The translations under genes and the position numbers were made by a program. Under the pieces are notes generated by a model, which searched no databases, was not told where the DNA came from, and was given only the letters and a program-made list of their open reading frames with translations. From contig NZ_MCVI01000021.1 in the NCBI RefSeq assembly GCF_002873135.1, positions 74,794 to 138,793 on the forward strand: DNA of 64,000 nt. Direction: 5' to 3'. This document shows positions 1-64,000 of this stretch, one piece after another; the stretch's first letter is position 1; each line of letters begins with the position of its first letter. Source of the stretch: Shewanella sp. 10N.286.48.A6 (lineage in GTDB: Bacteria; Pseudomonadota; Gammaproteobacteria; Enterobacterales; Shewanellaceae).

Positions 1-743
<743 letters not shown>

Positions 744-817
744 TCATGGTCATAATTTAACCCTAATTTTCATAGCGTTGAATTCAATATCATCCTAATG
801 TTTGCCAAGTGCGCAGA

Positions 818-1666
818 TTAATCTTTACTAAGCTGCTGACTTTTCTCTGCCATTTTAACTTGATCCCAATAGCTATCGAGCTCTTCAAGTGAGTGCTGTT
901 CAAACGCCTTGCCACTTTGTGCAGCATATTGCTCTACCCCTTTAAAGCGACGTTCAAACTTCTGATTAGCAAGCCTTAATGCCTGCTCTGGCTCAACCCC
1001 TAAGTGTCTTGCCATATTGGCAACAGCAAATAATAAGTCGCCCATTTCATCAACCACCTTGGGGTAATATTCGTCTTTATTGGCTTCTAAGTGCTGCGCC
1101 TCTGCCATGACCTCATCGATTTCTTCATGAACCTTTGCCACCACAGGGGCTAAATCAGCCCAATCAAAGCCCACCTTTGCAACCCGCTTTTGAATTTTTA
1201 TCGCTCGGTTCAGTGCTGGCATTGCTACTGGAATGTCATCAAGTATCGAGTGTTGGCTTTTCGCGAGCCTTTCTTGCTGCTTAATTTCATCCCAAACAAG
1301 TTTGACTTGTTTAGCGCTAGTGCCAAGGTTGTCGCCGCTAAACACATGGGGATGTCTTCTGGTTAATTTGTCGCAAATTTTATTCACCACAGTGGCAAAA
1401 TCAAATAAGCCTTGTTCTTTACCGAGCTGACAGTAAAACACCACCTGAAACAACAAATCACCCAGCTCATCAGGCAGCGAATCTAAATCAGCTTGCTCGA
1501 TGGCATCGGCAACCTCATAAGCTTCTTCAAGGGTAAAAGGAACAATAGTCTCGAAGCTTTGCTGTTTATCCCAAGGGCAACCCGTTTCAGGATCCCGCAG
1601 TTTTTCCATAATTGTTAATAAAGGCTGCATAATATCGTTAGCTTGCTTTAGGGTATTTGCTGACAT
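818..1666 (-). CDS. mazG: Nucleoside triphosphate pyrophosphohydrolase MazG
   Basis: MazG hydrolyses NTPs and dNTPs to the monophosphates and pyrophosphate. In enterobacteria it is linked to nucleotide-pool cleaning and to lowering ppGpp. The 282-residue product has the usual two tandem MazG domains. The first, around residues 25-110, contains PETGCPWDKQQ and the metal-binding EExxE...ExxD pattern seen as LEEAYEVADAI and DELGDLLFQ. The second, around 160-260, has a parallel HEEIDEV and DEMGDLLFA. It lies directly downstream of relA on the same strand, as in many gammaproteobacteria, so co-regulation with (p)ppGpp synthesis is plausible. The C-terminus is slightly longer than in the E. coli protein. 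Nothing looks damaged. Confidence 0.96.
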   Translation of the reverse strand: MSANTLKQANDIMQPLLTIMEKLRDPETGCPWDKQQSFETIVPFTLEEAYEVADAIEQADLDSLPDELGDLLFQVVFYCQLGKEQGLFDFATVVNKICDKLTRRHPHVFSGDNLGTSAKQVKLVWDEIKQQERLAKSQHSILDDIPVAMPALNRAIKIQKRVAKVGFDWADLAPVVAKVHEEIDEVMAEAQHLEANKDEYYPKVVDEMGDLLFAVANMARHLGVEPEQALRLANQKFERRFKGVEQYAAQSGKAFEQHSLEELDSYWDQVKMAEKSQQLSKD

Positions 1667-1714
1667 GGTCTATTTCTCAATGATATGGCCTAAACTGGCT
1701 GATAAGTTAAAATA

Positions 1715-1744
1715 AAGGTGACAAACCTTTCGATTTATCACCTT
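1715..1744 (-). terminator. Hairpin between relA and mazG
   Basis: A 7-bp inverted repeat (AAGGTGA / TCACCTT) with a 16-base loop lies in the relA-mazG gap. Read on the minus strand it is followed by TTATTTT, so it may be a weak terminator for relA or an attenuating hairpin before mazG. The long loop makes it a modest candidate. Confidence 0.4.
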
Positions 1745-1781
1745 ATCTTTTGACACTAAAGTGCGCCGTTGGGATTTAATA

Positions 1782-3989
1782 CTATAATCGTCTGGCTTCG
1801 GTCACACCTTCAACTTGGCCTAATTTTGATAATATCCGTGACAAGCCATCGAGGTTATACAGTTCAAGTTCTAGCTCAACGGTAGCGGTTTGGTTTTTTT
1901 CATCAGAGGTTGAACTCATTGCCATTACATTGGACTTTTCAGCCGCCAGTACTGTGGTGACATCTCGCAGTAAACCACTGCGATCATGAGCTATCACCCG
2001 TACTTTAATCCGATAACCGCCAGAATAGTTTTCTCCCCACACCACTTCGACACTGCGCTCTGGATGGGCGCGCATTAGCTCTTTAACCTGTGAGCAGTCA
2101 CTGCGGTGCACTGACACGCCGCGGCCCATGGTGATATAACCAAAAATTTCATCACCCGGTACCGGTTTACAGCAGCTGGCAATATGGCTTAATAAATTAC
2201 CAACACCATTTACTTCTACCTGACCTTTGCCTTTACGGGCTGGTTTCGGATTCGAGCGTTTAATGAGCTCTTCAACAATCTCTTGTTCGGTCACTTCAGT
2301 TTTGCGTAAACTGGTTTCAATGTAATTCACCACTTGGTTTAAGCGTAAATCACCGCCACCAATAGCCGCTAACATGTCATCCATGGAGTTCATATTAAAG
2401 CGCTCAACCGCAACTTTGGCATCTTTTAAATGAAGTGAGACACGGTTAAGTTCAGCCTCAAGTAATTCTTTCCCTGCCACCATGTTTTTATCGCGGTCTT
2501 GCTGCTTGAACCAATGCTGAATTTTCGAGCGAGAGCGAGACGACTTGATGTAGCCTAAATTTGGATTTAACCAATCGCGCTTCGGATTAGGATGCTTTGA
2601 GGTAATGATTTCAATACGCTCACCGGTTTCAACTTGATAAGTAAAGGGCACAATACGGCCATCGACTTTGGCGCCAATACATTTATGGCCCACATGGGAA
2701 TGAATGTAGTAAGCAAAATCGAGCACGGTGGAGCCTAATGGTAAATCAACCACTTCGCCATTAGGGGTAAACACATAGACTCTGTCCTCAAATACTTGGC
2801 TGCGGACTTCATCAACCAGGTTTCCGGTTTCAGCAACATCTTCTTGCCACAGCAAAATTTTACGTAGCCAATTAATTTTTTCTTCATAGCCACTTTGCTT
2901 GCCACCAGCAGAGCCTTCTTTGTACTTCCAATGGGCTGCGACCCCAAGTTCTGAGTCCTGATGCATCGCTTCAGTACGAATTTGAATCTCTACCGTTTTA
3001 CCTTCAGGGCCAACGACCACGGTATGAATTGATTGGTAACCATTGGGTTTAGGGTTGGCCACATAATCATCAAACTCACGGGGAATATGATGCCAAAGGG
3101 TATGCACGACACCTAAAGCACCATAACAATCTTGGAGGCGCTCTGTGACAATACGCACCGCGCGCACATCAAACAGCTCATCAAACTTCAAGTCTTTGCC
3201 TTTCATCTTACGCCAGATGCTATAGATGTGTTTCGGGCGGCCATAGACTTTCGCGCGAATTTGGTCATTATCCAGACGCTGTTGCAGCTGGGTAACAAAC
3301 TTATCGATAAACACTTCTCTGTCGACACGTTTACCATCTAACTGTTTGGCAATATCTTTGTAAACTGTCGGGTGCAGGTAGCGAAACGAGATATCTTCTA
3401 ATTCCCACTTTAATTGCCCAATTCCTAAACGGTTGGCAAGCGGGCCGTAGATATCGACCACTTCTCTTGCCAACAATACCCGGGTTTCTTCATCGGCATT
3501 TTTAACTTCACGAAGTAGCGCTACCCGCTCAGCAAGCTTAACCACTACCGCGCGTACATCTTCGACCATGGCCAATAACATTTTACGAATATTATCGATT
3601 TGCGGCTCGGCGGTTCGAGAGTCAGGACTGACTTTTAAGGCGCCAATAGCCTCCATGGTCACCACGCTTGCCACTAGCTTGCTTAAGCTAGCGCCATATT
3701 TTTCTTCAATTGTTTCAATTGATATAATACCGGCATCATGAGCAATAAATAATAATGAAGCTTGTAAGGTCTCGATATCCATATTCAATGGCGCTAAAAT
3801 TTCCACCATTTCACGGGCGCGCTCAAGCAAGGCCCGATGTACATCGGGAGATTTCGTTGGCAACATATCTAGATACAGGATCAGATCCCGTAACAATAGG
3901 GCTTCTTCGGCGTTATCGATATAACGCATAACCCATTCGTCGATATTAAAATCGGCTAGATTAAAATGTGCTTCTCGAACTGAGACCAT
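1782..3989 (-). CDS. relA: GTP pyrophosphokinase RelA, (p)ppGpp synthetase I
   Basis: RelA makes (p)ppGpp from ATP and GTP/GDP on stalled ribosomes during amino-acid starvation. The 735-residue protein has the standard order: pseudo-hydrolase domain (about 1-190), synthetase domain (about 220-370), TGS (about 405-465), helical and zinc-finger-like region with HIASCCKPVPGDE near 610, and a C-terminal ACT domain (about 660-735). The synthetase motif reads EFDDY, the ExDD form of monofunctional RelA enzymes. An oddity is AHDAG near residue 110, where E. coli RelA has LADA. The HD pair is present but the following ED of active hydrolases (HDxxED) is missing, so hydrolase activity is not expected. 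It begins ATG at 3989. Neighbours are mazG downstream and rlmD upstream. Confidence 0.97.
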   Translation of the reverse strand: MVSVREAHFNLADFNIDEWVMRYIDNAEEALLLRDLILYLDMLPTKSPDVHRALLERAREMVEILAPLNMDIETLQASLLFIAHDAGIISIETIEEKYGASLSKLVASVVTMEAIGALKVSPDSRTAEPQIDNIRKMLLAMVEDVRAVVVKLAERVALLREVKNADEETRVLLAREVVDIYGPLANRLGIGQLKWELEDISFRYLHPTVYKDIAKQLDGKRVDREVFIDKFVTQLQQRLDNDQIRAKVYGRPKHIYSIWRKMKGKDLKFDELFDVRAVRIVTERLQDCYGALGVVHTLWHHIPREFDDYVANPKPNGYQSIHTVVVGPEGKTVEIQIRTEAMHQDSELGVAAHWKYKEGSAGGKQSGYEEKINWLRKILLWQEDVAETGNLVDEVRSQVFEDRVYVFTPNGEVVDLPLGSTVLDFAYYIHSHVGHKCIGAKVDGRIVPFTYQVETGERIEIITSKHPNPKRDWLNPNLGYIKSSRSRSKIQHWFKQQDRDKNMVAGKELLEAELNRVSLHLKDAKVAVERFNMNSMDDMLAAIGGGDLRLNQVVNYIETSLRKTEVTEQEIVEELIKRSNPKPARKGKGQVEVNGVGNLLSHIASCCKPVPGDEIFGYITMGRGVSVHRSDCSQVKELMRAHPERSVEVVWGENYSGGYRIKVRVIAHDRSGLLRDVTTVLAAEKSNVMAMSSTSDEKNQTATVELELELYNLDGLSRILSKLGQVEGVTEARRL

Positions 3990-4204
3990 AATTAACTTCC
4001 TTATTGGTACTGACTTTTACGCGTACAAATAACTGAATCTGTGTTGATGTGTTATTTACTCTAATGCTTTCATCTTGAGCATTCAGTTATTTATGTCAAA
4101 TTAATATTAATCAATTTAAAAAATGTCATCTTCAAACAGTATTTCTGTTTGAGTTGGCAGTAAAAACAGTTGATTTTACTGGTTTGCCACGCCAGCGCAG
4201 CAAG

Positions 4205-5548
4205 TTATTTAATTTCAAACAATGCCATCGCTTCGATATGATGAGTTTGTGGAAACATATCCAACATGGTTAGTTTTTTAAGCTGATAGCCTTGTTCGAT
4301 TAATACTTGGCTGTCTCTGGCTAAACTTGCCGGATTACATGACACATACACCACTTTTTTAGGCTTCATTTTAGATAACCATTGCAAACTTTCATACGCC
4401 CCCGCTCTGGCAGGATCGAGCAATAGTTTATCAATTTTACCCAGCCAAGAGGCTTGAGATAAATCCGCACTTAAATCAGCGTGAAAAAAACTCAGGTTGG
4501 TTAAGTTGTTATCAGCAGCATTTTGTTTCGCCTGCGTAACCATTTCAGGTACGCCTTCAACACCAATAACATCAGCGGCTTGGGTAGCAAGGGGCAAACT
4601 AAAATTACCTACCCCACAAAATAAATCCAAAATTCGTTCATCTTGTTGTGGATCTAGCCACTCGATGGCCTGTGCGACCATACGCTGGTTAATATCAGCA
4701 TTGACCTGCACAAAATTTCCCGGGCTAAATCGACATTCGACTTGGCCGTTAGCTAACAAATATTTGGGTAATTCAATATGATCGTCACTGACTAGCGAAC
4801 GCAGTTCGCCATCATTATCTTGCACTAACAACTGTATTTGATGCTCCAAAGCAAACGCTTTCAGGCGCTGCTCATCATCGGTTTTCAATGCTTTGGTGAT
4901 TCTAAGTACTGCAAATATGCCATTTTCAGCTTCAGTGAGTTCAAGGTGACCGAGTGTCATTTTAGCTTGTAACTGATTAAGCACGTTTGAGAAGGGTTCA
5001 ATCAATGCCGACAATGCTACAGCCAATACATCGCACTGCTTAATATCAACGATATTATTGCTATTGGCAGCTCGAAAGCCTAATTGTAAATGCTTCGTCT
5101 TTTTATCAAATAACGTAGCTAGCCGTGCGCGACGACGATAATGCCATTGCTCACCGGTTATCATTGAAGTCATGATCTTGTCATCAATATTGACCGCTAA
5201 CTTACCCATTAAATTTTGTAGTGCATCTTGCTTATATTCGCGCTGCGCATCAATGCTCATATGTTGTAAGTCGCAGCCACCACATTGCTGATAATGAGGG
5301 CATTGCGCCGCGACTCTTTTATCGGTTGCGATTTGAATTTTAAGCAGCTTAGCTTTAGCGTACTTTTTCTTTTGTTCAATTAATTGCGCGGTTACCGTTT
5401 CACCGGGCAGAGCCCCAGGAATAAATACCACTTTGCCGTCATGTTGAGCAATACCTGCACCGAGATGATCAAGTTGTGATACCGTTAAAGTCAACTTGGC
5501 CGACAGTTGTTTAGTTTTGTTTGGTTTTGCTTTAAAAAATTGTGCCAT
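4205..5548 (-). CDS. rlmD: 23S rRNA (uracil-5-)-methyltransferase RlmD
   Basis: RlmD (formerly RumA) methylates U1939 of 23S rRNA using S-adenosylmethionine. The 447-residue protein starts with a TRAM RNA-binding domain (about residues 15-75, [17 protein letters not shown]). An iron-sulfur cluster segment follows ([15 protein letters not shown], about 84-98), then a SAM-binding Rossmann fold with [14 protein letters not shown]. The catalytic cysteine lies in [12 protein letters not shown] near the C-terminus. Length and order match the family. It lies upstream of relA on the minus strand and is divergent from barA, an arrangement shared with E. coli (barA-rlmD-relA-mazG). Confidence 0.96.
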
Positions 5549-5650
5549 TTTGGCCTCAGGTATTGAATAAATGACTAGTCAAGACGGCTCTGTTTCTGGC
5601 AGTCTAGTCCTCATCATAGATAAAAAGTCTTTAGGAATAATGTCTTCACG

Positions 5651-8482
5651 ATGAAAAATGCTAACAACATGACCAAATACAGTCTTCGCTCTTGGGTACT
5701 GGTACTTGCGTTAGCGCCAACGGTCATGGTGGGTATTCTACTTGGAAGTTACTTCACCATAAACCGTTTTTATGAACTCGAAGAGACCTTAATCAATCAA
5801 GGTAGAAGTATTGTCGAGCCTTTGGCCATTGCCAGCGAGTTCGGACTGGTCACTGAAGACAGAGAAGCCAGCAAACGTTTACTGGCAGCATCGCAATTAA
5901 ACAACTCTGCCCTTATTCACTCAATTGCTATTTTTGATGATGAAAATCAATTATTTGTAACATCTCACTACCATAAAGATTTTGAGAGTATGCGCTATAC
6001 AGCAGCGTTAAAGTCTTTAATTTCGACTCAGTATGAAACCATCGACGACACCATGGTGATACGGGTGCCGATTATGTCTTATACCGGCGTTAATCAACAA
6101 ACTAACCCGCAAGGGGTGACAATTTCGCCCGCCAACGGCCCAAGAAAAATTATCACCAATGCTGAAGGGCAACAAATATTGGGGTATATCTCAATATTAC
6201 TCAATAAAGAAAATGCCTTACTTGAGCAACACCGTGCCGCCATTGCCGCATTTGTCATTGTATTAATTGGGGTGCAGCTGAATCTGTTTTTCACATTCCG
6301 TTTGGTTAAGCATGTTAACTACCCCATTACTGAAATGGTAAGAGTAGTAGCAAAAATTCGTGAAGGTAAGTTAGACACCCGTCTTGATGGACAATTAATC
6401 GGCGAGCTAGATTTACTTAAGCGCGGCATTAATGCCATGGCTAGTTCATTGTCAGAATATCACGATGAAATGCAGCAAAACATTGACCAAGCGACCTCTG
6501 ATTTACGGGAAACCCTTGAACAAATTGAAATCCAAAACGTCGAGCTTGATTTAGCCAAAAAGCGCGCCCTTGAAGCCAGTCGCATTAAATCAGAGTTCTT
6601 AGCAAATATGTCCCATGAATTAAGAACACCACTAAACGGTGTGATTGGATTTTCTCGGCAGTTAATTAAAACGCCGCTGCACTCAAGTCAGTTAGATTAC
6701 ATAAAAACCATTGAACGAAGCGCCAGTAACTTACTGGGGATCATTAATGACATTCTGGATTTCTCCAAATTAGAAGCCGGTAAAATGGTCTTAGAGAAAA
6801 TGCCATTCGCCCTGCGGGAAACCATTTCTGAAACCGTCAGCATTGTGGCCGGCAGCGCTCAAGAAAAAGACATCGAACTGATTATTGATATTGACGACAA
6901 CGTGCCTGAAAGTGTCAGCGGTGATGCGATGCGGGTTGCACAAATCATGACGAACCTATTGGGCAATGCGATTAAGTTTACCGATCAAGGTAGCGTTATT
7001 TTGAAAATTCATCTTGTAGGCCAAAAAGATGAAAATATCACCCTGCGCTGTGAAGTAATTGATACCGGTATTGGTATTGATGAAAGTCAGCAAGAATATC
7101 TGTTCCAGGCCTTTGGCCAAGCAGACTCGTCTATTTCACGCCGCTTTGGTGGTACCGGCTTGGGCTTAGTGATCACCAAACGTTTGATTAACCAAATGGG
7201 CGGCCAAATTGGCTTTACCTCAATTCCAAATCAAGGCTCAACATTTTGGTTCATGCTGCCATTGGAATTAAGCCAGTTTCATATTGGTGAAGTGCTGCAT
7301 TTGGACTCTTTACGTAATAAAACCCTGTTGTTATTTGAATCAAGAGAGCTAAGCCGCGATATGCTCAATCGCCGCTTTGAAGCGTGGGGGCTACATTTAA
7401 CCACTGTTGGCCAAATTAGCCATTTAGAGTCAACGCTTTCATCAAGCAAAGTGCATTACGATTATATTCTGCTTAACTGCCATGGCTTTAGTGATAAAGA
7501 GCAGTTATTAAGCTGTTTAAGCATGGCGAGGGAAAAGACCTCATGTTTAGTCTTGCTTCATGATTGCATCGAGCAGCAAAAAATATTAAACCAAGCATTG
7601 AGGCCTAATAGCGATATTTTACTCAGTATGCCAGTGAGTGACTACGAGTTGGCTAACCACTTAATTCATCCACCCACTCAAACAGCGCTATTAACCGAGT
7701 CACTACCCGCGACTGTGTATGAGCGCAAGAATTTGAGCGTACTTGCTGTTGATGACAACCTTGCTAACTTAAAGCTAATCGATACCCTACTGAAAGAGTT
7801 GGTGGTTAATGTCATCTCTGTCAATAACGGTGATGAAGCCGTGAGCTATGCCCAAAAACAAGCCTTCGATGTTATCTTTATGGACATTCAAATGCCCGGC
7901 ACTGATGGGGTTACAGCAACCAAACTTATCCGCCAAGACTCACTTAACCGCAATACACCTATTATTGCGGTAACAGCCCACGCTATCGCTGAAGAGCGAG
8001 AATTAATTTTAGGTAGCGGCATGGACGGTTATCTGCCAAAACCCATTGATGAAGCGGCATTAAAAGGGGTGATTGATCGCTGGATAAATAAACCCAAATT
8101 TACCCACTTTGATATGCATACCCTTAATTGGGAGCTGTGCTTAGCACAAACCAATCAAAAACCGGATTTAGCATTAGAGATGCTGCAAATGTTGGTGGAC
8201 TCACTGCCTGAAAGTGTCAGCAACATAGAAACGGCATTAAAAAGCAGCAATAGTTCGCTTATGCTGCAAACCGTGCATAAACTTCATGGAGCGAGTTGTT
8301 ATTGTGGGGTGCCCAACACCCAAAAACTTTGCCAAGAATTAGAGTCTGCGTTAAAGCACAAAACCAACATCGAAGACTTAGAACCTGAAATACTTGAGTT
8401 ACTTGACGAGCTAACTAAGGTAGAATCAGCAGCAAATCAAGTGATATCACAGTTATCAGCGGATGTTCCCTATGAGCAATAA
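5651..8482 (+). CDS. barA: Hybrid sensor histidine kinase BarA
   Basis: BarA is the inner-membrane tripartite sensor kinase that phosphorylates UvrY and through it controls the Csr small RNAs and carbon metabolism. The 943-residue product has an N-terminal membrane helix (about 13-33), a periplasmic sensor region, a second helix (about 197-216) and a HAMP linker. The HisKA domain carries its phospho-acceptor His near 322 in FLANMSHELRTPLNG. An HATPase domain follows (DTGIGI, GGTGLGL), then a receiver domain with the Asp near 745 (FMDIQMPGTDG). The C-terminal Hpt domain has His near 876 (HKLHGAS). All phosphorelay residues are present. An alternative start is the ATG at 5669 (MTKYSLR), which lines up better with E. 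coli BarA. Its last codons overlap the next gene. The uvrY partner is not in this window. Confidence 0.96.
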   Translation: MKNANNMTKYSLRSWVLVLALAPTVMVGILLGSYFTINRFYELEETLINQGRSIVEPLAIASEFGLVTEDREASKRLLAASQLNNSALIHSIAIFDDENQLFVTSHYHKDFESMRYTAALKSLISTQYETIDDTMVIRVPIMSYTGVNQQTNPQGVTISPANGPRKIITNAEGQQILGYISILLNKENALLEQHRAAIAAFVIVLIGVQLNLFFTFRLVKHVNYPITEMVRVVAKIREGKLDTRLDGQLIGELDLLKRGINAMASSLSEYHDEMQQNIDQATSDLRETLEQIEIQNVELDLAKKRALEASRIKSEFLANMSHELRTPLNGVIGFSRQLIKTPLHSSQLDYIKTIERSASNLLGIINDILDFSKLEAGKMVLEKMPFALRETISETVSIVAGSAQEKDIELIIDIDDNVPESVSGDAMRVAQIMTNLLGNAIKFTDQGSVILKIHLVGQKDENITLRCEVIDTGIGIDESQQEYLFQAFGQADSSISRRFGGTGLGLVITKRLINQMGGQIGFTSIPNQGSTFWFMLPLELSQFHIGEVLHLDSLRNKTLLLFESRELSRDMLNRRFEAWGLHLTTVGQISHLESTLSSSKVHYDYILLNCHGFSDKEQLLSCLSMAREKTSCLVLLHDCIEQQKILNQALRPNSDILLSMPVSDYELANHLIHPPTQTALLTESLPATVYERKNLSVLAVDDNLANLKLIDTLLKELVVNVISVNNGDEAVSYAQKQAFDVIFMDIQMPGTDGVTATKLIRQDSLNRNTPIIAVTAHAIAEERELILGSGMDGYLPKPIDEAALKGVIDRWINKPKFTHFDMHTLNWELCLAQTNQKPDLALEMLQMLVDSLPESVSNIETALKSSNSSLMLQTVHKLHGASCYCGVPNTQKLCQELESALKHKTNIEDLEPEILELLDELTKVESAANQVISQLSADVPYEQ

Positions 8483-9086
8483 ACCCGGTTTTTTTAAGCG
8501 TTTAAAAGCGCTGTCATTACCTCAAAAGCAACTTTTTGCGACCGCGCTATGTCAGCGCATGCTGCCCAATTACGCCCTTTTCTCCGAAGTGTGTGAGTTT
8601 GGCGAGCCTAAAGTATTAAGCACAGTATTGGATTTACTTTGGCAATCACAATACGATAAAAAGCTTAAGTTTAATTACGATATTCACTTACAGCGTTTAG
8701 ATGAAAATACCCCTGAGCCTGCAGATTTTGAAGCCTACGGTGTTTATCCTGCAATGGATGCTGCTGTAGCGTTATCGACTTTACTCGGTGGCATACAAGC
8801 TAAAATCGAAGAAGATATTACCAACGTCAGTAAATTATCATCAAGTACAGTGGCCAACTATATTGAAGCCATTAGCATTGAAGAACTTGAAGACGTCATG
8901 AATGAAGATGTTGTAGAAGAGTTCGTATTTAACCATCCTGTAATGCAAGAAGAGAAGCACTTACAAGGAATGTTATTAGATGTGATTGAAGAAACAACAA
9001 AAATCACACCTGAATTCATTAAGGAATTACGCAAAGAAATCATTGATGCTGGCGTGTCTAATATCGGCATCAGTCTGCAGCAATGA
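8472..9086 (+). CDS. YjaG-family (DUF416) protein
   Basis: This 204-residue cytoplasmic protein resembles E. coli YjaG (DUF416), whose function is not established. Visible features are FFKRLKALSLPQKQLFATALCQRMLPNY at the start, a helical acidic middle, and EELEDVMNEDVVEEF near 140, typical of this all-alpha family. The ATG at 8472 is preferred because the product then begins MSNKPGFF like its relatives. An ATG at 8463 would add three residues. The start lies inside the last codons of barA (11-base overlap), implying translational coupling. A tandem repeat and a hairpin follow the stop codon. Confidence 0.85.
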   Translation: MSNKPGFFKRLKALSLPQKQLFATALCQRMLPNYALFSEVCEFGEPKVLSTVLDLLWQSQYDKKLKFNYDIHLQRLDENTPEPADFEAYGVYPAMDAAVALSTLLGGIQAKIEEDITNVSKLSSSTVANYIEAISIEELEDVMNEDVVEEFVFNHPVMQEEKHLQGMLLDVIEETTKITPEFIKELRKEIIDAGVSNIGISLQQ

Positions 9087-9094
9087 TACTTTTA

Positions 9095-9134
9095 AAGTAG
9101 CAATAGCACTCTTTAAGTAGCAATAGCACTCTTT
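9095..9134. repeat. Two tandem 20-bp units after the yjaG-like stop
   Basis: The 20-bp unit AAGTAGCAATAGCACTCTTT occurs twice head to tail with no mismatch (9095-9114 and 9115-9134). A degenerate third unit may start inside the gene (about 9078-9094, GCAGCAATGATACTTTT) and include its TGA stop, which would mean the gene end itself seeded the duplication. The repeat runs into the stem of the following hairpin. Confidence 0.85.
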
Positions 9135-9166
9135 AATAAGGGCCTGTCATCATGCCCTTATTAAAG
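9131..9166 (+). terminator. Hairpin downstream of the yjaG-like gene
   Basis: CTTTAATAAGGGC pairs perfectly with GCCCTTATTAAAG (13-bp stem, 10-base loop). It is a likely end for the barA-yjaG transcript. The bases after the stem are not a clear U-tract, so it could instead be an mRNA-stabilising structure. From here to the next gene (9167-9411) I see only AT-rich sequence. Confidence 0.6.
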
Positions 9167-9411
9167 ATACCGCTAACAGATAGCTTTATACTCTAATGCC
9201 AACCTGATGGGCAACATTTACATCCTCCTTGTCGTATCAGATCTATGCAGTTTTTCTTATCTTAGTTTAATTTAAAAACTTAACTTATTTGAATAGCTTA
9301 GATTCATCTCATACCTTACCTTTATCTAATATCTTATTGGCGCCATTAAAGTAAGATATCCAACGCCCACATTATTGATATGTCATTCAAGGTCCTAAAA
9401 AGGAATCAAGC

Positions 9412-10377
9412 TTGCCTAGTATCCTAACCCCACTTATAGCTGTTTTTGGCATCATGGTTATTGGCTTTAGTGTCCAGAAACTTAAATTACTCCCCCAAGA
9501 TAGTGACTCGGCGCTAAATAAATACGTCTACTATATCGCCTTCCCTGCTATTTTATTTATTGCACTGGCCGAAACTGACATTAACGATATTCTGCAATGG
9601 GGATTTATATTCGCCTTTGGCCTCGCTATGGCGGGCACATATTGTATTACAGTGATCATCTCAACCCTTGCAGACAATAAACAGCCCGCGCTAGCTGCAA
9701 TTAGAGGCCTAAACACCAGTTTTGGTAATACCGCCTTTATTGGGATCCCTTTAATGATGAACTTGTATCCTGATAACAATCAAGCCATCGCCACCGCAGC
9801 CATTGCCAGTCTACTGTCCATTATCATGTTCGCATTTGCACTGGTGAGCATGGAACTTGCGGTGAATAAAACCCAACAACGTCATCCTATTATGATTATG
9901 CTCAACGCATTAATCACCAACCCCATCGTTATTGGTTGCGCCCTAGGGGTATTGGTATCAGCGCTCAAAATAAAACTACCTGACAGTATCAGCATGATGT
10001 TTCGGTTAATCGGAAACACCTCTAGCCCCTGCGCCTTATTTGCCATTGGCATGGTGTTAGCTAAAGCCATGCATCGCGGCGCAAAAGCTGGGCCTAAAAA
10101 ACATAATATCGCCCTTGAAATGAGCTTGCTGAATAGTTTAAAACTCATTGTCCAGCCGTTATTTGCCTATGTTTTATTAAGCTATTTTAAGGTGGAGTCT
10201 GAGCTAGTTTTTATGGGCGTCATTCTGGCGGCACTGCCGACAGCAGCAAGTGTTTACTTACTGGCACAGCGTTACCAAATCTATGCCTTATCAAGTGCCA
10301 AGTGCATATTGATCAGCACTACAGCCACCTTTATTAGTTTGCCCATTATTGAAAAAATCTTAAGCGCCTTGGTTTAA
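9412..10377 (+). CDS. AEC-family transporter (auxin efflux carrier fold)
   Basis: This 321-residue integral membrane protein belongs to the AEC permease family (PF03547), whose bacterial members move organic acids such as malate or malonate. The substrate here is unknown. It has about ten hydrophobic helices and the family pattern NTSFGNTAFIGIPLMMNLYP near residue 102, with a related GNTSSPCALFAIGMVLA near 200 in the second half of the fold. The start is TTG at 9412, supported by an AGGA ribosome site eight bases upstream. No ATG gives a full-length N-terminus. It is followed by an AT-rich hairpin that separates it from the SOS-controlled recN. Confidence 0.85.
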   Translation: MPSILTPLIAVFGIMVIGFSVQKLKLLPQDSDSALNKYVYYIAFPAILFIALAETDINDILQWGFIFAFGLAMAGTYCITVIISTLADNKQPALAAIRGLNTSFGNTAFIGIPLMMNLYPDNNQAIATAAIASLLSIIMFAFALVSMELAVNKTQQRHPIMIMLNALITNPIVIGCALGVLVSALKIKLPDSISMMFRLIGNTSSPCALFAIGMVLAKAMHRGAKAGPKKHNIALEMSLLNSLKLIVQPLFAYVLLSYFKVESELVFMGVILAALPTAASVYLLAQRYQIYALSSAKCILISTTATFISLPIIEKILSALV

Positions 10378-10382
10378 TCCTC

Positions 10383-10411
10383 GTATAAAAAATCAGCACC
10401 ATTTTTTATAC
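10383..10411 (+). terminator. AT-rich terminator after the AEC transporter
   Basis: GTATAAAAAAT and ATTTTTTATAC form a perfect 11-bp stem around a 7-base loop, immediately after the transporter stop. The A-tract/T-tract symmetry suggests a terminator, though the stem contains little GC. Confidence 0.5.
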
Positions 10412-10420
10412 AGTACTTTA

Positions 10421-10436
10421 CTGTATATAAAAACAG
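10421..10436 (+). promoter_or_regulatory. LexA (SOS) box 1 upstream of recN
   Basis: CTGTATATAAAAACAG matches the gammaproteobacterial LexA consensus CTG-N10-CAG with an AT-rich centre. It lies about 55 bases before the recN start, where a repressor would cover the promoter. Confidence 0.9.
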
Positions 10437-10442
10437 TGTAAA

Positions 10443-10458
10443 CTGTATACAGATACAG
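10443..10458 (+). promoter_or_regulatory. LexA (SOS) box 2 upstream of recN
   Basis: CTGTATACAGATACAG is a second CTG-N10-CAG site six bases after the first. E. coli recN is also controlled by more than one LexA site, so tight repression with strong induction after DNA damage is expected. Confidence 0.88.
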
Positions 10459-10490
10459 TGGTTTGATGGTTATTCACACAAGGATTGATT

Positions 10491-12149
10491 ATGCTGTGCC
10501 AATTAAGCATTAATAATTTCGCAATTGTACGTTTTCTAGAACTCGACTTTAAAGCTGGCATGACCAGCATTACTGGTGAGACCGGTGCTGGTAAATCCAT
10601 TGCTATTGATGCCCTGGGCTTATGCCTTGGTAATCGCTCAGATGCCAATAGCGTTAGACCAGGTGCAACCAAAGCCGAAGTGAGTGCCCGCTTTAGCTTA
10701 GATGATGTGCCATTTGCTAAGCGCTGGCTAGAGGACAATGACCTTGATGTCGAAGACGAATGTATCTTAAGAAGAACAATTAATGCCGATGGCCGCTCAC
10801 GTGCCTATATAAATGGTAATCCAGTTCCGTTAGCCCAGCTTAAATCTCTAGGGCAATTATTTGTCGGTATTCACGGCCAACACGCGCATCATGCAATGTT
10901 AAAAAGCGAGCATCAACTGACCCTTCTTGATAGCTACGCCAACCATAAATTATTGCTTGATGGGGTAAGCAAAAGCTATCAACGCTGTAAGTTAATCGAA
11001 AATGAACTGAAACAATTACAACAAAATCAGCAAGAGCGTATCGCCAGAAAACAGCTAGTGCAATATCAAGTTGAAGAGCTTGATGAGTTTGATCTTAAAG
11101 CCGGTGAATTTATTGAGATTGAACAAGAGCATAAACGCCTTGCTAACGGCACAGAGTTAATTGATACCTGCCAATCCAGCCTGCAATTACTGTGTGATGA
11201 CGATGAAGCCAATATTGAATCTTTACTTAATCGGGTCGTGGGCTTAGCTGAGAACCTAACTGAGTTTGACCCACAACTAAGTAATATTGCTCAAATGCTC
11301 AATGAAGCGTTAATTCAAGTGCAGGAAAGCAGCAGCGAAGTTCAGGACTATTTAAGCCGAATAGAACTCGATCCTGAACACTTTGCTTACCTTGAGCAGC
11401 GCATTTCAAAGGCGATGCAATTATCAAGAAAACACCATGTGAGCTCTGAGCAACTGTTTGAGCATCACCAAGCTTTAAAAGCTGAACTTAGCGAGCTTAA
11501 TAACGATGCCACAAGGCTTGATGAAATTCAGCAGCAAGTAGATGAAAGCAAAAAAGCTTACGTAATTAGCGCCCAAAAACTCAGCCATAGCCGTAACCGC
11601 TATGCTAAAGAGCTTAATAAGTTAGTCACCCAATCGATTCAAGAGTTAAATATGCCCAAAGGCAGATTCTGCATTGAGGTGAATTTTAACCCAGAACTAC
11701 AATCAGTTTCTGGTTGTGATCAAGTTGAATTCTTGGTTACCACCAACCCCGGTCAACCGATGCAGCCCATTGCCAAAGTAGCTTCTGGTGGCGAATTGTC
11801 ACGTATTGGGCTTGGTATTCAGGTTATCACCGCTAAAAAGGTATCAACACCAACCTTGATATTCGATGAAGTGGATGTAGGTATTTCAGGACCTACTGCA
11901 GCAGTTGTGGGAAGAATGCTACGCAGCTTAGGTCAATCAACTCAGGTGCTCTGTGTGACGCATTTACCGCAAGTTGCAGGTAATGGTCACCAACATATGC
12001 TAGTGAATAAATTCACCAAAAGTGGCGGCACTGAGACGAATATGAAGTCATTGGATAAACAAGAGCGAGTCAATGAGCTAGCAAGACTACTCGCGGGTGA
12101 TGTGATAACTGAAAATACCTTAGCGAATGCTAGAGAGCTATTGCAATAA
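10491..12149 (+). CDS. recN: DNA repair protein RecN
   Basis: RecN is an SMC-like ATPase that acts early in double-strand break repair and is among the most strongly SOS-induced proteins. The 552-residue product has the N-terminal head with Walker A GETGAGKSIAID (about 30-41). A central coiled coil runs from about 150 to 370, and the C-terminal head carries the ABC signature VASGGELSRIGLG and Walker B TLIFDEVDVGISG. Length equals that of E. coli RecN. The ATG at 10491 (MLCQLSINNFAIV) is chosen over the TTG at 10485 because homologues begin MLxQLxIxNFA. Two LexA boxes lie just upstream. recN is convergent with pgpA across a shared terminator. Confidence 0.97.
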   Translation: MLCQLSINNFAIVRFLELDFKAGMTSITGETGAGKSIAIDALGLCLGNRSDANSVRPGATKAEVSARFSLDDVPFAKRWLEDNDLDVEDECILRRTINADGRSRAYINGNPVPLAQLKSLGQLFVGIHGQHAHHAMLKSEHQLTLLDSYANHKLLLDGVSKSYQRCKLIENELKQLQQNQQERIARKQLVQYQVEELDEFDLKAGEFIEIEQEHKRLANGTELIDTCQSSLQLLCDDDEANIESLLNRVVGLAENLTEFDPQLSNIAQMLNEALIQVQESSSEVQDYLSRIELDPEHFAYLEQRISKAMQLSRKHHVSSEQLFEHHQALKAELSELNNDATRLDEIQQQVDESKKAYVISAQKLSHSRNRYAKELNKLVTQSIQELNMPKGRFCIEVNFNPELQSVSGCDQVEFLVTTNPGQPMQPIAKVASGGELSRIGLGIQVITAKKVSTPTLIFDEVDVGISGPTAAVVGRMLRSLGQSTQVLCVTHLPQVAGNGHQHMLVNKFTKSGGTETNMKSLDKQERVNELARLLAGDVITENTLANARELLQ

Positions 12150-12192
12150 TCTTGCAGCTTTAAGCATCATCCATTAATCATCGCCCATTAAA

Positions 12193-12214
12193 AAGCCCAC
12201 TATGAAGTGGGCTT
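12193..12214. terminator. Bidirectional terminator between recN and pgpA
   Basis: AAGCCCACT and AGTGGGCTT form a 9-bp stem with a 4-base loop, flanked by A-rich sequence on the left. It lies between the convergent genes recN and pgpA and can serve both. Confidence 0.8.
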
Positions 12215-12258
12215 AACGTTTAATGGGATTAGCTTTAAAGAGATTAAAGTATCATTGG

Positions 12259-12750
12259 TTAAATATAATAAGCCAACAACTGTAAACAAATTAACGAGAA
12301 AATCCCCGCTAATACATCATCAATCATGATCCCAAAACCGCCATGCACTTTAGCGTCGAGCCAACGAATTGGCCACGGTTTTAAAATATCGAAAAAACGA
12401 AATAACGCAAAACCAACCACTAACCAAATTACCCCAGCAGGGGCGGCAATCATGGTGATCATTAAGCCTGCGACTTCATCCCACACAATTGCGCCATGAT
12501 CATGAACGCCCATATCTTTAGCGGCTTTATCACAAATATAAATACCAACAAGGCAGCTAATTAGCGTGATAAAAATAAAAGCCGATAGGCTTAAAAAGCT
12601 CATCAAGTACACAATCGGCACTGCGGCAAGGGTACCAAAGGTGCCCGGGGCTTTGGCGGCTAAACCACTGCCAAAACCTAATGCTAAAAAGTGTACAGGG
12701 TTTGTTAAGGTTAATTTCTTAACGGCTGGATCGGTTGAAATAAACTTCAT
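12259..12750 (-). CDS. pgpA: Phosphatidylglycerophosphatase A
   Basis: PgpA removes the phosphate from phosphatidylglycerophosphate to give phosphatidylglycerol in the inner membrane. The 163-residue protein has the family landmarks GFGSGLAAKAPGTFGTLAAVP (about 27-47), WDEVAGLMITM (about 90-100) and HGGFGIMIDDVLAG (about 136-149), whose acidic residues bind the metal, and three to four hydrophobic segments. Its ATG overlaps the thiL stop (TAATG), so the two are translationally coupled. The order nusB-thiL-pgpA is conserved in gammaproteobacteria. Confidence 0.94.
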   Translation of the reverse strand: MKFISTDPAVKKLTLTNPVHFLALGFGSGLAAKAPGTFGTLAAVPIVYLMSFLSLSAFIFITLISCLVGIYICDKAAKDMGVHDHGAIVWDEVAGLMITMIAAPAGVIWLVVGFALFRFFDILKPWPIRWLDAKVHGGFGIMIDDVLAGIFSLICLQLLAYYI

Positions 12751-13706
12751 TAGAAATGCTCAAAACTATTTTTTTCTAGCTCAAAAGGTTTGCCATCAGC
12801 CACTAAGCGTAACTTTTCGCCGGCACAAATTTGACCTACTTTAATAAATTTAACCCCAGCGTGGATCAGTGCAATATCCAAAGCGCCACGTTGAGATTCT
12901 GGTACAGTAAACATCAACTCATAATCTTCGCCACCAGTTAACGCATAACTAGTTGCTTCATTAGGGCTCAATGATGCTTGTAATGATTCCGATAGCGGTA
13001 ATTCATTCACATCAATAATCGCACCCACATTAGATGCCTTTAAAACGTGCTGAATATCAGAAAATAAACCGTCAGATAAATCAATGGCACTGGTTGCTAA
13101 AGAGCGTAGCGCTTGACCCGCTAGTATTCTAGGCGTTGGATGATAGTGACGGTTAATTAAAAATTCTTTATGTTGATGTGCGACTTCTTTTTTGCCCAAC
13201 AGGATATCAAGCCCAAGGGCAGAGTCACCCAAAGTGCCAGTAACATACACCCAGTCACCAATTTTCGCGCCACTACGGGTTAATGCTTTACCGGTTGGCA
13301 CTTGACCATGAATAGTAATATTGATGCAGCGAGGCCCGCGGGTGGTATCACCACCGATCAGACTAACACTGTAATATTCAGCCGCTTCAAATAGCCCTTG
13401 GCTAAATTGCGCTAACCACTCATTATCAACATCTGGCAAGGTTAGCGCTAACGTCATCCACGCCGGATCTGCGCCCATGGCAGCAAGATCGGATAAATTT
13501 ACCGCTACAGATTTATAGCCAAGCTCATAAGCTGGCATTGTCGGTAAAAAATGGACATTCTCGACTAGGGTGTCGCAAGATATGGCAATAGATGTGTTTT
13601 CCGCCGGTTGGACTAATGCACAGTCATCGCCAATGCCTAAATGCACATCTCGACGTTGCTGACCTTTATCACGGAAAAATTGTTCGATAAGTTGGAATTC
13701 TTTCAC
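12750..13706 (-). CDS. thiL: Thiamine-monophosphate kinase (GTG start)
   Basis: ThiL phosphorylates thiamine monophosphate to the active cofactor thiamine diphosphate. The product is 318 residues if started at the GTG at 13706 (VKEFQLIEQFF), which matches the N-terminus of E. coli ThiL (MACGEFSLIARYF). An in-frame ATG at 13796 would add 30 residues, but those codons are the nusB terminator hairpin and a non-conserved tail, so I reject it. Motifs include GIGDDCALV (Mg-ATP site), DTLVENVHF, AVNLSDLAAMGA, GGDTTRG and DLSDGL, all typical of the PurM/ThiL fold. The ribosome site for the GTG is weak. pgpA follows with a one-base overlap. Confidence 0.9.
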   Translation of the reverse strand: MKEFQLIEQFFRDKGQQRRDVHLGIGDDCALVQPAENTSIAISCDTLVENVHFLPTMPAYELGYKSVAVNLSDLAAMGADPAWMTLALTLPDVDNEWLAQFSQGLFEAAEYYSVSLIGGDTTRGPRCINITIHGQVPTGKALTRSGAKIGDWVYVTGTLGDSALGLDILLGKKEVAHQHKEFLINRHYHPTPRILAGQALRSLATSAIDLSDGLFSDIQHVLKASNVGAIIDVNELPLSESLQASLSPNEATSYALTGGEDYELMFTVPESQRGALDIALIHAGVKFIKVGQICAGEKLRLVADGKPFELEKNSFEHF

Positions 13707-13766
13707 GATATAATCTGGTGCGGATAACCGCCCACCTATTATTTTGTAGAAAAAAGCGTTACATAC

Positions 13767-13793
13767 AAAAACGGTATCCGAAGATACCGTTTT
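13767..13793 (-). terminator. Strong terminator between nusB and thiL
   Basis: On the minus strand AAACGGTATC, a TTCG tetraloop and GATACCGTTT are followed by further Ts. This is a textbook intrinsic terminator only seven bases after the nusB stop. It implies that thiL-pgpA are at least partly uncoupled from the rib-nusB transcript, or are reached by antitermination or read-through. Confidence 0.88.
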
Positions 13794-13799
13794 CATTCA

Positions 13800-14204
13800 T
13801 TACTTACGAGTAACAAGCTTATCTAGCATACCATTGACAAACTTATGACTATCGTCAGCACCAAACGCTTTCGCTAATTCGATACCTTCGTTAATGGCCA
13901 CTTTATATGGCACATCTTTACGATAAGTTAATTCATAAGCTGCTAAACGCACAATGGCTTTCTCAACGGGTGATACATCTTCGATATCACGATCTAAATG
14001 AGGCTTTAGCAGATCATCAAGTTGAGTTGCTTTCGTGGCTACACCTGATAGCAATTCACGAAAATAAGCTACATCAACACCGTTAATGTTTTGTTCAGTT
14101 AAAAATTCATGTTCAACATCAGCAACATTGTTCTTGCTTAACTGCCATGAATAAATAGCTTGAACAGCTAAACGGCGTGCCTTGCGGCGCTCTGAAGGCT
14201 TCAT
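13800..14204 (-). CDS. nusB: Transcription antitermination factor NusB
   Basis: NusB binds boxA RNA with S10 (NusE) in the rRNA antitermination complex. The 134-residue, mostly helical protein starts [21 protein letters not shown] and carries [14 protein letters not shown] (about 78-91) and [14 protein letters not shown] (about 101-114), the core NusB signature. Length is normal. It follows ribH by 14 bases on the minus strand, the usual ribH-nusB pair, and is closed by the strong terminator at 13767-13793. Confidence 0.96.
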
Positions 14205-14218
14205 TACTTTTCCTACTA

Positions 14219-14698
14219 CTATACTAACTGTTGTTCTAATTCTTGCAGAACGTTAACCATTTCTAGTAAACCAAGTGCAGCTTCAGTGCCCTTGTTACCA
14301 GCTTTAGTACCAGAGCGTTCAATTGCTTGCTCGATGGTATCAGTGGTTAAAACGCCAAATGAAACTGGGATATCATACTCTAAAGCGACTTGAGCAAGAC
14401 CCTTGTTACATTCACCAGCAACTAAATCAAAATGCGGAGTACCACCACGAATTACTGCACCAAGTGCAACAATACCGTCAAACTTTCCACTAGCTGCAAT
14501 TCGACGTGCAGCAAGTGGTAATTCAACAGCGCCAGGAACACGAACAACAGTAATGTTGTCGTCATTTACCTGACCTAAACGTTTTAGTGTGTCTAATGCG
14601 CCATCAAGCAGACTCTCAACAAGAAAACTATTGAAACGCGATACTACGATCGCCACTTTGGCATTTTTTGCTTCGATATTACCTTCAACTACGATCAT
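14219..14698 (-). CDS. ribH: 6,7-dimethyl-8-ribityllumazine synthase
   Basis: RibH joins 5-amino-6-ribitylaminouracil with 3,4-dihydroxy-2-butanone 4-phosphate to form lumazine, the penultimate step of riboflavin synthesis. It normally works as a hollow icosahedral or pentameric assembly. The 159-residue product contains [17 protein letters not shown], the substrate motifs [11 protein letters not shown] and [17 protein letters not shown], and [17 protein letters not shown]. The ATG at 14698 is preferred, with AGG eight to ten bases upstream. An ATG at 14764 would add 22 non-conserved residues. It is downstream of ribBX and upstream of nusB. Confidence 0.96.
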
Positions 14699-14819
14699 TA
14701 TCTTACCTAAATTAGCTAAAGCACCCGGCTCTGGGCAAAAGTGGCGGTATAATACCACAGCCAAATGCCCTGAGTCCTGTGCAATTATTGATAAATGTTA
14801 ACTTCACTAAGTTAGTGAA

Positions 14820-15923
14820 TTATTCTGCAATATAATCAGTTACTTCTAAACCGAACCCTGATAGAGAGTGATAACGCTTGGGTGAACTTAATAAACGCAT
14901 TTTGCTCACACCTAAATTTGAAAGAATTTGCGAGCCAACACCGACTTGGCGCGAGGTTCCTTGCCATTTAGCAGCTGTAGGCGCTTGACCGTTATCTTCC
15001 GCTTCAAAGGCTTTGACCTTGGCGAGCATGTCACTTGAATGCTCGTGATTCGCCAACAGTACTAATACACCACCATCTGATGCAATACGCTCCATGGCGT
15101 TTTCAAGTGGCCAGCTACGTTTTTGATCGCGTTCAGAGTGGAATAAGTCATTAAAGGTATTTTGTAAATGTACCCGTACTAGGCAGTTTTCTTCAACGTC
15201 ACCTTTCAATAAGGCATAGTGTAGCTGATTATCGATGGTGTCTCTGAAAGTCACCATATTGAACTCACCAAAACGCGTTGGCAATTTACATTCAGCTTCA
15301 CGCACAACCGTGGTTTCTTTGGTGTTGCGGTATTCAATTAAATCGGCAATGGTGCCCATTTTAATACCGTGCTTTTCACTAAAGATTTCAAGATCTGGAC
15401 AACGGGCCATAGTGCCATCATCATTAAGAATTTCAACTATCACGCCAGATGGCTCGCAGCCTGCAAGACGGGCTAAATCACAACCCGCTTCTGTGTGACC
15501 GGCGCGAATTAACACCCCGCCATCTTGTGCCATAAGTGGAAAAATATGACCAGGCTGAACTAAATCTGATGCTTTAGCATCTTTAGCAACAGCCGCTTGA
15601 ACGGTTACAGCGCGATCATGGGCTGAAATGCCCGTTGTGACCCCCGTTGCCGCTTCAATGGAAACGGTAAAATTTGTTGAGAACTGAGCATTATTGTTGG
15701 TAACCATTAACGGCAAGTTCAGTTGCTGACACCGCTCTTTGGTCATGGTTTGGCAAATCAGTCCACGGCCAAAGGTCGCCATAAAATTAATGGCCTCTGG
15801 CGTCACCTTATCGGCCGCCATGATAAGATCACCTTCGTTCTCTCTGTCTTCATCGTCCATCAAGATAACCATCTTACCTTGACGAATGTCTTCGATGATC
15901 TCTTCTATACTATGTAATGCCAT
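14820..15923 (-). CDS. RibBX: DHBP synthase fused to a degenerate GTP cyclohydrolase II domain
   Basis: The N-terminal domain (about residues 1-200) is 3,4-dihydroxy-2-butanone-4-phosphate synthase (RibB), which supplies the four-carbon unit of riboflavin. It has the acidic loop [16 protein letters not shown] and the [13 protein letters not shown] segment, all intact. The C-terminal domain (about 205-367) aligns with GTP cyclohydrolase II, but the zinc-binding CxxGDVxxSxRCDCG region is absent. In its place the sequence reads [19 protein letters not shown] with no cysteine, so cyclohydrolase activity is not expected. This is the RibBX variant known from Shewanella and other proteobacteria. A stand-alone ribA should exist elsewhere. 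The start is ATG at 15923 with AAGG upstream, and two hairpins precede it. Confidence 0.93.
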
Positions 15924-15947
15924 TGCTAAGACCTTTATATTGTTTTG

Positions 15948-15994
15948 TCTATATCAGCGATATAGAGTAAATATGCTCCGGTAATAATATTTAC
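15948..15994 (-). promoter_or_regulatory. Two back-to-back hairpins between ribE and ribBX
   Basis: TCTATATC/GATATAGA (15948-15966, 3-base loop) and GTAAATAT/ATATTTAC (15967-15994, 12-base loop) are perfect 8-bp inverted repeats that abut each other. Both are AT-rich and neither is followed by a U-tract. They do not match the FMN riboswitch. They may tune processing or translation of ribBX. Confidence 0.5.
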
Positions 15995-16007
15995 CAGTAA
16001 TAATCAG

Positions 16008-16664
16008 TTATCGCATAAATCCAGCACTTGCCAACAATTCCATTGTGACACCACTTTCAGTGGCTGGCTTTTGTTCTACTTTCATTAAGCGTTCAAGATA
16101 ACGTGCAACAAGGTCAACTTCGATGTTGACGCTATGACCCGCTTGTAAAGCTAATAAGGTGGTTTCAGCTGCAGTGTGAGGCACTATGGTTAATCTGAAT
16201 CTGTGCTGATCAACTTCATTTACCGTTAAGCTAACGCCATCAATGGTGATCGAACCTTTATGAGCAATATAACGAGATAACTCAGCGGGAGCTGCCAGCC
16301 AAAACTCAATGGCTTGGCCACGCACAAGGCGCTGCTCCACTGTGGCAATACCATCCACATGACCGCTAACCATATGGCCGCCTAATCGGGTCGTTGGGGT
16401 CACCGCTTTTTCAAGGTTTACTTTTTGACCGACGTTATATTTAGCAAATCCGGTTAAGGCAACGGTTTCAGCAGAAATATCTGCAACATAACCATCTGCT
16501 AAACATTGCACTACGGTTAAACACACCCCATTAGTGGCAATACTGTCACCCAGTTTTACATCGGTTAAGTCGAGCTTGCCACTGGCTACAGTCAAACGAA
16601 TATCATCGCCTTTACGCTCAACTTTTCTTAATGTACCTAGTGCTTCAATAATCCCAGTAAACAT
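16008..16664 (-). CDS. ribE: Riboflavin synthase, alpha chain
   Basis: Riboflavin synthase dismutates two lumazine molecules to riboflavin and the pyrimidine precursor. The 218-residue product starts with the invariant MFTGIIEALG and has two internally similar lumazine-binding halves: KLGDSIATNGVCLTVV in the first and KGSITIDGVSLTVNEV in the second. GGHMVSGHVDG lies between them. Length is typical. The gene sits between ribD and ribBX on the minus strand. It is named ribC in some Shewanella and E. coli annotations. Confidence 0.96.
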   Translation of the reverse strand: MFTGIIEALGTLRKVERKGDDIRLTVASGKLDLTDVKLGDSIATNGVCLTVVQCLADGYVADISAETVALTGFAKYNVGQKVNLEKAVTPTTRLGGHMVSGHVDGIATVEQRLVRGQAIEFWLAAPAELSRYIAHKGSITIDGVSLTVNEVDQHRFRLTIVPHTAAETTLLALQAGHSVNIEVDLVARYLERLMKVEQKPATESGVTMELLASAGFMR

Positions 16665-16727
16665 ATTTACTCACTTGTTATCTTTTGGGCCACGCTTAGC
16701 ATCGACCGATAGACAAAATTGCATTAG

Positions 16728-17882
16728 TTAATTCGCTGGCGAATTAAGCTTTAAAATCAGTCGTTGGTCTGTACCAATTCTGCGACTATCCGTTAATTGT
16801 ACATCAGGAATCTGATCCATAGTTTGATAGTCGTCTAATTGCATCAAATTGCGTCCATGACTGCCTAATATTTTCATTGCTTGGTACAAATAAAGTGTAT
16901 CAGCTAATTTACTTTGAATAACACTACCAGCAACGCTGGCACCAGCCTCGACTAATACTGAGTTACAATGCTGGCCTAAGTGTGTAAATAAAGCATGCAA
17001 ATCAACTCGTCCATCGTTATTAGCCGCTATTGTGATAAAGCTAACATGGGACTTAAAATCTTGTTTTACTTCTGCTGGATAGTCGACACAAGACACCAGC
17101 AAAATCGGCGTTTCAATAGTAAACATTTTATAGTCGGCAGTCAGCCTTGCTTTACTATCAAGCACCACTCTTAAAGGCTGTTGAAGGTCAGACTCAGCAA
17201 GGCTGTTTTGTACACCAGCCAATTGCTCGTAGCGCACATTCAAAGAGGGGTCGTCAGCTAACACAGTTTCAACGCCAGTCACTAGCGCGCAATGACGGGC
17301 GCGCAGCTTTTGCACATCGGCTCTGGCTTCGGGGCCGGTTATCCACTTTGATACCCCATTCGATAGCGCGGTTTTACCATCCAAACTGGCTGCCAGCTTA
17401 ATGGTGATTTCAGGTAATCCCGTAGTCATGCGTTTCATAAAACCGATATTAAGTTGACTAGCTGCTGCTGTTAGCAAGCCCACATCAACTTTAATACCGG
17501 CCTTTTCAAGCATACGAACGCCATTACCCGCCACTTGCGGATTCGCATCCATTTGTGCAATCACCACTCGCTTCACTTTGGCTGCAATTAATGCCTTAGC
17601 ACATGGTGGGGTTCTGCCATAATGACTGCAGGGTTCAAGCGTCACATAGGCTGTAGCTTGGGGAAGTAGCTGTTGTAATTGACGATTTTCGACATCTTTT
17701 AAGGCGTGGATTTCGGCGTGAGGACCACCCGCTTTGATATGATAGCCTTGACCAATGATCTCCCCACTGGCGACAATCACGCAGCCAACATTGGGGTTCG
17801 GGCGCGTGGTATAACGGCCTTTTTCTGCTAATGAAATAGCAAGGCTCATCATTTCAATATCACATTTTGACCACTGAGACAT
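16728..17882 (-). CDS. ribD: Bifunctional riboflavin-specific deaminase/reductase
   Basis: RibD deaminates the GTP cyclohydrolase II product and then reduces its ribose side chain, two steps of riboflavin synthesis. The 384-residue protein has an N-terminal cytidine-deaminase-like domain (about 5-145) with zinc ligands in HAEIHAL and TLEPCSHYGRTPPCAKALI. The C-terminal reductase domain (about 155-375) has LAASLDGKTAL, SKWITGPEARADVQKLRA and LVEAGASVAGS. It is slightly longer than E. coli RibD. It follows nrdR by about 135 bp, the conserved nrdR-ribD arrangement, and is followed by ribE after 63 bp. Confidence 0.96.
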   Translation of the reverse strand: MSQWSKCDIEMMSLAISLAEKGRYTTRPNPNVGCVIVASGEIIGQGYHIKAGGPHAEIHALKDVENRQLQQLLPQATAYVTLEPCSHYGRTPPCAKALIAAKVKRVVIAQMDANPQVAGNGVRMLEKAGIKVDVGLLTAAASQLNIGFMKRMTTGLPEITIKLAASLDGKTALSNGVSKWITGPEARADVQKLRARHCALVTGVETVLADDPSLNVRYEQLAGVQNSLAESDLQQPLRVVLDSKARLTADYKMFTIETPILLVSCVDYPAEVKQDFKSHVSFITIAANNDGRVDLHALFTHLGQHCNSVLVEAGASVAGSVIQSKLADTLYLYQAMKILGSHGRNLMQLDDYQTMDQIPDVQLTDSRRIGTDQRLILKLNSPAN

Positions 17883-18017
17883 AAAGACCTTCTAGAAACT
17901 AAAAAGCAGTCATGAAGATTCAGAACTGCTAAATAAGGTACATCATTAGCAAGAATGCAAGACGCCAATAAATGTAAGACAGCAATTAATTAAAAACAGC
18001 AATAAAAGTAAGCTAGA

Positions 18018-18467
18018 TTATTTTTGTAGCTTCGCGATGGCTTCGCCGAATTGGGAAACATCTTCAAAGGCGCGATAAACTGAAGCAAAACGGATATAGG
18101 CGACTTTATCTAGGATCATCAATTGATCCATCATCAAATTACCAATCATGGCCGAATCAATTTCACGTTCGCCAGTAGCGCGCAATGTTGACTTGATTTT
18201 ACTTAACGCTTGCTCAATTTGATCAATTGATACTGGGCGTTTTTCAACAGCACGTAACATGCCGCCACGCAGCTTGTCTTCATCAAATGGTTGGCGAGTG
18301 CCATCTTGCTTGATCACCCTTGGCATGACTAATTCGGCACCTTCAAAAGTGGTGAAGCGTTCGTGACACTCAGTACATTCCCGGCGACGGCGCACTTGAT
18401 GGCCTTCAGCCACGAGTCTTGAATCAATAACTTTCGTATCTGTCGCGCTACAAAATGGGCAATGCAT
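18018..18467 (-). CDS. nrdR: Transcriptional repressor NrdR
   Basis: NrdR is the nucleotide-sensing repressor of ribonucleotide reductase genes. The 149-residue product begins with a zinc ribbon (CPFC at residues 3-6 and CTEC about 31-34, with RRRR before the second pair) and continues into an ATP-cone ([19 protein letters not shown], about 49-67). The ATG at 18467 is supported by AGGAG nine bases upstream and by the conserved MHCPFC start. The upstream ATG at 18506 would add 13 hydrophobic non-family residues. It sits between glyA and ribD, as in many proteobacteria. Confidence 0.96.
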
Positions 18468-18623
18468 ATCCACTCCTGAAATTAAAAACAAAATGGCCGT
18501 AAGCACTGAGTACTTACGACCATTGAAGTTTATCCTATTTACTTTACAAGGTTAACCTTATCGAAAAGATTATCCGCGTTAGTTAAATAGATAATTGTCT
18601 ATGTTAATCAATATACGATGTTA

Positions 18624-19880
18624 TTAACCGTAAACTGGGAACTTAGCACATAATTCAAGCACTTGGTTTTTAACGCGCTCAATAGTAGCTTCGTTTGTGA
18701 TGTCATCTAACACATCACACATCCAGTTAGTTAGCTCTACCGACTCAATTTCAGTGAAACCGCGGCGAGTAATCGCAGGAGAACCGATACGCAGACCAGA
18801 CGTCACAAATGGTGAACGTGGGTCGTTTGGTACTGAGTTTTTGTTCACTGTGATGTTTGCATTGCCTAACGCAGCATCTGCATCTTTACCTGTCATATCC
18901 TTGCTGATTAGATCAAGTAAGAACAAGTGGTTATCAGTTCCACCAGAAACAACATCATAGCCACGTTCAATGAAGGTTTTCGCCATCACTTTAGCGTTAG
19001 CAACCACTTGCTCTTGGTAAGTGGTAAATTCAGGGTCTAATGCTTCTTTAAATGCTACTGCTTTAGCCGCGATAACGTGCATTAATGGGCCACCTTGGCC
19101 ACCTGGGAATACTGCAGAGTTTAGTTTTTTATAGATAGCTTCATCGTTAATGGCAGATAAAATCAAACCACCACGAGGGCCCGCTAGGGTTTTATGGGTA
19201 GTGGTTGTCACAACGTGTGCATGAGGTAGCGGATTCGGATAGATACCTGCAGCCACAAGACCGGCAACGTGCGCCATATCGACAAATAAGTAAGCACCTA
19301 CTTTATCAGCGATTTCGCGGAATTTGCCCCAATCTATGATCCCAGAGTAAGCAGAAAAACCTGCAATGATCATTTTGGGTTTATGCTCAACGGCTAAACG
19401 CTCAACTTCTGCGTAGTCAATTTTACCTGTTACTTCATCAATGCCGTACTGTACCGCATTGTATAACTTGCCTGAAAAGCTAACGTGAGAACCATGAGTT
19501 AAGTGACCGCCGTGAGCAAGGCTCATACCTAAAACAGTATCACCGCCTTCTAAAAGCGCCATGAAAACTGCTGAGTTTGCTTGAGAACCAGAGTGAGGCT
19601 GAACGTTTGCGTATGTCGCGCCAAATAATTCTTTAGCACGAGAAATAGCTAATTCTTCAGCAATATCCACATGCTCACAACCACCGTAGTAACGCTTACC
19701 AGGGTAGCCTTCAGCATACTTATTAGTTAGTTGTGAACCTTGTGCTTCAAGTACACGAGGGCTGGTATAGTTTTCAGAAGCGATGAGCTCAATGTGCTCT
19801 TCTTGACGACGGGTTTCATCTTCAATTGCTGCAAATAGTTGTGGATCATAATCCGCGATATTCATATCTTTTTTCAGCAT
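18624..19880 (-). CDS. glyA: Serine hydroxymethyltransferase
   Basis: GlyA interconverts serine and glycine while charging tetrahydrofolate with a one-carbon unit, and uses pyridoxal phosphate. The 418-residue product has the usual fold-type I landmarks: [11 protein letters not shown] near 31, [12 protein letters not shown] near 59, [11 protein letters not shown] near 125, [12 protein letters not shown] near 200, and the cofactor lysine in [15 protein letters not shown] near 229. Length matches E. coli (417). A GGAG ribosome site precedes the ATG at 19880. The next minus-strand gene is nrdR. Confidence 0.98.
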
Positions 19881-20428
19881 TACTCACTCCAGCTGTTAAT
19901 TCTTATAGTAGGGTTTCGCGGTATGATACAGCGCAATTGATCACAATCCCAGCATTTGAAACATGAAATTAGTTGCAATTCATCATGAACTGCACTTACG
20001 CCAGTTGTATTTTCTTGTCTAAAGCTGTTCGGTAATTGTATTTCATACAAAAAACCAATTTAACGCTTAGTTTCATACCCTTGTGACGATTTTAAAGAAA
20101 ACTCTTTTCTAAAAATGAGTCAACAACAAATGCAACGCGAACAGTAAAACGGCCTCAGATATTATTCTTGCCTGTTTCAATTAGGGCTTAATGAATGCCG
20201 GAGATAAAGCAGCAGATTATTTAAGCCGTGACAGTTAAATAAGTTTACCTGCTTATTTTGCTATAACGCCCAGTATGCCCCACAAAAAATCATCTTTATT
20301 AAGTGAGATAAACCAACCAAAGAAACCGTAAAGTGCTAAGTGCAAAAAGATCGGTTTTAAGTTAGCGCTTGATTCGAGTAGAATTAGCCCTATTCCTAGT
20401 TCGGTCCCCCAGTCAAAGAGATATAAAA
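19881..20428. other. Intergenic region between divergent glyA and ettA
   Basis: This 548-bp stretch holds the two outward promoters. I see no ORF with gene character, no tRNA, and no perfect PurR site. It is AT-rich (TTTCATAC occurs twice, near 20041 and 20071) and contains a poor -10-like TATCAT on the glyA side near 19921-19931. Nothing else is recognisable. Confidence 0.5.
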
Positions 20429-22096
20429 ATGGCTCAGTTTGTATACAGCATGCTTAGAGTGGGCAAAATTGTTCCACCTAAAAAACAAATCCTTAAAGAT
20501 ATTTCACTGAGTTTTTTCCCTGGCGCCAAAATTGGTGTACTTGGTTTAAACGGTTCAGGTAAATCAACGCTACTGCGAATCATGGCCGGTTTAGATACCG
20601 AAATTGAAGGTGAAGCACGTCCGATGCAAGACCTTAAAATCGGTTACCTTCCTCAAGAGCCTAAACTTGATGAAACGCAAACAGTACGTGAAGCCATTGA
20701 AGAAGCGGTAAGTGAAGCTAAAAATGCCTTAACCCGTCTTGATGAAGTCTATGCACTTTACGCAGAACCTGATGCTGACTTTGACGCCTTAGCAAAAGAG
20801 CAAGGTCAACTTGAAGCCATCATTCAATCTCAAGATGCCCATAACCTCGAGATGGTGTTAGATCGCGCCGCTAATGCACTGCGTCTACCTGATTGGGATG
20901 AAAAAATTGAAGTACTTTCAGGTGGTGAACGCCGCCGTGTGGCGATATGTCGTCTTCTTTTAGAAAAGCCAGACATGCTGCTGCTTGATGAACCAACCAA
21001 CCACTTGGATGCTGAATCAGTCGCTTGGCTTGAACGTTTCTTACAAGACTATACTGGCACCGTTGTGGCTATTACCCATGATAGATATTTCTTGGATAAT
21101 GCTGCAGGTTGGATTTTAGAACTCGACCGTGGTGAAGGTATTCCTTGGGAAGGTAACTATTCATCTTGGTTAGAGCAAAAAGATGCTCGTCTACAGCAAG
21201 AATCTTCCACAGAAAGTGCGCGCCAGAAAACCATTCAAAAAGAATTAGAATGGGTACGTCAAGGTTCAAAAGGTCGTCAATCAAAAGGCAAAGCCCGTAT
21301 GGCTCGCTTTGAAGAATTGAACACCAATGATTACCAAAAACGAAATGAAACCAATGAGTTATTCATTCCACCTGGGCCACGTTTAGGTGATAAGGTTATT
21401 GAAGTAAATAACCTGACCAAATCATATGGTGACCGAGTATTGATTGATGACTTAACTTTCGCTGTTCCAAAAGGCGCGATTGTTGGTATCATCGGCGCTA
21501 ACGGTGCAGGTAAGTCAACCTTATTTAAGATGATTTCAGGTGCAGAGCAACCGGATAGCGGCAGCATTGAAGTCGGCGAATCAGTGCAAATAGCCTCAGT
21601 TGAACAGTTCCGCGATTCAATGAATGATAAGAACACAGTTTGGCAAGAGATTTCAGACGGTCAAGATATCATGCGGATCAACAATACTGAGATCCCGAGT
21701 CGTGCATACGTAGGCCGCTTTAATTTCCGTGGTGGCGATCAGCAAAAAATCATTGGCACTCTTTCAGGTGGTGAGCGTAACCGGGTTCATTTAGCCAAAC
21801 TACTGCAAGCTGGCGGCAACGTGTTATTACTCGATGAGCCAACCAATGACTTGGATGTTGAAACGCTGCGAGCACTAGAGGAAGCTTTATTAGAGTTCCC
21901 AGGTTGTGCCATGGTTATTTCCCATGACCGTTGGTTCCTAGACAGAATCGCTACCCATATTCTTGATTACCGTGATGAAGGCCAAGTGAACTTCTATGAA
22001 GGTAACTACAGTGAATATACCACTTGGCTGAAAGAAAACTTAGGTGCAGAAGCCATTGAGCCGCACCGCTTGAAATACAAACGTATTGCAAAATAA
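20429..22096 (+). CDS. ettA: Energy-dependent translational throttle protein EttA (ABC-F)
   Basis: EttA is a ribosome-bound ABC-F ATPase that occupies the E site and gates entry into elongation according to the ADP/ATP ratio. The 555-residue product has two ABC domains. The first has Walker A GLNGSGKST and signature LSGGERRRV, and the second has GANGAGKST and LSGGERNRV. Both Walker B segments read LLLDEPTN. Between them is the basic linker (KELEWVRQGSKGRQSKGKAR). Length equals E. coli EttA. The ATG at 20429 (MAQFVYSMLRVGK) is chosen because homologues begin there. A TTG 60 bases upstream only extends the frame. It ends at a terminator. Confidence 0.95.
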   Translation: MAQFVYSMLRVGKIVPPKKQILKDISLSFFPGAKIGVLGLNGSGKSTLLRIMAGLDTEIEGEARPMQDLKIGYLPQEPKLDETQTVREAIEEAVSEAKNALTRLDEVYALYAEPDADFDALAKEQGQLEAIIQSQDAHNLEMVLDRAANALRLPDWDEKIEVLSGGERRRVAICRLLLEKPDMLLLDEPTNHLDAESVAWLERFLQDYTGTVVAITHDRYFLDNAAGWILELDRGEGIPWEGNYSSWLEQKDARLQQESSTESARQKTIQKELEWVRQGSKGRQSKGKARMARFEELNTNDYQKRNETNELFIPPGPRLGDKVIEVNNLTKSYGDRVLIDDLTFAVPKGAIVGIIGANGAGKSTLFKMISGAEQPDSGSIEVGESVQIASVEQFRDSMNDKNTVWQEISDGQDIMRINNTEIPSRAYVGRFNFRGGDQQKIIGTLSGGERNRVHLAKLLQAGGNVLLLDEPTNDLDVETLRALEEALLEFPGCAMVISHDRWFLDRIATHILDYRDEGQVNFYEGNYSEYTTWLKENLGAEAIEPHRLKYKRIAK

Positions 22097-22141
22097 CAAT
22101 CGCGTCACTGCCGATATCTATCAATGGTGATGCAAGTTAAT

Positions 22142-22197
22142 AAATGCTCCTTATGACGATTTACCCATATTTAAGTAAATAGTCTAAAGGAGCATTT
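22142..22197 (+). terminator. Terminator after ettA
   Basis: AAATGCTCCTT pairs with AAGGAGCATTT (11 bp) followed by TTTA. The loop contains a second small hairpin (ATTTAC/GTAAAT). The rest of the gap to 22637 is AT-rich with no recognisable gene. It probably carries the promoter of the next gene. Confidence 0.75.
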
Positions 22198-22637
22198 TTA
22201 TATCTCATGACTAAAAAATTCACTAAACAGGTTAAAGCTGCAGTTTTGTTGATTAATGTCATAAAAATGACACCATTAATTCATCTCCAAAAACAATTGA
22301 AATATTAACAACTCGCCAAACCATATTGCAGCGGCGCCGTTATATTCATGTTTATCCGCCCCTTGCCAAACTCATCATCCATATGGACTATTTTTACTAA
22401 TTAACAACAGCTTAAAAATCATTTACAACTTATCCCTTAGTGTATAAAAATGGCCTAGATGAATTAATTTTCGTGAGCTGTGGCGATGTTGTAAAAAATA
22501 CTCAAAAACAACAATCTATTTGTAAAGACATACCAACTTCAGTAATATAAAATTATTGACGGATTGTTTTACTGTTGACCATTTGTTATGGCGCAATTGC
22601 TATACACCAAAAAAATTAAGAAAAAACGGAGAAATCA

Positions 22638-23792
22638 GTGAGATATAGTCGAATAACATTTATGTTTTTATGCTTTTATGCAAGCAGCTCATTTGGTTTA
22701 GAAATTATTACCAGCAGTGAAACTAAAGCACTTGAAGAAATTGAGCAAAAATACAACATTGACAGCTTACTTATTTCTGCCAATGACAAGTTATCGACTC
22801 ATAAGAAAAAAGAATCTGATTATCATGCTCTCAGTGTTGAAATAAAGAGTAAGAAAACTGAGTATGATCACGTTATCTCAAAACTACCGGCTAAAATTTT
22901 ATCGCGCTCAAACATTAATGCTTATTACCAAGATATCGAAAAACTGGTGCTTAAAATTGACCAGTTAGAAACCAAATATGATATTGACGGCAAATCACTT
23001 CGTAGAGAGTACAAGACTATTATGGCCGAGTACGATGCCATTAATACTAAACGTACCGATAAAGATGAGCAGTTAGCCGCCTTAAAAAGTGATATTACCA
23101 AACGTCTAATCGCTGATGTATCAAAACCAGATACTGTCCAAACTGTTGATTTAGACGGTTCGACGTTATGTTCTAAATTCCAATCAATAAACGACTGTCT
23201 TAAAGATTCTGAAAATTACATTGTCACTAATACCATTAAAACGGATCCATTCTTAAATGATCGTAGCGTGTTGCTTTCATACGATGTTATTGATGCCAGC
23301 ATGAACATGAGTGGTAATTTAAACTACAAGATCAAGATGGCCTTCAAACCTTCTTATAACAGTAAAATTGATTCGCTCATTAATGAAAAGCTAGGGTTAA
23401 AATCAGCCATGATCACCTTAGTGAGTAATGTCGCTGCTGATTGGTTTATTGATGGGGTAAAAATCGGTACAGGCCGAGAATTATTTCATGAGGTGCCATT
23501 AGGGCAACATGGCATTTTGGCATCATACCAGTCTCAAGATAAATCGAGTGTTGAGTTCATTCAAGGAAACGGCGTTTTTAACTATAACTTCAATAATATG
23601 TCTCGACAAAATGACCTAGTCAGCTTGCCAAACAAAGACAGTAAAAAACAAGTTATAAAAATGAAGCCTAAACAGGTTAATACCAATAACCAAGCGAACG
23701 CCACCTCCAAAAAAAGCTTAACCGATAAAGGTTATGAATACTTTATGGGTATTGAACCCGCTAATAGTGAGCATGAAAAAAACTTCGACTAA
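22638..23792 (+). CDS. Secreted coiled-coil protein with PEGA-like domain, function unknown
   Basis: I do not recognise a characterised family. The 384-residue product has a short Sec signal peptide (about 1-20, cleavage near SSFG-LEI). A long charged helical segment follows (about 25-165) with heptad-like spacing, probably a coiled coil. A middle region has two cysteines (LCSKFQSINDCL, about 178-189) that could form a disulfide. A beta-rich stretch around 258-300 (WFIDGVKIGTGRELFHEVPLGQHG) looks like a PEGA-type surface domain. The tail is polar and rich in Asn and Lys. The start is GTG at 22638 with GGAG eight bases before it. It stands alone between terminators. A periplasmic or envelope-associated role is inferred only from the signal peptide. 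Confidence 0.75.
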   Translation: MRYSRITFMFLCFYASSSFGLEIITSSETKALEEIEQKYNIDSLLISANDKLSTHKKKESDYHALSVEIKSKKTEYDHVISKLPAKILSRSNINAYYQDIEKLVLKIDQLETKYDIDGKSLRREYKTIMAEYDAINTKRTDKDEQLAALKSDITKRLIADVSKPDTVQTVDLDGSTLCSKFQSINDCLKDSENYIVTNTIKTDPFLNDRSVLLSYDVIDASMNMSGNLNYKIKMAFKPSYNSKIDSLINEKLGLKSAMITLVSNVAADWFIDGVKIGTGRELFHEVPLGQHGILASYQSQDKSSVEFIQGNGVFNYNFNNMSRQNDLVSLPNKDSKKQVIKMKPKQVNTNNQANATSKKSLTDKGYEYFMGIEPANSEHEKNFD

Positions 23793-23812
23793 TAGCCCTA
23801 TAAGCTGCGAGT

Positions 23813-23850
23813 AAAAAAAGCCATTTAGGTATTACCTAAGTGGCTTTTTT
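23813..23850 (+). terminator. Terminator after the PEGA-like protein gene
   Basis: AAAAAAAGCCA and TGGCTTTTTT close around an inner TTAGGTA/ACCTAA stem, followed by Ts. It is a strong intrinsic terminator. The remaining 320 bp up to 24171 hold no gene that I can recognise. Confidence 0.9.
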
Positions 23851-24171
23851 ATTTAAGTGCATTTAGCTTAATGAGCTATTTTAATGAGAAGAATAACTAA
23901 GCCGCAGGTTGTTAATATCATAAGCTAGCAAATTGTCACAGTAACAATGTCGAACACCAAAAGTCACCAACAACATAAGCCAAGCTAATGTTATCTATTC
24001 ATTACAAAATGATCAGCTAATCGCCTATAGTTGCAACGAACTGTTGATAAGCTTGTTATCGGAATGTTCAGTTACACTCTTATCTTCTTTGCTTTACATT
24101 CATTTACGCTTATATGGCTAATTATTTATTAATATAGACCGCAATTCAGCAACGAGTCATCGAGTTCTATT

Positions 24172-25296
24172 ATGAAAAAATTACTTCCCCTTATTGTCAT
24201 TTGCAGCTTAGTTGCTGCCGCAGTCATCTATAGTGATTTTTCACAAGCCAATAAAGCTACGCCGTCTCAAAAAGGCCCTGCCAAAAAATCTATTCCGGTT
24301 GTTACAGGGCTTGTAGAGCAACATGAATTATCTCAATCACTGTCTTTGATTGGTAAACTCGACGCTGAACAATCAGTGTATATCTCTTCGCAAGTGGCTG
24401 GGCAAATCGGTCAAATTAATATTCAGTCCAATCAAGATATTCAAGCTGGGCAAATCATTGTTCAATTAGACGACGCCAAAGCCAAAGCGGCAACAGCAGA
24501 AGCCGCGGCTTACCTTGCTGATGAAAAAAGAAAGCTCAAAGAGTTCCAAAAATTAGTTAAAAGTAATGCCATTACCCAAACTGAAATCGATGCCCAACAA
24601 GCCAGTGTAGATATAGCTCAGGCGCGTTTAGCCGCTGCCCAAGCAGAACTTGATTACCATTCATTAAATGCGCCTTTTTCTGGCACCGCTGGCTTAGTTG
24701 ATTTTAGTGTAGGTAAAATGATTGCTGTCGGCACCGAGTTACTGGCATTTGACGACCTTTCTAGTATGAGACTCGACCTGCAAGTGCCTGAGCATTATTT
24801 ATCTATGTTATCCATTGGTATGCCTGTAGCGGCACAAAGTAAAGCCTGGCCTGAACAAGTCTTTAGCGGCGAGATTACCGCCATTGATTCCCGCATTAAT
24901 CAAGACACCTTAAATTTACGAGTTAGAGTGCAGTTTGATAACTTCAATAGTCAACTCAAGCCGGGAATGATGATGGCGGCGACACTTAACTTTCCTGCGA
25001 TTGCTGAGCCAGTCATTCCTGTACAGGCTATTGAATACTCAGGTACTAAACGCTTTGTCTATTTGATTGGAAAGAACAACATTGCTAAACGTACTGAAGT
25101 CATTCTTGGTGCCCGTATTGATAATGAAGTGTTGATCTCAAATGGCCTTAAAATTGGCGACAATGTGGTGGTTCAGGGACTTGTCAATATGCGTGATGGT
25201 GTCAGTGTCGATATTTTACAAACCAACTCAACCACTGAGAAAATCGCTAAAGAAGATGACAGCGCAATGCTAACCACTGAATTGGAGAAAAGTTAA
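24172..25296 (+). CDS. RND efflux periplasmic adaptor (membrane fusion protein)
   Basis: This is the periplasmic adaptor that would link the RND pump encoded next to an outer-membrane TolC-type channel. The 374-residue protein has an N-terminal membrane anchor or signal (about 1-26). A lipoyl-like barrel half-motif follows (VYISSQVAGQIGQINIQSNQDIQAGQ, about 70-95), then a helical hairpin (about 100-165), the second lipoyl half (LNAPFSGTAGLVDFSVG) and beta-barrel segments. It is of the short AcrA/MexE class. Its stop overlaps the pump start by one base, so the two form one transcript. No outer-membrane factor gene is nearby. The substrate is unknown. Confidence 0.9.
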   Translation: MKKLLPLIVICSLVAAAVIYSDFSQANKATPSQKGPAKKSIPVVTGLVEQHELSQSLSLIGKLDAEQSVYISSQVAGQIGQINIQSNQDIQAGQIIVQLDDAKAKAATAEAAAYLADEKRKLKEFQKLVKSNAITQTEIDAQQASVDIAQARLAAAQAELDYHSLNAPFSGTAGLVDFSVGKMIAVGTELLAFDDLSSMRLDLQVPEHYLSMLSIGMPVAAQSKAWPEQVFSGEITAIDSRINQDTLNLRVRVQFDNFNSQLKPGMMMAATLNFPAIAEPVIPVQAIEYSGTKRFVYLIGKNNIAKRTEVILGARIDNEVLISNGLKIGDNVVVQGLVNMRDGVSVDILQTNSTTEKIAKEDDSAMLTTELEKS

Positions 25297-28200
25297 TGTG
25301 GCTTTCTGACGTTTCGGTAAAACGCCCTGTTGTCGCCATCGTACTGAGCCTGCTTTTAGGGGTATTTGGACTGGTATCACTGTCTAAGCTTTCAATCAGA
25401 GAAATGCCTGATGTAGAAAGCCCTGTGGTAACTGTAATGACCACCTATGATGGCGCCTCGGCAACCATTATGGAAAGCCAGATCACCACCACCATTGAAG
25501 ATGAATTAACCGGTATCAGTGGTGTTGATGAAATTACCTCAGTAACCCGCAATGGCATGTCGCGCATTACTGTAACCTTCTTATTAGGCTGGAATTTAAC
25601 CGAAGGGGTAAGTGATGTTCGCGATGCTGTCGCACGCGCTCAAAGACGCTTACCTGATGAAGCTAACGATCCTGTGGTCTCTAAAGACAATGGCTCTGGC
25701 GAGCCGGCAATCTATGTCAATTTAAGCTCATCGACGATGGATAGGACCCAGTTAACTGATTACTCCCAACGGGTGCTAGAGGACAGATTTAACTTAATTT
25801 CCGGAGTGAGTTCTATTTCAATCACTGGTGGATTATATAAAGTCATGTACGTTCAGTTAAAGCCTGAACTTATGGCCGGGCGTAACGTGTCAGCCAATGA
25901 TATCGTCTCTGCTTTAAATACTGAAAATGTTGAAACCCCAGGTGGTGAGGTCCGTAATGACACCACTGTTATGACTGTGAGAACGGCCAGACTTTATAAT
26001 AATCCAGATGATTTTGATTATTTGGTTGTACGCACTGCAGAAGATGGCAGTCCGATTTATCTAAAAGACGTCGCTGATGTATTTATCGGTGCAGAGAATG
26101 AAAACTCAACCTTTAAAAGTAATGGTGTTCCTAACCTTAGTTTAGGCATTATTGCCCAATCAGATGCTAACCCTTTAGATGTCGCTAAATTGGTTCATCA
26201 AGAGGTTGATAACATTCAACAGTTTCTTCCTGATGGCACAGCCCTCGCGGTAGATTATGACTCTACCGTGTTTATATCTCGTTCTATTGATGAGGTGTAT
26301 AACACTATTATTATCACTGCTATTTTAGTGATACTGGTGCTATACATTTTTATTGGCCAAGTGAGAGCCACATTGATCCCTGCGGTGACGGTTCCGGTAT
26401 CATTAATTTCTGCTTTTATTGCGGCCAATAGCTTTGGCTTTTCAATCAACTTGTTAACCTTAATGGCACTGATCCTCGCCATTGGTTTAGTGGTCGATGA
26501 CGCCATTGTAGTAGTAGAAAATATTTTCCATCACCTCGAAAAAGGTGAGCCACCGATACTTGCCGCGTACAAAGGTGCCCGTGAGGTTGGTTTTGCTGTA
26601 ATGGCAACCACAGCGGTACTGGTCATGGTATTTTTACCTATCTCCTTTATGGAGGGCATGGTGGGGCTGCTATTTACTGAATTCTCAGTCATGTTGGCTG
26701 TATCAGTGCTGTTTTCATCACTCATTGCCCTAACCTTAACCCCAGTACTTGGTAGTAAATTACTTAAGGCTAACGTCAAACCTAATCGATTTAATCTGTG
26801 GGTTGATGACCTTTTTGAGCGCCTAGAGCAGCAATACCGTAAGCTGGTTTCAAAAGCGGTGAAATACCGCTATATCGCGCCTATTATCATTATTGCTTGT
26901 GTGATTGGTAGTGGCTGGTTACTCAACCAAGTACCAGCACAGCTAGCACCACAAGAAGATCGCGGTGTCGTGTTTGCTTTTGTTAAAGGCGCTGAAGGCA
27001 CCAGCTATAACCGCATGGCGGCCAACATGGATATTGTCGAGCAGCGACTACTGCCCATGTTAGGCGATGGTGTTATTAAGTCATTTAGTATTCAAGCGCC
27101 TGCTTTTGGTGGCCGCGCAGGCGACCAGACCGGCTTTGTGATTATCCAATTAGAAGAGTGGCAAGACCGTGATATTAATGCCCAGCAATCTTTAGGCATT
27201 ATCGCTAAAGCACTTGATGGCATTGCTGACGTTATGGTTCGGCCAATGTTGCCTGGCTTTAGAGGCCAATCCAGTGAGCCGGTACAATTTGTGTTAGGTG
27301 GTTCTAATTATCAGGAGCTATTTAAATGGGCACAGGCACTGCAACTTGAAGCGGATCATAGCCCACTTCTAGAAGGCGCTGATCTTGATTATGCAGAAAC
27401 CACCCCCGAATTACTGGTGAGTGTTGATAGGCAACGCGCTGCAGAGCTGGGCGTCAGTGTCTCAGAAGTAGCCGACACCTTAGAAATTATGCTGGGCGGC
27501 AAAAGTGAAACCACCTTCATCGAACGCGGTGAAGAATACGATGTTTACTTACGTGGTGATGAAAATAGTTTTAATAGCGTGGCTGATTTGAGTCAGATAT
27601 ATATGCGCACTAAAACCGGTGAACTTATCACCCTTGATACCATTACCAAGATTGATGAAGTGGCTTCAGCGCAAAAACTAAGCCATTTAAATAAACAAAA
27701 ATCGATAACCTTAAAGGCGAATTTAGGCGCGGGTTATACACTCGGTGAAGCATTAGATTTTCTGGACCAAAAAGCCATTGAGATGCTCCCCAGTGATATA
27801 AATGTGTCCTATACCGGTGAGTCGAAGGATTTTAAAGAAAACCAGAGCAGCGTATTTATCGTATTTGGTTTAGCGCTATTGGTTGCCTATTTAGTTCTGG
27901 CGGCGCAGTTCGAGAGTTTCATCAACCCATTAGTGGTGATGTTTACCGTACCAATGGGGATCTTTGGCGGCTTCTTAGGGCTTTATTTAACCGGTCAGGG
28001 GTTAAATATTTATAGCCAGATAGGCATGATAATGCTCATTGGTATGGTGACTAAGAATGGTATTTTGATTGTTGAGTTTGCCAACCAGCTGCGAGATAAA
28101 GGCCTTGAAATAGAGCAAGCCATTATCGACGCCTCAGCTCGTCGTTTAAGACCGATTTTAATGACTGCTTTTACCACTCTAATCGGCGCAATTCCACTCA

Positions 28201-28397
28201 TTATGTCAACAGGTGCAGGCTCGGAAAGTCGAATTGCAGTGGGTACAGTAGTGTTCTTTGGGATGGCATTTGCTACTCTAGTGACCTTATTAGTTATTCC
28301 TGCCATGTATCGACTCATTTCAGGAGCAACACATTCGCCTGGATATGTTGAACAACAGCTCAATGATGCTATTGAGGCGCAAAAACAACGACCTTAA
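25296..28397 (+). CDS. RND multidrug-type efflux pump, inner membrane subunit (HAE1-like)
   Basis: This 1033-residue proton-driven exporter belongs to the AcrB/HAE1 branch of the RND superfamily. It has twelve predicted membrane helices in the 1+5 / 1+5 pattern with two large periplasmic loops. The proton-relay residues are present: the Asp pair in GLVVDDAIVVVENI (about 397-410) and the Lys in GMVTKNGILIVEF (about 915-927). The N-terminus MWLSDVSVKRPVVAIV and REMPDVESPVV resemble the shorter MexF/VexF-like pumps found with stand-alone adaptors. It is co-transcribed with the adaptor. The NYN gene follows after 27 bases on the same strand. Substrates cannot be told from sequence. Confidence 0.93.
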   Translation: MWLSDVSVKRPVVAIVLSLLLGVFGLVSLSKLSIREMPDVESPVVTVMTTYDGASATIMESQITTTIEDELTGISGVDEITSVTRNGMSRITVTFLLGWNLTEGVSDVRDAVARAQRRLPDEANDPVVSKDNGSGEPAIYVNLSSSTMDRTQLTDYSQRVLEDRFNLISGVSSISITGGLYKVMYVQLKPELMAGRNVSANDIVSALNTENVETPGGEVRNDTTVMTVRTARLYNNPDDFDYLVVRTAEDGSPIYLKDVADVFIGAENENSTFKSNGVPNLSLGIIAQSDANPLDVAKLVHQEVDNIQQFLPDGTALAVDYDSTVFISRSIDEVYNTIIITAILVILVLYIFIGQVRATLIPAVTVPVSLISAFIAANSFGFSINLLTLMALILAIGLVVDDAIVVVENIFHHLEKGEPPILAAYKGAREVGFAVMATTAVLVMVFLPISFMEGMVGLLFTEFSVMLAVSVLFSSLIALTLTPVLGSKLLKANVKPNRFNLWVDDLFERLEQQYRKLVSKAVKYRYIAPIIIIACVIGSGWLLNQVPAQLAPQEDRGVVFAFVKGAEGTSYNRMAANMDIVEQRLLPMLGDGVIKSFSIQAPAFGGRAGDQTGFVIIQLEEWQDRDINAQQSLGIIAKALDGIADVMVRPMLPGFRGQSSEPVQFVLGGSNYQELFKWAQALQLEADHSPLLEGADLDYAETTPELLVSVDRQRAAELGVSVSEVADTLEIMLGGKSETTFIERGEEYDVYLRGDENSFNSVADLSQIYMRTKTGELITLDTITKIDEVASAQKLSHLNKQKSITLKANLGAGYTLGEALDFLDQKAIEMLPSDINVSYTGESKDFKENQSSVFIVFGLALLVAYLVLAAQFESFINPLVVMFTVPMGIFGGFLGLYLTGQGLNIYSQIGMIMLIGMVTKNGILIVEFANQLRDKGLEIEQAIIDASARRLRPILMTAFTTLIGAIPLIMSTGAGSESRIAVGTVVFFGMAFATLVTLLVIPAMYRLISGATHSPGYVEQQLNDAIEAQKQRP

Positions 28398-28424
28398 CTT
28401 AATGACTTTAATACAGGTGTAAAA

Positions 28425-28898
28425 ATGGAAAAAGTGGCTATTTTTGTTGATGTACAAAACATTTATTACACCTGTAAACAAGCTTTTGGGCACTCATTCA
28501 ATTACCGCGCTTTATATAAATTACTGAGTCAGCAATATCACATTGAACATGCTATTGCTTATGCCATTGCCCCTGCAGACGACGGTCAGAGAAAGTTTCA
28601 AGATGCATTAAAACACATAGGTTTTGAAGTCAAACTCAAACCTTATATTCAGCGCAGTGATGGCAGCGCCAAAGGCGACTGGGATGTAGGAATTACCATA
28701 GATATTCTTGATATTGCCGAGCATGTCGATAAGGTAATTTTATTGTCTGGCGATGGTGACTTTGATTTATTGCTTGCCAAAGTAGCACAAAAATATGGCT
28801 GTAATACCCAAGTGATCAGCGTTGCGCCTTTAACAGCAAAGTCACTGCTTGATGTCACTGGCAGCCATATCGCGATTAACCATGACTTGCTACTTTAA
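28425..28898 (+). CDS. NYN-domain (LabA/DUF88-like) putative RNase
   Basis: This 157-residue cytoplasmic protein is a compact NYN domain, a PIN-like nuclease fold proposed to cut RNA. The acidic residues of the active site are visible: Asp in FVDVQN (about 6-11), Asp pair in KGDWDVGITIDIL (about 84-96), and LSGDGDFDLLLAKV (about 105-118). It lies 27 bp after the RND pump gene without a terminator between them, so it may be co-transcribed, though a functional link is not obvious. Whether it acts on a specific RNA is unknown. Confidence 0.85.
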   Translation: MEKVAIFVDVQNIYYTCKQAFGHSFNYRALYKLLSQQYHIEHAIAYAIAPADDGQRKFQDALKHIGFEVKLKPYIQRSDGSAKGDWDVGITIDILDIAEHVDKVILLSGDGDFDLLLAKVAQKYGCNTQVISVAPLTAKSLLDVTGSHIAINHDLLL

Positions 28899-29129
28899 CT
28901 GTCACATTTTTCATCACTCTTCGGCTTAGTGTAAACAAATATATACACATATATAAGCTGGCTAGTATGCTTTAAAATACCAATATAAACAACTAACTAG
29001 GCTTTCCTATATGGTCACAGTGCTCACTTCCCATATTGTGCTGTTTATCCGCATTACATCACTTCTAAATTTATGTAGAATTACTAGCGAACTTCATTAA
29101 TAAAAAATAATAATAATTGAGGCTAGTCG

Positions 29130-32100
29130 ATGTTTGGAGCGTTAAAGCAGTTTGTATTGTTAATCACTTGCGCCTGCGTCACTGTTTTTTTTACGCCTCA
29201 AAGCTATGGCGAACAATTTCGATTAGAAACCCTGACCATCAGTGACGGTCTACCTTCTTCGAGTATTACTACCCTTTATCAACAAAAAAATGGCTTTATC
29301 TGGTTTGGTACCGATGCGGGTGCCAGTCGCTATGATGGGGTTAACTTCACCAATTTCCAATTTTCATTAAATGATAAACACCATATATCAAACAATTACG
29401 TCACTAAAATCCACGAGGATACAAATGGTGATATATGGATAGCAACCGAAGATGGTCTAAATCAGTTAACCACAGATAATCAGATTATTATTCATGATAT
29501 GAAATCATCAAGTAATGGCTTAGGTTCCAGTTGGATAATAGATATATTTGAAGATGATAATAACGATCTATGGTTTGGCACCGGCTCTGGTGTCAGTCAC
29601 TATAATATAGACACTCAAACCTTTACCCCCTACTTCCTCTATGAAGTTGAAACGGATAAAGCATATGATACCTCTATCGCAGGCTTTTTTTACGATAGTA
29701 ACCATAACATTTGGGTAACCTCAGACTTTGGCTTGGCCAAGGTAAATCGGCTGAAGCAGAAACTGGAATTAGTCAATTTTAACGATAAGCGCACCCAAGA
29801 GATCTTTGACGGAAGCTTATCGACCGTGTATCAGGCTGAAGATGGCCTTGTGTGGATTGGCACTTATCAAAGTGGCTTAATCAAGTTTAACCCTGAAACA
29901 CTGGCTACTGAGGTATTTCAACATCAAGGGGATAATCCCTCCTCCCAGCAACTCGCTTCAAATCAAATTTTTTACATTACCGCTGAAGATAACAATACCC
30001 TGTTGATTGCGCACGATCATGGTGCCACAAGATTACAACTCGATACCATGACCTTCAGCCATATCAAACATCAAGATTATAATGATAATTCACTTGCTGA
30101 TGATTACGTTGCAAGCATCTTAATCGATTATTCGAACGGTATTTGGTTCGGCACTGGCAATGGTGTATCGCGCTACTCAAGCTTTAAACAAGGCTCTCGA
30201 TTATATCGCCCTCACCCTTTTAAACCCGAGTTATCAGGTAATTTCGTTTATTGGTTTGATACCGATAAACAAAATAATATATGGATAGCCACTGATAAAG
30301 GTATCGATAAGATTAACGCTGGCACAGAAACAATTACCATAGCGCCAATAACAGATGCTGTGATCAATGAACCCTATAGCACCATTGTTGATGAACAAAA
30401 CAATTTATGGATAGCGGGTGCCAATGGCTTATCACAGTATAATATTGATAATGATACTTTAAGGCATTTTAGTAATAGCTCTGACAACCCCCATGGATTC
30501 CCCAGTAATGAGTTTTACCTCGCCATACCTGACAACAAAGGCAATGTTTGGATAAGCGGTTATTTAGACGTGGGTTTAATACTGTTCAATCCTGATAAAG
30601 GCATTTTAAAGCGCTATTTCGAGCACTACGATAATGCATATCGCTCTGGAGGTAACTTTGCCTTTGATAAGAAAATCATTCATAACGGCGAATTATGGAT
30701 GGCCACAACCAATGCTATTTTCCGAATTAACCCTGAAACTGATGAAGTGAAACACTTGCCTCTAGGTAGTGAGGTTGAAAATATTCGCACCGTCAAAATT
30801 TACCAAGATGAAGATAATATTATTTGGGTTGCCACTCAAGGGTTAGGGCTGGCTAAAATTGAGATTGGCGAGAAATGGAGTGATGAATTAAACATCCAGT
30901 ACTTCACCAAAGAGCATGGGTTTACCAGCAATACCCTCAAGGGCGTGGTGGGTGATGGTAAAGGAAATTTATGGATCACCTCGCAAGCTAAATTTGCGCA
31001 CATGGATACAAAAACCAATAAAATCACCCAATACCCCAGTGCCATCACTCAAAAAGACAGTTCATTTTCAGATGGTGCAATAGCAATAAGAAACCACGAG
31101 TTACTTATTGGCACTAATCATGGTGCCTTTAAAATTGACACCCAGCAGCTAACAAGAAATGACTTTCAGCCTCAAGTGCATATTACTTCGGCACTTGTTG
31201 CTAACCAAGAATATATTGGCCCTAATAGTAATAATCAGCTCGCTAAGTTAAGCCTAGATTATCAAAAAAATATGGTCCAGTTTACCTTTGCCTCATTAGA
31301 CTTCAGTGCCCCCACTAAAAACCAGTATCGCTATATGCTGAAAGGGTTTGATAAAGAGTGGACCTATGTCGGTAACACCAACACTGCCACATATACTAAC
31401 CTCAGTGCCGGTGAATATAACTTCATCGTACAAGGGAGTAATAGCGACGGCCTATGGAGCCCTCATCAAGCCATATTTGCTTTTAAAATAAACCAAGCTT
31501 GGTGGCATTACGCCATTATTAGCTTGCTGATAATATGTGCCTTATTACTGTTTTTATACCTATTAACTCGCCATCAAAAAATTACTGAACTTAGAAAAAG
31601 AGCGAACTTTGATGCGTTAACGGGGTTATCGAATCGCTTCCAATTTAATAGCAAACTTGAAGCGTCCATTAGCATTAAAAATACTCACGCAGCCATTGTT
31701 TTTATCGACCTTGATTATTTCAAAGAAGTGAATGACACCATGGGCCATGACATTGGTGATGAGCTTATTATTCAGGTCAGTCAGCGTTTAAAAGCCAATA
31801 TAAAAAGGGATGACTTATTAGCTCGATTAGGTGGCGATGAATTTGCCATTATCATTCGAAATCATGGTGAGTTGGCTCAATTAGTGACTATTGTTGAACG
31901 GATAAGAGCAATCATTAATTGCGGTTACCAGGTACAACAGCATTGGATCAGTACTTCAGCGAGTATTGGGGTCGCCTGTTACCCTGAAGATGGCCAAGAT
32001 GCTAAGACCTTGCTAAAGCACGCCGACACGGCAATGTATGCCGCCAAGCATGCAGGCCGTAATAGTGCATACTTTTTTAATGAGGCGCTCTCCATCGCCC

Positions 32101-32912
32101 TGCAAGAAAAAATCACTATCAAACAGCAACTGCAACTGGCATTAGAGAATGGTGAATTTGAGTTATTTTATCAACCGAAAGTCTGTTTAGTCAGCGGTGA
32201 GATCAGCTCCTTTGAAGCATTACTGCGTTGGTTTCACCCTAAAGAAGGCATGATCCCGCCTAATCGCTTTATTCCAGAAGCTGAAAGTAACGGTCAAATT
32301 ATTGAGATCGGCTACTGGGTATTAAGACAAGCCTGCATAACCGGCAATCAATGGCATCAGCAAGGGCTATTAAGTGGCAATATTTCAGTCAATATTTCGC
32401 CAGTGCAACTATCACAGCCGGATATTTGCCAGCAAATTGAAGCGATTTTAGTTGAAACAGGTTTTCCTGCCGAGAAACTGGAGCTCGAGATTACCGAATC
32501 ATTATTAATTGAAAACGTGGAAGTCGCTGAAAAAGTACTTAACCAGCTGCATCAACTGCATATCAGGATTAGTTTAGATGACTTTGGCAAAGGCTATTCT
32601 TCATTGAATTACCTGACCCATTTCCCGCTTGATACCTTAAAGATTGATAAAGGCTTTATCGATAACTTTATCGATAACAAAGCGGCTGGTAATGTACTTA
32701 AAAACATTATTAATCTCGGTAAGGACTTGAATATGCAAATTGTTGCCGAAGGTATTGAAACCGAGCTGCAATTATTAAAGTTAATTCAGTATCAATGTCA
32801 TGTAGGCCAAGGTTATATCTTCAGCCCAGCGGTCAACGCGCAAAGCGCTTACCAAATGCTTACTGGGGAAACACAATTACTGCCATTGTCTATGCAGCAA
32901 AAGGTCAGCTAA
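29130..32912 (+). CDS. Propeller sensor with GGDEF and EAL domains (c-di-GMP enzyme)
   Basis: This 1260-residue inner-membrane signalling protein joins a periplasmic two-component-regulator propeller sensor to cytoplasmic c-di-GMP enzymes. It has a signal peptide or anchor (about 1-27). About twelve to fourteen propeller repeats follow, recognisable as xIWFGTxxGxxxY or NLWIAxxxGLxxY, then a Y_Y_Y domain (YRYMLKGFDKEWTYVG, about 733-748) and one membrane helix (about 792-813). The GGDEF domain has an intact GGDEF at about 901-905 and an EAL domain starts at about 1029 with FEALLRW. EAL catalytic residues look complete (NISP, EITES, DDFGKGYSS, KIDK, AEGIE). It could therefore make or degrade c-di-GMP in response to an extracellular cue. 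It is monocistronic. Confidence 0.92.
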   Translation: MFGALKQFVLLITCACVTVFFTPQSYGEQFRLETLTISDGLPSSSITTLYQQKNGFIWFGTDAGASRYDGVNFTNFQFSLNDKHHISNNYVTKIHEDTNGDIWIATEDGLNQLTTDNQIIIHDMKSSSNGLGSSWIIDIFEDDNNDLWFGTGSGVSHYNIDTQTFTPYFLYEVETDKAYDTSIAGFFYDSNHNIWVTSDFGLAKVNRLKQKLELVNFNDKRTQEIFDGSLSTVYQAEDGLVWIGTYQSGLIKFNPETLATEVFQHQGDNPSSQQLASNQIFYITAEDNNTLLIAHDHGATRLQLDTMTFSHIKHQDYNDNSLADDYVASILIDYSNGIWFGTGNGVSRYSSFKQGSRLYRPHPFKPELSGNFVYWFDTDKQNNIWIATDKGIDKINAGTETITIAPITDAVINEPYSTIVDEQNNLWIAGANGLSQYNIDNDTLRHFSNSSDNPHGFPSNEFYLAIPDNKGNVWISGYLDVGLILFNPDKGILKRYFEHYDNAYRSGGNFAFDKKIIHNGELWMATTNAIFRINPETDEVKHLPLGSEVENIRTVKIYQDEDNIIWVATQGLGLAKIEIGEKWSDELNIQYFTKEHGFTSNTLKGVVGDGKGNLWITSQAKFAHMDTKTNKITQYPSAITQKDSSFSDGAIAIRNHELLIGTNHGAFKIDTQQLTRNDFQPQVHITSALVANQEYIGPNSNNQLAKLSLDYQKNMVQFTFASLDFSAPTKNQYRYMLKGFDKEWTYVGNTNTATYTNLSAGEYNFIVQGSNSDGLWSPHQAIFAFKINQAWWHYAIISLLIICALLLFLYLLTRHQKITELRKRANFDALTGLSNRFQFNSKLEASISIKNTHAAIVFIDLDYFKEVNDTMGHDIGDELIIQVSQRLKANIKRDDLLARLGGDEFAIIIRNHGELAQLVTIVERIRAIINCGYQVQQHWISTSASIGVACYPEDGQDAKTLLKHADTAMYAAKHAGRNSAYFFNEALSIALQEKITIKQQLQLALENGEFELFYQPKVCLVSGEISSFEALLRWFHPKEGMIPPNRFIPEAESNGQIIEIGYWVLRQACITGNQWHQQGLLSGNISVNISPVQLSQPDICQQIEAILVETGFPAEKLELEITESLLIENVEVAEKVLNQLHQLHIRISLDDFGKGYSSLNYLTHFPLDTLKIDKGFIDNFIDNKAAGNVLKNIINLGKDLNMQIVAEGIETELQLLKLIQYQCHVGQGYIFSPAVNAQSAYQMLTGETQLLPLSMQQKVS

Positions 32913-32915
32913 AAA

Positions 32916-32944
32916 TTAAGCATCAGTTTGACTGTGATGCTTAA
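32916..32944 (+). terminator. Hairpin after the propeller GGDEF-EAL gene
   Basis: TTAAGCATCA pairs perfectly with TGATGCTTAA (10 bp, 9-base loop) just after the stop codon. No U-tract follows, so termination is only likely. Confidence 0.5.
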
Positions 32945-33091
32945 AGCTACTCACAATGCAATATCGTTGCAGGTCTGAGCAGTATGTAACTGAGGTATAT
33001 CAACAGCAAGAGTCTGTTTAAAGTGGTTTAAATAGGTGACAATAAGCATCCGTTTTACCTTAATAACCAAATCAGCCTAACTGAGTAGCGA

Positions 33092-33526
33092 ATGAGCACA
33101 AAAACAATAGCATATAGCCCAATATTTCACTTTCCGGTGCAAATCTATTATGAAGACACCGACTTTTCTGGGGTTGTGTATCATCCTAACTTTTTAAAGT
33201 ATTTCGAAAGAGCCAGAGAGCATGTTATTGGGGCCGATGTACTAAATAGCTTATGGCAGCTACAACAATTGGGATTTGCAGTGTATCGCACCGATATGCT
33301 TTGTCATGATGGGGTTGAGTTTGCAGATATTGTTGATGTTCGCACTCGATATTATTTTGAAAGTAAATATCGTACTGTGTGGCAACAGGAAATTTGGCGA
33401 CCTAATGCTAACAAGCCTGCTGTGACAGCGACCATAGAAATGGTTTGTATGAATCAACAACGACAAATGGCGCCGATGCCAGTTGAGCTGATCGCACAGT
33501 TACGATCACAATTTGGTCAAGATTAG
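33092..33526 (+). CDS. YbgC/FadM-family acyl-CoA thioesterase
   Basis: This 144-residue hotdog-fold protein resembles YbgC-type thioesterases, which hydrolyse short- or medium-chain acyl-CoA. The active-site region YYEDTDFSGVVYHPNFLKYFERARE (about 18-42) holds the catalytic Asp and the family HxxYLxYFERAR-like pattern. The usual YbgC partners tolQRA are not adjacent here, so it may be a paralogue with a different substrate. It is convergent with the next gene, their ends being only 15 bp apart. Confidence 0.85.
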   Translation: MSTKTIAYSPIFHFPVQIYYEDTDFSGVVYHPNFLKYFERAREHVIGADVLNSLWQLQQLGFAVYRTDMLCHDGVEFADIVDVRTRYYFESKYRTVWQQEIWRPNANKPAVTATIEMVCMNQQRQMAPMPVELIAQLRSQFGQD

Positions 33527-33541
33527 CTATTTAGCAATAAA

Positions 33542-35035
33542 TTACGTCGCGCTAACCGGATTAGTTAACTGAGCTAAACAATGCTCTAACTCACTAGGCC
33601 GAAGGGGTTTACTAAAATAATCCCCTTGGATGGTATTGGCGCCAAATCCAATCAAGGTATCAAATACCGCCTTTGTTTCAACCCCTTCAACCGTGACATT
33701 AAACCCTAAGCTGCTAGCTAAATCTATGCTGGTTTTGACAATTTTGTTAGCTTGTAAATCACAATTAAAATCGTCCAAAAATGCTTTATCAATCTTTACC
33801 TCATCCACTGGAAGATGGCGCAGGTAAGCAAGAGAAGAGTGGCCGGTGCCAAAATCATCAATGGCGATGGAGACGCCGATGTCTCTGAGGGTATTTAGCG
33901 TTTCTATGGTGCTGTTCAAATCAATCATCAAGGCGCTTTCAGTAATTTCTATGGTCAAGTTTTGCGCAGGCACTTTATATTGCAGCAACTTACTGCTTAT
34001 GATGATCGGAAGCTGTTTATTCTCTAAATCTTTGGTGGACAAATTCACTGCCACTTTGATATTTAAACCTTTGTTAATCCACTTAACCTGTTGTTTTAAC
34101 ACTTCATCCAGCGCCCAATGGCTAACTAAATCGATAATGCCAGTATGCTCAGCTAATGGAATAAACTCCGAAGGAGAAATGTCACCAAGACCAGCATGTT
34201 TCCAACGAATGAGAGCTTCAACTTGATGACAAGCACCTGAGTTCATGTCCAGCTTTGGTTGATATACCATGTACAATTGATTCTGCTTTAAACCTTTTGG
34301 TAAGCTATTGATAATTAATAATTCACGATATTGGGCTTTATCATCATCTTGATTATAAAAAGCAACAGAGCCACTGCTGCGCTTAGCTTTTTTAAGGGCT
34401 AAATCCAGCCTTCTTAGCATTAAACTGACATCAGCATGGTGTTTATTTAACTCCAATACACCTAGTTGAACTTTAATACAGATTGGCGTTTGAGCAATTT
34501 CAAATGGTCGTTGTAAATGCTGCTTCATATCCTGTAAATCCTGGCTCAATAATGAATTGGGATAAAAAAGCAAAAACTCATTACCATTCATTCGCGATAC
34601 AAACGCAGGGGGGGTAGTTAAGCCTTTAATCCTCACTGCAAATGCTTGCAATAATTGATCGCCAAAAACAAAGCCAAATAAGTCATTCACAAATCTAAAC
34701 TGTTGAATATCGACCAAAATCAACATACCTTCGGTCGCTGGCATTTTGGCAAACATTTTGCGTTTAAAGCCCACTCGATTGGACAGTCCTGTTAGTTTGT
34801 CACGATCAAGATTAACAGGATTATTTTTGTGTAGTTGATTTAGATTGCGAATAAGGGGTTTAAAAGCCCGAGGGGTATGTTTGAAACTTAACGGTAGTTT
34901 ATTGCTACTATTGACATCAAGGGTTTGGGTTAACTCATTAATAAAGCGCCCTTGCTGAAAATAGCCACCCAGTACAATACCGAGCAGCAAAACTAAGCCA
35001 ATAAACACAATGATCATTATTTCAACAGTTAACAC
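33542..35035 (-). CDS. GGDEF-EAL protein with degenerate GGDEF; probable c-di-GMP phosphodiesterase
   Basis: This 497-residue protein has one N-terminal membrane helix (about 5-25), a short linker, a GGDEF domain (about 76-230) and an EAL domain (about 245-490). The GGDEF signature is broken: at 150-154 it reads NGNEF, replacing the GGDEF glycine and aspartate, so cyclase activity is unlikely. The EAL domain appears complete, with EALIRW at 273-278, NLSTKDL, EITES, DDFGTGHSS, KIDKAF and VEGVET. The most likely role is a membrane-bound phosphodiesterase that lowers c-di-GMP, possibly with the GGDEF domain as a GTP-sensing regulator. It is downstream of the HDOD gene on the minus strand. Confidence 0.9.
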   Translation of the reverse strand: MLTVEIMIIVFIGLVLLLGIVLGGYFQQGRFINELTQTLDVNSSNKLPLSFKHTPRAFKPLIRNLNQLHKNNPVNLDRDKLTGLSNRVGFKRKMFAKMPATEGMLILVDIQQFRFVNDLFGFVFGDQLLQAFAVRIKGLTTPPAFVSRMNGNEFLLFYPNSLLSQDLQDMKQHLQRPFEIAQTPICIKVQLGVLELNKHHADVSLMLRRLDLALKKAKRSSGSVAFYNQDDDKAQYRELLIINSLPKGLKQNQLYMVYQPKLDMNSGACHQVEALIRWKHAGLGDISPSEFIPLAEHTGIIDLVSHWALDEVLKQQVKWINKGLNIKVAVNLSTKDLENKQLPIIISSKLLQYKVPAQNLTIEITESALMIDLNSTIETLNTLRDIGVSIAIDDFGTGHSSLAYLRHLPVDEVKIDKAFLDDFNCDLQANKIVKTSIDLASSLGFNVTVEGVETKAVFDTLIGFGANTIQGDYFSKPLRPSELEHCLAQLTNPVSAT

Positions 35036-35060
35036 AACCGAGTGCCTCTATTATCTTGCT

Positions 35061-35090
35061 TTATTAGCGTTAGCCTTATTAGCGTTAACT
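35061..35090. repeat. Imperfect 15-bp tandem duplication after the HDOD gene
   Basis: TTATTAGCGTTAGCC is followed directly by TTATTAGCGTTAACT, with the first 12 bases identical. It lies about 30 bases beyond the stop codon of the HDOD gene (minus strand). Confidence 0.7.
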
Positions 35091-35117
35091 CAATAGCCAT
35101 CGGGCTTGAATTTATGC

Positions 35118-35963
35118 TTATTGATAACTCTGTTTTATCGAATGATAAACATCTAAAAACTCATCACTCTCTAAATCTTCAGGGGTAACTGGTAAGCCTC
35201 TTGTGGCAAATAATGCTAACCGCTGCTCAAGCTCGGGACCTGCTCTTAACTCACCAGAGTAATAGGCCGCTGAGCGAATAAAGTCTAAATAAGTGACCTG
35301 CTCAGAGATGTAATGCAAATCAGCCCAGCGCTCAACCACTTCCATCACTTCAGGGGCAAAGTCCCACGTTTTTAAAATAGCTCTACCTATTGGCCCTTGC
35401 ATTTTACGTACGAGACCGCGTAATTGTTCAATACTGGTAAAGGTATCAGGCCTTGTTTCAGCTTCTGATAACACAGGTAGCGCGCCAATATTGTGCACTA
35501 AGCCAGCCAAGGTCAATGTTTCAGCATCTAACCTTTTACTGGGGTTGCGCTTATTATAAATTGCAAGTAATGCCCCTGCCGCTGCTGTCACTTCAATGGA
35601 GGTTTGCCATACTTCATCCATCACCTCCCATACCATTTCATTGGTTGAGATAAAAAGTTGCTCTAACGCCACTGAAGTGACAATGGTTTTAATCTGCACT
35701 AAGCCAATTCGATTAACCGCAGCACTGATATTTTCAGCTTTTTTACCACGGCTATACAATGCACTATTTGCCACCTTAATAATGCGCGCCGAAATCGCCG
35801 CATCTTGGCCAATAATATCACCCACTTGCTTCAAGCTGCTATTAGGGTTTGATACCACCTCTTGCACTCTCATGGCAACTTCAGGAAGCGTTGGCAGTAC
35901 CAATGCGTCATCTTTAAGCTTTTTCAGTAAACCCACTAGGAGTTGGTGTTCAGTCGTCATCAA
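35118..35963 (-). CDS. HDOD-domain signalling protein
   Basis: HDOD domains are HD-fold signalling modules without proven catalysis, often tied to c-di-GMP, chemotaxis or DNA-damage circuits. The 281-residue product shows the family start LPTLPEVAMRVQEVVSNPNSSLKQVGDIIGQDAAISARIIKVANSALY (in parts, about residues 22-69) and AVNRIGLVQIKTIVTSVALEQ (about 82-102). LVHNIGALPVL lies near 155 with an HN in place of HD. It is a single-domain protein apart from short ends. The position next to two c-di-GMP enzymes suggests a signalling role, which is inference. Confidence 0.88.
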   Translation of the reverse strand: MMTTEHQLLVGLLKKLKDDALVLPTLPEVAMRVQEVVSNPNSSLKQVGDIIGQDAAISARIIKVANSALYSRGKKAENISAAVNRIGLVQIKTIVTSVALEQLFISTNEMVWEVMDEVWQTSIEVTAAAGALLAIYNKRNPSKRLDAETLTLAGLVHNIGALPVLSEAETRPDTFTSIEQLRGLVRKMQGPIGRAILKTWDFAPEVMEVVERWADLHYISEQVTYLDFIRSAAYYSGELRAGPELEQRLALFATRGLPVTPEDLESDEFLDVYHSIKQSYQ

Positions 35964-36186
35964 TTCAGCCCGTTGTATTATTATTATCGCTTTGTAAGCA
36001 ATTGTACCAGTTATGTGGCTTATTTGAATAAAGAAAAAGAACGACTATGGGGATTTTATTCCATTAAAGATGATCAAATTTGACTGTAACCGCAATCACA
36101 GAGGAAAAATTTGCATTCAGCAGCCATACTTCAGTAAAATGCCGCCCCCGCGCTGTGTGCGAGTTTTCATCAAATTGAGAGTTATT

Positions 36187-37587
36187 ATGTTTAGACCAGA
36201 GCTATTGTCTCCAGCTGGAACCCTTAAAAATATGCGCTACGCATTTGCCTACGGTGCAGATGCTGTATATGCCGGTCAGCCTCGTTATAGCCTTCGAGTT
36301 CGTAATAATGACTTCAAAATGGAAAACCTCGCCATGGGGATCCAGGAAGCCCATGCGCTCAATAAAAAATTATATGTGGTCAGCAACATTGCGCCCCACA
36401 ATGCCAAGCTAAAAACCTACATTCGTGATATGGAACCTGTCGTGGCGATGAAACCTGACGCCATAATCATGTCAGATCCAGGCCTTATCATGATGGTGAG
36501 AGAAGCCTTTCCCGATCAAGTAGTGCATTTATCAGTACAAGCCAATGCCATTAACTGGGCTTCGGTGAAGTTTTGGCAGCAACAAGGTATTAAACGCGTT
36601 ATTTTATCTCGAGAATTGTCGTTAGATGAAATTGAAGAAATTCGTCAGCAATGCCCTGATATTGAATTAGAAGTATTTGTCCATGGCGCATTATGTATGG
36701 CTTACTCAGGCCGTTGCTTACTCTCTGGTTACATCAATAAGCGCGACCCTAACCAAGGCACTTGCACCAATGCTTGTCGTTGGAAGTACGATGTCCATGA
36801 AGCCAAGCAAACTGAAACCGGTGACATTATTGCGGTAAACCCACAAGGGCTTGTTGACCAACATGGTGTGCAGTTAGAGACGCCGCCAACATTGGGCGCA
36901 GGTCAGCCATCAAGTGAAGTGGTGTTATTGCAAGAACCAGGACGCCCAGGCGAATATATGCCTGCTTATGAAGATGAGCATGGTACTTATATTATGAACT
37001 CAAAAGATTTACGTGCCATTCAACACGTTGAGCGTTTAACCAAAATGGGTGTCGACTCATTAAAAATTGAAGGCCGTACTAAATCTTTTTATTACGTAGC
37101 GAGAACCGCACAGTTATATCGTCAAGCCATTGAGGATGCTGTGGCAGGTAAAGATTTTGACCGCACGCTAATGCATAACCTTGAAGGCTTGGCGCATCGT
37201 GGTTATACCGAAGGCTTCTTACGTCGTCACGTTCATGACGAATACCAGAACTATGATTACGGCTACTCAATCAGTGATACCCAACAATTTGTTGGTGAAT
37301 TTACCGGTAAACGCAATGATGCCGGCGCAGCTGAAATTGACGTTAAGAACAAGTTCTCTGTCGGTGACAGTGTTGAATTGATGACCCCGCAAGGCAATAT
37401 CACCTTAACCATTTCAGAATTAGTTAATCGCAAAGGTGAATCAGTAGAAGCCGGGTTAGGTTCAGGGCACTTTGTATTCTTAGCTGTGCCGGCAGAAGTC
37501 GAGCTGGATAAAGCAATTTTAATGCGCAATCTGCCTCAAGGGCAAGATAGCCGCAATCCACATCAAGCGATTGAACCCGTTACCTAG
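36187..37587 (+). CDS. trhP: tRNA uridine-34 hydroxylation protein TrhP (peptidase U32 family, YegQ)
   Basis: TrhP (YegQ) is required for O2-independent 5-hydroxylation of uridine 34 in several tRNAs and uses prephenate as hydroxyl source in E. coli. The 466-residue product starts MFRPELLSPAGTLKNMRYAFAYGADAVYAG, the U32 family signature. It carries the cysteines expected to hold a 4Fe-4S cluster in HGALCMAYSGRCLLSGYI (about 204-221) and GTCTNACRW (about 229-237). The ATG at 36187 is chosen. An upstream ATG at 36070 adds 39 non-conserved residues. Two other U32 proteins (UbiU, UbiV) and ferredoxin YfhL lie 8-10 kb downstream. Confidence 0.93.
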   Translation: MFRPELLSPAGTLKNMRYAFAYGADAVYAGQPRYSLRVRNNDFKMENLAMGIQEAHALNKKLYVVSNIAPHNAKLKTYIRDMEPVVAMKPDAIIMSDPGLIMMVREAFPDQVVHLSVQANAINWASVKFWQQQGIKRVILSRELSLDEIEEIRQQCPDIELEVFVHGALCMAYSGRCLLSGYINKRDPNQGTCTNACRWKYDVHEAKQTETGDIIAVNPQGLVDQHGVQLETPPTLGAGQPSSEVVLLQEPGRPGEYMPAYEDEHGTYIMNSKDLRAIQHVERLTKMGVDSLKIEGRTKSFYYVARTAQLYRQAIEDAVAGKDFDRTLMHNLEGLAHRGYTEGFLRRHVHDEYQNYDYGYSISDTQQFVGEFTGKRNDAGAAEIDVKNKFSVGDSVELMTPQGNITLTISELVNRKGESVEAGLGSGHFVFLAVPAEVELDKAILMRNLPQGQDSRNPHQAIEPVT

Positions 37588-38260
37588 ACCTGCTACATAA
37601 GTCAGTCTAACCAGGGGATGGTTATCCGTTTTCAGCTGTTGCAGTTATTGCCTTTTAGGCCATAACTGTGACTGTTGAGAAAGTGTTTACCCGCCAATGC
37701 AATACAAGCCACCACTTTGACTCAATCTCTACCTTTGACTCAATCTCTACCTTTCACTCAACTTCTATCACCTACTCAACTTCTATCACCTACTCAACTC
37801 TATCACCTACCCAACTCTATCGCCCACTCAAGATCCAGCCTACTACATATAAAAACTCATGACCTATCATTTAGTCAGTTATCACCTATCATTTATTTAT
37901 TATTGGCCAAGGTTGGTCAAAACTTGAAGGGTTAGATCCTTCAAATGTGAGTTCCTCTAATCTATGCTATTAATTAATATCAGTAATAAGTTTTACAGCG
38001 GCAAAATTTTATCATTAACGCAACATCAGCAACAAACTCAAAGCGATACGAGCAACCGAAGCTAACAAAGCCGTAACCCTAAGCCCTGAGATATTTATTA
38101 TTCGCACCCAAAGACACGCTTGCGCAACAAAAGTATCAAAGTGTGCTTTACATTATCCAAATTTAGAGCAAAGCTGTTTAAAGTAGCTTTTATGGTGCTT
38201 GCCGTTTCACATGTTGCCAGTTTTTACTATTTTTATTGCATGAATAAATGAGGATAAAAA
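37588..38260. other. Long intergenic region after trhP with a tandem repeat
   Basis: This 673-bp gap contains a hairpin (about 37642-37668, CAGTTAT and ATAACTG arms) without a U-tract, the tandem repeat at 37716-37824, and a TTGAAGG/CCTTCAA inverted repeat near 37923-37943. It then runs as AT-rich sequence leading to the amidohydrolase gene. Ser/Thr-rich frames across the repeat are by-products of the repeat and not genes. Confidence 0.6.
37716..37824. repeat. Degenerate tandem array, six units of 17-21 bp
   Basis: The units are two copies of TTTGACTCAATCTCTACC, one of TTTCACTCAACTTCTATCACC shortened here to its core CACTCAACTTCTATCACC, then TACTCAACTTCTATCACC, TACTCAACTCTATCACC and TACCCAACTCTATCGCC. 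Gradual change along the array suggests expansion by slippage. It begins about 130 bp after the trhP stop. Confidence 0.85.
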
Positions 38261-39934
38261 ATGAAAGACGATACCAAGCTAAATGATTTAACCACTAACA
38301 ATGTCGACCAGTCAAAACGTACTACGCTAACTAAGCTTGCGGCGGGGGCTGTTAGTACTGCAGCGCTTCCATTTGCCTCAGTTTTGCAAGCCGCATCAGA
38401 CAAACTCACTGAGCAGCAAATTAAGCTAATGGCCAATGAAAAGGGCCCATTTGATATTGTTATTGAAAATGGCCGGGTCATTGACCCTGAAACTAAATTA
38501 GATGCCATTCGTAACGTCGGCCTTAAAGGCAATCGTATTGCCGCCATTTCAACAGATAAATTACAAGGCAAAAAAGTCATTGATGCCACAGGCTTAGTGG
38601 TTGCGCCGGGCTTTATTGATATGCACGCGCATGGTCAACAGCTTCCGGCTGCACGAGCACAAGCATTTGATGGTGTAACCACCGCTCTTGAAATGGAGTC
38701 GGGGTTGCTACCTATTGCTAAATTCTATGATGACACAGCCAAAGAGGGCCGCCCTATTAACTACGGCGCCTCTGTTGCATGGACTTATGCTCGTATCACG
38801 GCAAAAGAGCCCACAATGCCACCAGCAGACGGTACGATTGTTTGGTTTCAACAAGCATTTTCTAAAAATAACTGGCAAAACACCCTTGCGACAAAAGATG
38901 AGCTTAAATCCATTTTAAACTATGTTGAGCAAGGCCTTAAAGAGGGAGGTTTGGGCATTGGTATTAACGCTGGCTATGCACCAGGTTATGGCCATAAAGA
39001 GTACTACGAATTAGCAAAGCTAGCTAAACGCTATGAAATGCCTACTTATACCCACGTGCGTTACTTAAATAGCGCAGAGCCTAAATCAAGCTTTGAAGCC
39101 TACCAAGAACTGATCAGTTTATCGGCAACCACCGGTGCACACATGCATATTTGTCACCTTAACAGTACCTCAGTGCAAGATATCGAAGATTGTGCTGATT
39201 TAGTTCAAGATGCGGTTGATGCAGGCTTATCGGTGACAACAGAAGCTTATCCTTACGGTGCTGGTTCATCAGTGATCGGCGCAGAAGTTTTCCGCGGTGA
39301 TGACTGGCTAGAGCGCTGGGGAGTGCCAAGTGCAAGCTACATGGAAGCAAATGGTAAAGCCTTAACACAAGAAAAAGTCACTGAGCTTCAAGCAAATGCG
39401 CCAGGTACAGTGGTAGTAATGCACTTTTTAAAACCTGATGAAAGTAAATCCGATCGCCATAAAATGGACCGCTCAGTATTATTTCCAGGCGCAGCCATTG
39501 CATCCGATGCAATGCCATGGATGAATCCTAAGGGGCAATTAATCGAAGGTAATGTATGGCCATTACCAAGTGATGCTATTGCTCATCCAAGATCGCTTGC
39601 TTGTTTTACTCGCTTTATCAGTAAATACCTCAATGAATACAAAGCAGTTACACTACTCGAAGCGATGGAGCGTACGAGCTTAAATGCGTGTCGAATATTA
39701 GAAAACAGTGTTCCTCAAATGAAAAACAAAGGCCGTATTCAAGTGGGTAAAGATGCTGATTTAGTCTTATTTAAACTTGACGAAATCAAAGTGCTAGCGA
39801 CCTTTGATGCGCCTAATGCACTCTCAGAAGGGATGCATCATGTGATCGTAAATGGTACACCTATTATCGAAAATGGTGAATTGCATTTAGATGTAAATCC
39901 TGGCTTAGCAGTTCGTAATCCAGTGGTTGCATAA
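38261..39934 (+). CDS. Exported amidohydrolase, N-acyl-D-amino-acid deacylase-like (copy 1)
   Basis: The 557-residue protein is a TIM-barrel amidohydrolase of the D-aminoacylase/D-glutamate deacylase type (COG3653-like). It has an N-terminal export signal (SKRTTLTKLAAGAVSTAALPF, about 18-38). The signal resembles a Tat signal but has Lys-Arg in place of the twin arginines. Metal ligands seen are H122 and H124 (DMHAHG), H265 (THVRY), H299 (HICHLNST) and D416 (ASDAMPW). The GNCG cysteine of D-aminoacylases is replaced by LEMESG near 143-148. The substrate is unknown, and an N-acylated D-amino acid in the periplasm is a guess. A close paralogue lies downstream, with a COG0523 GTPase between. It ends at a terminator. 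Confidence 0.85.
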   Translation: MKDDTKLNDLTTNNVDQSKRTTLTKLAAGAVSTAALPFASVLQAASDKLTEQQIKLMANEKGPFDIVIENGRVIDPETKLDAIRNVGLKGNRIAAISTDKLQGKKVIDATGLVVAPGFIDMHAHGQQLPAARAQAFDGVTTALEMESGLLPIAKFYDDTAKEGRPINYGASVAWTYARITAKEPTMPPADGTIVWFQQAFSKNNWQNTLATKDELKSILNYVEQGLKEGGLGIGINAGYAPGYGHKEYYELAKLAKRYEMPTYTHVRYLNSAEPKSSFEAYQELISLSATTGAHMHICHLNSTSVQDIEDCADLVQDAVDAGLSVTTEAYPYGAGSSVIGAEVFRGDDWLERWGVPSASYMEANGKALTQEKVTELQANAPGTVVVMHFLKPDESKSDRHKMDRSVLFPGAAIASDAMPWMNPKGQLIEGNVWPLPSDAIAHPRSLACFTRFISKYLNEYKAVTLLEAMERTSLNACRILENSVPQMKNKGRIQVGKDADLVLFKLDEIKVLATFDAPNALSEGMHHVIVNGTPIIENGELHLDVNPGLAVRNPVVA

Positions 39935-39953
39935 CCATTATGCCTAAAATCAT

Positions 39954-39979
39954 AAAGCTCGGGTAATACCGAGCTTTTT
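39954..39979 (+). terminator. Terminator after amidohydrolase copy 1
   Basis: AAAGCTCGG and CCGAGCTTT form a 9-bp stem with a 6-base loop followed by TTC. It lies between the first amidohydrolase and the COG0523 gene, so these are not simply one operon unless read-through occurs. Confidence 0.8.
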
Positions 39980-40011
39980 CGTTAAAAAGTAAATCATATA
40001 GAGAAACGTCA

Positions 40012-40995
40012 ATGAATAAAAAACCTATTCCTGTGACCATTTTAGCGGGTTTTTTAGGTGCCGGGAAAACCACCCTGTTAAACCATATCCTAACCAATGC
40101 CGATGGCATGCGTATGGCCGTTATCGTAAATGACTTTGGTTCAATTAATGTCGATGCAGAGCTAGTAAAATCCCAAAGCGACAATATGATTAGCCTCGAA
40201 AATGGCTGTGTGTGTTGCAATCTTGCCGAAGGTTTAGTGGTCTCAGTGATGCGCATACTGGCACTTGAAGAGCGCCCTGATCATATTATTGTTGAAACCT
40301 CAGGTATTGCAGAGCCTAAAGAAGTGGCATTGCAATTTGAAGATCCTGAACTACAAGCTCACGCGCCATTGAACGCGATTATCACCACTATCGATGCTGA
40401 GAATATTTTAAGTTTAGAAGGTTCAATGGCCAGCTTGTCAGAGCAACAAATACAAGTCGCCGATATCGTGCTAGTTAATAAAGTTGATTTAGTGGCAACT
40501 GAGCAGCTGGAAAAAGTTAAAGCATGGTGCCAAACCCAAGCCCCTTTTGCCAAACTGGTTGAAATGGAGTTTGGAAACGTCGCACTACCGATTTTATTTG
40601 ATGTTCCTGAGCGGTTAGTAAAACTTAGCCATGAGCATACTTGTCAGCACCAAGGTGCAGACCATGACCACAGCCAATGCAACCATCATGACCATGTAAC
40701 CCACAGCTTTGATACTTTTAGCTTCGAAACCGACAAGCCGCTGTCTTTGCAAAGCCTCTATCCGCTATTACAGCAGTTTTCAGTCGATGCCTACCGCATG
40801 AAAGGTATTTTAAATTTATCTGATCGACCTGATCATCGCTGTATATTTCAATGTACTGGCCAACGCGCCAATGTCACTGTTGGCGAGCCGTGGGAACACG
40901 ATGAAGCAAGAGCAACCCGTTTAGTCTTTATTGCCCCCAAAGGTGGCATGGACGAAAAAATAATGCGTGAAAAGTTAGCTAGCTTAGTGGTTTAA
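40012..40995 (+). CDS. COG0523 (CobW/ZigA/YjiA-type) GTPase, putative metal chaperone
   Basis: COG0523 proteins are G3E GTPases that insert metals, often zinc, into client enzymes. The 327-residue product has Walker A GFLGAGKTT (13-21), the metal-binding CxCC motif as CVCC (66-69), the switch ETSGIAEP (95-102), and NKVD (156-159). A His/Cys-rich loop (HEHTCQHQ and HDHSQCNHHDH, about 207-228) probably binds metal before the C-terminal CobW_C domain (about 232-325). It sits between two paralogous metal-dependent amidohydrolases, on the same strand, which are its most likely clients. No Zur box was recognisable upstream, so whether it is zinc-regulated is open. Confidence 0.92.
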   Translation: MNKKPIPVTILAGFLGAGKTTLLNHILTNADGMRMAVIVNDFGSINVDAELVKSQSDNMISLENGCVCCNLAEGLVVSVMRILALEERPDHIIVETSGIAEPKEVALQFEDPELQAHAPLNAIITTIDAENILSLEGSMASLSEQQIQVADIVLVNKVDLVATEQLEKVKAWCQTQAPFAKLVEMEFGNVALPILFDVPERLVKLSHEHTCQHQGADHDHSQCNHHDHVTHSFDTFSFETDKPLSLQSLYPLLQQFSVDAYRMKGILNLSDRPDHRCIFQCTGQRANVTVGEPWEHDEARATRLVFIAPKGGMDEKIMREKLASLVV

Positions 40996-41111
40996 ATATA
41001 AAACGACTATGCAGTAAACGGCCCACTAAAGCTGTTAATGACAAGCTGTAAATGCTTGGCTGATAATTAATAGCATGATAATCAAGGATACTGGCGAGAA
41101 AGGAGTAAATG

Positions 41112-42770
41112 ATGTCCGAGTTAAATCAAGATGACAAATTAACCGCTGAAGTTGATCAAACCAAGCGCGATACCATGAAAAAACTGGCTATTGGCGCCGC
41201 TGCAATAACACTTTCATCGACTGCCACAGCAGAAACTAACAAGGGTCCACAAAAGCCAGAGTTAATGCCAAATCAAACAGGCCCGTTTGATGTAGTGATT
41301 ACTAATGGCCGTGTCATTGATGCCGAAACGGGTTTAGATGCCGTACGCAATGTAGGCATTAAAGACGACAAAATTGCCGCTATATCGACAGAAAAGCTCA
41401 CAGGTAAAAAAGTCATTGATGCCAGCGGGCTTGTGGTTGCCCCTGGCTTTATCGACCTTCACGCCCATGGACAACAATTACCCGCAGCCAGAGCTCAAGC
41501 CTTCGATGGTGTCACCACCGCCCTTGAGTTGGAATCAGGCCTATTACCCATTGGTAAGTATTATGATGACACAGCTAAAGAAGGTCGCCCAATTAACTAC
41601 GGCGCCTCAGTAGCTTGGACCTATGCCCGCATTATGGCAATTGAAAGTGAAATTTCGCCCGCAGATGGCACCATTACTTGGTTTCAGAATGCCTTTAGTT
41701 TAAAAAATTGGCAAAATGTTCTCGCCACCGACGCACAGCTAAATACGATATTGTCTGATGTTGAACAAGGCTTAAAAGAAGGTGGTTTAGGGATTGGTAT
41801 TAATGGCGGTTATGCTCCCGCCTATGGCCATAAAGAGTATTACGGCTTAGCTAAACTGGCCAAAAGTTTTGATGTACCGACCTTCACCCATGTACGTTAT
41901 GCCAACGGCATGGAGCCCAGATCAAGCTTTGAAGCCTATCAAGAGTTAATCAGTTTAGCCGCCACCACTGGGGCACATATGCATATTTGTCACCTCAACA
42001 GTACCTCGGTGCGAGACATTGATGATTGCGCCGACCTAGTGCAAGAAGCTGTTGATTCTGGTTTGCCGATTACCACTGAAGCTTACCCCTATGGCGCAGG
42101 CTCAACACCTGTGGGCGCGGCCTTATTTGCTGGCCCAGAATGGATTGACCGCTTTGGCGTTCCCGATGCAAGTTACATGGAAGCCAATGGCGTACCTATG
42201 ACCCAAACCAAAATCGATGAACTACGAAAAACCAACCCTGGTGAAGTGATCGTTATTCACTTCTTAAAGCCTGACGACAGTAAAGAAGACTTACGCATGA
42301 TGAAGCGTTCGGTGTTGTTTCCTAACGCCGCTATTGCCTCTGATGCCATGCCGTGGATGGACAGCAAAGGTAAATTGATTGAAGGTGATGTATGGCCATT
42401 GCCTAACGATGCTTTTGCTCACCCCCGCTCGGTCGGGTGTTTTGCCCGCTTTGTAAATAAATACGTGGTTGAGTATAAAGAAGTCAATTTAGTCGAGGCA
42501 ATGAAGCGCACCAGCCTCAATGCGTGTCATATCATCGAAGATGCTGTGCCGCAAATGCGTAACAAAGGCCGTATGCAAGTGGGTAAAGATGCTGACATAG
42601 TGGTATTTGATCTCAATAGCTTTAAAGATATGGCCTCATTTACTGAGCCCAATAAGCTTTCAGTGGGTATGCAGCATGTACTAGTCAATGGCCAATCGAT
42701 TATTGATAAGGGACAATTGCTTATGGATGCTAAGCCTGGCAGAGCAATTCGTCGCGATGTGACAGTCTAA
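41112..42770 (+). CDS. Exported amidohydrolase, N-acyl-D-amino-acid deacylase-like (copy 2)
   Basis: This protein of about 552 residues is a close paralogue of the one at 38261-39934, with long stretches identical, such as FEAYQELISL and TTGAHMHICHLNSTSV. The same metal-ligand set is present (HAH, THVRY, HICHLNST, ASDAMPW) and the same LELESG replaces the D-aminoacylase cysteine site. The export signal is again Lys-Arg type (TKRDTMKKLAIGAAAITL). Two ATGs are possible at 41109 and 41112. The second is better spaced from AGGAG at 41101-41105. Differences cluster around residues 180-190 and 335-350, which may change substrate choice. A strong terminator follows. Confidence 0.85.
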   Translation: MSELNQDDKLTAEVDQTKRDTMKKLAIGAAAITLSSTATAETNKGPQKPELMPNQTGPFDVVITNGRVIDAETGLDAVRNVGIKDDKIAAISTEKLTGKKVIDASGLVVAPGFIDLHAHGQQLPAARAQAFDGVTTALELESGLLPIGKYYDDTAKEGRPINYGASVAWTYARIMAIESEISPADGTITWFQNAFSLKNWQNVLATDAQLNTILSDVEQGLKEGGLGIGINGGYAPAYGHKEYYGLAKLAKSFDVPTFTHVRYANGMEPRSSFEAYQELISLAATTGAHMHICHLNSTSVRDIDDCADLVQEAVDSGLPITTEAYPYGAGSTPVGAALFAGPEWIDRFGVPDASYMEANGVPMTQTKIDELRKTNPGEVIVIHFLKPDDSKEDLRMMKRSVLFPNAAIASDAMPWMDSKGKLIEGDVWPLPNDAFAHPRSVGCFARFVNKYVVEYKEVNLVEAMKRTSLNACHIIEDAVPQMRNKGRMQVGKDADIVVFDLNSFKDMASFTEPNKLSVGMQHVLVNGQSIIDKGQLLMDAKPGRAIRRDVTV

Positions 42771-42806
42771 TCGATAATCAAAAAAACGTCGACAAAACAT
42801 GACAAC

Positions 42807-42832
42807 TAAAAAGCGCCATTAGGCGCTTTTTT
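42807..42832 (+). terminator. Terminator after amidohydrolase copy 2
   Basis: AAAAGCGCC and GGCGCTTTTTT form a stem with a 4-base loop and a T-tract. It lies between convergent genes and may also end the ThrE-type gene on the minus strand. Confidence 0.9.
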
Positions 42833-42863
42833 CATGTGTTTAGTTTTTCTCAATTAATATCGA

Positions 42864-44042
42864 TTAGTTGCGTTTATGGTTAAACAAAAAGCGGTCATTG
42901 AAAATAGAATAAACCATGATCTGCCCTGCCATAATCGAACAAAACATCAATAATGCTGACATACCAATACTGGGGATAGGCAATATTGCAGTGGCAAAGA
43001 ATGACTCACTGGCACCAACGATGATCCGGCTTCCAGGCACTAAAATGATCACCCCTTGGATAATATACACTAACGCAGGCACTTTACGTGCTTTACCGGC
43101 TAACAGCCCATAAAGAGTGATAATCATGGTGCTAATCCAAGTGCCGATAACCCAATCAGAGGTAAACCAATGTGGCCCCCACATGCCAACTGCAGCAGCG
43201 GGCAGGCCAATAATAATGTCTTGCCAACTGGCATTAAAAATCAGTCCAATCGCAACCGATATGCCAATTAACGCCAGAATATGCAAACCTAAAGGGATTT
43301 CATTAATAAATGGCGCAGCGGCTACATGACCCACAAGCAAGCTTGATAAACCTAAGCCCATCACCACGCCAATGAATATTTTTATTACCACCAAACTACT
43401 TTGGGCCAATAACTCTATGCCTGAGCGAAAGTCATTTAAGGCAAGACTGGCTAAACCATTGGTGACAGTGAGTCCTGGAATAAACAGTACAATGGATGAG
43501 ATGCATAAAGCTAACACCGGTAACTCAGGAAATTGAGCGGCCAATATCCCCACCACAAAACTGGCAATAAACGCCACGATGAACTCTACCAGCATTGCTC
43601 GCTGCTCGGTGCACATTAGTTGAGCTAACCAGGCGATTAACCCTAAAAAAACCGAAATCATTGCCGCAAGATACGTGCTCCCCACCAGCATCAAATAGCA
43701 AGGCGGCAGTAATAGGTTGGCAATGCCTAAAGTAAAATTTGAGTAACTCGGCACCCCTTGATAGTTTTCTTTTGAGTGTATTGCCTTTAGGGTTGCCACC
43801 AAATTGCGTAAATTGACTGACGGTGGATTTTTAGTTTGCATCACCATTTTTTGAGTGGGTTGCTCGAAAATGGTCACAATTTTAGTTGGGGTAACATCAA
43901 TGGCGATATCTATCTGATGATGAGCCGCATAAGACTGAGTATATTTCGCCACTGAGTATGGTGCGCACCCTGATTGATGTAATCGATCTGAAAATGATAA
44001 AACATCATCATACTGTTGCTGGGTTGGGCTTTTATCTTCCAT
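42864..44042 (-). CDS. ThrE-family threonine/serine exporter (YjjP-YjjB fusion type)
   Basis: The 392-residue inner-membrane protein joins an N-terminal ThrE/YjjP domain (about 10-245) and a C-terminal YjjB-like domain (about 255-385), the single-chain layout of Corynebacterium ThrE. In E. coli these are two proteins that export succinate. Roughly ten hydrophobic helices follow a soluble N-terminus of about 100 residues. Family traits include FIPGLTVTNGLASLALND and ILVPGSRIIVGASESFF, the related motifs of the two halves. Whether it moves threonine/serine or a dicarboxylate cannot be told. It starts at ATG 44042 and is convergent with the amidohydrolase gene. Confidence 0.85.
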   Translation of the reverse strand: MEDKSPTQQQYDDVLSFSDRLHQSGCAPYSVAKYTQSYAAHHQIDIAIDVTPTKIVTIFEQPTQKMVMQTKNPPSVNLRNLVATLKAIHSKENYQGVPSYSNFTLGIANLLLPPCYLMLVGSTYLAAMISVFLGLIAWLAQLMCTEQRAMLVEFIVAFIASFVVGILAAQFPELPVLALCISSIVLFIPGLTVTNGLASLALNDFRSGIELLAQSSLVVIKIFIGVVMGLGLSSLLVGHVAAAPFINEIPLGLHILALIGISVAIGLIFNASWQDIIIGLPAAAVGMWGPHWFTSDWVIGTWISTMIITLYGLLAGKARKVPALVYIIQGVIILVPGSRIIVGASESFFATAILPIPSIGMSALLMFCSIMAGQIMVYSIFNDRFLFNHKRN

Positions 44043-44510
44043 TTTTTTATTCTCGATAAGTCAGCAAAAAGTGGTTCTGAGGGCTTAGTTAAATCATAGT
44101 AGCTAAATGATAATTGCTACATAATAGTAGCGAACTCATTCACTTCATAATCTGAAATAGAGGGTCAAACCCTTCAAAAATGAATCCTTTCATTGAATTA
44201 GCAGTGGTCGCGATAATCTCCACTGCAAAACATGCGCTAGCCGGTGAATTTCTCGCTTAACCCTAGGCGGGCTATCTCTGTGTGATATAATCATCGATTG
44301 AAAGATTTATAGCGTGTTAAAACGCATTAGATCAGCGCAGTCATTCAACGCTTATTAAGTCTTTGTCTTCATTCAGGTCATTATTCATGGTTAAGTGCAT
44401 GAAAATCCGCTGTATGAATCATTGAAAGTCGGGACAGGGTAATTTTTACCATTATATGGAATATACATAAGCAATTGTTACAGATTAATTTTATAAGGTA
44501 TATGAACTAG
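44043..44510. other. Intergenic region between the ThrE-type gene and yfhL
   Basis: This 468-bp divergent promoter region has a small AGGGT/ACCCT hairpin near 44161-44174. No ORF, tRNA or recognisable operator was found. Confidence 0.5.
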
Positions 44511-44762
<252 letters not shown>

Positions 44763-44779
44763 CCCTTAAACTACATGAC

Positions 44780-44807
44780 AAAAAAGGCGCTAATTAGCGC
44801 CTTTTTT
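44780..44807. terminator. Terminator after yfhL
   Basis: A 28-bp perfect palindrome with AAAAAAGGCGCTAA and TTAGCGCCTTTTTT arms acts in both directions. It separates yfhL from the convergent ubiT. Confidence 0.93.
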
Positions 44808-44864
44808 GATGTTTATATTCATCCCATGTCTAACGCTCATCATCTGAGTCATTATGACTGAATA

Positions 44865-45386
44865 TTACGCCGTTGCGGCTGCCTGCTCATTAGCATAGCC
44901 TTGTAACGTTTGTAGCGTAATAGCTAACTTTTCAATGCTAAGCTTTACCGCTGCTGGTAACGTATCAAGCTCAATACCGAGCAATAAGTTTTTCACTTCA
45001 AGGCCGAGTTCGGTATCGCCTTCAATACGCAGCTTACGTTGAAAAAATAACGTGTCAGGATCTTCTTTGGCCGCAGCAACCAGTAATAACTCAGGCACAT
45101 TGGCAGTAAAAGTTACATCGGCTTGCGTCAAAGGACGTAATAATAACTGTTGATCGTAACTAATTTCAAAGTTGAGCGCGATGTCTTGCACACAAATAGC
45201 AACCCACTTACCTTGCAGAAAATCTAACTCACCAAATTTAATTTGTTCACTTAACGAAAGTGACAACATCTTAGCCAGAATATCCAACTTTACCTTTTCA
45301 GGGACAACAGCAAGAGACTGGGTGGCGACTTTAGGGGCGATATTAAGCAAATTTTTAGCAACCTTTCCTGAAAAACCGAAAGACAT
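44865..45386 (-). CDS. ubiT: O2-independent ubiquinone biosynthesis accessory protein UbiT (SCP2 domain)
   Basis: UbiT (YhbT) is a lipid-binding SCP2-like protein needed with UbiU and UbiV to make ubiquinone without oxygen. The 173-residue product has an SCP2 core with FLQGKWVAICVQDIALNFEISYDQQLLLRPL (in part, about 58-88), ADVTFTANVPELLLVAAAKEDPDTLFFQRKL and IEGDTELGLEVKNLL, close to E. coli YhbT. It is divergent from ubiU across a 136-bp region that contains a perfect palindrome, as in E. coli, where this region carries anaerobic control. Confidence 0.92.
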   Translation of the reverse strand: MSFGFSGKVAKNLLNIAPKVATQSLAVVPEKVKLDILAKMLSLSLSEQIKFGELDFLQGKWVAICVQDIALNFEISYDQQLLLRPLTQADVTFTANVPELLLVAAAKEDPDTLFFQRKLRIEGDTELGLEVKNLLLGIELDTLPAAVKLSIEKLAITLQTLQGYANEQAAATA

Positions 45387-45443
45387 TCATACTCCTACAC
45401 TGACAAGATTCCAATTTAAGCTAGTTTACTCACATTTTATCAA

Positions 45444-45459
45444 TTGAAACCTGTTTCAA
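45444..45459. promoter_or_regulatory. Palindromic candidate operator between ubiT and ubiU
   Basis: TTGAAACCTGTTTCAA is a perfect inverted repeat (7-bp arms, 2-base centre) in the shared promoter region. It resembles an Fnr half-site pair, but the TTGA/TCAA spacing is two bases longer than the Fnr consensus, so the regulator is uncertain. Confidence 0.5.
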
Positions 45460-45522
45460 ATCAAATCATGTGATGTCATTCAACTTTACACTCACTTTCA
45501 ATCGAAATTTGAGAGAGAGAAT

Positions 45523-46524
45523 ATGGAACTCTTGTGCCCTGCAGGAAATTTAGCCTCATTAAAAGCCGCTTTTAGAGCGGGCGCTGACGCCGTTTATCTA
45601 GGTTTAAAGGATGATACTAATGCCCGTTCATTTGCAGGTTTAAACTTCACCCCAGAACAACTAAAACAAGCCACCAAGCTTGCCCATGCCCAAGGCAGAA
45701 AAGTATTTTTAACGTTAAATACTTATCCAAAACCTGGAGAGGAAACCCGCTGGTATCAGGCGATTGATTTAGCCGCCCAGCTGCAAATGGATGCACTTAT
45801 TACCGCTGATATATCCCTGCTTCATTATGCCAGCAACCGTTATCCACATTTGCCATTGCACCTTTCAGTGCAAGCTTCGGCCACCAATCAAGCCGCACTC
45901 GATTTCTATCAGCAAAATTTTAATATTGAACGCGCGGTATTACCTAGAGTGTTATCAATGAAGCAAGTGCGTGACCTAGCCAAATGCAGCTCGGTAGAGT
46001 TAGAAGTATTTGCCTTTGGTAGCTTGTGTATTATGGCTGAAGGACGTTGTCATTTATCGTCTTATGTCACTGGCCAATCACCTAATACAGGCGGGTCTTG
46101 CTCGCCAGCAAAAGATGTGAGATGGCAAGAGCAAGGCAACCAATGCCTAACTAGGCTAAATGACGTGCTGATTGATACCACAGGTATTGACCAACAACTT
46201 GGCTACCCCGTGGTCTGTAAAGGCCGCTACATTGCCGAAGCGGATACCAAAGCCGATTACCTGTTAGAGTCGCCCACCAGCTTAAATACTTTAAGCCTAT
46301 TACCTCAACTTGCCCAAGCTGGGATCAAATCGCTAAAAATAGAAGGCCGTCAACGCAGCCCTGCATATGTAGAGCAAGTAACGCGGGTTTGGCGTGAAGC
46401 GATTGATAGCTATCAAAACAATCCTAGCGCCTTTAAAGAGCAAGCCAGATGGAATCATACCTTAGCCAAGGTATCTGAAGGACAAGTCACCACATTAGGA
46501 GCATACGAGCGGCAATGGCAGTAA
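45523..46524 (+). CDS. ubiU: O2-independent ubiquinone hydroxylation protein UbiU
   Basis: UbiU (YhbU), a peptidase U32-family Fe-S protein, forms a complex with UbiV and hydroxylates ubiquinone precursors without oxygen. The 333-residue product opens MELLCPAGNLASLKAAFRAGADAVYLG. It carries the cluster cysteines in GSLCIMAEGRCHLSSYVTG (about 167-185), GGSCSPAKDVRW (about 191-202) and YPVVCKGRY (about 230). The last codons overlap the ubiV start by ten bases, implying coupled translation. Confidence 0.95.
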   Translation: MELLCPAGNLASLKAAFRAGADAVYLGLKDDTNARSFAGLNFTPEQLKQATKLAHAQGRKVFLTLNTYPKPGEETRWYQAIDLAAQLQMDALITADISLLHYASNRYPHLPLHLSVQASATNQAALDFYQQNFNIERAVLPRVLSMKQVRDLAKCSSVELEVFAFGSLCIMAEGRCHLSSYVTGQSPNTGGSCSPAKDVRWQEQGNQCLTRLNDVLIDTTGIDQQLGYPVVCKGRYIAEADTKADYLLESPTSLNTLSLLPQLAQAGIKSLKIEGRQRSPAYVEQVTRVWREAIDSYQNNPSAFKEQARWNHTLAKVSEGQVTTLGAYERQWQ

Positions 46525-47429
46525 ATAACAATATGAAAATCTCACTGGGCGCCATTAGCTATTGCTGGGACAAAGACACCACGGAACAATTTTATGACAG
46601 GGCAGCGCAAAGCCAAGTTGATACTATTTATTTAGGTGAAACCGTCTGCAGCAGACGTCGATTAATGAAATTTAAAGATTACTTCGACATTGCCACTATG
46701 CTCAAGCAGTCTGGCAAAAATGTGGTGCTTTCAACCATGGCATTAATCGAGGCACAATCTGAGCTTGGCGAACTTAAAAAGTATATCGATAATGGCGAGT
46801 TTATTATTGAAGCCAACGATATGGCAGGCGTGCAATTGGCCTCTGAGGCCAAACTGCCGTTCATTTGTGGCCCAACCATTAATAATTACAATAGAGCCAG
46901 CTTAGATATTTTGCATAAAATGGGTATGCAACGCTTTGCTATGCCATTTGAATTATCAAAGTCATGGCTTAAAACCGTGATTGGTGAGGGCGAAAACACG
47001 CCGCAATTTGAAGTGGAAGTCATGGGCCATGGTTATATGCCACTGGCACATTCGGCGCGCTGCTTTACTGCCAAACACTTTAATTTGAGTAAAGACAATT
47101 GTGAGACCATTTGTCAGCAACACCCAAAGGGGATTTTGGTGCAAACGCAAGAGCATCAGGATTTACTGAGATTAAATGGCATCCAAACTCAATCGGCTTC
47201 ATTTGTTGATTTAACCGCTGAAATGATGCAAATGCAGCAAATGGGAGTGAACTACTTTAGAGTATCACCTAGCCAATTAGCCTGTATTGAGCTTGCAGAT
47301 GAACTCACAAAGCGCTTAGCAAACAGTGATGAGACTCAAGATGATATGGCGATGAAAACTCGCGAGTTTGCTAACAAAAAATCCTGTAATGGCTATTGGT
47401 TCGGCGGCGCTGGTTTACAAAAAATCTAG
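46515..47429 (+). CDS. ubiV: O2-independent ubiquinone hydroxylation protein UbiV
   Basis: UbiV (YhbV) is the Fe-S partner of UbiU. The 304-residue product carries GETVCSRRRLMKF (cysteine about 44) and SARCFTAKHFNLSKDNCETICQQHP, giving the four conserved cluster cysteines. The start at 46515 overlaps ubiU. The in-frame ATG at 46533 (MKISLGAISYCW) matches E. coli more closely and may be the true start. A short tandem repeat follows the gene. Confidence 0.94.
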   Translation: MAVNNNMKISLGAISYCWDKDTTEQFYDRAAQSQVDTIYLGETVCSRRRLMKFKDYFDIATMLKQSGKNVVLSTMALIEAQSELGELKKYIDNGEFIIEANDMAGVQLASEAKLPFICGPTINNYNRASLDILHKMGMQRFAMPFELSKSWLKTVIGEGENTPQFEVEVMGHGYMPLAHSARCFTAKHFNLSKDNCETICQQHPKGILVQTQEHQDLLRLNGIQTQSASFVDLTAEMMQMQQMGVNYFRVSPSQLACIELADELTKRLANSDETQDDMAMKTREFANKKSCNGYWFGGAGLQKI

Positions 47430-47493
47430 TTAACACCTTAGTAATCGGGGCTAATGCAAGGCAGTGAATAACGCTGTAAGCTTTAGCCTCTTT

Positions 47494-47578
47494 GCTTACA
47501 AGTCTTTTTACTTACAAGGCTCTTATAACAAGTCTCCTACTGACAAGGCTCTTACTTACAAGGCTCTTACTTACAATT
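47494..47578. repeat. Degenerate tandem repeat of about 14-17 bp after ubiV
   Basis: Five to six units built on ACTTACAAGGCTCTT follow each other. The last two (TTACAAGGCTCTTAC) are nearly identical and the earlier ones have drifted. The array starts about 65 bp beyond the ubiV stop and ends against the next gene. Confidence 0.8.
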
Positions 47579-47587
47579 GCCCAAGAG

Positions 47588-48349
47588 TCATATCTTTGGC
47601 TTAGGCTTATCTGCTTTACTTTGCCCCTGGGGCAGAAAATAGCAGCGGCAAATGCTCAAAACCCACAGCCATGTAGTTATGATGCTTAGCCAAAATAAGA
47701 TGGATAACCACCAAGTTTGTGGCTTAGGAGACTGCGACACAATGGCTTGAAATAGTAGTCCTTCAGAGAGCGGGTTCTCACCTAAACTCCCACCCCAATA
47801 TGGCCAAGTTAAAATCGCGCCGTGGATCACCGCAATCAAACCAGCAAACACCAATGGCAGCATATATTGGGCTTGGCGCATAATGATCCCGTTAACCAGT
47901 CCCAGTAGCGCACTGATTAAGCCAAAGTAAATAAAAATAGACACGGCTTGAATATGTAAATGGTAAACATTAAGGGGAAACAGCCCTGTGGCAGCTAGGG
48001 CAAGAAAAGTCACGATAAGAGCCAGCCAAAATAACCGACCAGTAATGGTACGGTTTATTTGTAGGCCAAATAAAGCACTCATCGTCAGGCTTAAGCTACC
48101 AAAAAATAGCCCGCCATTAATCAATAAGGCAGAAGAAGAGCGGTTGTAAGTCCCCAGTTCACTGATTGAAAATTGCAGTAAACTATACTTATCACCATGC
48201 TGCATATGCTCAATAAACACAGATAAACCTATGCCGATAAAAAGCCCTATCAAGCCTAATAAACCAAACAGGTAAGCTAATCGAGCAATTTTTTCCGTTT
48301 TACTTATTATCACAGCGTATCTTGTTCCTTGTAAATTAGGCTCTATCAT
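47588..48349 (-). CDS. DUF998-like integral membrane protein
   Basis: This 253-residue protein has six to seven predicted membrane helices. SISELGTYNRSSSALLINGGLFFGSLSL (in part, about 62-89) and TGLFPLNVYHLHIQAVSIF (about 120-138) are typical of DUF998 proteins, whose function is unknown. A short cytoplasmic tail rich in Lys and Pro closes the chain. It is convergent with ubiV across the tandem repeat and divergent from the YjiH-type gene. No substrate or partner can be suggested. Confidence 0.75.
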   Translation of the reverse strand: MIEPNLQGTRYAVIISKTEKIARLAYLFGLLGLIGLFIGIGLSVFIEHMQHGDKYSLLQFSISELGTYNRSSSALLINGGLFFGSLSLTMSALFGLQINRTITGRLFWLALIVTFLALAATGLFPLNVYHLHIQAVSIFIYFGLISALLGLVNGIIMRQAQYMLPLVFAGLIAVIHGAILTWPYWGGSLGENPLSEGLLFQAIVSQSPKPQTWWLSILFWLSIITTWLWVLSICRCYFLPQGQSKADKPKPKI

Positions 48350-48735
48350 ACTTAATCGCCTTTGATAAAAACGCTATCGACATCTAATGTTTAGTATTCA
48401 GTCAATTAACCACGTCAATATAGAGGGCACGACCCAAACAACCTTACAACGATCCACTCACCCATTGTAATAACAAAACATCACAGTAACAACAACTGCA
48501 TAACACCATGATTACAAACAAAATAATCCGTGCAATTCGGTTGGGAAACGATACAATATAGATAAGCATAAAAAGCCCATAACTATTCGTTTTAGTGAAT
48601 AGTTTTACTTAGAATAGATAAGCAGGTAACCTTGCCTCGCTTAGATATCCTATGAATGGACATACAGCATTTCCCATAAGACGGTTTGATTAACTCAACC
48701 ATGATTATTTAGTTAATTGGTAAGGCATAGACAAA
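48350..48735. other. Intergenic region between the DUF998-like and YjiH-type genes
   Basis: This 386-bp divergent region holds an AACTATTC/GAATAGTT hairpin (48581-48604). I see no ORF, tRNA or known operator. Promoters for both genes are expected here. Confidence 0.5.
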
Positions 48736-50094
48736 GTGACTCAAGAAAAACCAAAATATAATCTCAAAACGATACTTACCTTTATCATTCCGTCACTTAT
48801 CGGATTGTTATTGTTTATGACACCTATTAGCTACGACGGCTCAATCACCATTCCGATTGCTATCGTATCAAAATTTGTACAAAACCAATTCGCCGATATA
48901 TTACCTTTAATCGTAACCTGTATCGTAGTCTTTATGGCAATCGTGTCGGTGCTTACTAAACTAATAAACCCAAAGTTAGTTCGTAAGAGCCCGTTTTTGC
49001 ATTCGCTGCTGAATGTCTCACCATTTTGGTTATTAGTACGCGTCTTAGGGGCAATATTCATTGTATTAACCTACTTAGAGATCGGTTCAGAAGTGATTTA
49101 CTCAGCTGATACCGGTGCCTTGGTACTCAATGACCTATTACCAGTACTACTGTCAGTGTTCATTTTTGCAGGCATGCTGCTGCCGTTACTGCTTAACTTC
49201 GGTCTATTAGAATTTTTCGGTACCATGCTGACCAAATTAATGCGTCCAATCTTCAACCTTCCAGGAAGAAGTGCCATTGACTGTATGGCATCATGGTTAG
49301 GCGATGGCAGTGTTGGTATTTTAATGACCAACAAGCAGTATGAAACCCGTCTTTATACCGAGCGTGAAGCGGCCGTAATTGGTACTACCTTCTCAGCTGT
49401 TTCCATTACTTTTAGCTTAGTGGTTATCTCTCAAGTTAAACTTGAGCACTTATTTGTGCCTTTTTACTTAACCGTTTGTCTCGCTGGTTTTGTTGCCGCT
49501 ATCATAGTGCCTAAATTACCACCGCTATCATGGAAAAAAGATTTATATATCGACAACACCCCACGTCACCCAGATGATGAAATGATCCCACAAGGTCATG
49601 GCGTAATGTCTTGGGGCTTTGAGCAAGCGATGAATAAAGCTTCGCGCGCTGGTGGGGTTAAACAGCTATTAACTGAAGGCGTTAAGAACGTGGTTGATAT
49701 GGTGTTTGGTATTATTCCTGTGGTTATGGCCATTGGTACCATCGCATTGGTATTAGCTGAAAATACGCCGATTTTTAATTATCTAGGTATGCCATTTATT
49801 CCACTGCTCGAATTACTGCAAATACCAGAAGCCGATGTTGCATCGACAACGATTGTGGTTGGCTTTGCTGATATGTTCTTGCCTTCAATTTTAGCCAGCT
49901 CAATTGAGTCAGACTTAACTCGCTTTGTGATTGCAGCCCTATCAGTAACCCAATTAATTTATATGAGTGAAGTCGGTGCATTACTTATTGGCAGTAAAAT
50001 CCCAGTTAACTTCTTCGAGTTGTTTGTGATTTTCATTTTGCGTACCTTAGTGACATTACCGGTTATCGCCCTTTGCGGACACTTACTGATTTAG
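48736..50094 (+). CDS. YjiH-family membrane protein with nucleoside-recognition (Gate) domain
   Basis: The 452-residue inner-membrane protein belongs to the YjiH family, related to the nucleoside-recognition Gate domain. It has about ten helices. Typical pieces are TPISYDGSITIPIAIV (about 35-50), GRSAIDCMASWLGDGSVGILMT (in part, about 177-198) and VVGFADMFLPSILAS (about 374-388). Its substrate is not known. The start is GTG at 48736 with AAGG about ten bases upstream. It is monocistronic with a strong terminator. Confidence 0.85.
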   Translation: MTQEKPKYNLKTILTFIIPSLIGLLLFMTPISYDGSITIPIAIVSKFVQNQFADILPLIVTCIVVFMAIVSVLTKLINPKLVRKSPFLHSLLNVSPFWLLVRVLGAIFIVLTYLEIGSEVIYSADTGALVLNDLLPVLLSVFIFAGMLLPLLLNFGLLEFFGTMLTKLMRPIFNLPGRSAIDCMASWLGDGSVGILMTNKQYETRLYTEREAAVIGTTFSAVSITFSLVVISQVKLEHLFVPFYLTVCLAGFVAAIIVPKLPPLSWKKDLYIDNTPRHPDDEMIPQGHGVMSWGFEQAMNKASRAGGVKQLLTEGVKNVVDMVFGIIPVVMAIGTIALVLAENTPIFNYLGMPFIPLLELLQIPEADVASTTIVVGFADMFLPSILASSIESDLTRFVIAALSVTQLIYMSEVGALLIGSKIPVNFFELFVIFILRTLVTLPVIALCGHLLI

Positions 50095-50123
50095 TCGCTT
50101 GATTCGAGTCTTAAAGTAAATAC

Positions 50124-50150
50124 AAAAAAGGAGCCACTGGCTCCTTTTTT
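50124..50150. terminator. Terminator between the YjiH-type gene and radA
   Basis: AAAAAAGGAGCC, a 3-base loop and GGCTCCTTTTTT make a perfect 12-bp stem. It can act for both convergent genes. Confidence 0.95.
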
Positions 50151-50175
50151 AATGCTTAACAAGTTTTGTTAATCC

Positions 50176-50201
50176 ATTTAGTTAATCAATTTAGTTAATC
50201 A
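50176..50201. repeat. 13-bp tandem duplication across the radA stop codon
   Basis: ATTTAGTTAATCA is present twice without mismatch (50176-50188 and 50189-50201). The second copy contains the last two codons and stop of radA (minus strand). A weaker third partial copy (TTTTGTTAATCC) lies further out. Confidence 0.8.
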
Positions 50202-51564
50202 GTTCTAATAACTCATGAATGGTTTTAATCGGATGGATTTTAGCGCCTAGCCCTTCCATTGATTTATGGTAGTTACGATGGGGAATATACACCTCGGTAA
50301 AACCATGTTGCACCGCTTCTTTTACTCTCGGCACACCACTATCAATCGGCCTAACATCACCATTTAAACTTAGCTCTCCCATAATGCAGGTGGTTCTGGG
50401 CACCACAAAGTCATTTAAACTGCTGAGTAATGCCGTCACCAAGGCTAAATCAATACAGGTTTCTGATTCATCAATCTTCAAACCACCCACCAAATTAAAA
50501 TAAGTATCATGATAAATCTTGGTGCGAGTATGCTTGCGTAATATCCCCGTGAGCATTTTAATCCGGTTCATGTTCAAGCCAACACAAACTCGCTGCGGAA
50601 ACTCGCCTTCAGTCTCAGTGGTTAGACATTGAATTTCTAGCAATAAGTTACGGTTGCCTTTACGGATACAGGTAATGGCCGCGCCAGGTGATTCAGTGGT
50701 GGAGCCAGAGAGAAATATCTCACTGGGATTATCAACACTTATCATACCGCGCTCGGTCATCTTAAAAATGCCCACGGTATCCACATCACCAAAACGGTTT
50801 TTATTGGCTCTTAGAGTTCTAATTTGGCCGTCATTGCATTCAATATGGGTCAGACAATCGACAATGTGAATAAGCGTTTGCGGGCCGGCAGTTTCATTGT
50901 TTTTATTAACGTGCGCCACTAAAAACATGGTGACATTATTTTGCTTACAATACTGGGTTAATGCCTGCGCGCAGCTTTTGACTTGTGAAGGCGAGCCAGG
51001 GCTGCCATTGGCGCTTTCAGACACCACCGCTTGGATTGAGTCGATAACAGCAAACTTTACCTGTTTAGCGTCCAGCTCAGCAATAATCGCCTCAACGCTG
51101 GTTTCAGCCATTAAATATAGGTTCTCTTCGTTATAACTGAGCTTTAAGCGGTTAACACGATTTTTGAACTGCGATAGTGACTCTTCAGCAGTACAATATA
51201 ATGAAGGCATAACTTGTGACATGCGGGCAATTAAATCGGACAGTAAAGTAGTTTTACCTGCACCAGGATCGCCTGAAATAATATTCACTGAGCCTGTGGT
51301 TAAGCCACCGCATAAGACCCTATCAAGTTCACCAATGCCGGTAAGCATTTTTTGGGCTTCAAACTCTTCCACTTCATGAAGTTTTTTTGAGCCACCGCCG
51401 ACAGAGCCTGCATAACCAGCTACCGAATTGGTCGACGATTTAACCGCAGAAATGCGCACTTCTGATATGGTATTCCACTCTTGGCAGGCATTGCACTGTC
51501 CTTGCCAGCGAGGAAAATCTTGTCCGCACTCATTACACACATACGCTGTTTTATTTTTTGCCAT
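50191..51564 (-). CDS. radA: DNA repair protein RadA
   Basis: RadA is a hexameric DnaB-like helicase that promotes branch migration in RecA-dependent recombination. The 457-residue product has an N-terminal zinc finger (VCNECGQDFPRWQGQCNAC, about 9-27), Walker A GDPGAGKTTLL (about 95-105), and the RadA-specific KNRFG (about 252-256). The C-terminal Lon-protease-like domain (about 290-457) includes GGLKIDE and IMGELSLNGDVRP. It starts at ATG 51564. Its stop is within a tandem duplication. Confidence 0.97.
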   Translation of the reverse strand: MAKNKTAYVCNECGQDFPRWQGQCNACQEWNTISEVRISAVKSSTNSVAGYAGSVGGGSKKLHEVEEFEAQKMLTGIGELDRVLCGGLTTGSVNIISGDPGAGKTTLLSDLIARMSQVMPSLYCTAEESLSQFKNRVNRLKLSYNEENLYLMAETSVEAIIAELDAKQVKFAVIDSIQAVVSESANGSPGSPSQVKSCAQALTQYCKQNNVTMFLVAHVNKNNETAGPQTLIHIVDCLTHIECNDGQIRTLRANKNRFGDVDTVGIFKMTERGMISVDNPSEIFLSGSTTESPGAAITCIRKGNRNLLLEIQCLTTETEGEFPQRVCVGLNMNRIKMLTGILRKHTRTKIYHDTYFNLVGGLKIDESETCIDLALVTALLSSLNDFVVPRTTCIMGELSLNGDVRPIDSGVPRVKEAVQHGFTEVYIPHRNYHKSMEGLGAKIHPIKTIHELLELIN

Positions 51565-51790
51565 AGATCACTTTTGTCAGATTGCTGCTTATGGGATTTA
51601 AGCACTTATTAATTTATTAAATTTACACAGCTCAATTGTTAAGCTAATGGCGCCAAAATCGCATTATTACCTTAGCTTTAACAGACACCTAGACTAATTT
51701 TGTATAAAGTAAGCCTGATGCTAGCCGATAAGATTACCAGTCGAGCCTGCAATTATCACCTTTATCTGAGCCCTCAATAGAAAAGAAGCC

Positions 51791-54172
51791 ATGAGTTTAG
51801 AAGAGCACAGTCAGCTTATAGAGCAATTAAAGCCACTTTTAATGGAACCTGATTTTAAGGATGCCTTTGAAATGTTTACGGCTGACGAATCAAACTCGAC
51901 TCGATTTTTATTGAAAATGGAATTAAATCGCATTGCGGTGATTTGTACTCGGATCATTGATTTACGTGATAAAAGCGATCTTGAATGTGAAGAGGTTCAG
52001 GTTGGAAAACTACGTCATTTTCTCGATGAGCCAGCAAAGCTTTCCTTGCTAGAGGCACTGCAGCTGTATCGCAATAAGTATATCGTTGGCGTTTATGAGC
52101 ATGTACTCAACCAGCACAAATTACGCAAAGAAAAAGCCCGCCAAAACAATCAGCAACCCGTAGCACAAACCTCCCAGTTAATCGTGCCTGGGGTGGTTTT
52201 AGGCAGCTATTTTAATCGTAGCGAAGAGCGAATGAATTACAGTATTCGTATTTCAGCCTCACAAACAGGTGGCCCCGAAGTTAATGGCGCCAGCTTAGAT
52301 TTATCTGTCGGTGGCGCGAGAGTTCGCTTACCTGCTGACATTCGCTTTGATCAAGATAAGCCGCTGCGTATTAAATTACTTGAATTAAACGAAGAGTATT
52401 TTTTTGACGATCTCCAAAAAGGCATCGACTATAAAATCGTCGATATACAACACAAAGATGATAGTGCCATATTGCGCCTATGCCGTATTGGAGAAAGTAA
52501 CGAGCTCGATAACTTATTAACCCAGCTGATCCGCAGTTACCGCTTTCGCTATAAAGTGGATGTCAACGATGTGATTGTCAATGCAACCGGGCTTGGGTTT
52601 GAACGCCATTATTTACCACTATTAGCTCACCTCCCCATTTATATCAGTTTAAATGACGGTAAACCGACCATTAGCCATTTGCTATTAAGTCAAGGCAACC
52701 AAGCTTCATTACAATATTTTCAAGATGAGCAAGAGATTAATCAGCTACCCGGTTTACTGACCAATAATCGCTTAGTCAATCTCATTAAGCACCCACAAGA
52801 CAGTGACCATAGTTTATTTTTTTGCTTCACCTACCAAGCAAACGACACAATCCAATACTTTTCAGCCTCGCTTTATGAGTTAAAGCAACATGATGCCTTA
52901 GGGTTATTCCTTGGCTTTGGCGCAAGCAAAACTAGTTGGCGAGTGTTCAAAGTAAGCCAACAAAGCATTGACCATAAACTGAATTATAAAACCTCGACGC
53001 TACCAGGGGATGAAACCCACTACTCAGCGCTAGTAGAGCAACAACTGGCAGGCTTTAGCTACGTGCTGCAGTTAATCGATTTAACCAATGAGCAGGTTCA
53101 ATCCGATTATCAAACCTGGTTTAACCCAAGTGATAACGTCAATAAGCTTAAAAAGTTTAACCAAACTAAGCTCAAACAAAACAGCATAAAACGTCTATCA
53201 ATGCCCTTTAGCGAGCGACGACGAGAAGCGCGCTATGCCTTTAAAACCTTGGTAGATATTGAGCACAACAACCATAAAACCCGTGGGATAAGCCATGATA
53301 TATCCACCCGTGGGCTGCAGCTTGCTTTAGAAGATAATCTTAACCTCAAGAAGCCTACAGATGTGTTACTTAGTTTCCCTAAACTGCAGCAAATTGCAGG
53401 CAAGACATCACTGTCAAACTTGCCATATCGATTGATCCGCAGCCGTAATCATGACCAAACCCTGCATTTGTCGGCCAACATTGGTCACGAACCCCATGCT
53501 GGAGTTGAGTTTATCAATAAACTCATTAATCATAATCGGGATAAACTTGAGCAATTATCAGATAGTGAAGGCGAGTTAAAAGAGCTAGCCGATGGCATGA
53601 AAAACTTACTCCTAAGACAGCTGGCTAATGTGCCCTTTTTTGTAGAAAAAACGCAAAAATCGGCGCAACTATCATGCTTAGGGATCGGCGTTAAAACTGA
53701 TGCTATTAGCCATCTATTTGCCGCTGGCTCCACTAAACCATTAAATTATAATTTGACGCCATTATTTAATGAAAGCCAGTTTAAGCAGCTAATTATTAAT
53801 CCAGTTCGAGCAATGAAGCCCATTGATGGCCTGAAATATATAGAGATATTCCTGCAGGTGTCTCGTCAAGGTAGAGGAGCAATTAACATTCAATCTCAGT
53901 TAGTCAACGACTTCGCTAGCCGAGATGCTCAAATTGCCTTTGTGCGCCACGCTAAAACTGTTGGCCGCTTTGTGGCATTACGAGTTTATTATGGCGCAAC
54001 TGAAAAGCCAGACATGAGCTATATTCGCCGCGAAATGGAATATATTGCCACCCATGCTTCCCACAGAGCAAAACAGCTTGAAGCCCAGTTATGGCGGGTT
54101 TTAGGAGCCGGAGAACTGTTAGAGATTAGTGCTGAAGTTGAAATGAGATATCCAGAGTTACACCAAGTCTAA
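51791..54172 (+). CDS. Large protein with two PilZ domains (c-di-GMP receptor candidate)
   Basis: This 793-residue soluble protein has two PilZ domains, about 145-250 and 475-590. The second carries a good c-di-GMP pattern: ERRREARYAF (RxxxR) at about 476-485 and HDISTRGLQL (D/NxSxxG) near 508. In the first the SxxG part is kept (LDLSVGGARV) but the arginine pair is replaced (ERMNYS), so binding is doubtful. The N-terminal 100 residues and the 300-residue interdomain region are helical and of unknown role. A receptor for the c-di-GMP handled by the enzymes at 29-35 kb is plausible but unproven. Confidence 0.85.
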   Translation: MSLEEHSQLIEQLKPLLMEPDFKDAFEMFTADESNSTRFLLKMELNRIAVICTRIIDLRDKSDLECEEVQVGKLRHFLDEPAKLSLLEALQLYRNKYIVGVYEHVLNQHKLRKEKARQNNQQPVAQTSQLIVPGVVLGSYFNRSEERMNYSIRISASQTGGPEVNGASLDLSVGGARVRLPADIRFDQDKPLRIKLLELNEEYFFDDLQKGIDYKIVDIQHKDDSAILRLCRIGESNELDNLLTQLIRSYRFRYKVDVNDVIVNATGLGFERHYLPLLAHLPIYISLNDGKPTISHLLLSQGNQASLQYFQDEQEINQLPGLLTNNRLVNLIKHPQDSDHSLFFCFTYQANDTIQYFSASLYELKQHDALGLFLGFGASKTSWRVFKVSQQSIDHKLNYKTSTLPGDETHYSALVEQQLAGFSYVLQLIDLTNEQVQSDYQTWFNPSDNVNKLKKFNQTKLKQNSIKRLSMPFSERRREARYAFKTLVDIEHNNHKTRGISHDISTRGLQLALEDNLNLKKPTDVLLSFPKLQQIAGKTSLSNLPYRLIRSRNHDQTLHLSANIGHEPHAGVEFINKLINHNRDKLEQLSDSEGELKELADGMKNLLLRQLANVPFFVEKTQKSAQLSCLGIGVKTDAISHLFAAGSTKPLNYNLTPLFNESQFKQLIINPVRAMKPIDGLKYIEIFLQVSRQGRGAINIQSQLVNDFASRDAQIAFVRHAKTVGRFVALRVYYGATEKPDMSYIRREMEYIATHASHRAKQLEAQLWRVLGAGELLEISAEVEMRYPELHQV

Positions 54173-54232
54173 ATACCCCAAATCTGAATGACTCAAAACC
54201 TGAGTTGCTCAAAACTTGAAGGCTCCTAGCCT

Positions 54233-54276
54233 AAGTGCGCTAATGCTAAACCAAAAGTGCGCTAATGCTAAACCAA
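54233..54276. repeat. 22-bp perfect tandem duplication after the PilZ gene
   Basis: Two identical 22-bp units (starting AAGTGCGCTAATG) occupy 54233-54254 and 54255-54276, about 60 bp after the PilZ-protein stop. A smaller echo (TCAAAACCTGA then TCAAAACTTGA) precedes them. Confidence 0.85.
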
Positions 54277-54378
54277 ATTGATACACTAATCTCGACAGCG
54301 CTAATAGAGTATATATTGCAATCACTTGGTTTGTATTACTTCAGCTAGCGCTTATCGCTGCAGTTTATTTTTAAGTTG

Positions 54379-55275
54379 CTACTTAGCCAAACTGTCATAC
54401 CAGCTTTTCACTAACGGGAAATGATCATCTACTGCGGATTTGTCGGTTAACATGCCTGCATGGGTGTAGTCCCGCTTAAAGCCGCGATGTTTAGCCAGTA
54501 AAGTATACTCAGCTGCCACCATCTGACACTCACCCATCATATCTTGCACATCTGAAGGGTTACCTAACACGCGGTCCTTTTTAGCGGCTAAAAACCAACA
54601 AGGCGGCCAAGTCACCTGCCTAGCTGCAGCGGCATAATCAAAGTTATCATGGCAATCTACCCAATCACCTTTTACCCAATCTATGGTTTGCCTTAATGAT
54701 TGCCGGCTTTCATTGTCCATACCCATTCGATATTTATCTGCCGCTAAATAGCCATCCACTTTTGACAAAAATGGCGCCAACCGATTCCAAAATAAATCCA
54801 CCATCATGGTTTTACGCAGAGATTTAATTTTGATGGTTCTTTTACTACCAAAGGTGACAAATGAAGCCACTTGAGTACGCACCTTAGCTAAGCGAACATA
54901 ACAGCTCGCCATTAACACCCCGCCCCATGAGTGCGCGCACCAATGCACTTTACTTGCTGATGAATGCGATAAAATAAACTCATTGGCAAGGGGCAGCTGC
55001 TCTAAAATCACTTCGGTTTGACCTAAGGAATAGGCCGCGCTGATTTTAGGCTCACTTAAGCCTCTGCCTGCCGTATCGAGTATATACACATCAAAACCTT
55101 GCCTAGCAAGATAGCAACCTAAGCCTTTGCCCGAGGCACTGTAAAATACCCGTCCATTTGACATTGCGCCATGTAACATCAAAATTGGCATGCCTTTAGC
55201 CAAGCTAGGGTTTGCTTTGATATGCCGAATATGAAGGCGACCATTTCGATAGGGAATAAAATATGACTGCTGCAT
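54379..55275 (-). CDS. Alpha/beta hydrolase
   Basis: This 298-residue cytoplasmic protein has an alpha/beta hydrolase fold. LMLHGAMSNGRVFY (about 33-46) is the oxyanion region, AHSWGGVL (about 114-121) the nucleophile elbow with Ser as GxSxGG-like, and DYTHAGML (about 273-280) provides the catalytic His. A lysophospholipase or esterase-like role is possible, but the substrate is not evident. The minus-strand gene is preceded by the serB terminator and is not in an operon. Confidence 0.85.
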   Translation of the reverse strand: MQQSYFIPYRNGRLHIRHIKANPSLAKGMPILMLHGAMSNGRVFYSASGKGLGCYLARQGFDVYILDTAGRGLSEPKISAAYSLGQTEVILEQLPLANEFILSHSSASKVHWCAHSWGGVLMASCYVRLAKVRTQVASFVTFGSKRTIKIKSLRKTMMVDLFWNRLAPFLSKVDGYLAADKYRMGMDNESRQSLRQTIDWVKGDWVDCHDNFDYAAAARQVTWPPCWFLAAKKDRVLGNPSDVQDMMGECQMVAAEYTLLAKHRGFKRDYTHAGMLTDKSAVDDHFPLVKSWYDSLAK

Positions 55276-55370
55276 GGGAATGAATATGACTATTTTGAGT
55301 GTATGAACTTAATACGGTAATCAGTGCAAATGTTAATTACAAGTTAATTAGAGTAATGAGCCTAATCAAG

Positions 55371-55402
55371 ATAAAAAATGGCTCACTTAAAGTGAACCAT
55401 TT
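55371..55402 (-). terminator. Terminator downstream of serB, beyond the repeat array
   Basis: On the minus strand AAATGG-TCACTT pairs with AAGTGA-CCATTT with one mismatched position, followed by TTTTTTAT. It is the first good terminator after serB and lies about 570 bp beyond the stop codon, on the far side of the tandem array. Confidence 0.8.
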
Positions 55403-55469
55403 AAAAGTGCTCTCAGCCAATATCTAAACAGCTAAGAGTCGATGCCATTGATGCTTGCAGCTCTTTACC

Positions 55470-56034
55470 CTTGCAGTGTTTTTAGGCTTGCAAGTAATAC
55501 ACAAAGTAATAAACAAAGCAGCGTAAATCCAAGTTATTGATACTGGTATCGGCAGCTTTTAGTTACTTAGGTTAAACCGTCATTTAACATTATGCTTGCA
55601 GTGTTTTTAGGCTTGCAAGTAATACATAAAGTAATAAACAAAGCAGCGTAAATCCAAGTTATTGATACTGGTATCGGCAGCTTTTAGTCACTTAGGTTAA
55701 ACCGTCATTTAACATTATGCTTGCAGTGTTTTTAGGCTTGCAAGTAATACACTAAGCAGCGTAAATCCAAGTTATTGATACTCGCATCGGCTGCTTTTAG
55801 TCACTTAGGTTAAACCGTCATTTAACATTATGCTTGCAGTGTTTTTAGGCTTGCAAGTAATACACAAAGTAATAAACAAAGCAGCGTAAATCCAAGTTAT
55901 TGATACTGGTATCGGCAGCTTTTAGTCACTTAGGTTAAACCGTCATTTAACATTATGCTTGCAGTGTTTTTAGGCTTGCAAGTAATACACTAAGCAGCGT
56001 AAATCCAAGTTATTGATACTCGCATCGGCTGCAG
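55470..56034. repeat. Five-copy tandem array derived from the 3' end of serB
   Basis: Units begin at 55470, 55595, 55720, 55833 and 55958 with the same start (CTTGCAGTGTTTTTAGGC). Lengths are 125, 125, 113 and 125 bp, and the fifth is the serB 3' end itself up to about 56034. Each unit contains the last 75 bp or so of serB including its stop, plus about 38 bp of downstream spacer. The 125-bp units carry an extra 12 bp (around TAATAAAC). Copies differ at only a few bases, so the expansion looks recent. From 55276 to 55469 there is only the terminator and no gene. Confidence 0.95.
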
Positions 56035-56965
56035 CAAGCAGTTTCGGCTTAGCATGGAAGGCAATACCAAAATCAGCAGCATTAACCATAGGAATATCGT
56101 TGGCGCCATCGCCAATGGCCAGCCGTTGCCCTGCAGCAATTTGCCAAGTGGCACTGCACTTATCAATCACATTGGCTTTATATTGGGCATCAACCACATC
56201 ACCTGTTACTTCACCGGTTAACTTACCCGCTTCAATAACCAGCTCATTGGCGTAAGCGGCATCTAAATCCAGTAAATCTTTTAAATAGCCCACAAATGGG
56301 GTGAATCCGCCCGAGGCTAACACTAACTTCCACTCGTTAGACTTTAGTTCTGCCACTAGGCTTTTAAGTCCTGGCATCAAAGGAAGTTGCTCACATAAAG
56401 TGCTGATAATACTCTCATTGGCGCCTGCAAGCTTACTGACTCTTAAGCGTAAACTCTCTTCAAAGTCTAATTCCCCTTGCATGGCCCTTTCGGTGACTTC
56501 TGATACCGCCTCACCCACGCCAGCCATCACAGCTAATTCATCAATACATTCTATTTGAATCGCGGTGGAGTCCATATCCATCACTAATAGACCCGGTTTA
56601 AATAAGCTCGCTAGCGGCGCGGTTATATTGAGAAGTTCTGCTTTTACCTGCTGCGGAAATTGACTCATCAGTGTCCCTAAAACTGAGGTTGAGGCAAGTT
56701 CAAAACCTTGTAAATCGTTATGTCTCATCAAAGGCGTAATCGCGCAGTCTTGGGTTAACTTTGCCAGCCAGTCATTAATGGCCCCAAAAGATTGCGCTTC
56801 AAATACCACTCTAAAACGATAAGGGTACTTAACCTGAACATTGTTAAGATACTCGTCTTCAAAATAACGAGTTAAAGTGACATGATTATGGCTATACGTC
56901 GCATCAAATGTTGAGAATAACCACGTTAATGGCTGAATATTTACCTGAGTTTCCATGGACTGCAT
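55970..56965 (-). CDS. serB: Phosphoserine phosphatase
   Basis: SerB hydrolyses O-phosphoserine, the last step of serine synthesis. The 331-residue product has an N-terminal ACT-like region (about 1-110) and a HAD-type phosphatase domain. The catalytic motif VMDMDSTAI has its nucleophile Asp near 130, ASGGFT carries the motif II Ser near 235, and GDGANDIPM the motif III Asp near 290. Length fits the family. The start ATG is at 56965, and an alternative at 56956 (METQVN) is better spaced from GGGG upstream. The C-terminus LRCLVYYLQA is the piece repeated downstream. It is divergent from ytjB. Confidence 0.95.
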   Translation of the reverse strand: MQSMETQVNIQPLTWLFSTFDATYSHNHVTLTRYFEDEYLNNVQVKYPYRFRVVFEAQSFGAINDWLAKLTQDCAITPLMRHNDLQGFELASTSVLGTLMSQFPQQVKAELLNITAPLASLFKPGLLVMDMDSTAIQIECIDELAVMAGVGEAVSEVTERAMQGELDFEESLRLRVSKLAGANESIISTLCEQLPLMPGLKSLVAELKSNEWKLVLASGGFTPFVGYLKDLLDLDAAYANELVIEAGKLTGEVTGDVVDAQYKANVIDKCSATWQIAAGQRLAIGDGANDIPMVNAADFGIAFHAKPKLLAAADASINNLDLRCLVYYLQA

Positions 56966-57043
56966 TTCCCCAATGATTGCGACTATCTACAATGAATTAT
57001 TTCGATTAGTATTAATTAAATAGAAAAATGACCAAGGATTAAA

Positions 57044-57862
57044 GTGATTTTTGTTAAAGGTCTTAAAAAAAGCCAAAAAATCAGCAGATTAATTCAAATC
57101 AGCATTGCTGTAATTTTATTATTTGCTTTAGTGCATTTATGGAAGTCGAGCCTTAATAACGGTCAGCAACTGCTGAGTTCGCAAACCCAAATCATGGCGC
57201 GCTTATTAGCTCAACAAGTGGCCAATGGCGCAGCCCCAGCAATGCATCTACAAAATGATGAGCAACTACAATGGCTAGCCAATGCGCTCGTGCTCGACCC
57301 AAAAGTGATGTCAGTGAACATGTACAGTACTCAAGGGGTAAGGCTGGCGTTTGCCCAAAGCGTATCAGACATCGAATTTGACGCCGATGATAAAGTACTA
57401 ACTGAGATGTTATCGCCCTACCCACCTTTAATTGAAAACGTGCTTCAAGGTGACAATAACTTAGGCTATATCGAGGTGAGGTTAAACTTACATATTTTCT
57501 TTGATGAATTAAAAAGCCACTATCAAGAAAATATGAAGCAACAACAAATTATGCTGATTATTGCAGGTATTATTGGTTTGCTGCTGTCGCGGGTCTTTTC
57601 GTTTAAACGCGCAGATTTCGACCGACGTAAAACTCGCGCCAAACAAGGACGTAAAAATAGCCAATTAGTGCAAAAAAGCTTGTCTGAAGAAATGCATCAA
57701 CTTGAAGATAGCCGGACTGAACCGGCAGATATGGATGACCAAAGCGCTAACCCAAAATCCTCACTGATAACAGAGTCTGATAGCGATGAAAATATGACTT
57801 TTAAACAAGAGATACTAGAAGCCGAAAACCTCAGACTTGATGATAAAAGTAAACCCAGTTAA
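57044..57862 (+). CDS. ytjB: YtjB/SMP-family membrane protein
   Basis: YtjB (SMP_2 family, PF10144) is an inner-membrane protein next to serB in many gammaproteobacteria, with no settled function. The 272-residue product has two helices (about 15-33 and 168-186) enclosing a periplasmic domain (GAAPAMHLQNDEQLQWLANALVLDPKVMSVNMY, in part about 60-92). The tail is basic to acidic and cytoplasmic. The start is GTG at 57044 with AAGGA seven bases upstream. It is divergent from serB and convergent with deoD across a shared terminator. Confidence 0.88.
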   Translation: MIFVKGLKKSQKISRLIQISIAVILLFALVHLWKSSLNNGQQLLSSQTQIMARLLAQQVANGAAPAMHLQNDEQLQWLANALVLDPKVMSVNMYSTQGVRLAFAQSVSDIEFDADDKVLTEMLSPYPPLIENVLQGDNNLGYIEVRLNLHIFFDELKSHYQENMKQQQIMLIIAGIIGLLLSRVFSFKRADFDRRKTRAKQGRKNSQLVQKSLSEEMHQLEDSRTEPADMDDQSANPKSSLITESDSDENMTFKQEILEAENLRLDDKSKPS

Positions 57863-57867
57863 CCATT

Positions 57868-57905
57868 AAAAAAAAGCGTAACTGATAAATCAGTTACGCT
57901 TTTTT
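57868..57905. terminator. Bidirectional terminator between ytjB and deoD
   Basis: GCGTAACTGA and TCAGTTACGC form a 10-bp stem flanked by A and T tracts on both sides, serving ytjB (plus) and deoD (minus). Confidence 0.95.
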
Positions 57906-57925
57906 ACGAAATAATAAACGTTAAA

Positions 57926-58636
57926 TTACAGAGTAACTACTGCATCTAATGTCATGATAATCATTTCGTTGAAAGTATTTTGACGTTCATCAGAAGTGGT
58001 TTTTTCTCCGGTTCTGATGTGGTCAGAAACTGTCACTACGCATAATGCTTTAGCGCCAAGTTCGTGTGCAACACCGTAAAGGCCTGCCGCTTCCATTTCG
58101 ACCCCAAGTACACCCATTTTTTCCATGGTATCGAACATTGAAGGATCTGGAGTGTAGAATAAATCAGCAGAGAAAACGTTACCTACACGCACTTTAGTTT
58201 CGTGCGTTTTAGCTGATTCGATCACTGCGTTCATTAAGCCATAATCTGCAATCGCAGCAAAATCTTGACCTTTAAAACGTAAACGGTTTGCTTGCGAGTC
58301 AGTACAAGCGCCCATTCCGATAATCACATCACGCACTTTTACGTCAGTGCTAATTGCGCCACAAGAACCAACACGGATTAGGTTTTTAACGCCGTAATCA
58401 GAAATAAGCTCATGCGCATAAATAGAACATGATGGAATACCCATACCAGAACCCATTACAGATACGCGAGTACCTTTATATGTTCCAGTAAAACCAAGCA
58501 TGTTACGTACATCAGTAACTTGCTCTACATTTTCTAAAAATGTTTCAGCAATATATTTTGCACGTAATGGATCGCCTGGGAATAAAACTGTTTCAGCAAA
58601 TGCACCGTCAACAGCATTAATATGTGGTGTAGCCAT
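57926..58636 (-). CDS. deoD: Purine-nucleoside phosphorylase DeoD
   Basis: DeoD phosphorolyses purine (deoxy)nucleosides to the free base and (deoxy)ribose-1-phosphate. The 236-residue product has MATPHINA at the start, [31 protein letters not shown], and [21 protein letters not shown] with the phosphate and ribose residues. [13 protein letters not shown] near 205 carries the catalytic Asp. Length matches the hexameric bacterial class. It is the last gene of the deoC-deoA-deoB-deoD run. Confidence 0.97.
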
Positions 58637-58676
58637 GGAAAAACCCCTATATTTTTATCGTATATCTTTATATGTG

Positions 58677-58703
58677 GGCAGCAAAGTCATCCCCTTCGCT
58701 GCC
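58677..58703 (-). promoter_or_regulatory. Hairpin between deoB and deoD
   Basis: GGCAGC and GCTGCC arms around a 15-base loop with inner AAG/CTT pairing lie in the 125-bp deoB-deoD gap. No U-tract follows. It may adjust relative expression of deoD. Confidence 0.45.
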
Positions 58704-58761
58704 GGACGTGATTCTACTATATTTATTAACAGATTAACCTTAGTAGATAGCATTTGAATCA

Positions 58762-59979
58762 TCAATTAATGAATGATTCGCCATAATCCATAGGTTCAAG
58801 CTTAAAATACGTCGCAATAGACTGCCCAATGTCGGCAAAACTGTTTCTACGGCCTAATGAACCGGCAGCTAACCCCGCGCCTAAAGCAATCACAGGAACA
58901 CGTTCGCGGGTATGCTCGGTGCCAACCCAGCTTGGATCGCAACCATGATCGGCTGTCAGTAATAACAAGTCATCTGGGTTAAGTAAGGCTAATAACTCTG
59001 GCAAACGTTGGTCAAAGTATTCTAAAGCTTTGGCGTAACCGGCAATATCACGACGGTGTCCGTAGTGGGAATCAAAGTCAACAAAGTTAGTAAATACAAT
59101 GGTGTTATCTTCAGCACGCTTGATTTGCTCAAGGGTTGCATCGAATAACTCTTCAAGACCTGTTGCCTTAAATTTCTGGGTAATACCGCTGTTAGCATAA
59201 ATATCGGCAATTTTACCAATACTCACCACTTCACCACCGGCATCTTTAAGCTTATCTAATACCGTTGGCGCTGGCGGTAATACCGCATAATCATGTCGAT
59301 TACCTGTACGGGCAAAATCTTCAGGACCCGAGCCCACAAATGGACGCGCAATCACGCGGCCAATATTGTAAGGCTCTAGCTCTTCACGGGTAATTTCGCA
59401 CAAACGGTATAGGTTTTCTAAACCAAATGATTCTTCATGACAGGCAATTTGAAAAACTGAATCAGCTGAAGTATAAAAAATTGGCTTACCGCTGCGCATG
59501 TGTTCTTCGCCAAGTTCTTCTAAAATTGTTGTACCTGAAGCATGGCAATTACCCAAAAAGTCGGTTAAGCCCGCACGTTTGAGGATTTTATCCGTAAGCT
59601 CTTTTGGAAAAGAGTTGGTTAAATCAGAAAAGTAACCCCATTCATACAAAACTGGCACGCCAGCCATTTCCCAGTGTCCACTAGGCGTATCTTTACCTGA
59701 GCTTAATTCATCCGCATGGCCATAAGCGCCAATCACGTCGATATTATCAGCGAAACCATCGGCGAATTTACCCGTACTTTCAAAACCTAAATGGCCTAGA
59801 CCGAGCTTTGCCAGGTTTGGCAGTGTTAATGGTCCTTTTCGGCCAATATCGGCTCGGCCTTCAGCACAGGCTTTAGCAATATGACCAAAGGTATCTGAAC
59901 CTGTATCTCCGAATTTTTCAGCATCAGTGGCAGCACCAACACCAAAAGAATCCAACATTAAAATAAATGTACGTTTCAT
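58762..59979 (-). CDS. deoB: Phosphopentomutase DeoB
   Basis: DeoB moves the phosphate of (deoxy)ribose between C1 and C5, giving the substrate of DeoC. The 405-residue product starts [16 protein letters not shown] and has the alkaline-phosphatase-fold metal sites in [20 protein letters not shown] and [12 protein letters not shown], and the HWEMAG segment. The ATG at 59979 has GGAG eight bases upstream and fits the family length. The frame is open further up but that part overlaps deoA and is rejected. It follows deoA by 13 bp. Confidence 0.96.
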
Positions 59980-59992
59980 AATTTTTACTCCA

Positions 59993-61324
59993 TTATAAAT
60001 CTGAAGCGCGGATATAACGGTAGATTTCAGGCGTCTTTTCTGGCGCAGAATCTTCAATGTTAATCGCCTGCTGAACGGCAGCAGAGGCTTCTTCGAAAGC
60101 GGCTTCAGATTGAGCATGTACCATGGCGATAGGCTTATCAGCTGATATCTCATCACCTAATGCACATACTTCTGTTAATCCAACGCTATAATCTAATGCG
60201 TCGCCAGGCTTTCTGCGGCCACCACCTAAGGTCACTACCGCTAAACCTAACTCTCGGGTATCCATGCTATGAGCAAAACCCTGTTTGTTGGCATACACAG
60301 GACGAATAATTTTCGCCTGTGGCAAATATTTGTCATAAGACTCAACAAAATCTGCTGGCCCGCCAAGGCCTGATACCATACGGCCAAAAATTTCAGCCGC
60401 TTTACCATTATTTAAAACAGTATTTAATTTTGTACGTGCGTCAGCATCATTTTGCGCAATGCCGCCAAGTACGAGCATTTCAGCACATAAGCCCATAGTG
60501 ACTTCGTAAAGACGTGGGTTACGGTAAGCGCCAGTTAAAAAGTTAATCGCTTCACGCACTTCAACCGCGTTACCGGCACATGATGCCAATACTTGGTTCA
60601 TGTCAGTTAATAAAGCGGTAGTTTTAGTGCCAGCACCGTTTGCCACTGCTGTAATACTGCGAGCAAGTTCTTCAGAGGCTTCATAAGTAGGCATGAATGC
60701 GCCGCTACCGACTTTGACGTCCATTGCTAAAGCATCTAGCCCAGCTGCGAGCTTTTTAGAAAGAATTGAAGCGGTAATTAACGAGATAGACTCAACGGTT
60801 GCGGTATTATCACGGATTGAATAGAAACGCTTATCGGCTGGGACTAAATCACCGGTTTGGCCAATAATGGCAACGCCAGCTTCTTTAACTACTTTGCGAA
60901 ACAACTCACTTGATGGCTCGGTTTGGTAACCAGGAATGGCATCAAATTTATCTAAGGTGCCGCCAGTATGACCAAGGCCGCGACCCGAAATCATCGGGAC
61001 ATAACCACCACATGCCGCCGCCATTGGGCCAAGCATCAGGCTAATGACATCACCAACACCGCCGGTGCTGTGCTTATCAATAATGGGGCCGTCAAGTGAC
61101 AGTGCATCCCAGTTTAATACAGTACCTGAGTCACGCATACCTGTGGTTAAGGCAATACGTTCATCCATGTTCATATCTTGAAAATAAACAGCCATACCAA
61201 AAGCGGCTATTTGGCCTTCTGAAACGGTATTTTGAGTAATGCCATCAACAAAAAATTGAATTTCAGCTGCGCTTAATGCATCACCATTACGTTTTTTACG
61301 AATAATTTCTTGAGCGAGAAACAT
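59993..61324 (-). CDS. deoA: Thymidine phosphorylase DeoA
   Basis: DeoA splits thymidine and deoxyuridine to base and deoxyribose-1-phosphate. The 443-residue product has [29 protein letters not shown] at the start, [13 protein letters not shown] (phosphate site, about 84-96), [14 protein letters not shown] (in part, about 113-126) and [30 protein letters not shown] lies in the C-terminal domain. It starts at ATG 61324 with GGAGG upstream, itself directly preceded by a hairpin. Confidence 0.96.
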
Positions 61325-61336
61325 GCTACTTCCTCC

Positions 61337-61366
61337 AGCAAGATGAATTTATTGAGCCATCTTGCT
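61337..61366 (-). promoter_or_regulatory. Hairpin immediately upstream of the deoA ribosome site
   Basis: AGCAAGATG and CATCTTGCT form a perfect 9-bp stem with a 12-base loop. Its base touches the GGAGG of deoA (61331-61336), so it could influence deoA initiation. Confidence 0.55.
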
Positions 61367-61377
61367 ACAACAATAAG

Positions 61378-61410
61378 GCACCGAATGGGCTAAAATGATC
61401 CATTCGGTGC
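61378..61410 (-). promoter_or_regulatory. Second hairpin between deoC and deoA
   Basis: GCACCGAATGG and CCATTCGGTGC are perfect 11-bp arms around an 11-base loop. No T-tract follows in the deoC direction, so it looks like an mRNA-stabilising or processing element and not a terminator. Confidence 0.6.
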
Positions 61411-61452
61411 ATGCTAAATCGTTATGTCAAAACCGTACAATACTAACTTTGA

Positions 61453-62226
61453 TTAGTAACCTTGTGCACCAGCAGGCGCATCGGCTAACTCAAGAGTATG
61501 AAGTAAGCTAGTTAATAAGCTTGAAGCGCCAAATCTAAAGTGTGCCGGAGTAACCCAGTCAGCACCTAGAATGCGTTCAGCTAAACCTAAAAACTCGGCA
61601 GTTTTAGCCGCGTCACGTACACCACCGGCTGGTTTAAAACCAACATTGGTGTTCTTTTCGCTAATCACGGTTAACATGATTTCAGCCGCTTCAAGTGTGG
61701 CATTAACCGGTACTTTACCGGTTGATGTTTTGATAAAGTCAGCACCTGCATCAATTGAAAGCTCAGATGCTTTACGAATTAACGCTGCATCTTTTAACTC
61801 ACCTGATTCGATAATCACTTTTAAGATAGCTTGATCGCCACAGGCTTCTTTACACGCTTTGACTAGCTCAAAACCTAAGCTTTCGTTGCCAGCCATTAAT
61901 GAGCGGTATGGAAATACCACATCAACTTCGTCTGCGCCGTAAGCGACTGCGGCACGGGTTTCTAATACTGCGATAGCAATATCGTCATTACCGTGTGGGA
62001 AGTTAGTCACTGTGGCGATTTTGATGTCTTCACAATCAAGTTCGTTTAAGGTTTTACGAGCGATAGGGATAAAACGAGGGTAAATACAAATTGCAGCGGT
62101 ATGTCCAGCAGCAGTATTCGCTTTATGACATAAATCAATGACCTTTTGGTCAGTATCATCATCATTTAATGTGGTTAAATCCATTAATGAAATGCCAAGT
62201 TGTGCTGCTTTTTTTAAATCACTCAT
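61453..62226 (-). CDS. deoC: Deoxyribose-phosphate aldolase DeoC
   Basis: DeoC cleaves deoxyribose-5-phosphate to acetaldehyde and glyceraldehyde-3-phosphate. The 257-residue product has [24 protein letters not shown], the Asp of [19 protein letters not shown], and the Schiff-base lysine in [11 protein letters not shown] (about 165-175) with a second Lys in [12 protein letters not shown]. The ATG at 62226 is chosen (GGAGAG upstream). An ATG at 62244 adds six residues. It is the first gene of the deo run, with a long leader. Confidence 0.96.
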
Positions 62227-62264
62227 GTGTGCTCTCCAAAACAAAAAATAAATTAATCTTGTTA

Positions 62265-62324
62265 TGGCAATGCAATTAAGCTGGCATTAGGGTGTTGATG
62301 GGGCCGGGCCTTCGAGCATTGCCA
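62265..62324 (-). promoter_or_regulatory. Structured deoC leader
   Basis: TGGCAATGC (62265-62273) and GCATTGCCA (62316-62324) are perfect 9-bp arms enclosing a GC-rich loop with GGGGCCGGGCC, unusual in this AT-rich gap. This long hairpin would lie in the deoC 5' untranslated region, about 40 bases before the start. It is a candidate regulatory RNA element without a known match. Confidence 0.5.
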
Positions 62325-62407
62325 GTAAATAAATTCATAAATTACTGAACTAAGTATTCAATCTGATAACGAGTACCACGACTTGAATCCTTGAAGACCG
62401 GAAGAGG

Positions 62408-62429
62408 TGAAACAAAGATTATTGTTTCA
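62408..62429. promoter_or_regulatory. Palindromic candidate operator upstream of deoC
   Basis: TGAAACAA, 6 bases and TTGTTTCA form a perfect interrupted palindrome about 190 bases before deoC. It resembles spaced octamer sites used by CytR/LacI-type nucleoside regulators, but no such match can be confirmed here. Confidence 0.5.
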
Positions 62430-62568
62430 TCCATTCCGCGAAAAATCCGTTTTAGCGCGCAAATCAATCCAAATTAATGACAAGCTAATATCACTTATTT
62501 GGACCTTAATATTTATCTAAATACACTTTAGCAAATTCTACGGTATATTTAAGTAAATACTAACATAA

Positions 62569-62603
62569 ATTAATAAAAAAATAGAGCCACACAAGTGTGG
62601 CTC
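62569..62603 (-). terminator. Terminator after tsx
   Basis: GAGCCACA and TGTGGCTC form an 8-bp stem with a CAAG loop (plus strand). On the minus strand the stem is followed by TATTTTTTTATTA. Confidence 0.88.
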
Positions 62604-62620
62604 AATACTTTCAAGCAATC

Positions 62621-63499
62621 TTAGAACTTGTAAGTTGCTGTGAAGTAATGTGCGAAACCGGTGGTTTCTAGACCAGTTGCACCATCATCAGTTAGCAAAT
62701 AAACATCTTGATATGCTTTTAAGCCGTAACCCAATGCGTAGTTATCTGAATGCCAATGTAGACCTAAGTAAGCAGCACCACCATTTGATGATAAGCCTTT
62801 CTGTACATTTTCGCCGTTTTCATCACCCCAAGATGCTTCATCTGCACCGAACTGGTAATCAACATAGCCCTGGAAAGAAATAAAAGTACCGTTATCAAAG
62901 TTAACGACTGGCTTAAACCAGTTAGCAGAGAACTGGTAACCATTCCATTCTTTAGCATTTAGGTCGTAAAAACCGTATAAGTTCATGCCAGTTTTACCTA
63001 ACCATGGAACCATAACGTCAGCACCGATACCAACTGAAGCGTTGTTTACGTCACCGTCGTAAACGTTGCCATTTTTATCAGTACCAGAGATAGCGCCGCC
63101 ACCGAAGTTGAACAAAGTTGAGATGTAAACTTCTTGAACTGGGCCAAAAGAAAGGTCTTTGCCAGTGATTGCATCAAGAGAAAAACGTGGAGCAAACTTC
63201 ATGAACATCTTGCTAGCACCAGCGCCTTTGTCGCCATAATTCTGGTTAGTGATGTTAAAAACATCCACGTAGCCATACAGATCAACAATACCAGCGCGAC
63301 CACCAAATTCCATTTCTAAGTAGTCATGGCCATTATCAGTAGAACCATCGCGTGGAAGCTCATTTACTGCGTACATTGCGTTGAACTGCATCCAGCTGTA
63401 ATCGCCAGAACGTAAATCGGTACGGTCAGCAGCCATTGCTGGTGCAGACATTGCAGCAACAGTTGTTGCAGCTAAAGCTAAAGTTTTAACGTTTTTCAT
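62621..63499 (-). CDS. tsx: Nucleoside-specific outer-membrane channel Tsx
   Basis: Tsx lets nucleosides cross the outer membrane. The 292-residue product has a signal peptide (MKNVKTLALAATTVAAMSAPAMAA, in part, cleaved near residue 24) and beta-barrel strands such as YLEMEFGGRAGIVDLYGYVDVF and GAAYLGLHWHSDNYALGYGLKAY (in part). It ends in the aromatic FTATYKF expected for BAM recognition. The ATG at 63499 is chosen, with GGGGTT upstream. An upstream start adds four residues. Its neighbours are the deo genes and a CNT transporter, an uptake-to-catabolism unit. Confidence 0.92.
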   Translation of the reverse strand: MKNVKTLALAATTVAAMSAPAMAADRTDLRSGDYSWMQFNAMYAVNELPRDGSTDNGHDYLEMEFGGRAGIVDLYGYVDVFNITNQNYGDKGAGASKMFMKFAPRFSLDAITGKDLSFGPVQEVYISTLFNFGGGAISGTDKNGNVYDGDVNNASVGIGADVMVPWLGKTGMNLYGFYDLNAKEWNGYQFSANWFKPVVNFDNGTFISFQGYVDYQFGADEASWGDENGENVQKGLSSNGGAAYLGLHWHSDNYALGYGLKAYQDVYLLTDDGATGLETTGFAHYFTATYKF

Positions 63500-63794
63500 T
63501 ATCAACCCCATTGATATTTGTTTTTAACCACCTACATGGATGGCGTTTTTTATAAACGTTCGCATTGTACCTATTTCGGCCAAAAGCTCAATACAAAAAA
63601 GACAAAATACGAATACTTAATCCCAAAACGTGAACAATGTCGCTACTTTTAACTAACAACCAATAATTAAATAATCTATAAAACTATTTATATGCCCAAT
63701 ATCATTATATAAAACCTTAGCAAGTAACATACCATAAACAGCTGTAGCAAAAGTTGATTAAGTAAAATTCACTGAGAATGCCTGTTTTTAAAGA

Positions 63795-63834
63795 CAAAAA
63801 AAAGCCGTCGTTACTAAATGATAACGACCTTTTT
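63795..63834. terminator. Terminator between the CNT transporter and tsx
   Basis: GTCGTTA and TAACGAC arms with an 8-base loop are flanked by A8 on the left and CTTTTT on the right. The gap from 63500 to 63859 otherwise holds only the presumed tsx promoter. Confidence 0.8.
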
Positions 63835-63859
63835 ATTGGTAATGTTTACATCATGGGAG

Positions 63860-64000
63860 TTATAACATCGCTAAAAATTGACCCGTAAATGTTGAACTTA
63901 AGAAGTTAACAAGCGAGCTATCAATAACGGCACGTATATCAAACTTAGCAAGTTCATGGTGACCACTAGGAACCATTGAACCAGCTAATCCAGCTAATCC
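63860..64000 (-). CDS. C-terminal end of a CNT-family nucleoside transporter (cut by window edge)
   Basis: The last 46 codons of a minus-strand gene are seen, ending at TAA (63860-63862). The residues GLAGLAGSMVPSGHHELAKF and RAVIDSSLVNFLSSTFTGQFL resemble the end of NupC/NupX-type sodium- or proton-coupled nucleoside transporters (RAxxxGTLxNLxSAxIAGxFL). Its place beside tsx and deo supports that. The larger part lies outside the window. Confidence 0.75.
   Translation of the reverse strand, partial: GLAGLAGSMVPSGHHELAKFDIRAVIDSSLVNFLSSTFTGQFLAML

Follow-up and report, generated by a model that had tools for sequence, protein, structure and literature searches.

A tandem array of the serB 3' end in Shewanella sp. 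10N.286.48.A6, and further arrays over gene ends in its lineage

Five copies of a gene end behind serB

The window, by which we mean the whole 64,000-nucleotide stretch of Shewanella sp. 10N.286.48.A6 DNA under analysis (genome G000 below, a 4.65-Mb draft in 104 contigs), carries on its minus strand an open reading frame for 331 amino acids (55970..56965) which we take to be serB, encoding phosphoserine phosphatase. The name is that of the original prediction and fits DGANDIPM-type motifs; the best named relatives of the product are Shewanella SerB proteins. Downstream on the same strand, in a conserved neighbourhood, the open reading frame list places a hydrolase-like gene (54379..55275). Between the two, the 3' end of serB is repeated head-to-tail on the minus strand (55470-56032). 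Both repeat finding and alignment of the units bear out the five-copy amplification that had been read from the sequence, with Tandem Repeats Finder returning three descriptions of the array (scores 645-1009), and it occurs only once in the G000 genome.

Counting outward from serB, unit 1 (55920..56032, 113 bp) is the true end of the gene, its last 63 bp including the TAA stop codon, plus 50 bp of post-stop DNA. Unit 2 (55795..55919, 125 bp) differs in carrying a 12-bp insertion that resembles a local doubling of TTAGTGTATTAC, unit 3 (55682..55794, 113 bp) is identical to unit 1 at all 113 of 113 positions, and unit 4 (55557..55681, 125 bp) again has the insertion and matches unit 2 at 123 of 125 bp. 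Copy 5 (55470..55556) is an 87-bp partial copy that consists of the coding end with the insertion and stops 12 bp past its stop codon, without the 38-bp part that follows in the other units; aligned with copy 2, it looks identical across the shared part. Beyond it lies unique flank, in which AGCATCAATGG (55445..55455, minus strand) resembles AGTATCAAT within the serB end. Successive unit starts are thus 113, 125, 113 and 125 bp apart, with the insertion absent, present, absent, present and present in copies 1 to 5; this is the pattern of lengths originally proposed (113, 125, 113, 125 and 125 bp), set in a different register. The composition of the unit had to be corrected, from about 75 bp of coding end plus a spacer of about 38 bp to 50 bp of post-stop DNA behind a serB end of 63 or 75 bp that includes the stop, since the earlier 75 bp had included 12 post-stop bases.

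The array has a periodicity of 238 bp, and the pairwise identity of units 1 with 3 and of 2 with 4 upholds the suggestion that a 113+125 dimer was duplicated as a block. The simplest order of events would be a two-copy state followed by one duplication of the 238-bp dimer and one of a single unit. Minisatellites are defined by highly similar units, each measuring tens to hundreds of base pairs and arranged head-to-tail, as they are here; a CRISPR can be set aside, the spacers being alike rather than unique. The 38-bp spacer occurs at four places in G000, all within the array, and a search allowing up to three mismatches found it neither elsewhere in G000 nor in the Shewanella genomes G087, G072, G026 and G037. 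By eye it might derive from the serB terminator, a candidate source that we rejected because the resemblance is no better than in shuffled sequences (fractions 0.35, 0.39 and 0.18). With no source found, the junction of the present units in the window is not readable.

serB loci across the genus and the age of the array

A SerB match was present in 128 of 129 Shewanella genomes, and at all 128 loci the last 200 bp of serB was compared with the 1.4-1.5 kb behind the gene (E 0.001). Only three genomes have arrays, G000 with five copies, G087 with three and G072 with seven; no 3'-end repeat was detected at this threshold in the other 125, and 60 serB loci from outside Shewanella (L022-L081) gave only short chance matches, the best of 12 bp. 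In 118 of the 128 genomes serB is followed by the hydrolase gene, read in the same direction; it lies 32-514 bp away in 115 of them, while the gaps in the three array-bearing genomes measure 694, 378 and 934 bp. (The 514-bp gap, L086 in genome G063, holds an inverted-repeat insert that looks like an element.) Comparison of this gap among relatives had been proposed as a way of telling function, expected to fix the copy number, from slippage, expected to vary it; both copy number and unit do vary, which favours slippage. Copy number differing between related genomes, with at most one copy in the other relatives screened, is likewise as in a minisatellite.

The array in G072 (L098), whose SerB is 61% identical, has a unit quite different from that of G000; its seven copies are spaced 121 and then 126 bp, and all of the extra copies share a 5-bp insertion. 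This genome is a distant one, and its array arose separately from those of G000 and G087. A hot spot at serB was considered and rejected, as one further independent array in the other 126 genomes is unremarkable given how frequent arrays are at other genes of the lineage.

The sister genome G087 is about 92% identical to G000 in DNA sequence across the serB region. Its three copies have a 90-bp unit and spacers different from those of G000, but copies 2 and 3 share the G000 insertion in a 13-bp form, an insertion that is missing from the true serB end in both genomes and from G026. Because the extra copies of both genomes share it, the multi-copy state is most likely older than the split of G000 and G087, unless an array was passed between the lineages. 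At about 8% divergence, the arithmetic chance of 113 identical bases is about 8e-5, so that the 238-bp dimer would be younger than the split or else its copies convert one another. The proposal that the array is either recent or kept homogeneous by recombination would thus hold for the dimer, while the multi-copy state itself would predate the split.

In its near-identical, head-to-tail units of about 100 bp, differing in number between relatives (five against three), the array is like the minisatellites or VNTR loci of bacteria; it differs in covering a gene end with its stop codon, and the comparison here is of one genome per species. An artefact of assembly in a 104-contig draft hardly comes into question. 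Near-identical blocks of 238 bp are hard for short reads, and the number of copies given here may be off, likelier too low; yet the units differ among themselves, the independent draft of G087 has a related array, and that of G072 lies in a single-contig genome.

Junctions, transcription and the origin of the array

For six arrays, two at serB (G072 and G087) and four at further genes, we aligned the gene copy, the junction between copies and the flank that follows the final copy, and counted runs identical in all three. The names of the further genes here and below (mutS, nudE, rpiA, ferritin-like, PilZ-type and so on) are presumptive, given from the look of the sequences. Direct repeats of 4-6 bp bound the unit at the crossover in five of the six (4, 6, 4, 5 and 6 bp): ATGG at serB of G072, ATCAAT, inside a 9-bp near-repeat, at serB of G087, CAGT at a gene for 289 amino acids, CAAAA at a ferritin-like gene and TTTCAG at nudE. 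G000, where nudE is single-copy, already has both TTTCAG motifs at the corresponding positions. Slippage or template switching from one short direct repeat to another would be expected to leave such repeats at the crossover; the junction at mutS, with no clear short repeat in the same alignment (2 bp), counts against this explanation. The unit at serB of G087 is bounded by a 9-bp pair with one mismatch, the counterparts of AGCATCAATGG and AGTATCAAT, and it is from the G087 array that the older junction of the serB array may be deduced.

We regard the serB array, with high though not complete confidence, as a near-neutral minisatellite made from a gene end, born by slippage between short direct repeats and tolerated since it does no damage to the gene. 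In a first step, well supported by the junctions, slippage or template switching between a short direct repeat near the end of the gene and one past its stop would have duplicated the stop codon and its surroundings in tandem, leaving an intact serB as the first copy, with nothing lost. The extra copies then gained small insertions and, in G000, the 38-bp spacer, as comparison of the genomes shows. Further slippage or unequal exchange would have added, removed and homogenised copies, including, to judge from the copy identities, the one dimer duplication and the one single-unit duplication.

Integration classically takes place at the 3' ends of genes and of tRNAs, and the arrays described here occur at both, so that the copies might be thought remnants of site-specific integration at the serB end, that is, duplications of an attachment site. 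This is very improbable: the 113-125-bp units hold no gene in the open reading frame list, there is no integrase or element between copies but only 50 bp of spacer, and the 38-bp sequence is confined to the array. Nor is a large insert seen behind serB, the hydrolase gene following within 32-934 bp in the 118 genomes, and the ends of the arrays differ between genes, which a single integrase would not explain.

The original prediction placed the only good serB terminator beyond the array, and a scan of 55250-57100 does find a single terminator-like site there (55376..55402, minus strand), a count of little weight by itself as shuffled sequences average 1.4; the same hairpin can be read at the matching position behind serB in G087 and G026, and the serB transcript likely ends there. 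Since the array sits between the serB stop codon and this site, transcription probably runs through it and gives a long 3' untranslated tail of about 590 nt, the repetitive tail that had been proposed, provided that the site is indeed the terminator.

In the regulation of serB, repeated untranslated units could offer a binding platform, influence stability or give rise to small RNAs, and besides the probable transcription, a 7-bp hairpin in each spacer of the predicted fold and the origin of serB arrays at least twice would suit such a role. We nevertheless consider it improbable. No Rfam family comes near its cut-off for the array (best 16.3 bits against 36), and folding is only slightly better than in shuffled sequences (z -1.52, with 2 of 20 shuffles equally good). 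The spacer is missing from G087, G072, G026 and G037, the sister G087 differs in both unit and copy number, and 125 of the 128 genomes do without an array. There is no coding continuity through the array, every copy ending in TAA, and the insertions in the G087 and G072 arrays are out of frame. Promoter-like matches at 9 of 12 positions recur in each spacer, with no excess over shuffled sequences (5 against 4.9). Overall, nothing in the sequence pointed to a function as an RNA, as a mobile element or in coding.

Arrays over other gene ends

Tandem arrays were also collected from samples of G000 (779 kb), G087 (365 kb), G026 (400 kb) and G072 (400 kb), and in the G000/G087 lineage arrays over gene ends are not special to serB. 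In G000, the end of mutS is present in three 177-bp copies, each with a terminator-like hairpin (L237:5350-5835, G000:C21:65350-65835), on the side towards an rpoS-like gene; the end of a gene for 289 amino acids adjoining rpiA stands in two copies of 89 bp, and this gene is single in G026; the end of a ferritin-like gene is repeated 2.3 times with a 30-bp unit; and a 181-bp unit carrying the 3' part of tRNA-Met occurs 2.6 times (L271:8913-9395, G000:C1:28913-29395). In G087, the 3' end of nudE forms six copies of a 139-bp unit (L323:10757-11578, G087:C6), a PilZ-type gene adjoining the serB region has three copies of 46 bp, and two further protein-gene ends carry arrays. A tRNA-Asp gene of G087 is repeated together with its terminator in 3.7 degenerate units of 195 bp (L329:688-1400, G087:C13), and tRNA-Asp arrays stand at more than one place in that genome. 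As mutS is single-copy in G087 and nudE in G000, these two arrays arose after the split.

Smaller repeats were noticed as well. In the window, a 22-bp perfect repeat (54233-54277) lies between the PilZ-type gene and the hydrolase gene, about where G087 has its 46-bp array (C20 42287-42426), and a 20-bp tandem repeat (9079-9136) lies directly 3' of the stop of a 208-codon open reading frame. Close to the start of a G072 contig there is a non-coding array of 17.7 units of 37 bp (L214:1896-2549, G072:C1).

Arrays with a period of at least 80 bp over gene or tRNA ends, serB excluded, number three in the G000 sample, two in G087 and none in either G026 or G072; that G000 and G087 are the richer in such arrays is suggestive only. 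Among known systems, the 178-bp repeats at E. coli tyrT (rtT RNA) are tandem units that each combine the upstream gene's 3' end with a spacer. The serB array is built in this way too, and the tRNA-Met array of G000, with its 181-bp period, is a close likeness; the serB unit, in contrast, carries the end of a protein gene and no tRNA 3' end, and no rtT match was found in Rfam for the serB, tRNA-Met or tRNA-Asp arrays. The MIRU repeats of mycobacteria, also intergenic tandem units touching a stop codon, are one family spread across many loci, unlike the serB array with its single locus and its confined spacer. A literature search turned up neither a serB array nor Shewanella gene-end arrays, which does not prove their absence from the literature.

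Random tandem duplication outside gene interiors is expected to span a stop alone in 20.3% of cases and a start alone in 20.9%. In G000 and G087 together, with serB excluded and open reading frames called on length alone, stop-spanning arrays outnumber start-spanning ones by 7 to 1 on a strict count and by 9 to 1 on a looser one (p 0.03-0.009), which admits two marginal arrays that barely reach into the end of the gene (C21 83872 and C1 64993). Left out were a 'start' at C1 29224, a spurious open reading frame over the tRNA-Met array that would make the count 9 to 2, an open reading frame fragment in a large repeat region running off its stretch (G072 L216), open reading frames within tRNA-Glu genes (G072 L225) and clusters of tRNA genes. 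A preference for stops in the G000/G087 pair is thus suggested, not shown; G026 has no stop-spanning and two start-spanning arrays, G072 is also without the preference, and the raw rows of all four genomes come to 11 against 7.

An excess at stops speaks against pure neutrality unless a selective filter acts. One reading of it is a process aimed at gene 3' ends, in the zone of transcription termination, that operates in this lineage beyond random slippage filtered by selection. The excess where about 1 to 1 is expected would agree with it, as would the tRNA 3' ends that are affected too, but the numbers are small, G026 and the four-genome total do not follow, and selection against doubled starts or promoters would give the same picture; we think it unlikely. 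Slightly less so, though still doubtful, is the broader notion that in this lineage something about the ends of transcription units (forks that stall, termination, the action of topoisomerase or copying of a cDNA-like kind) repeatedly duplicates the final few dozen bases of tRNA and protein genes along with the downstream flank, which would make gene 3' ends a distinct birthplace of minisatellites. When the duplicated stretch spans the stop, the gene itself remains whole, and this alone may be enough to explain why slippage-born arrays are found at gene ends.

Taken alone, the serB array is a curiosity, and the wider set of arrays in the lineage is the more interesting part. Arrays that are single-copy in one sister and multi-copy in the other are minisatellites caught soon after birth, with their founding short repeats readable. 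The set provides ready typing markers, and it makes it possible to ask if gene ends generate more repeats or simply retain them better.
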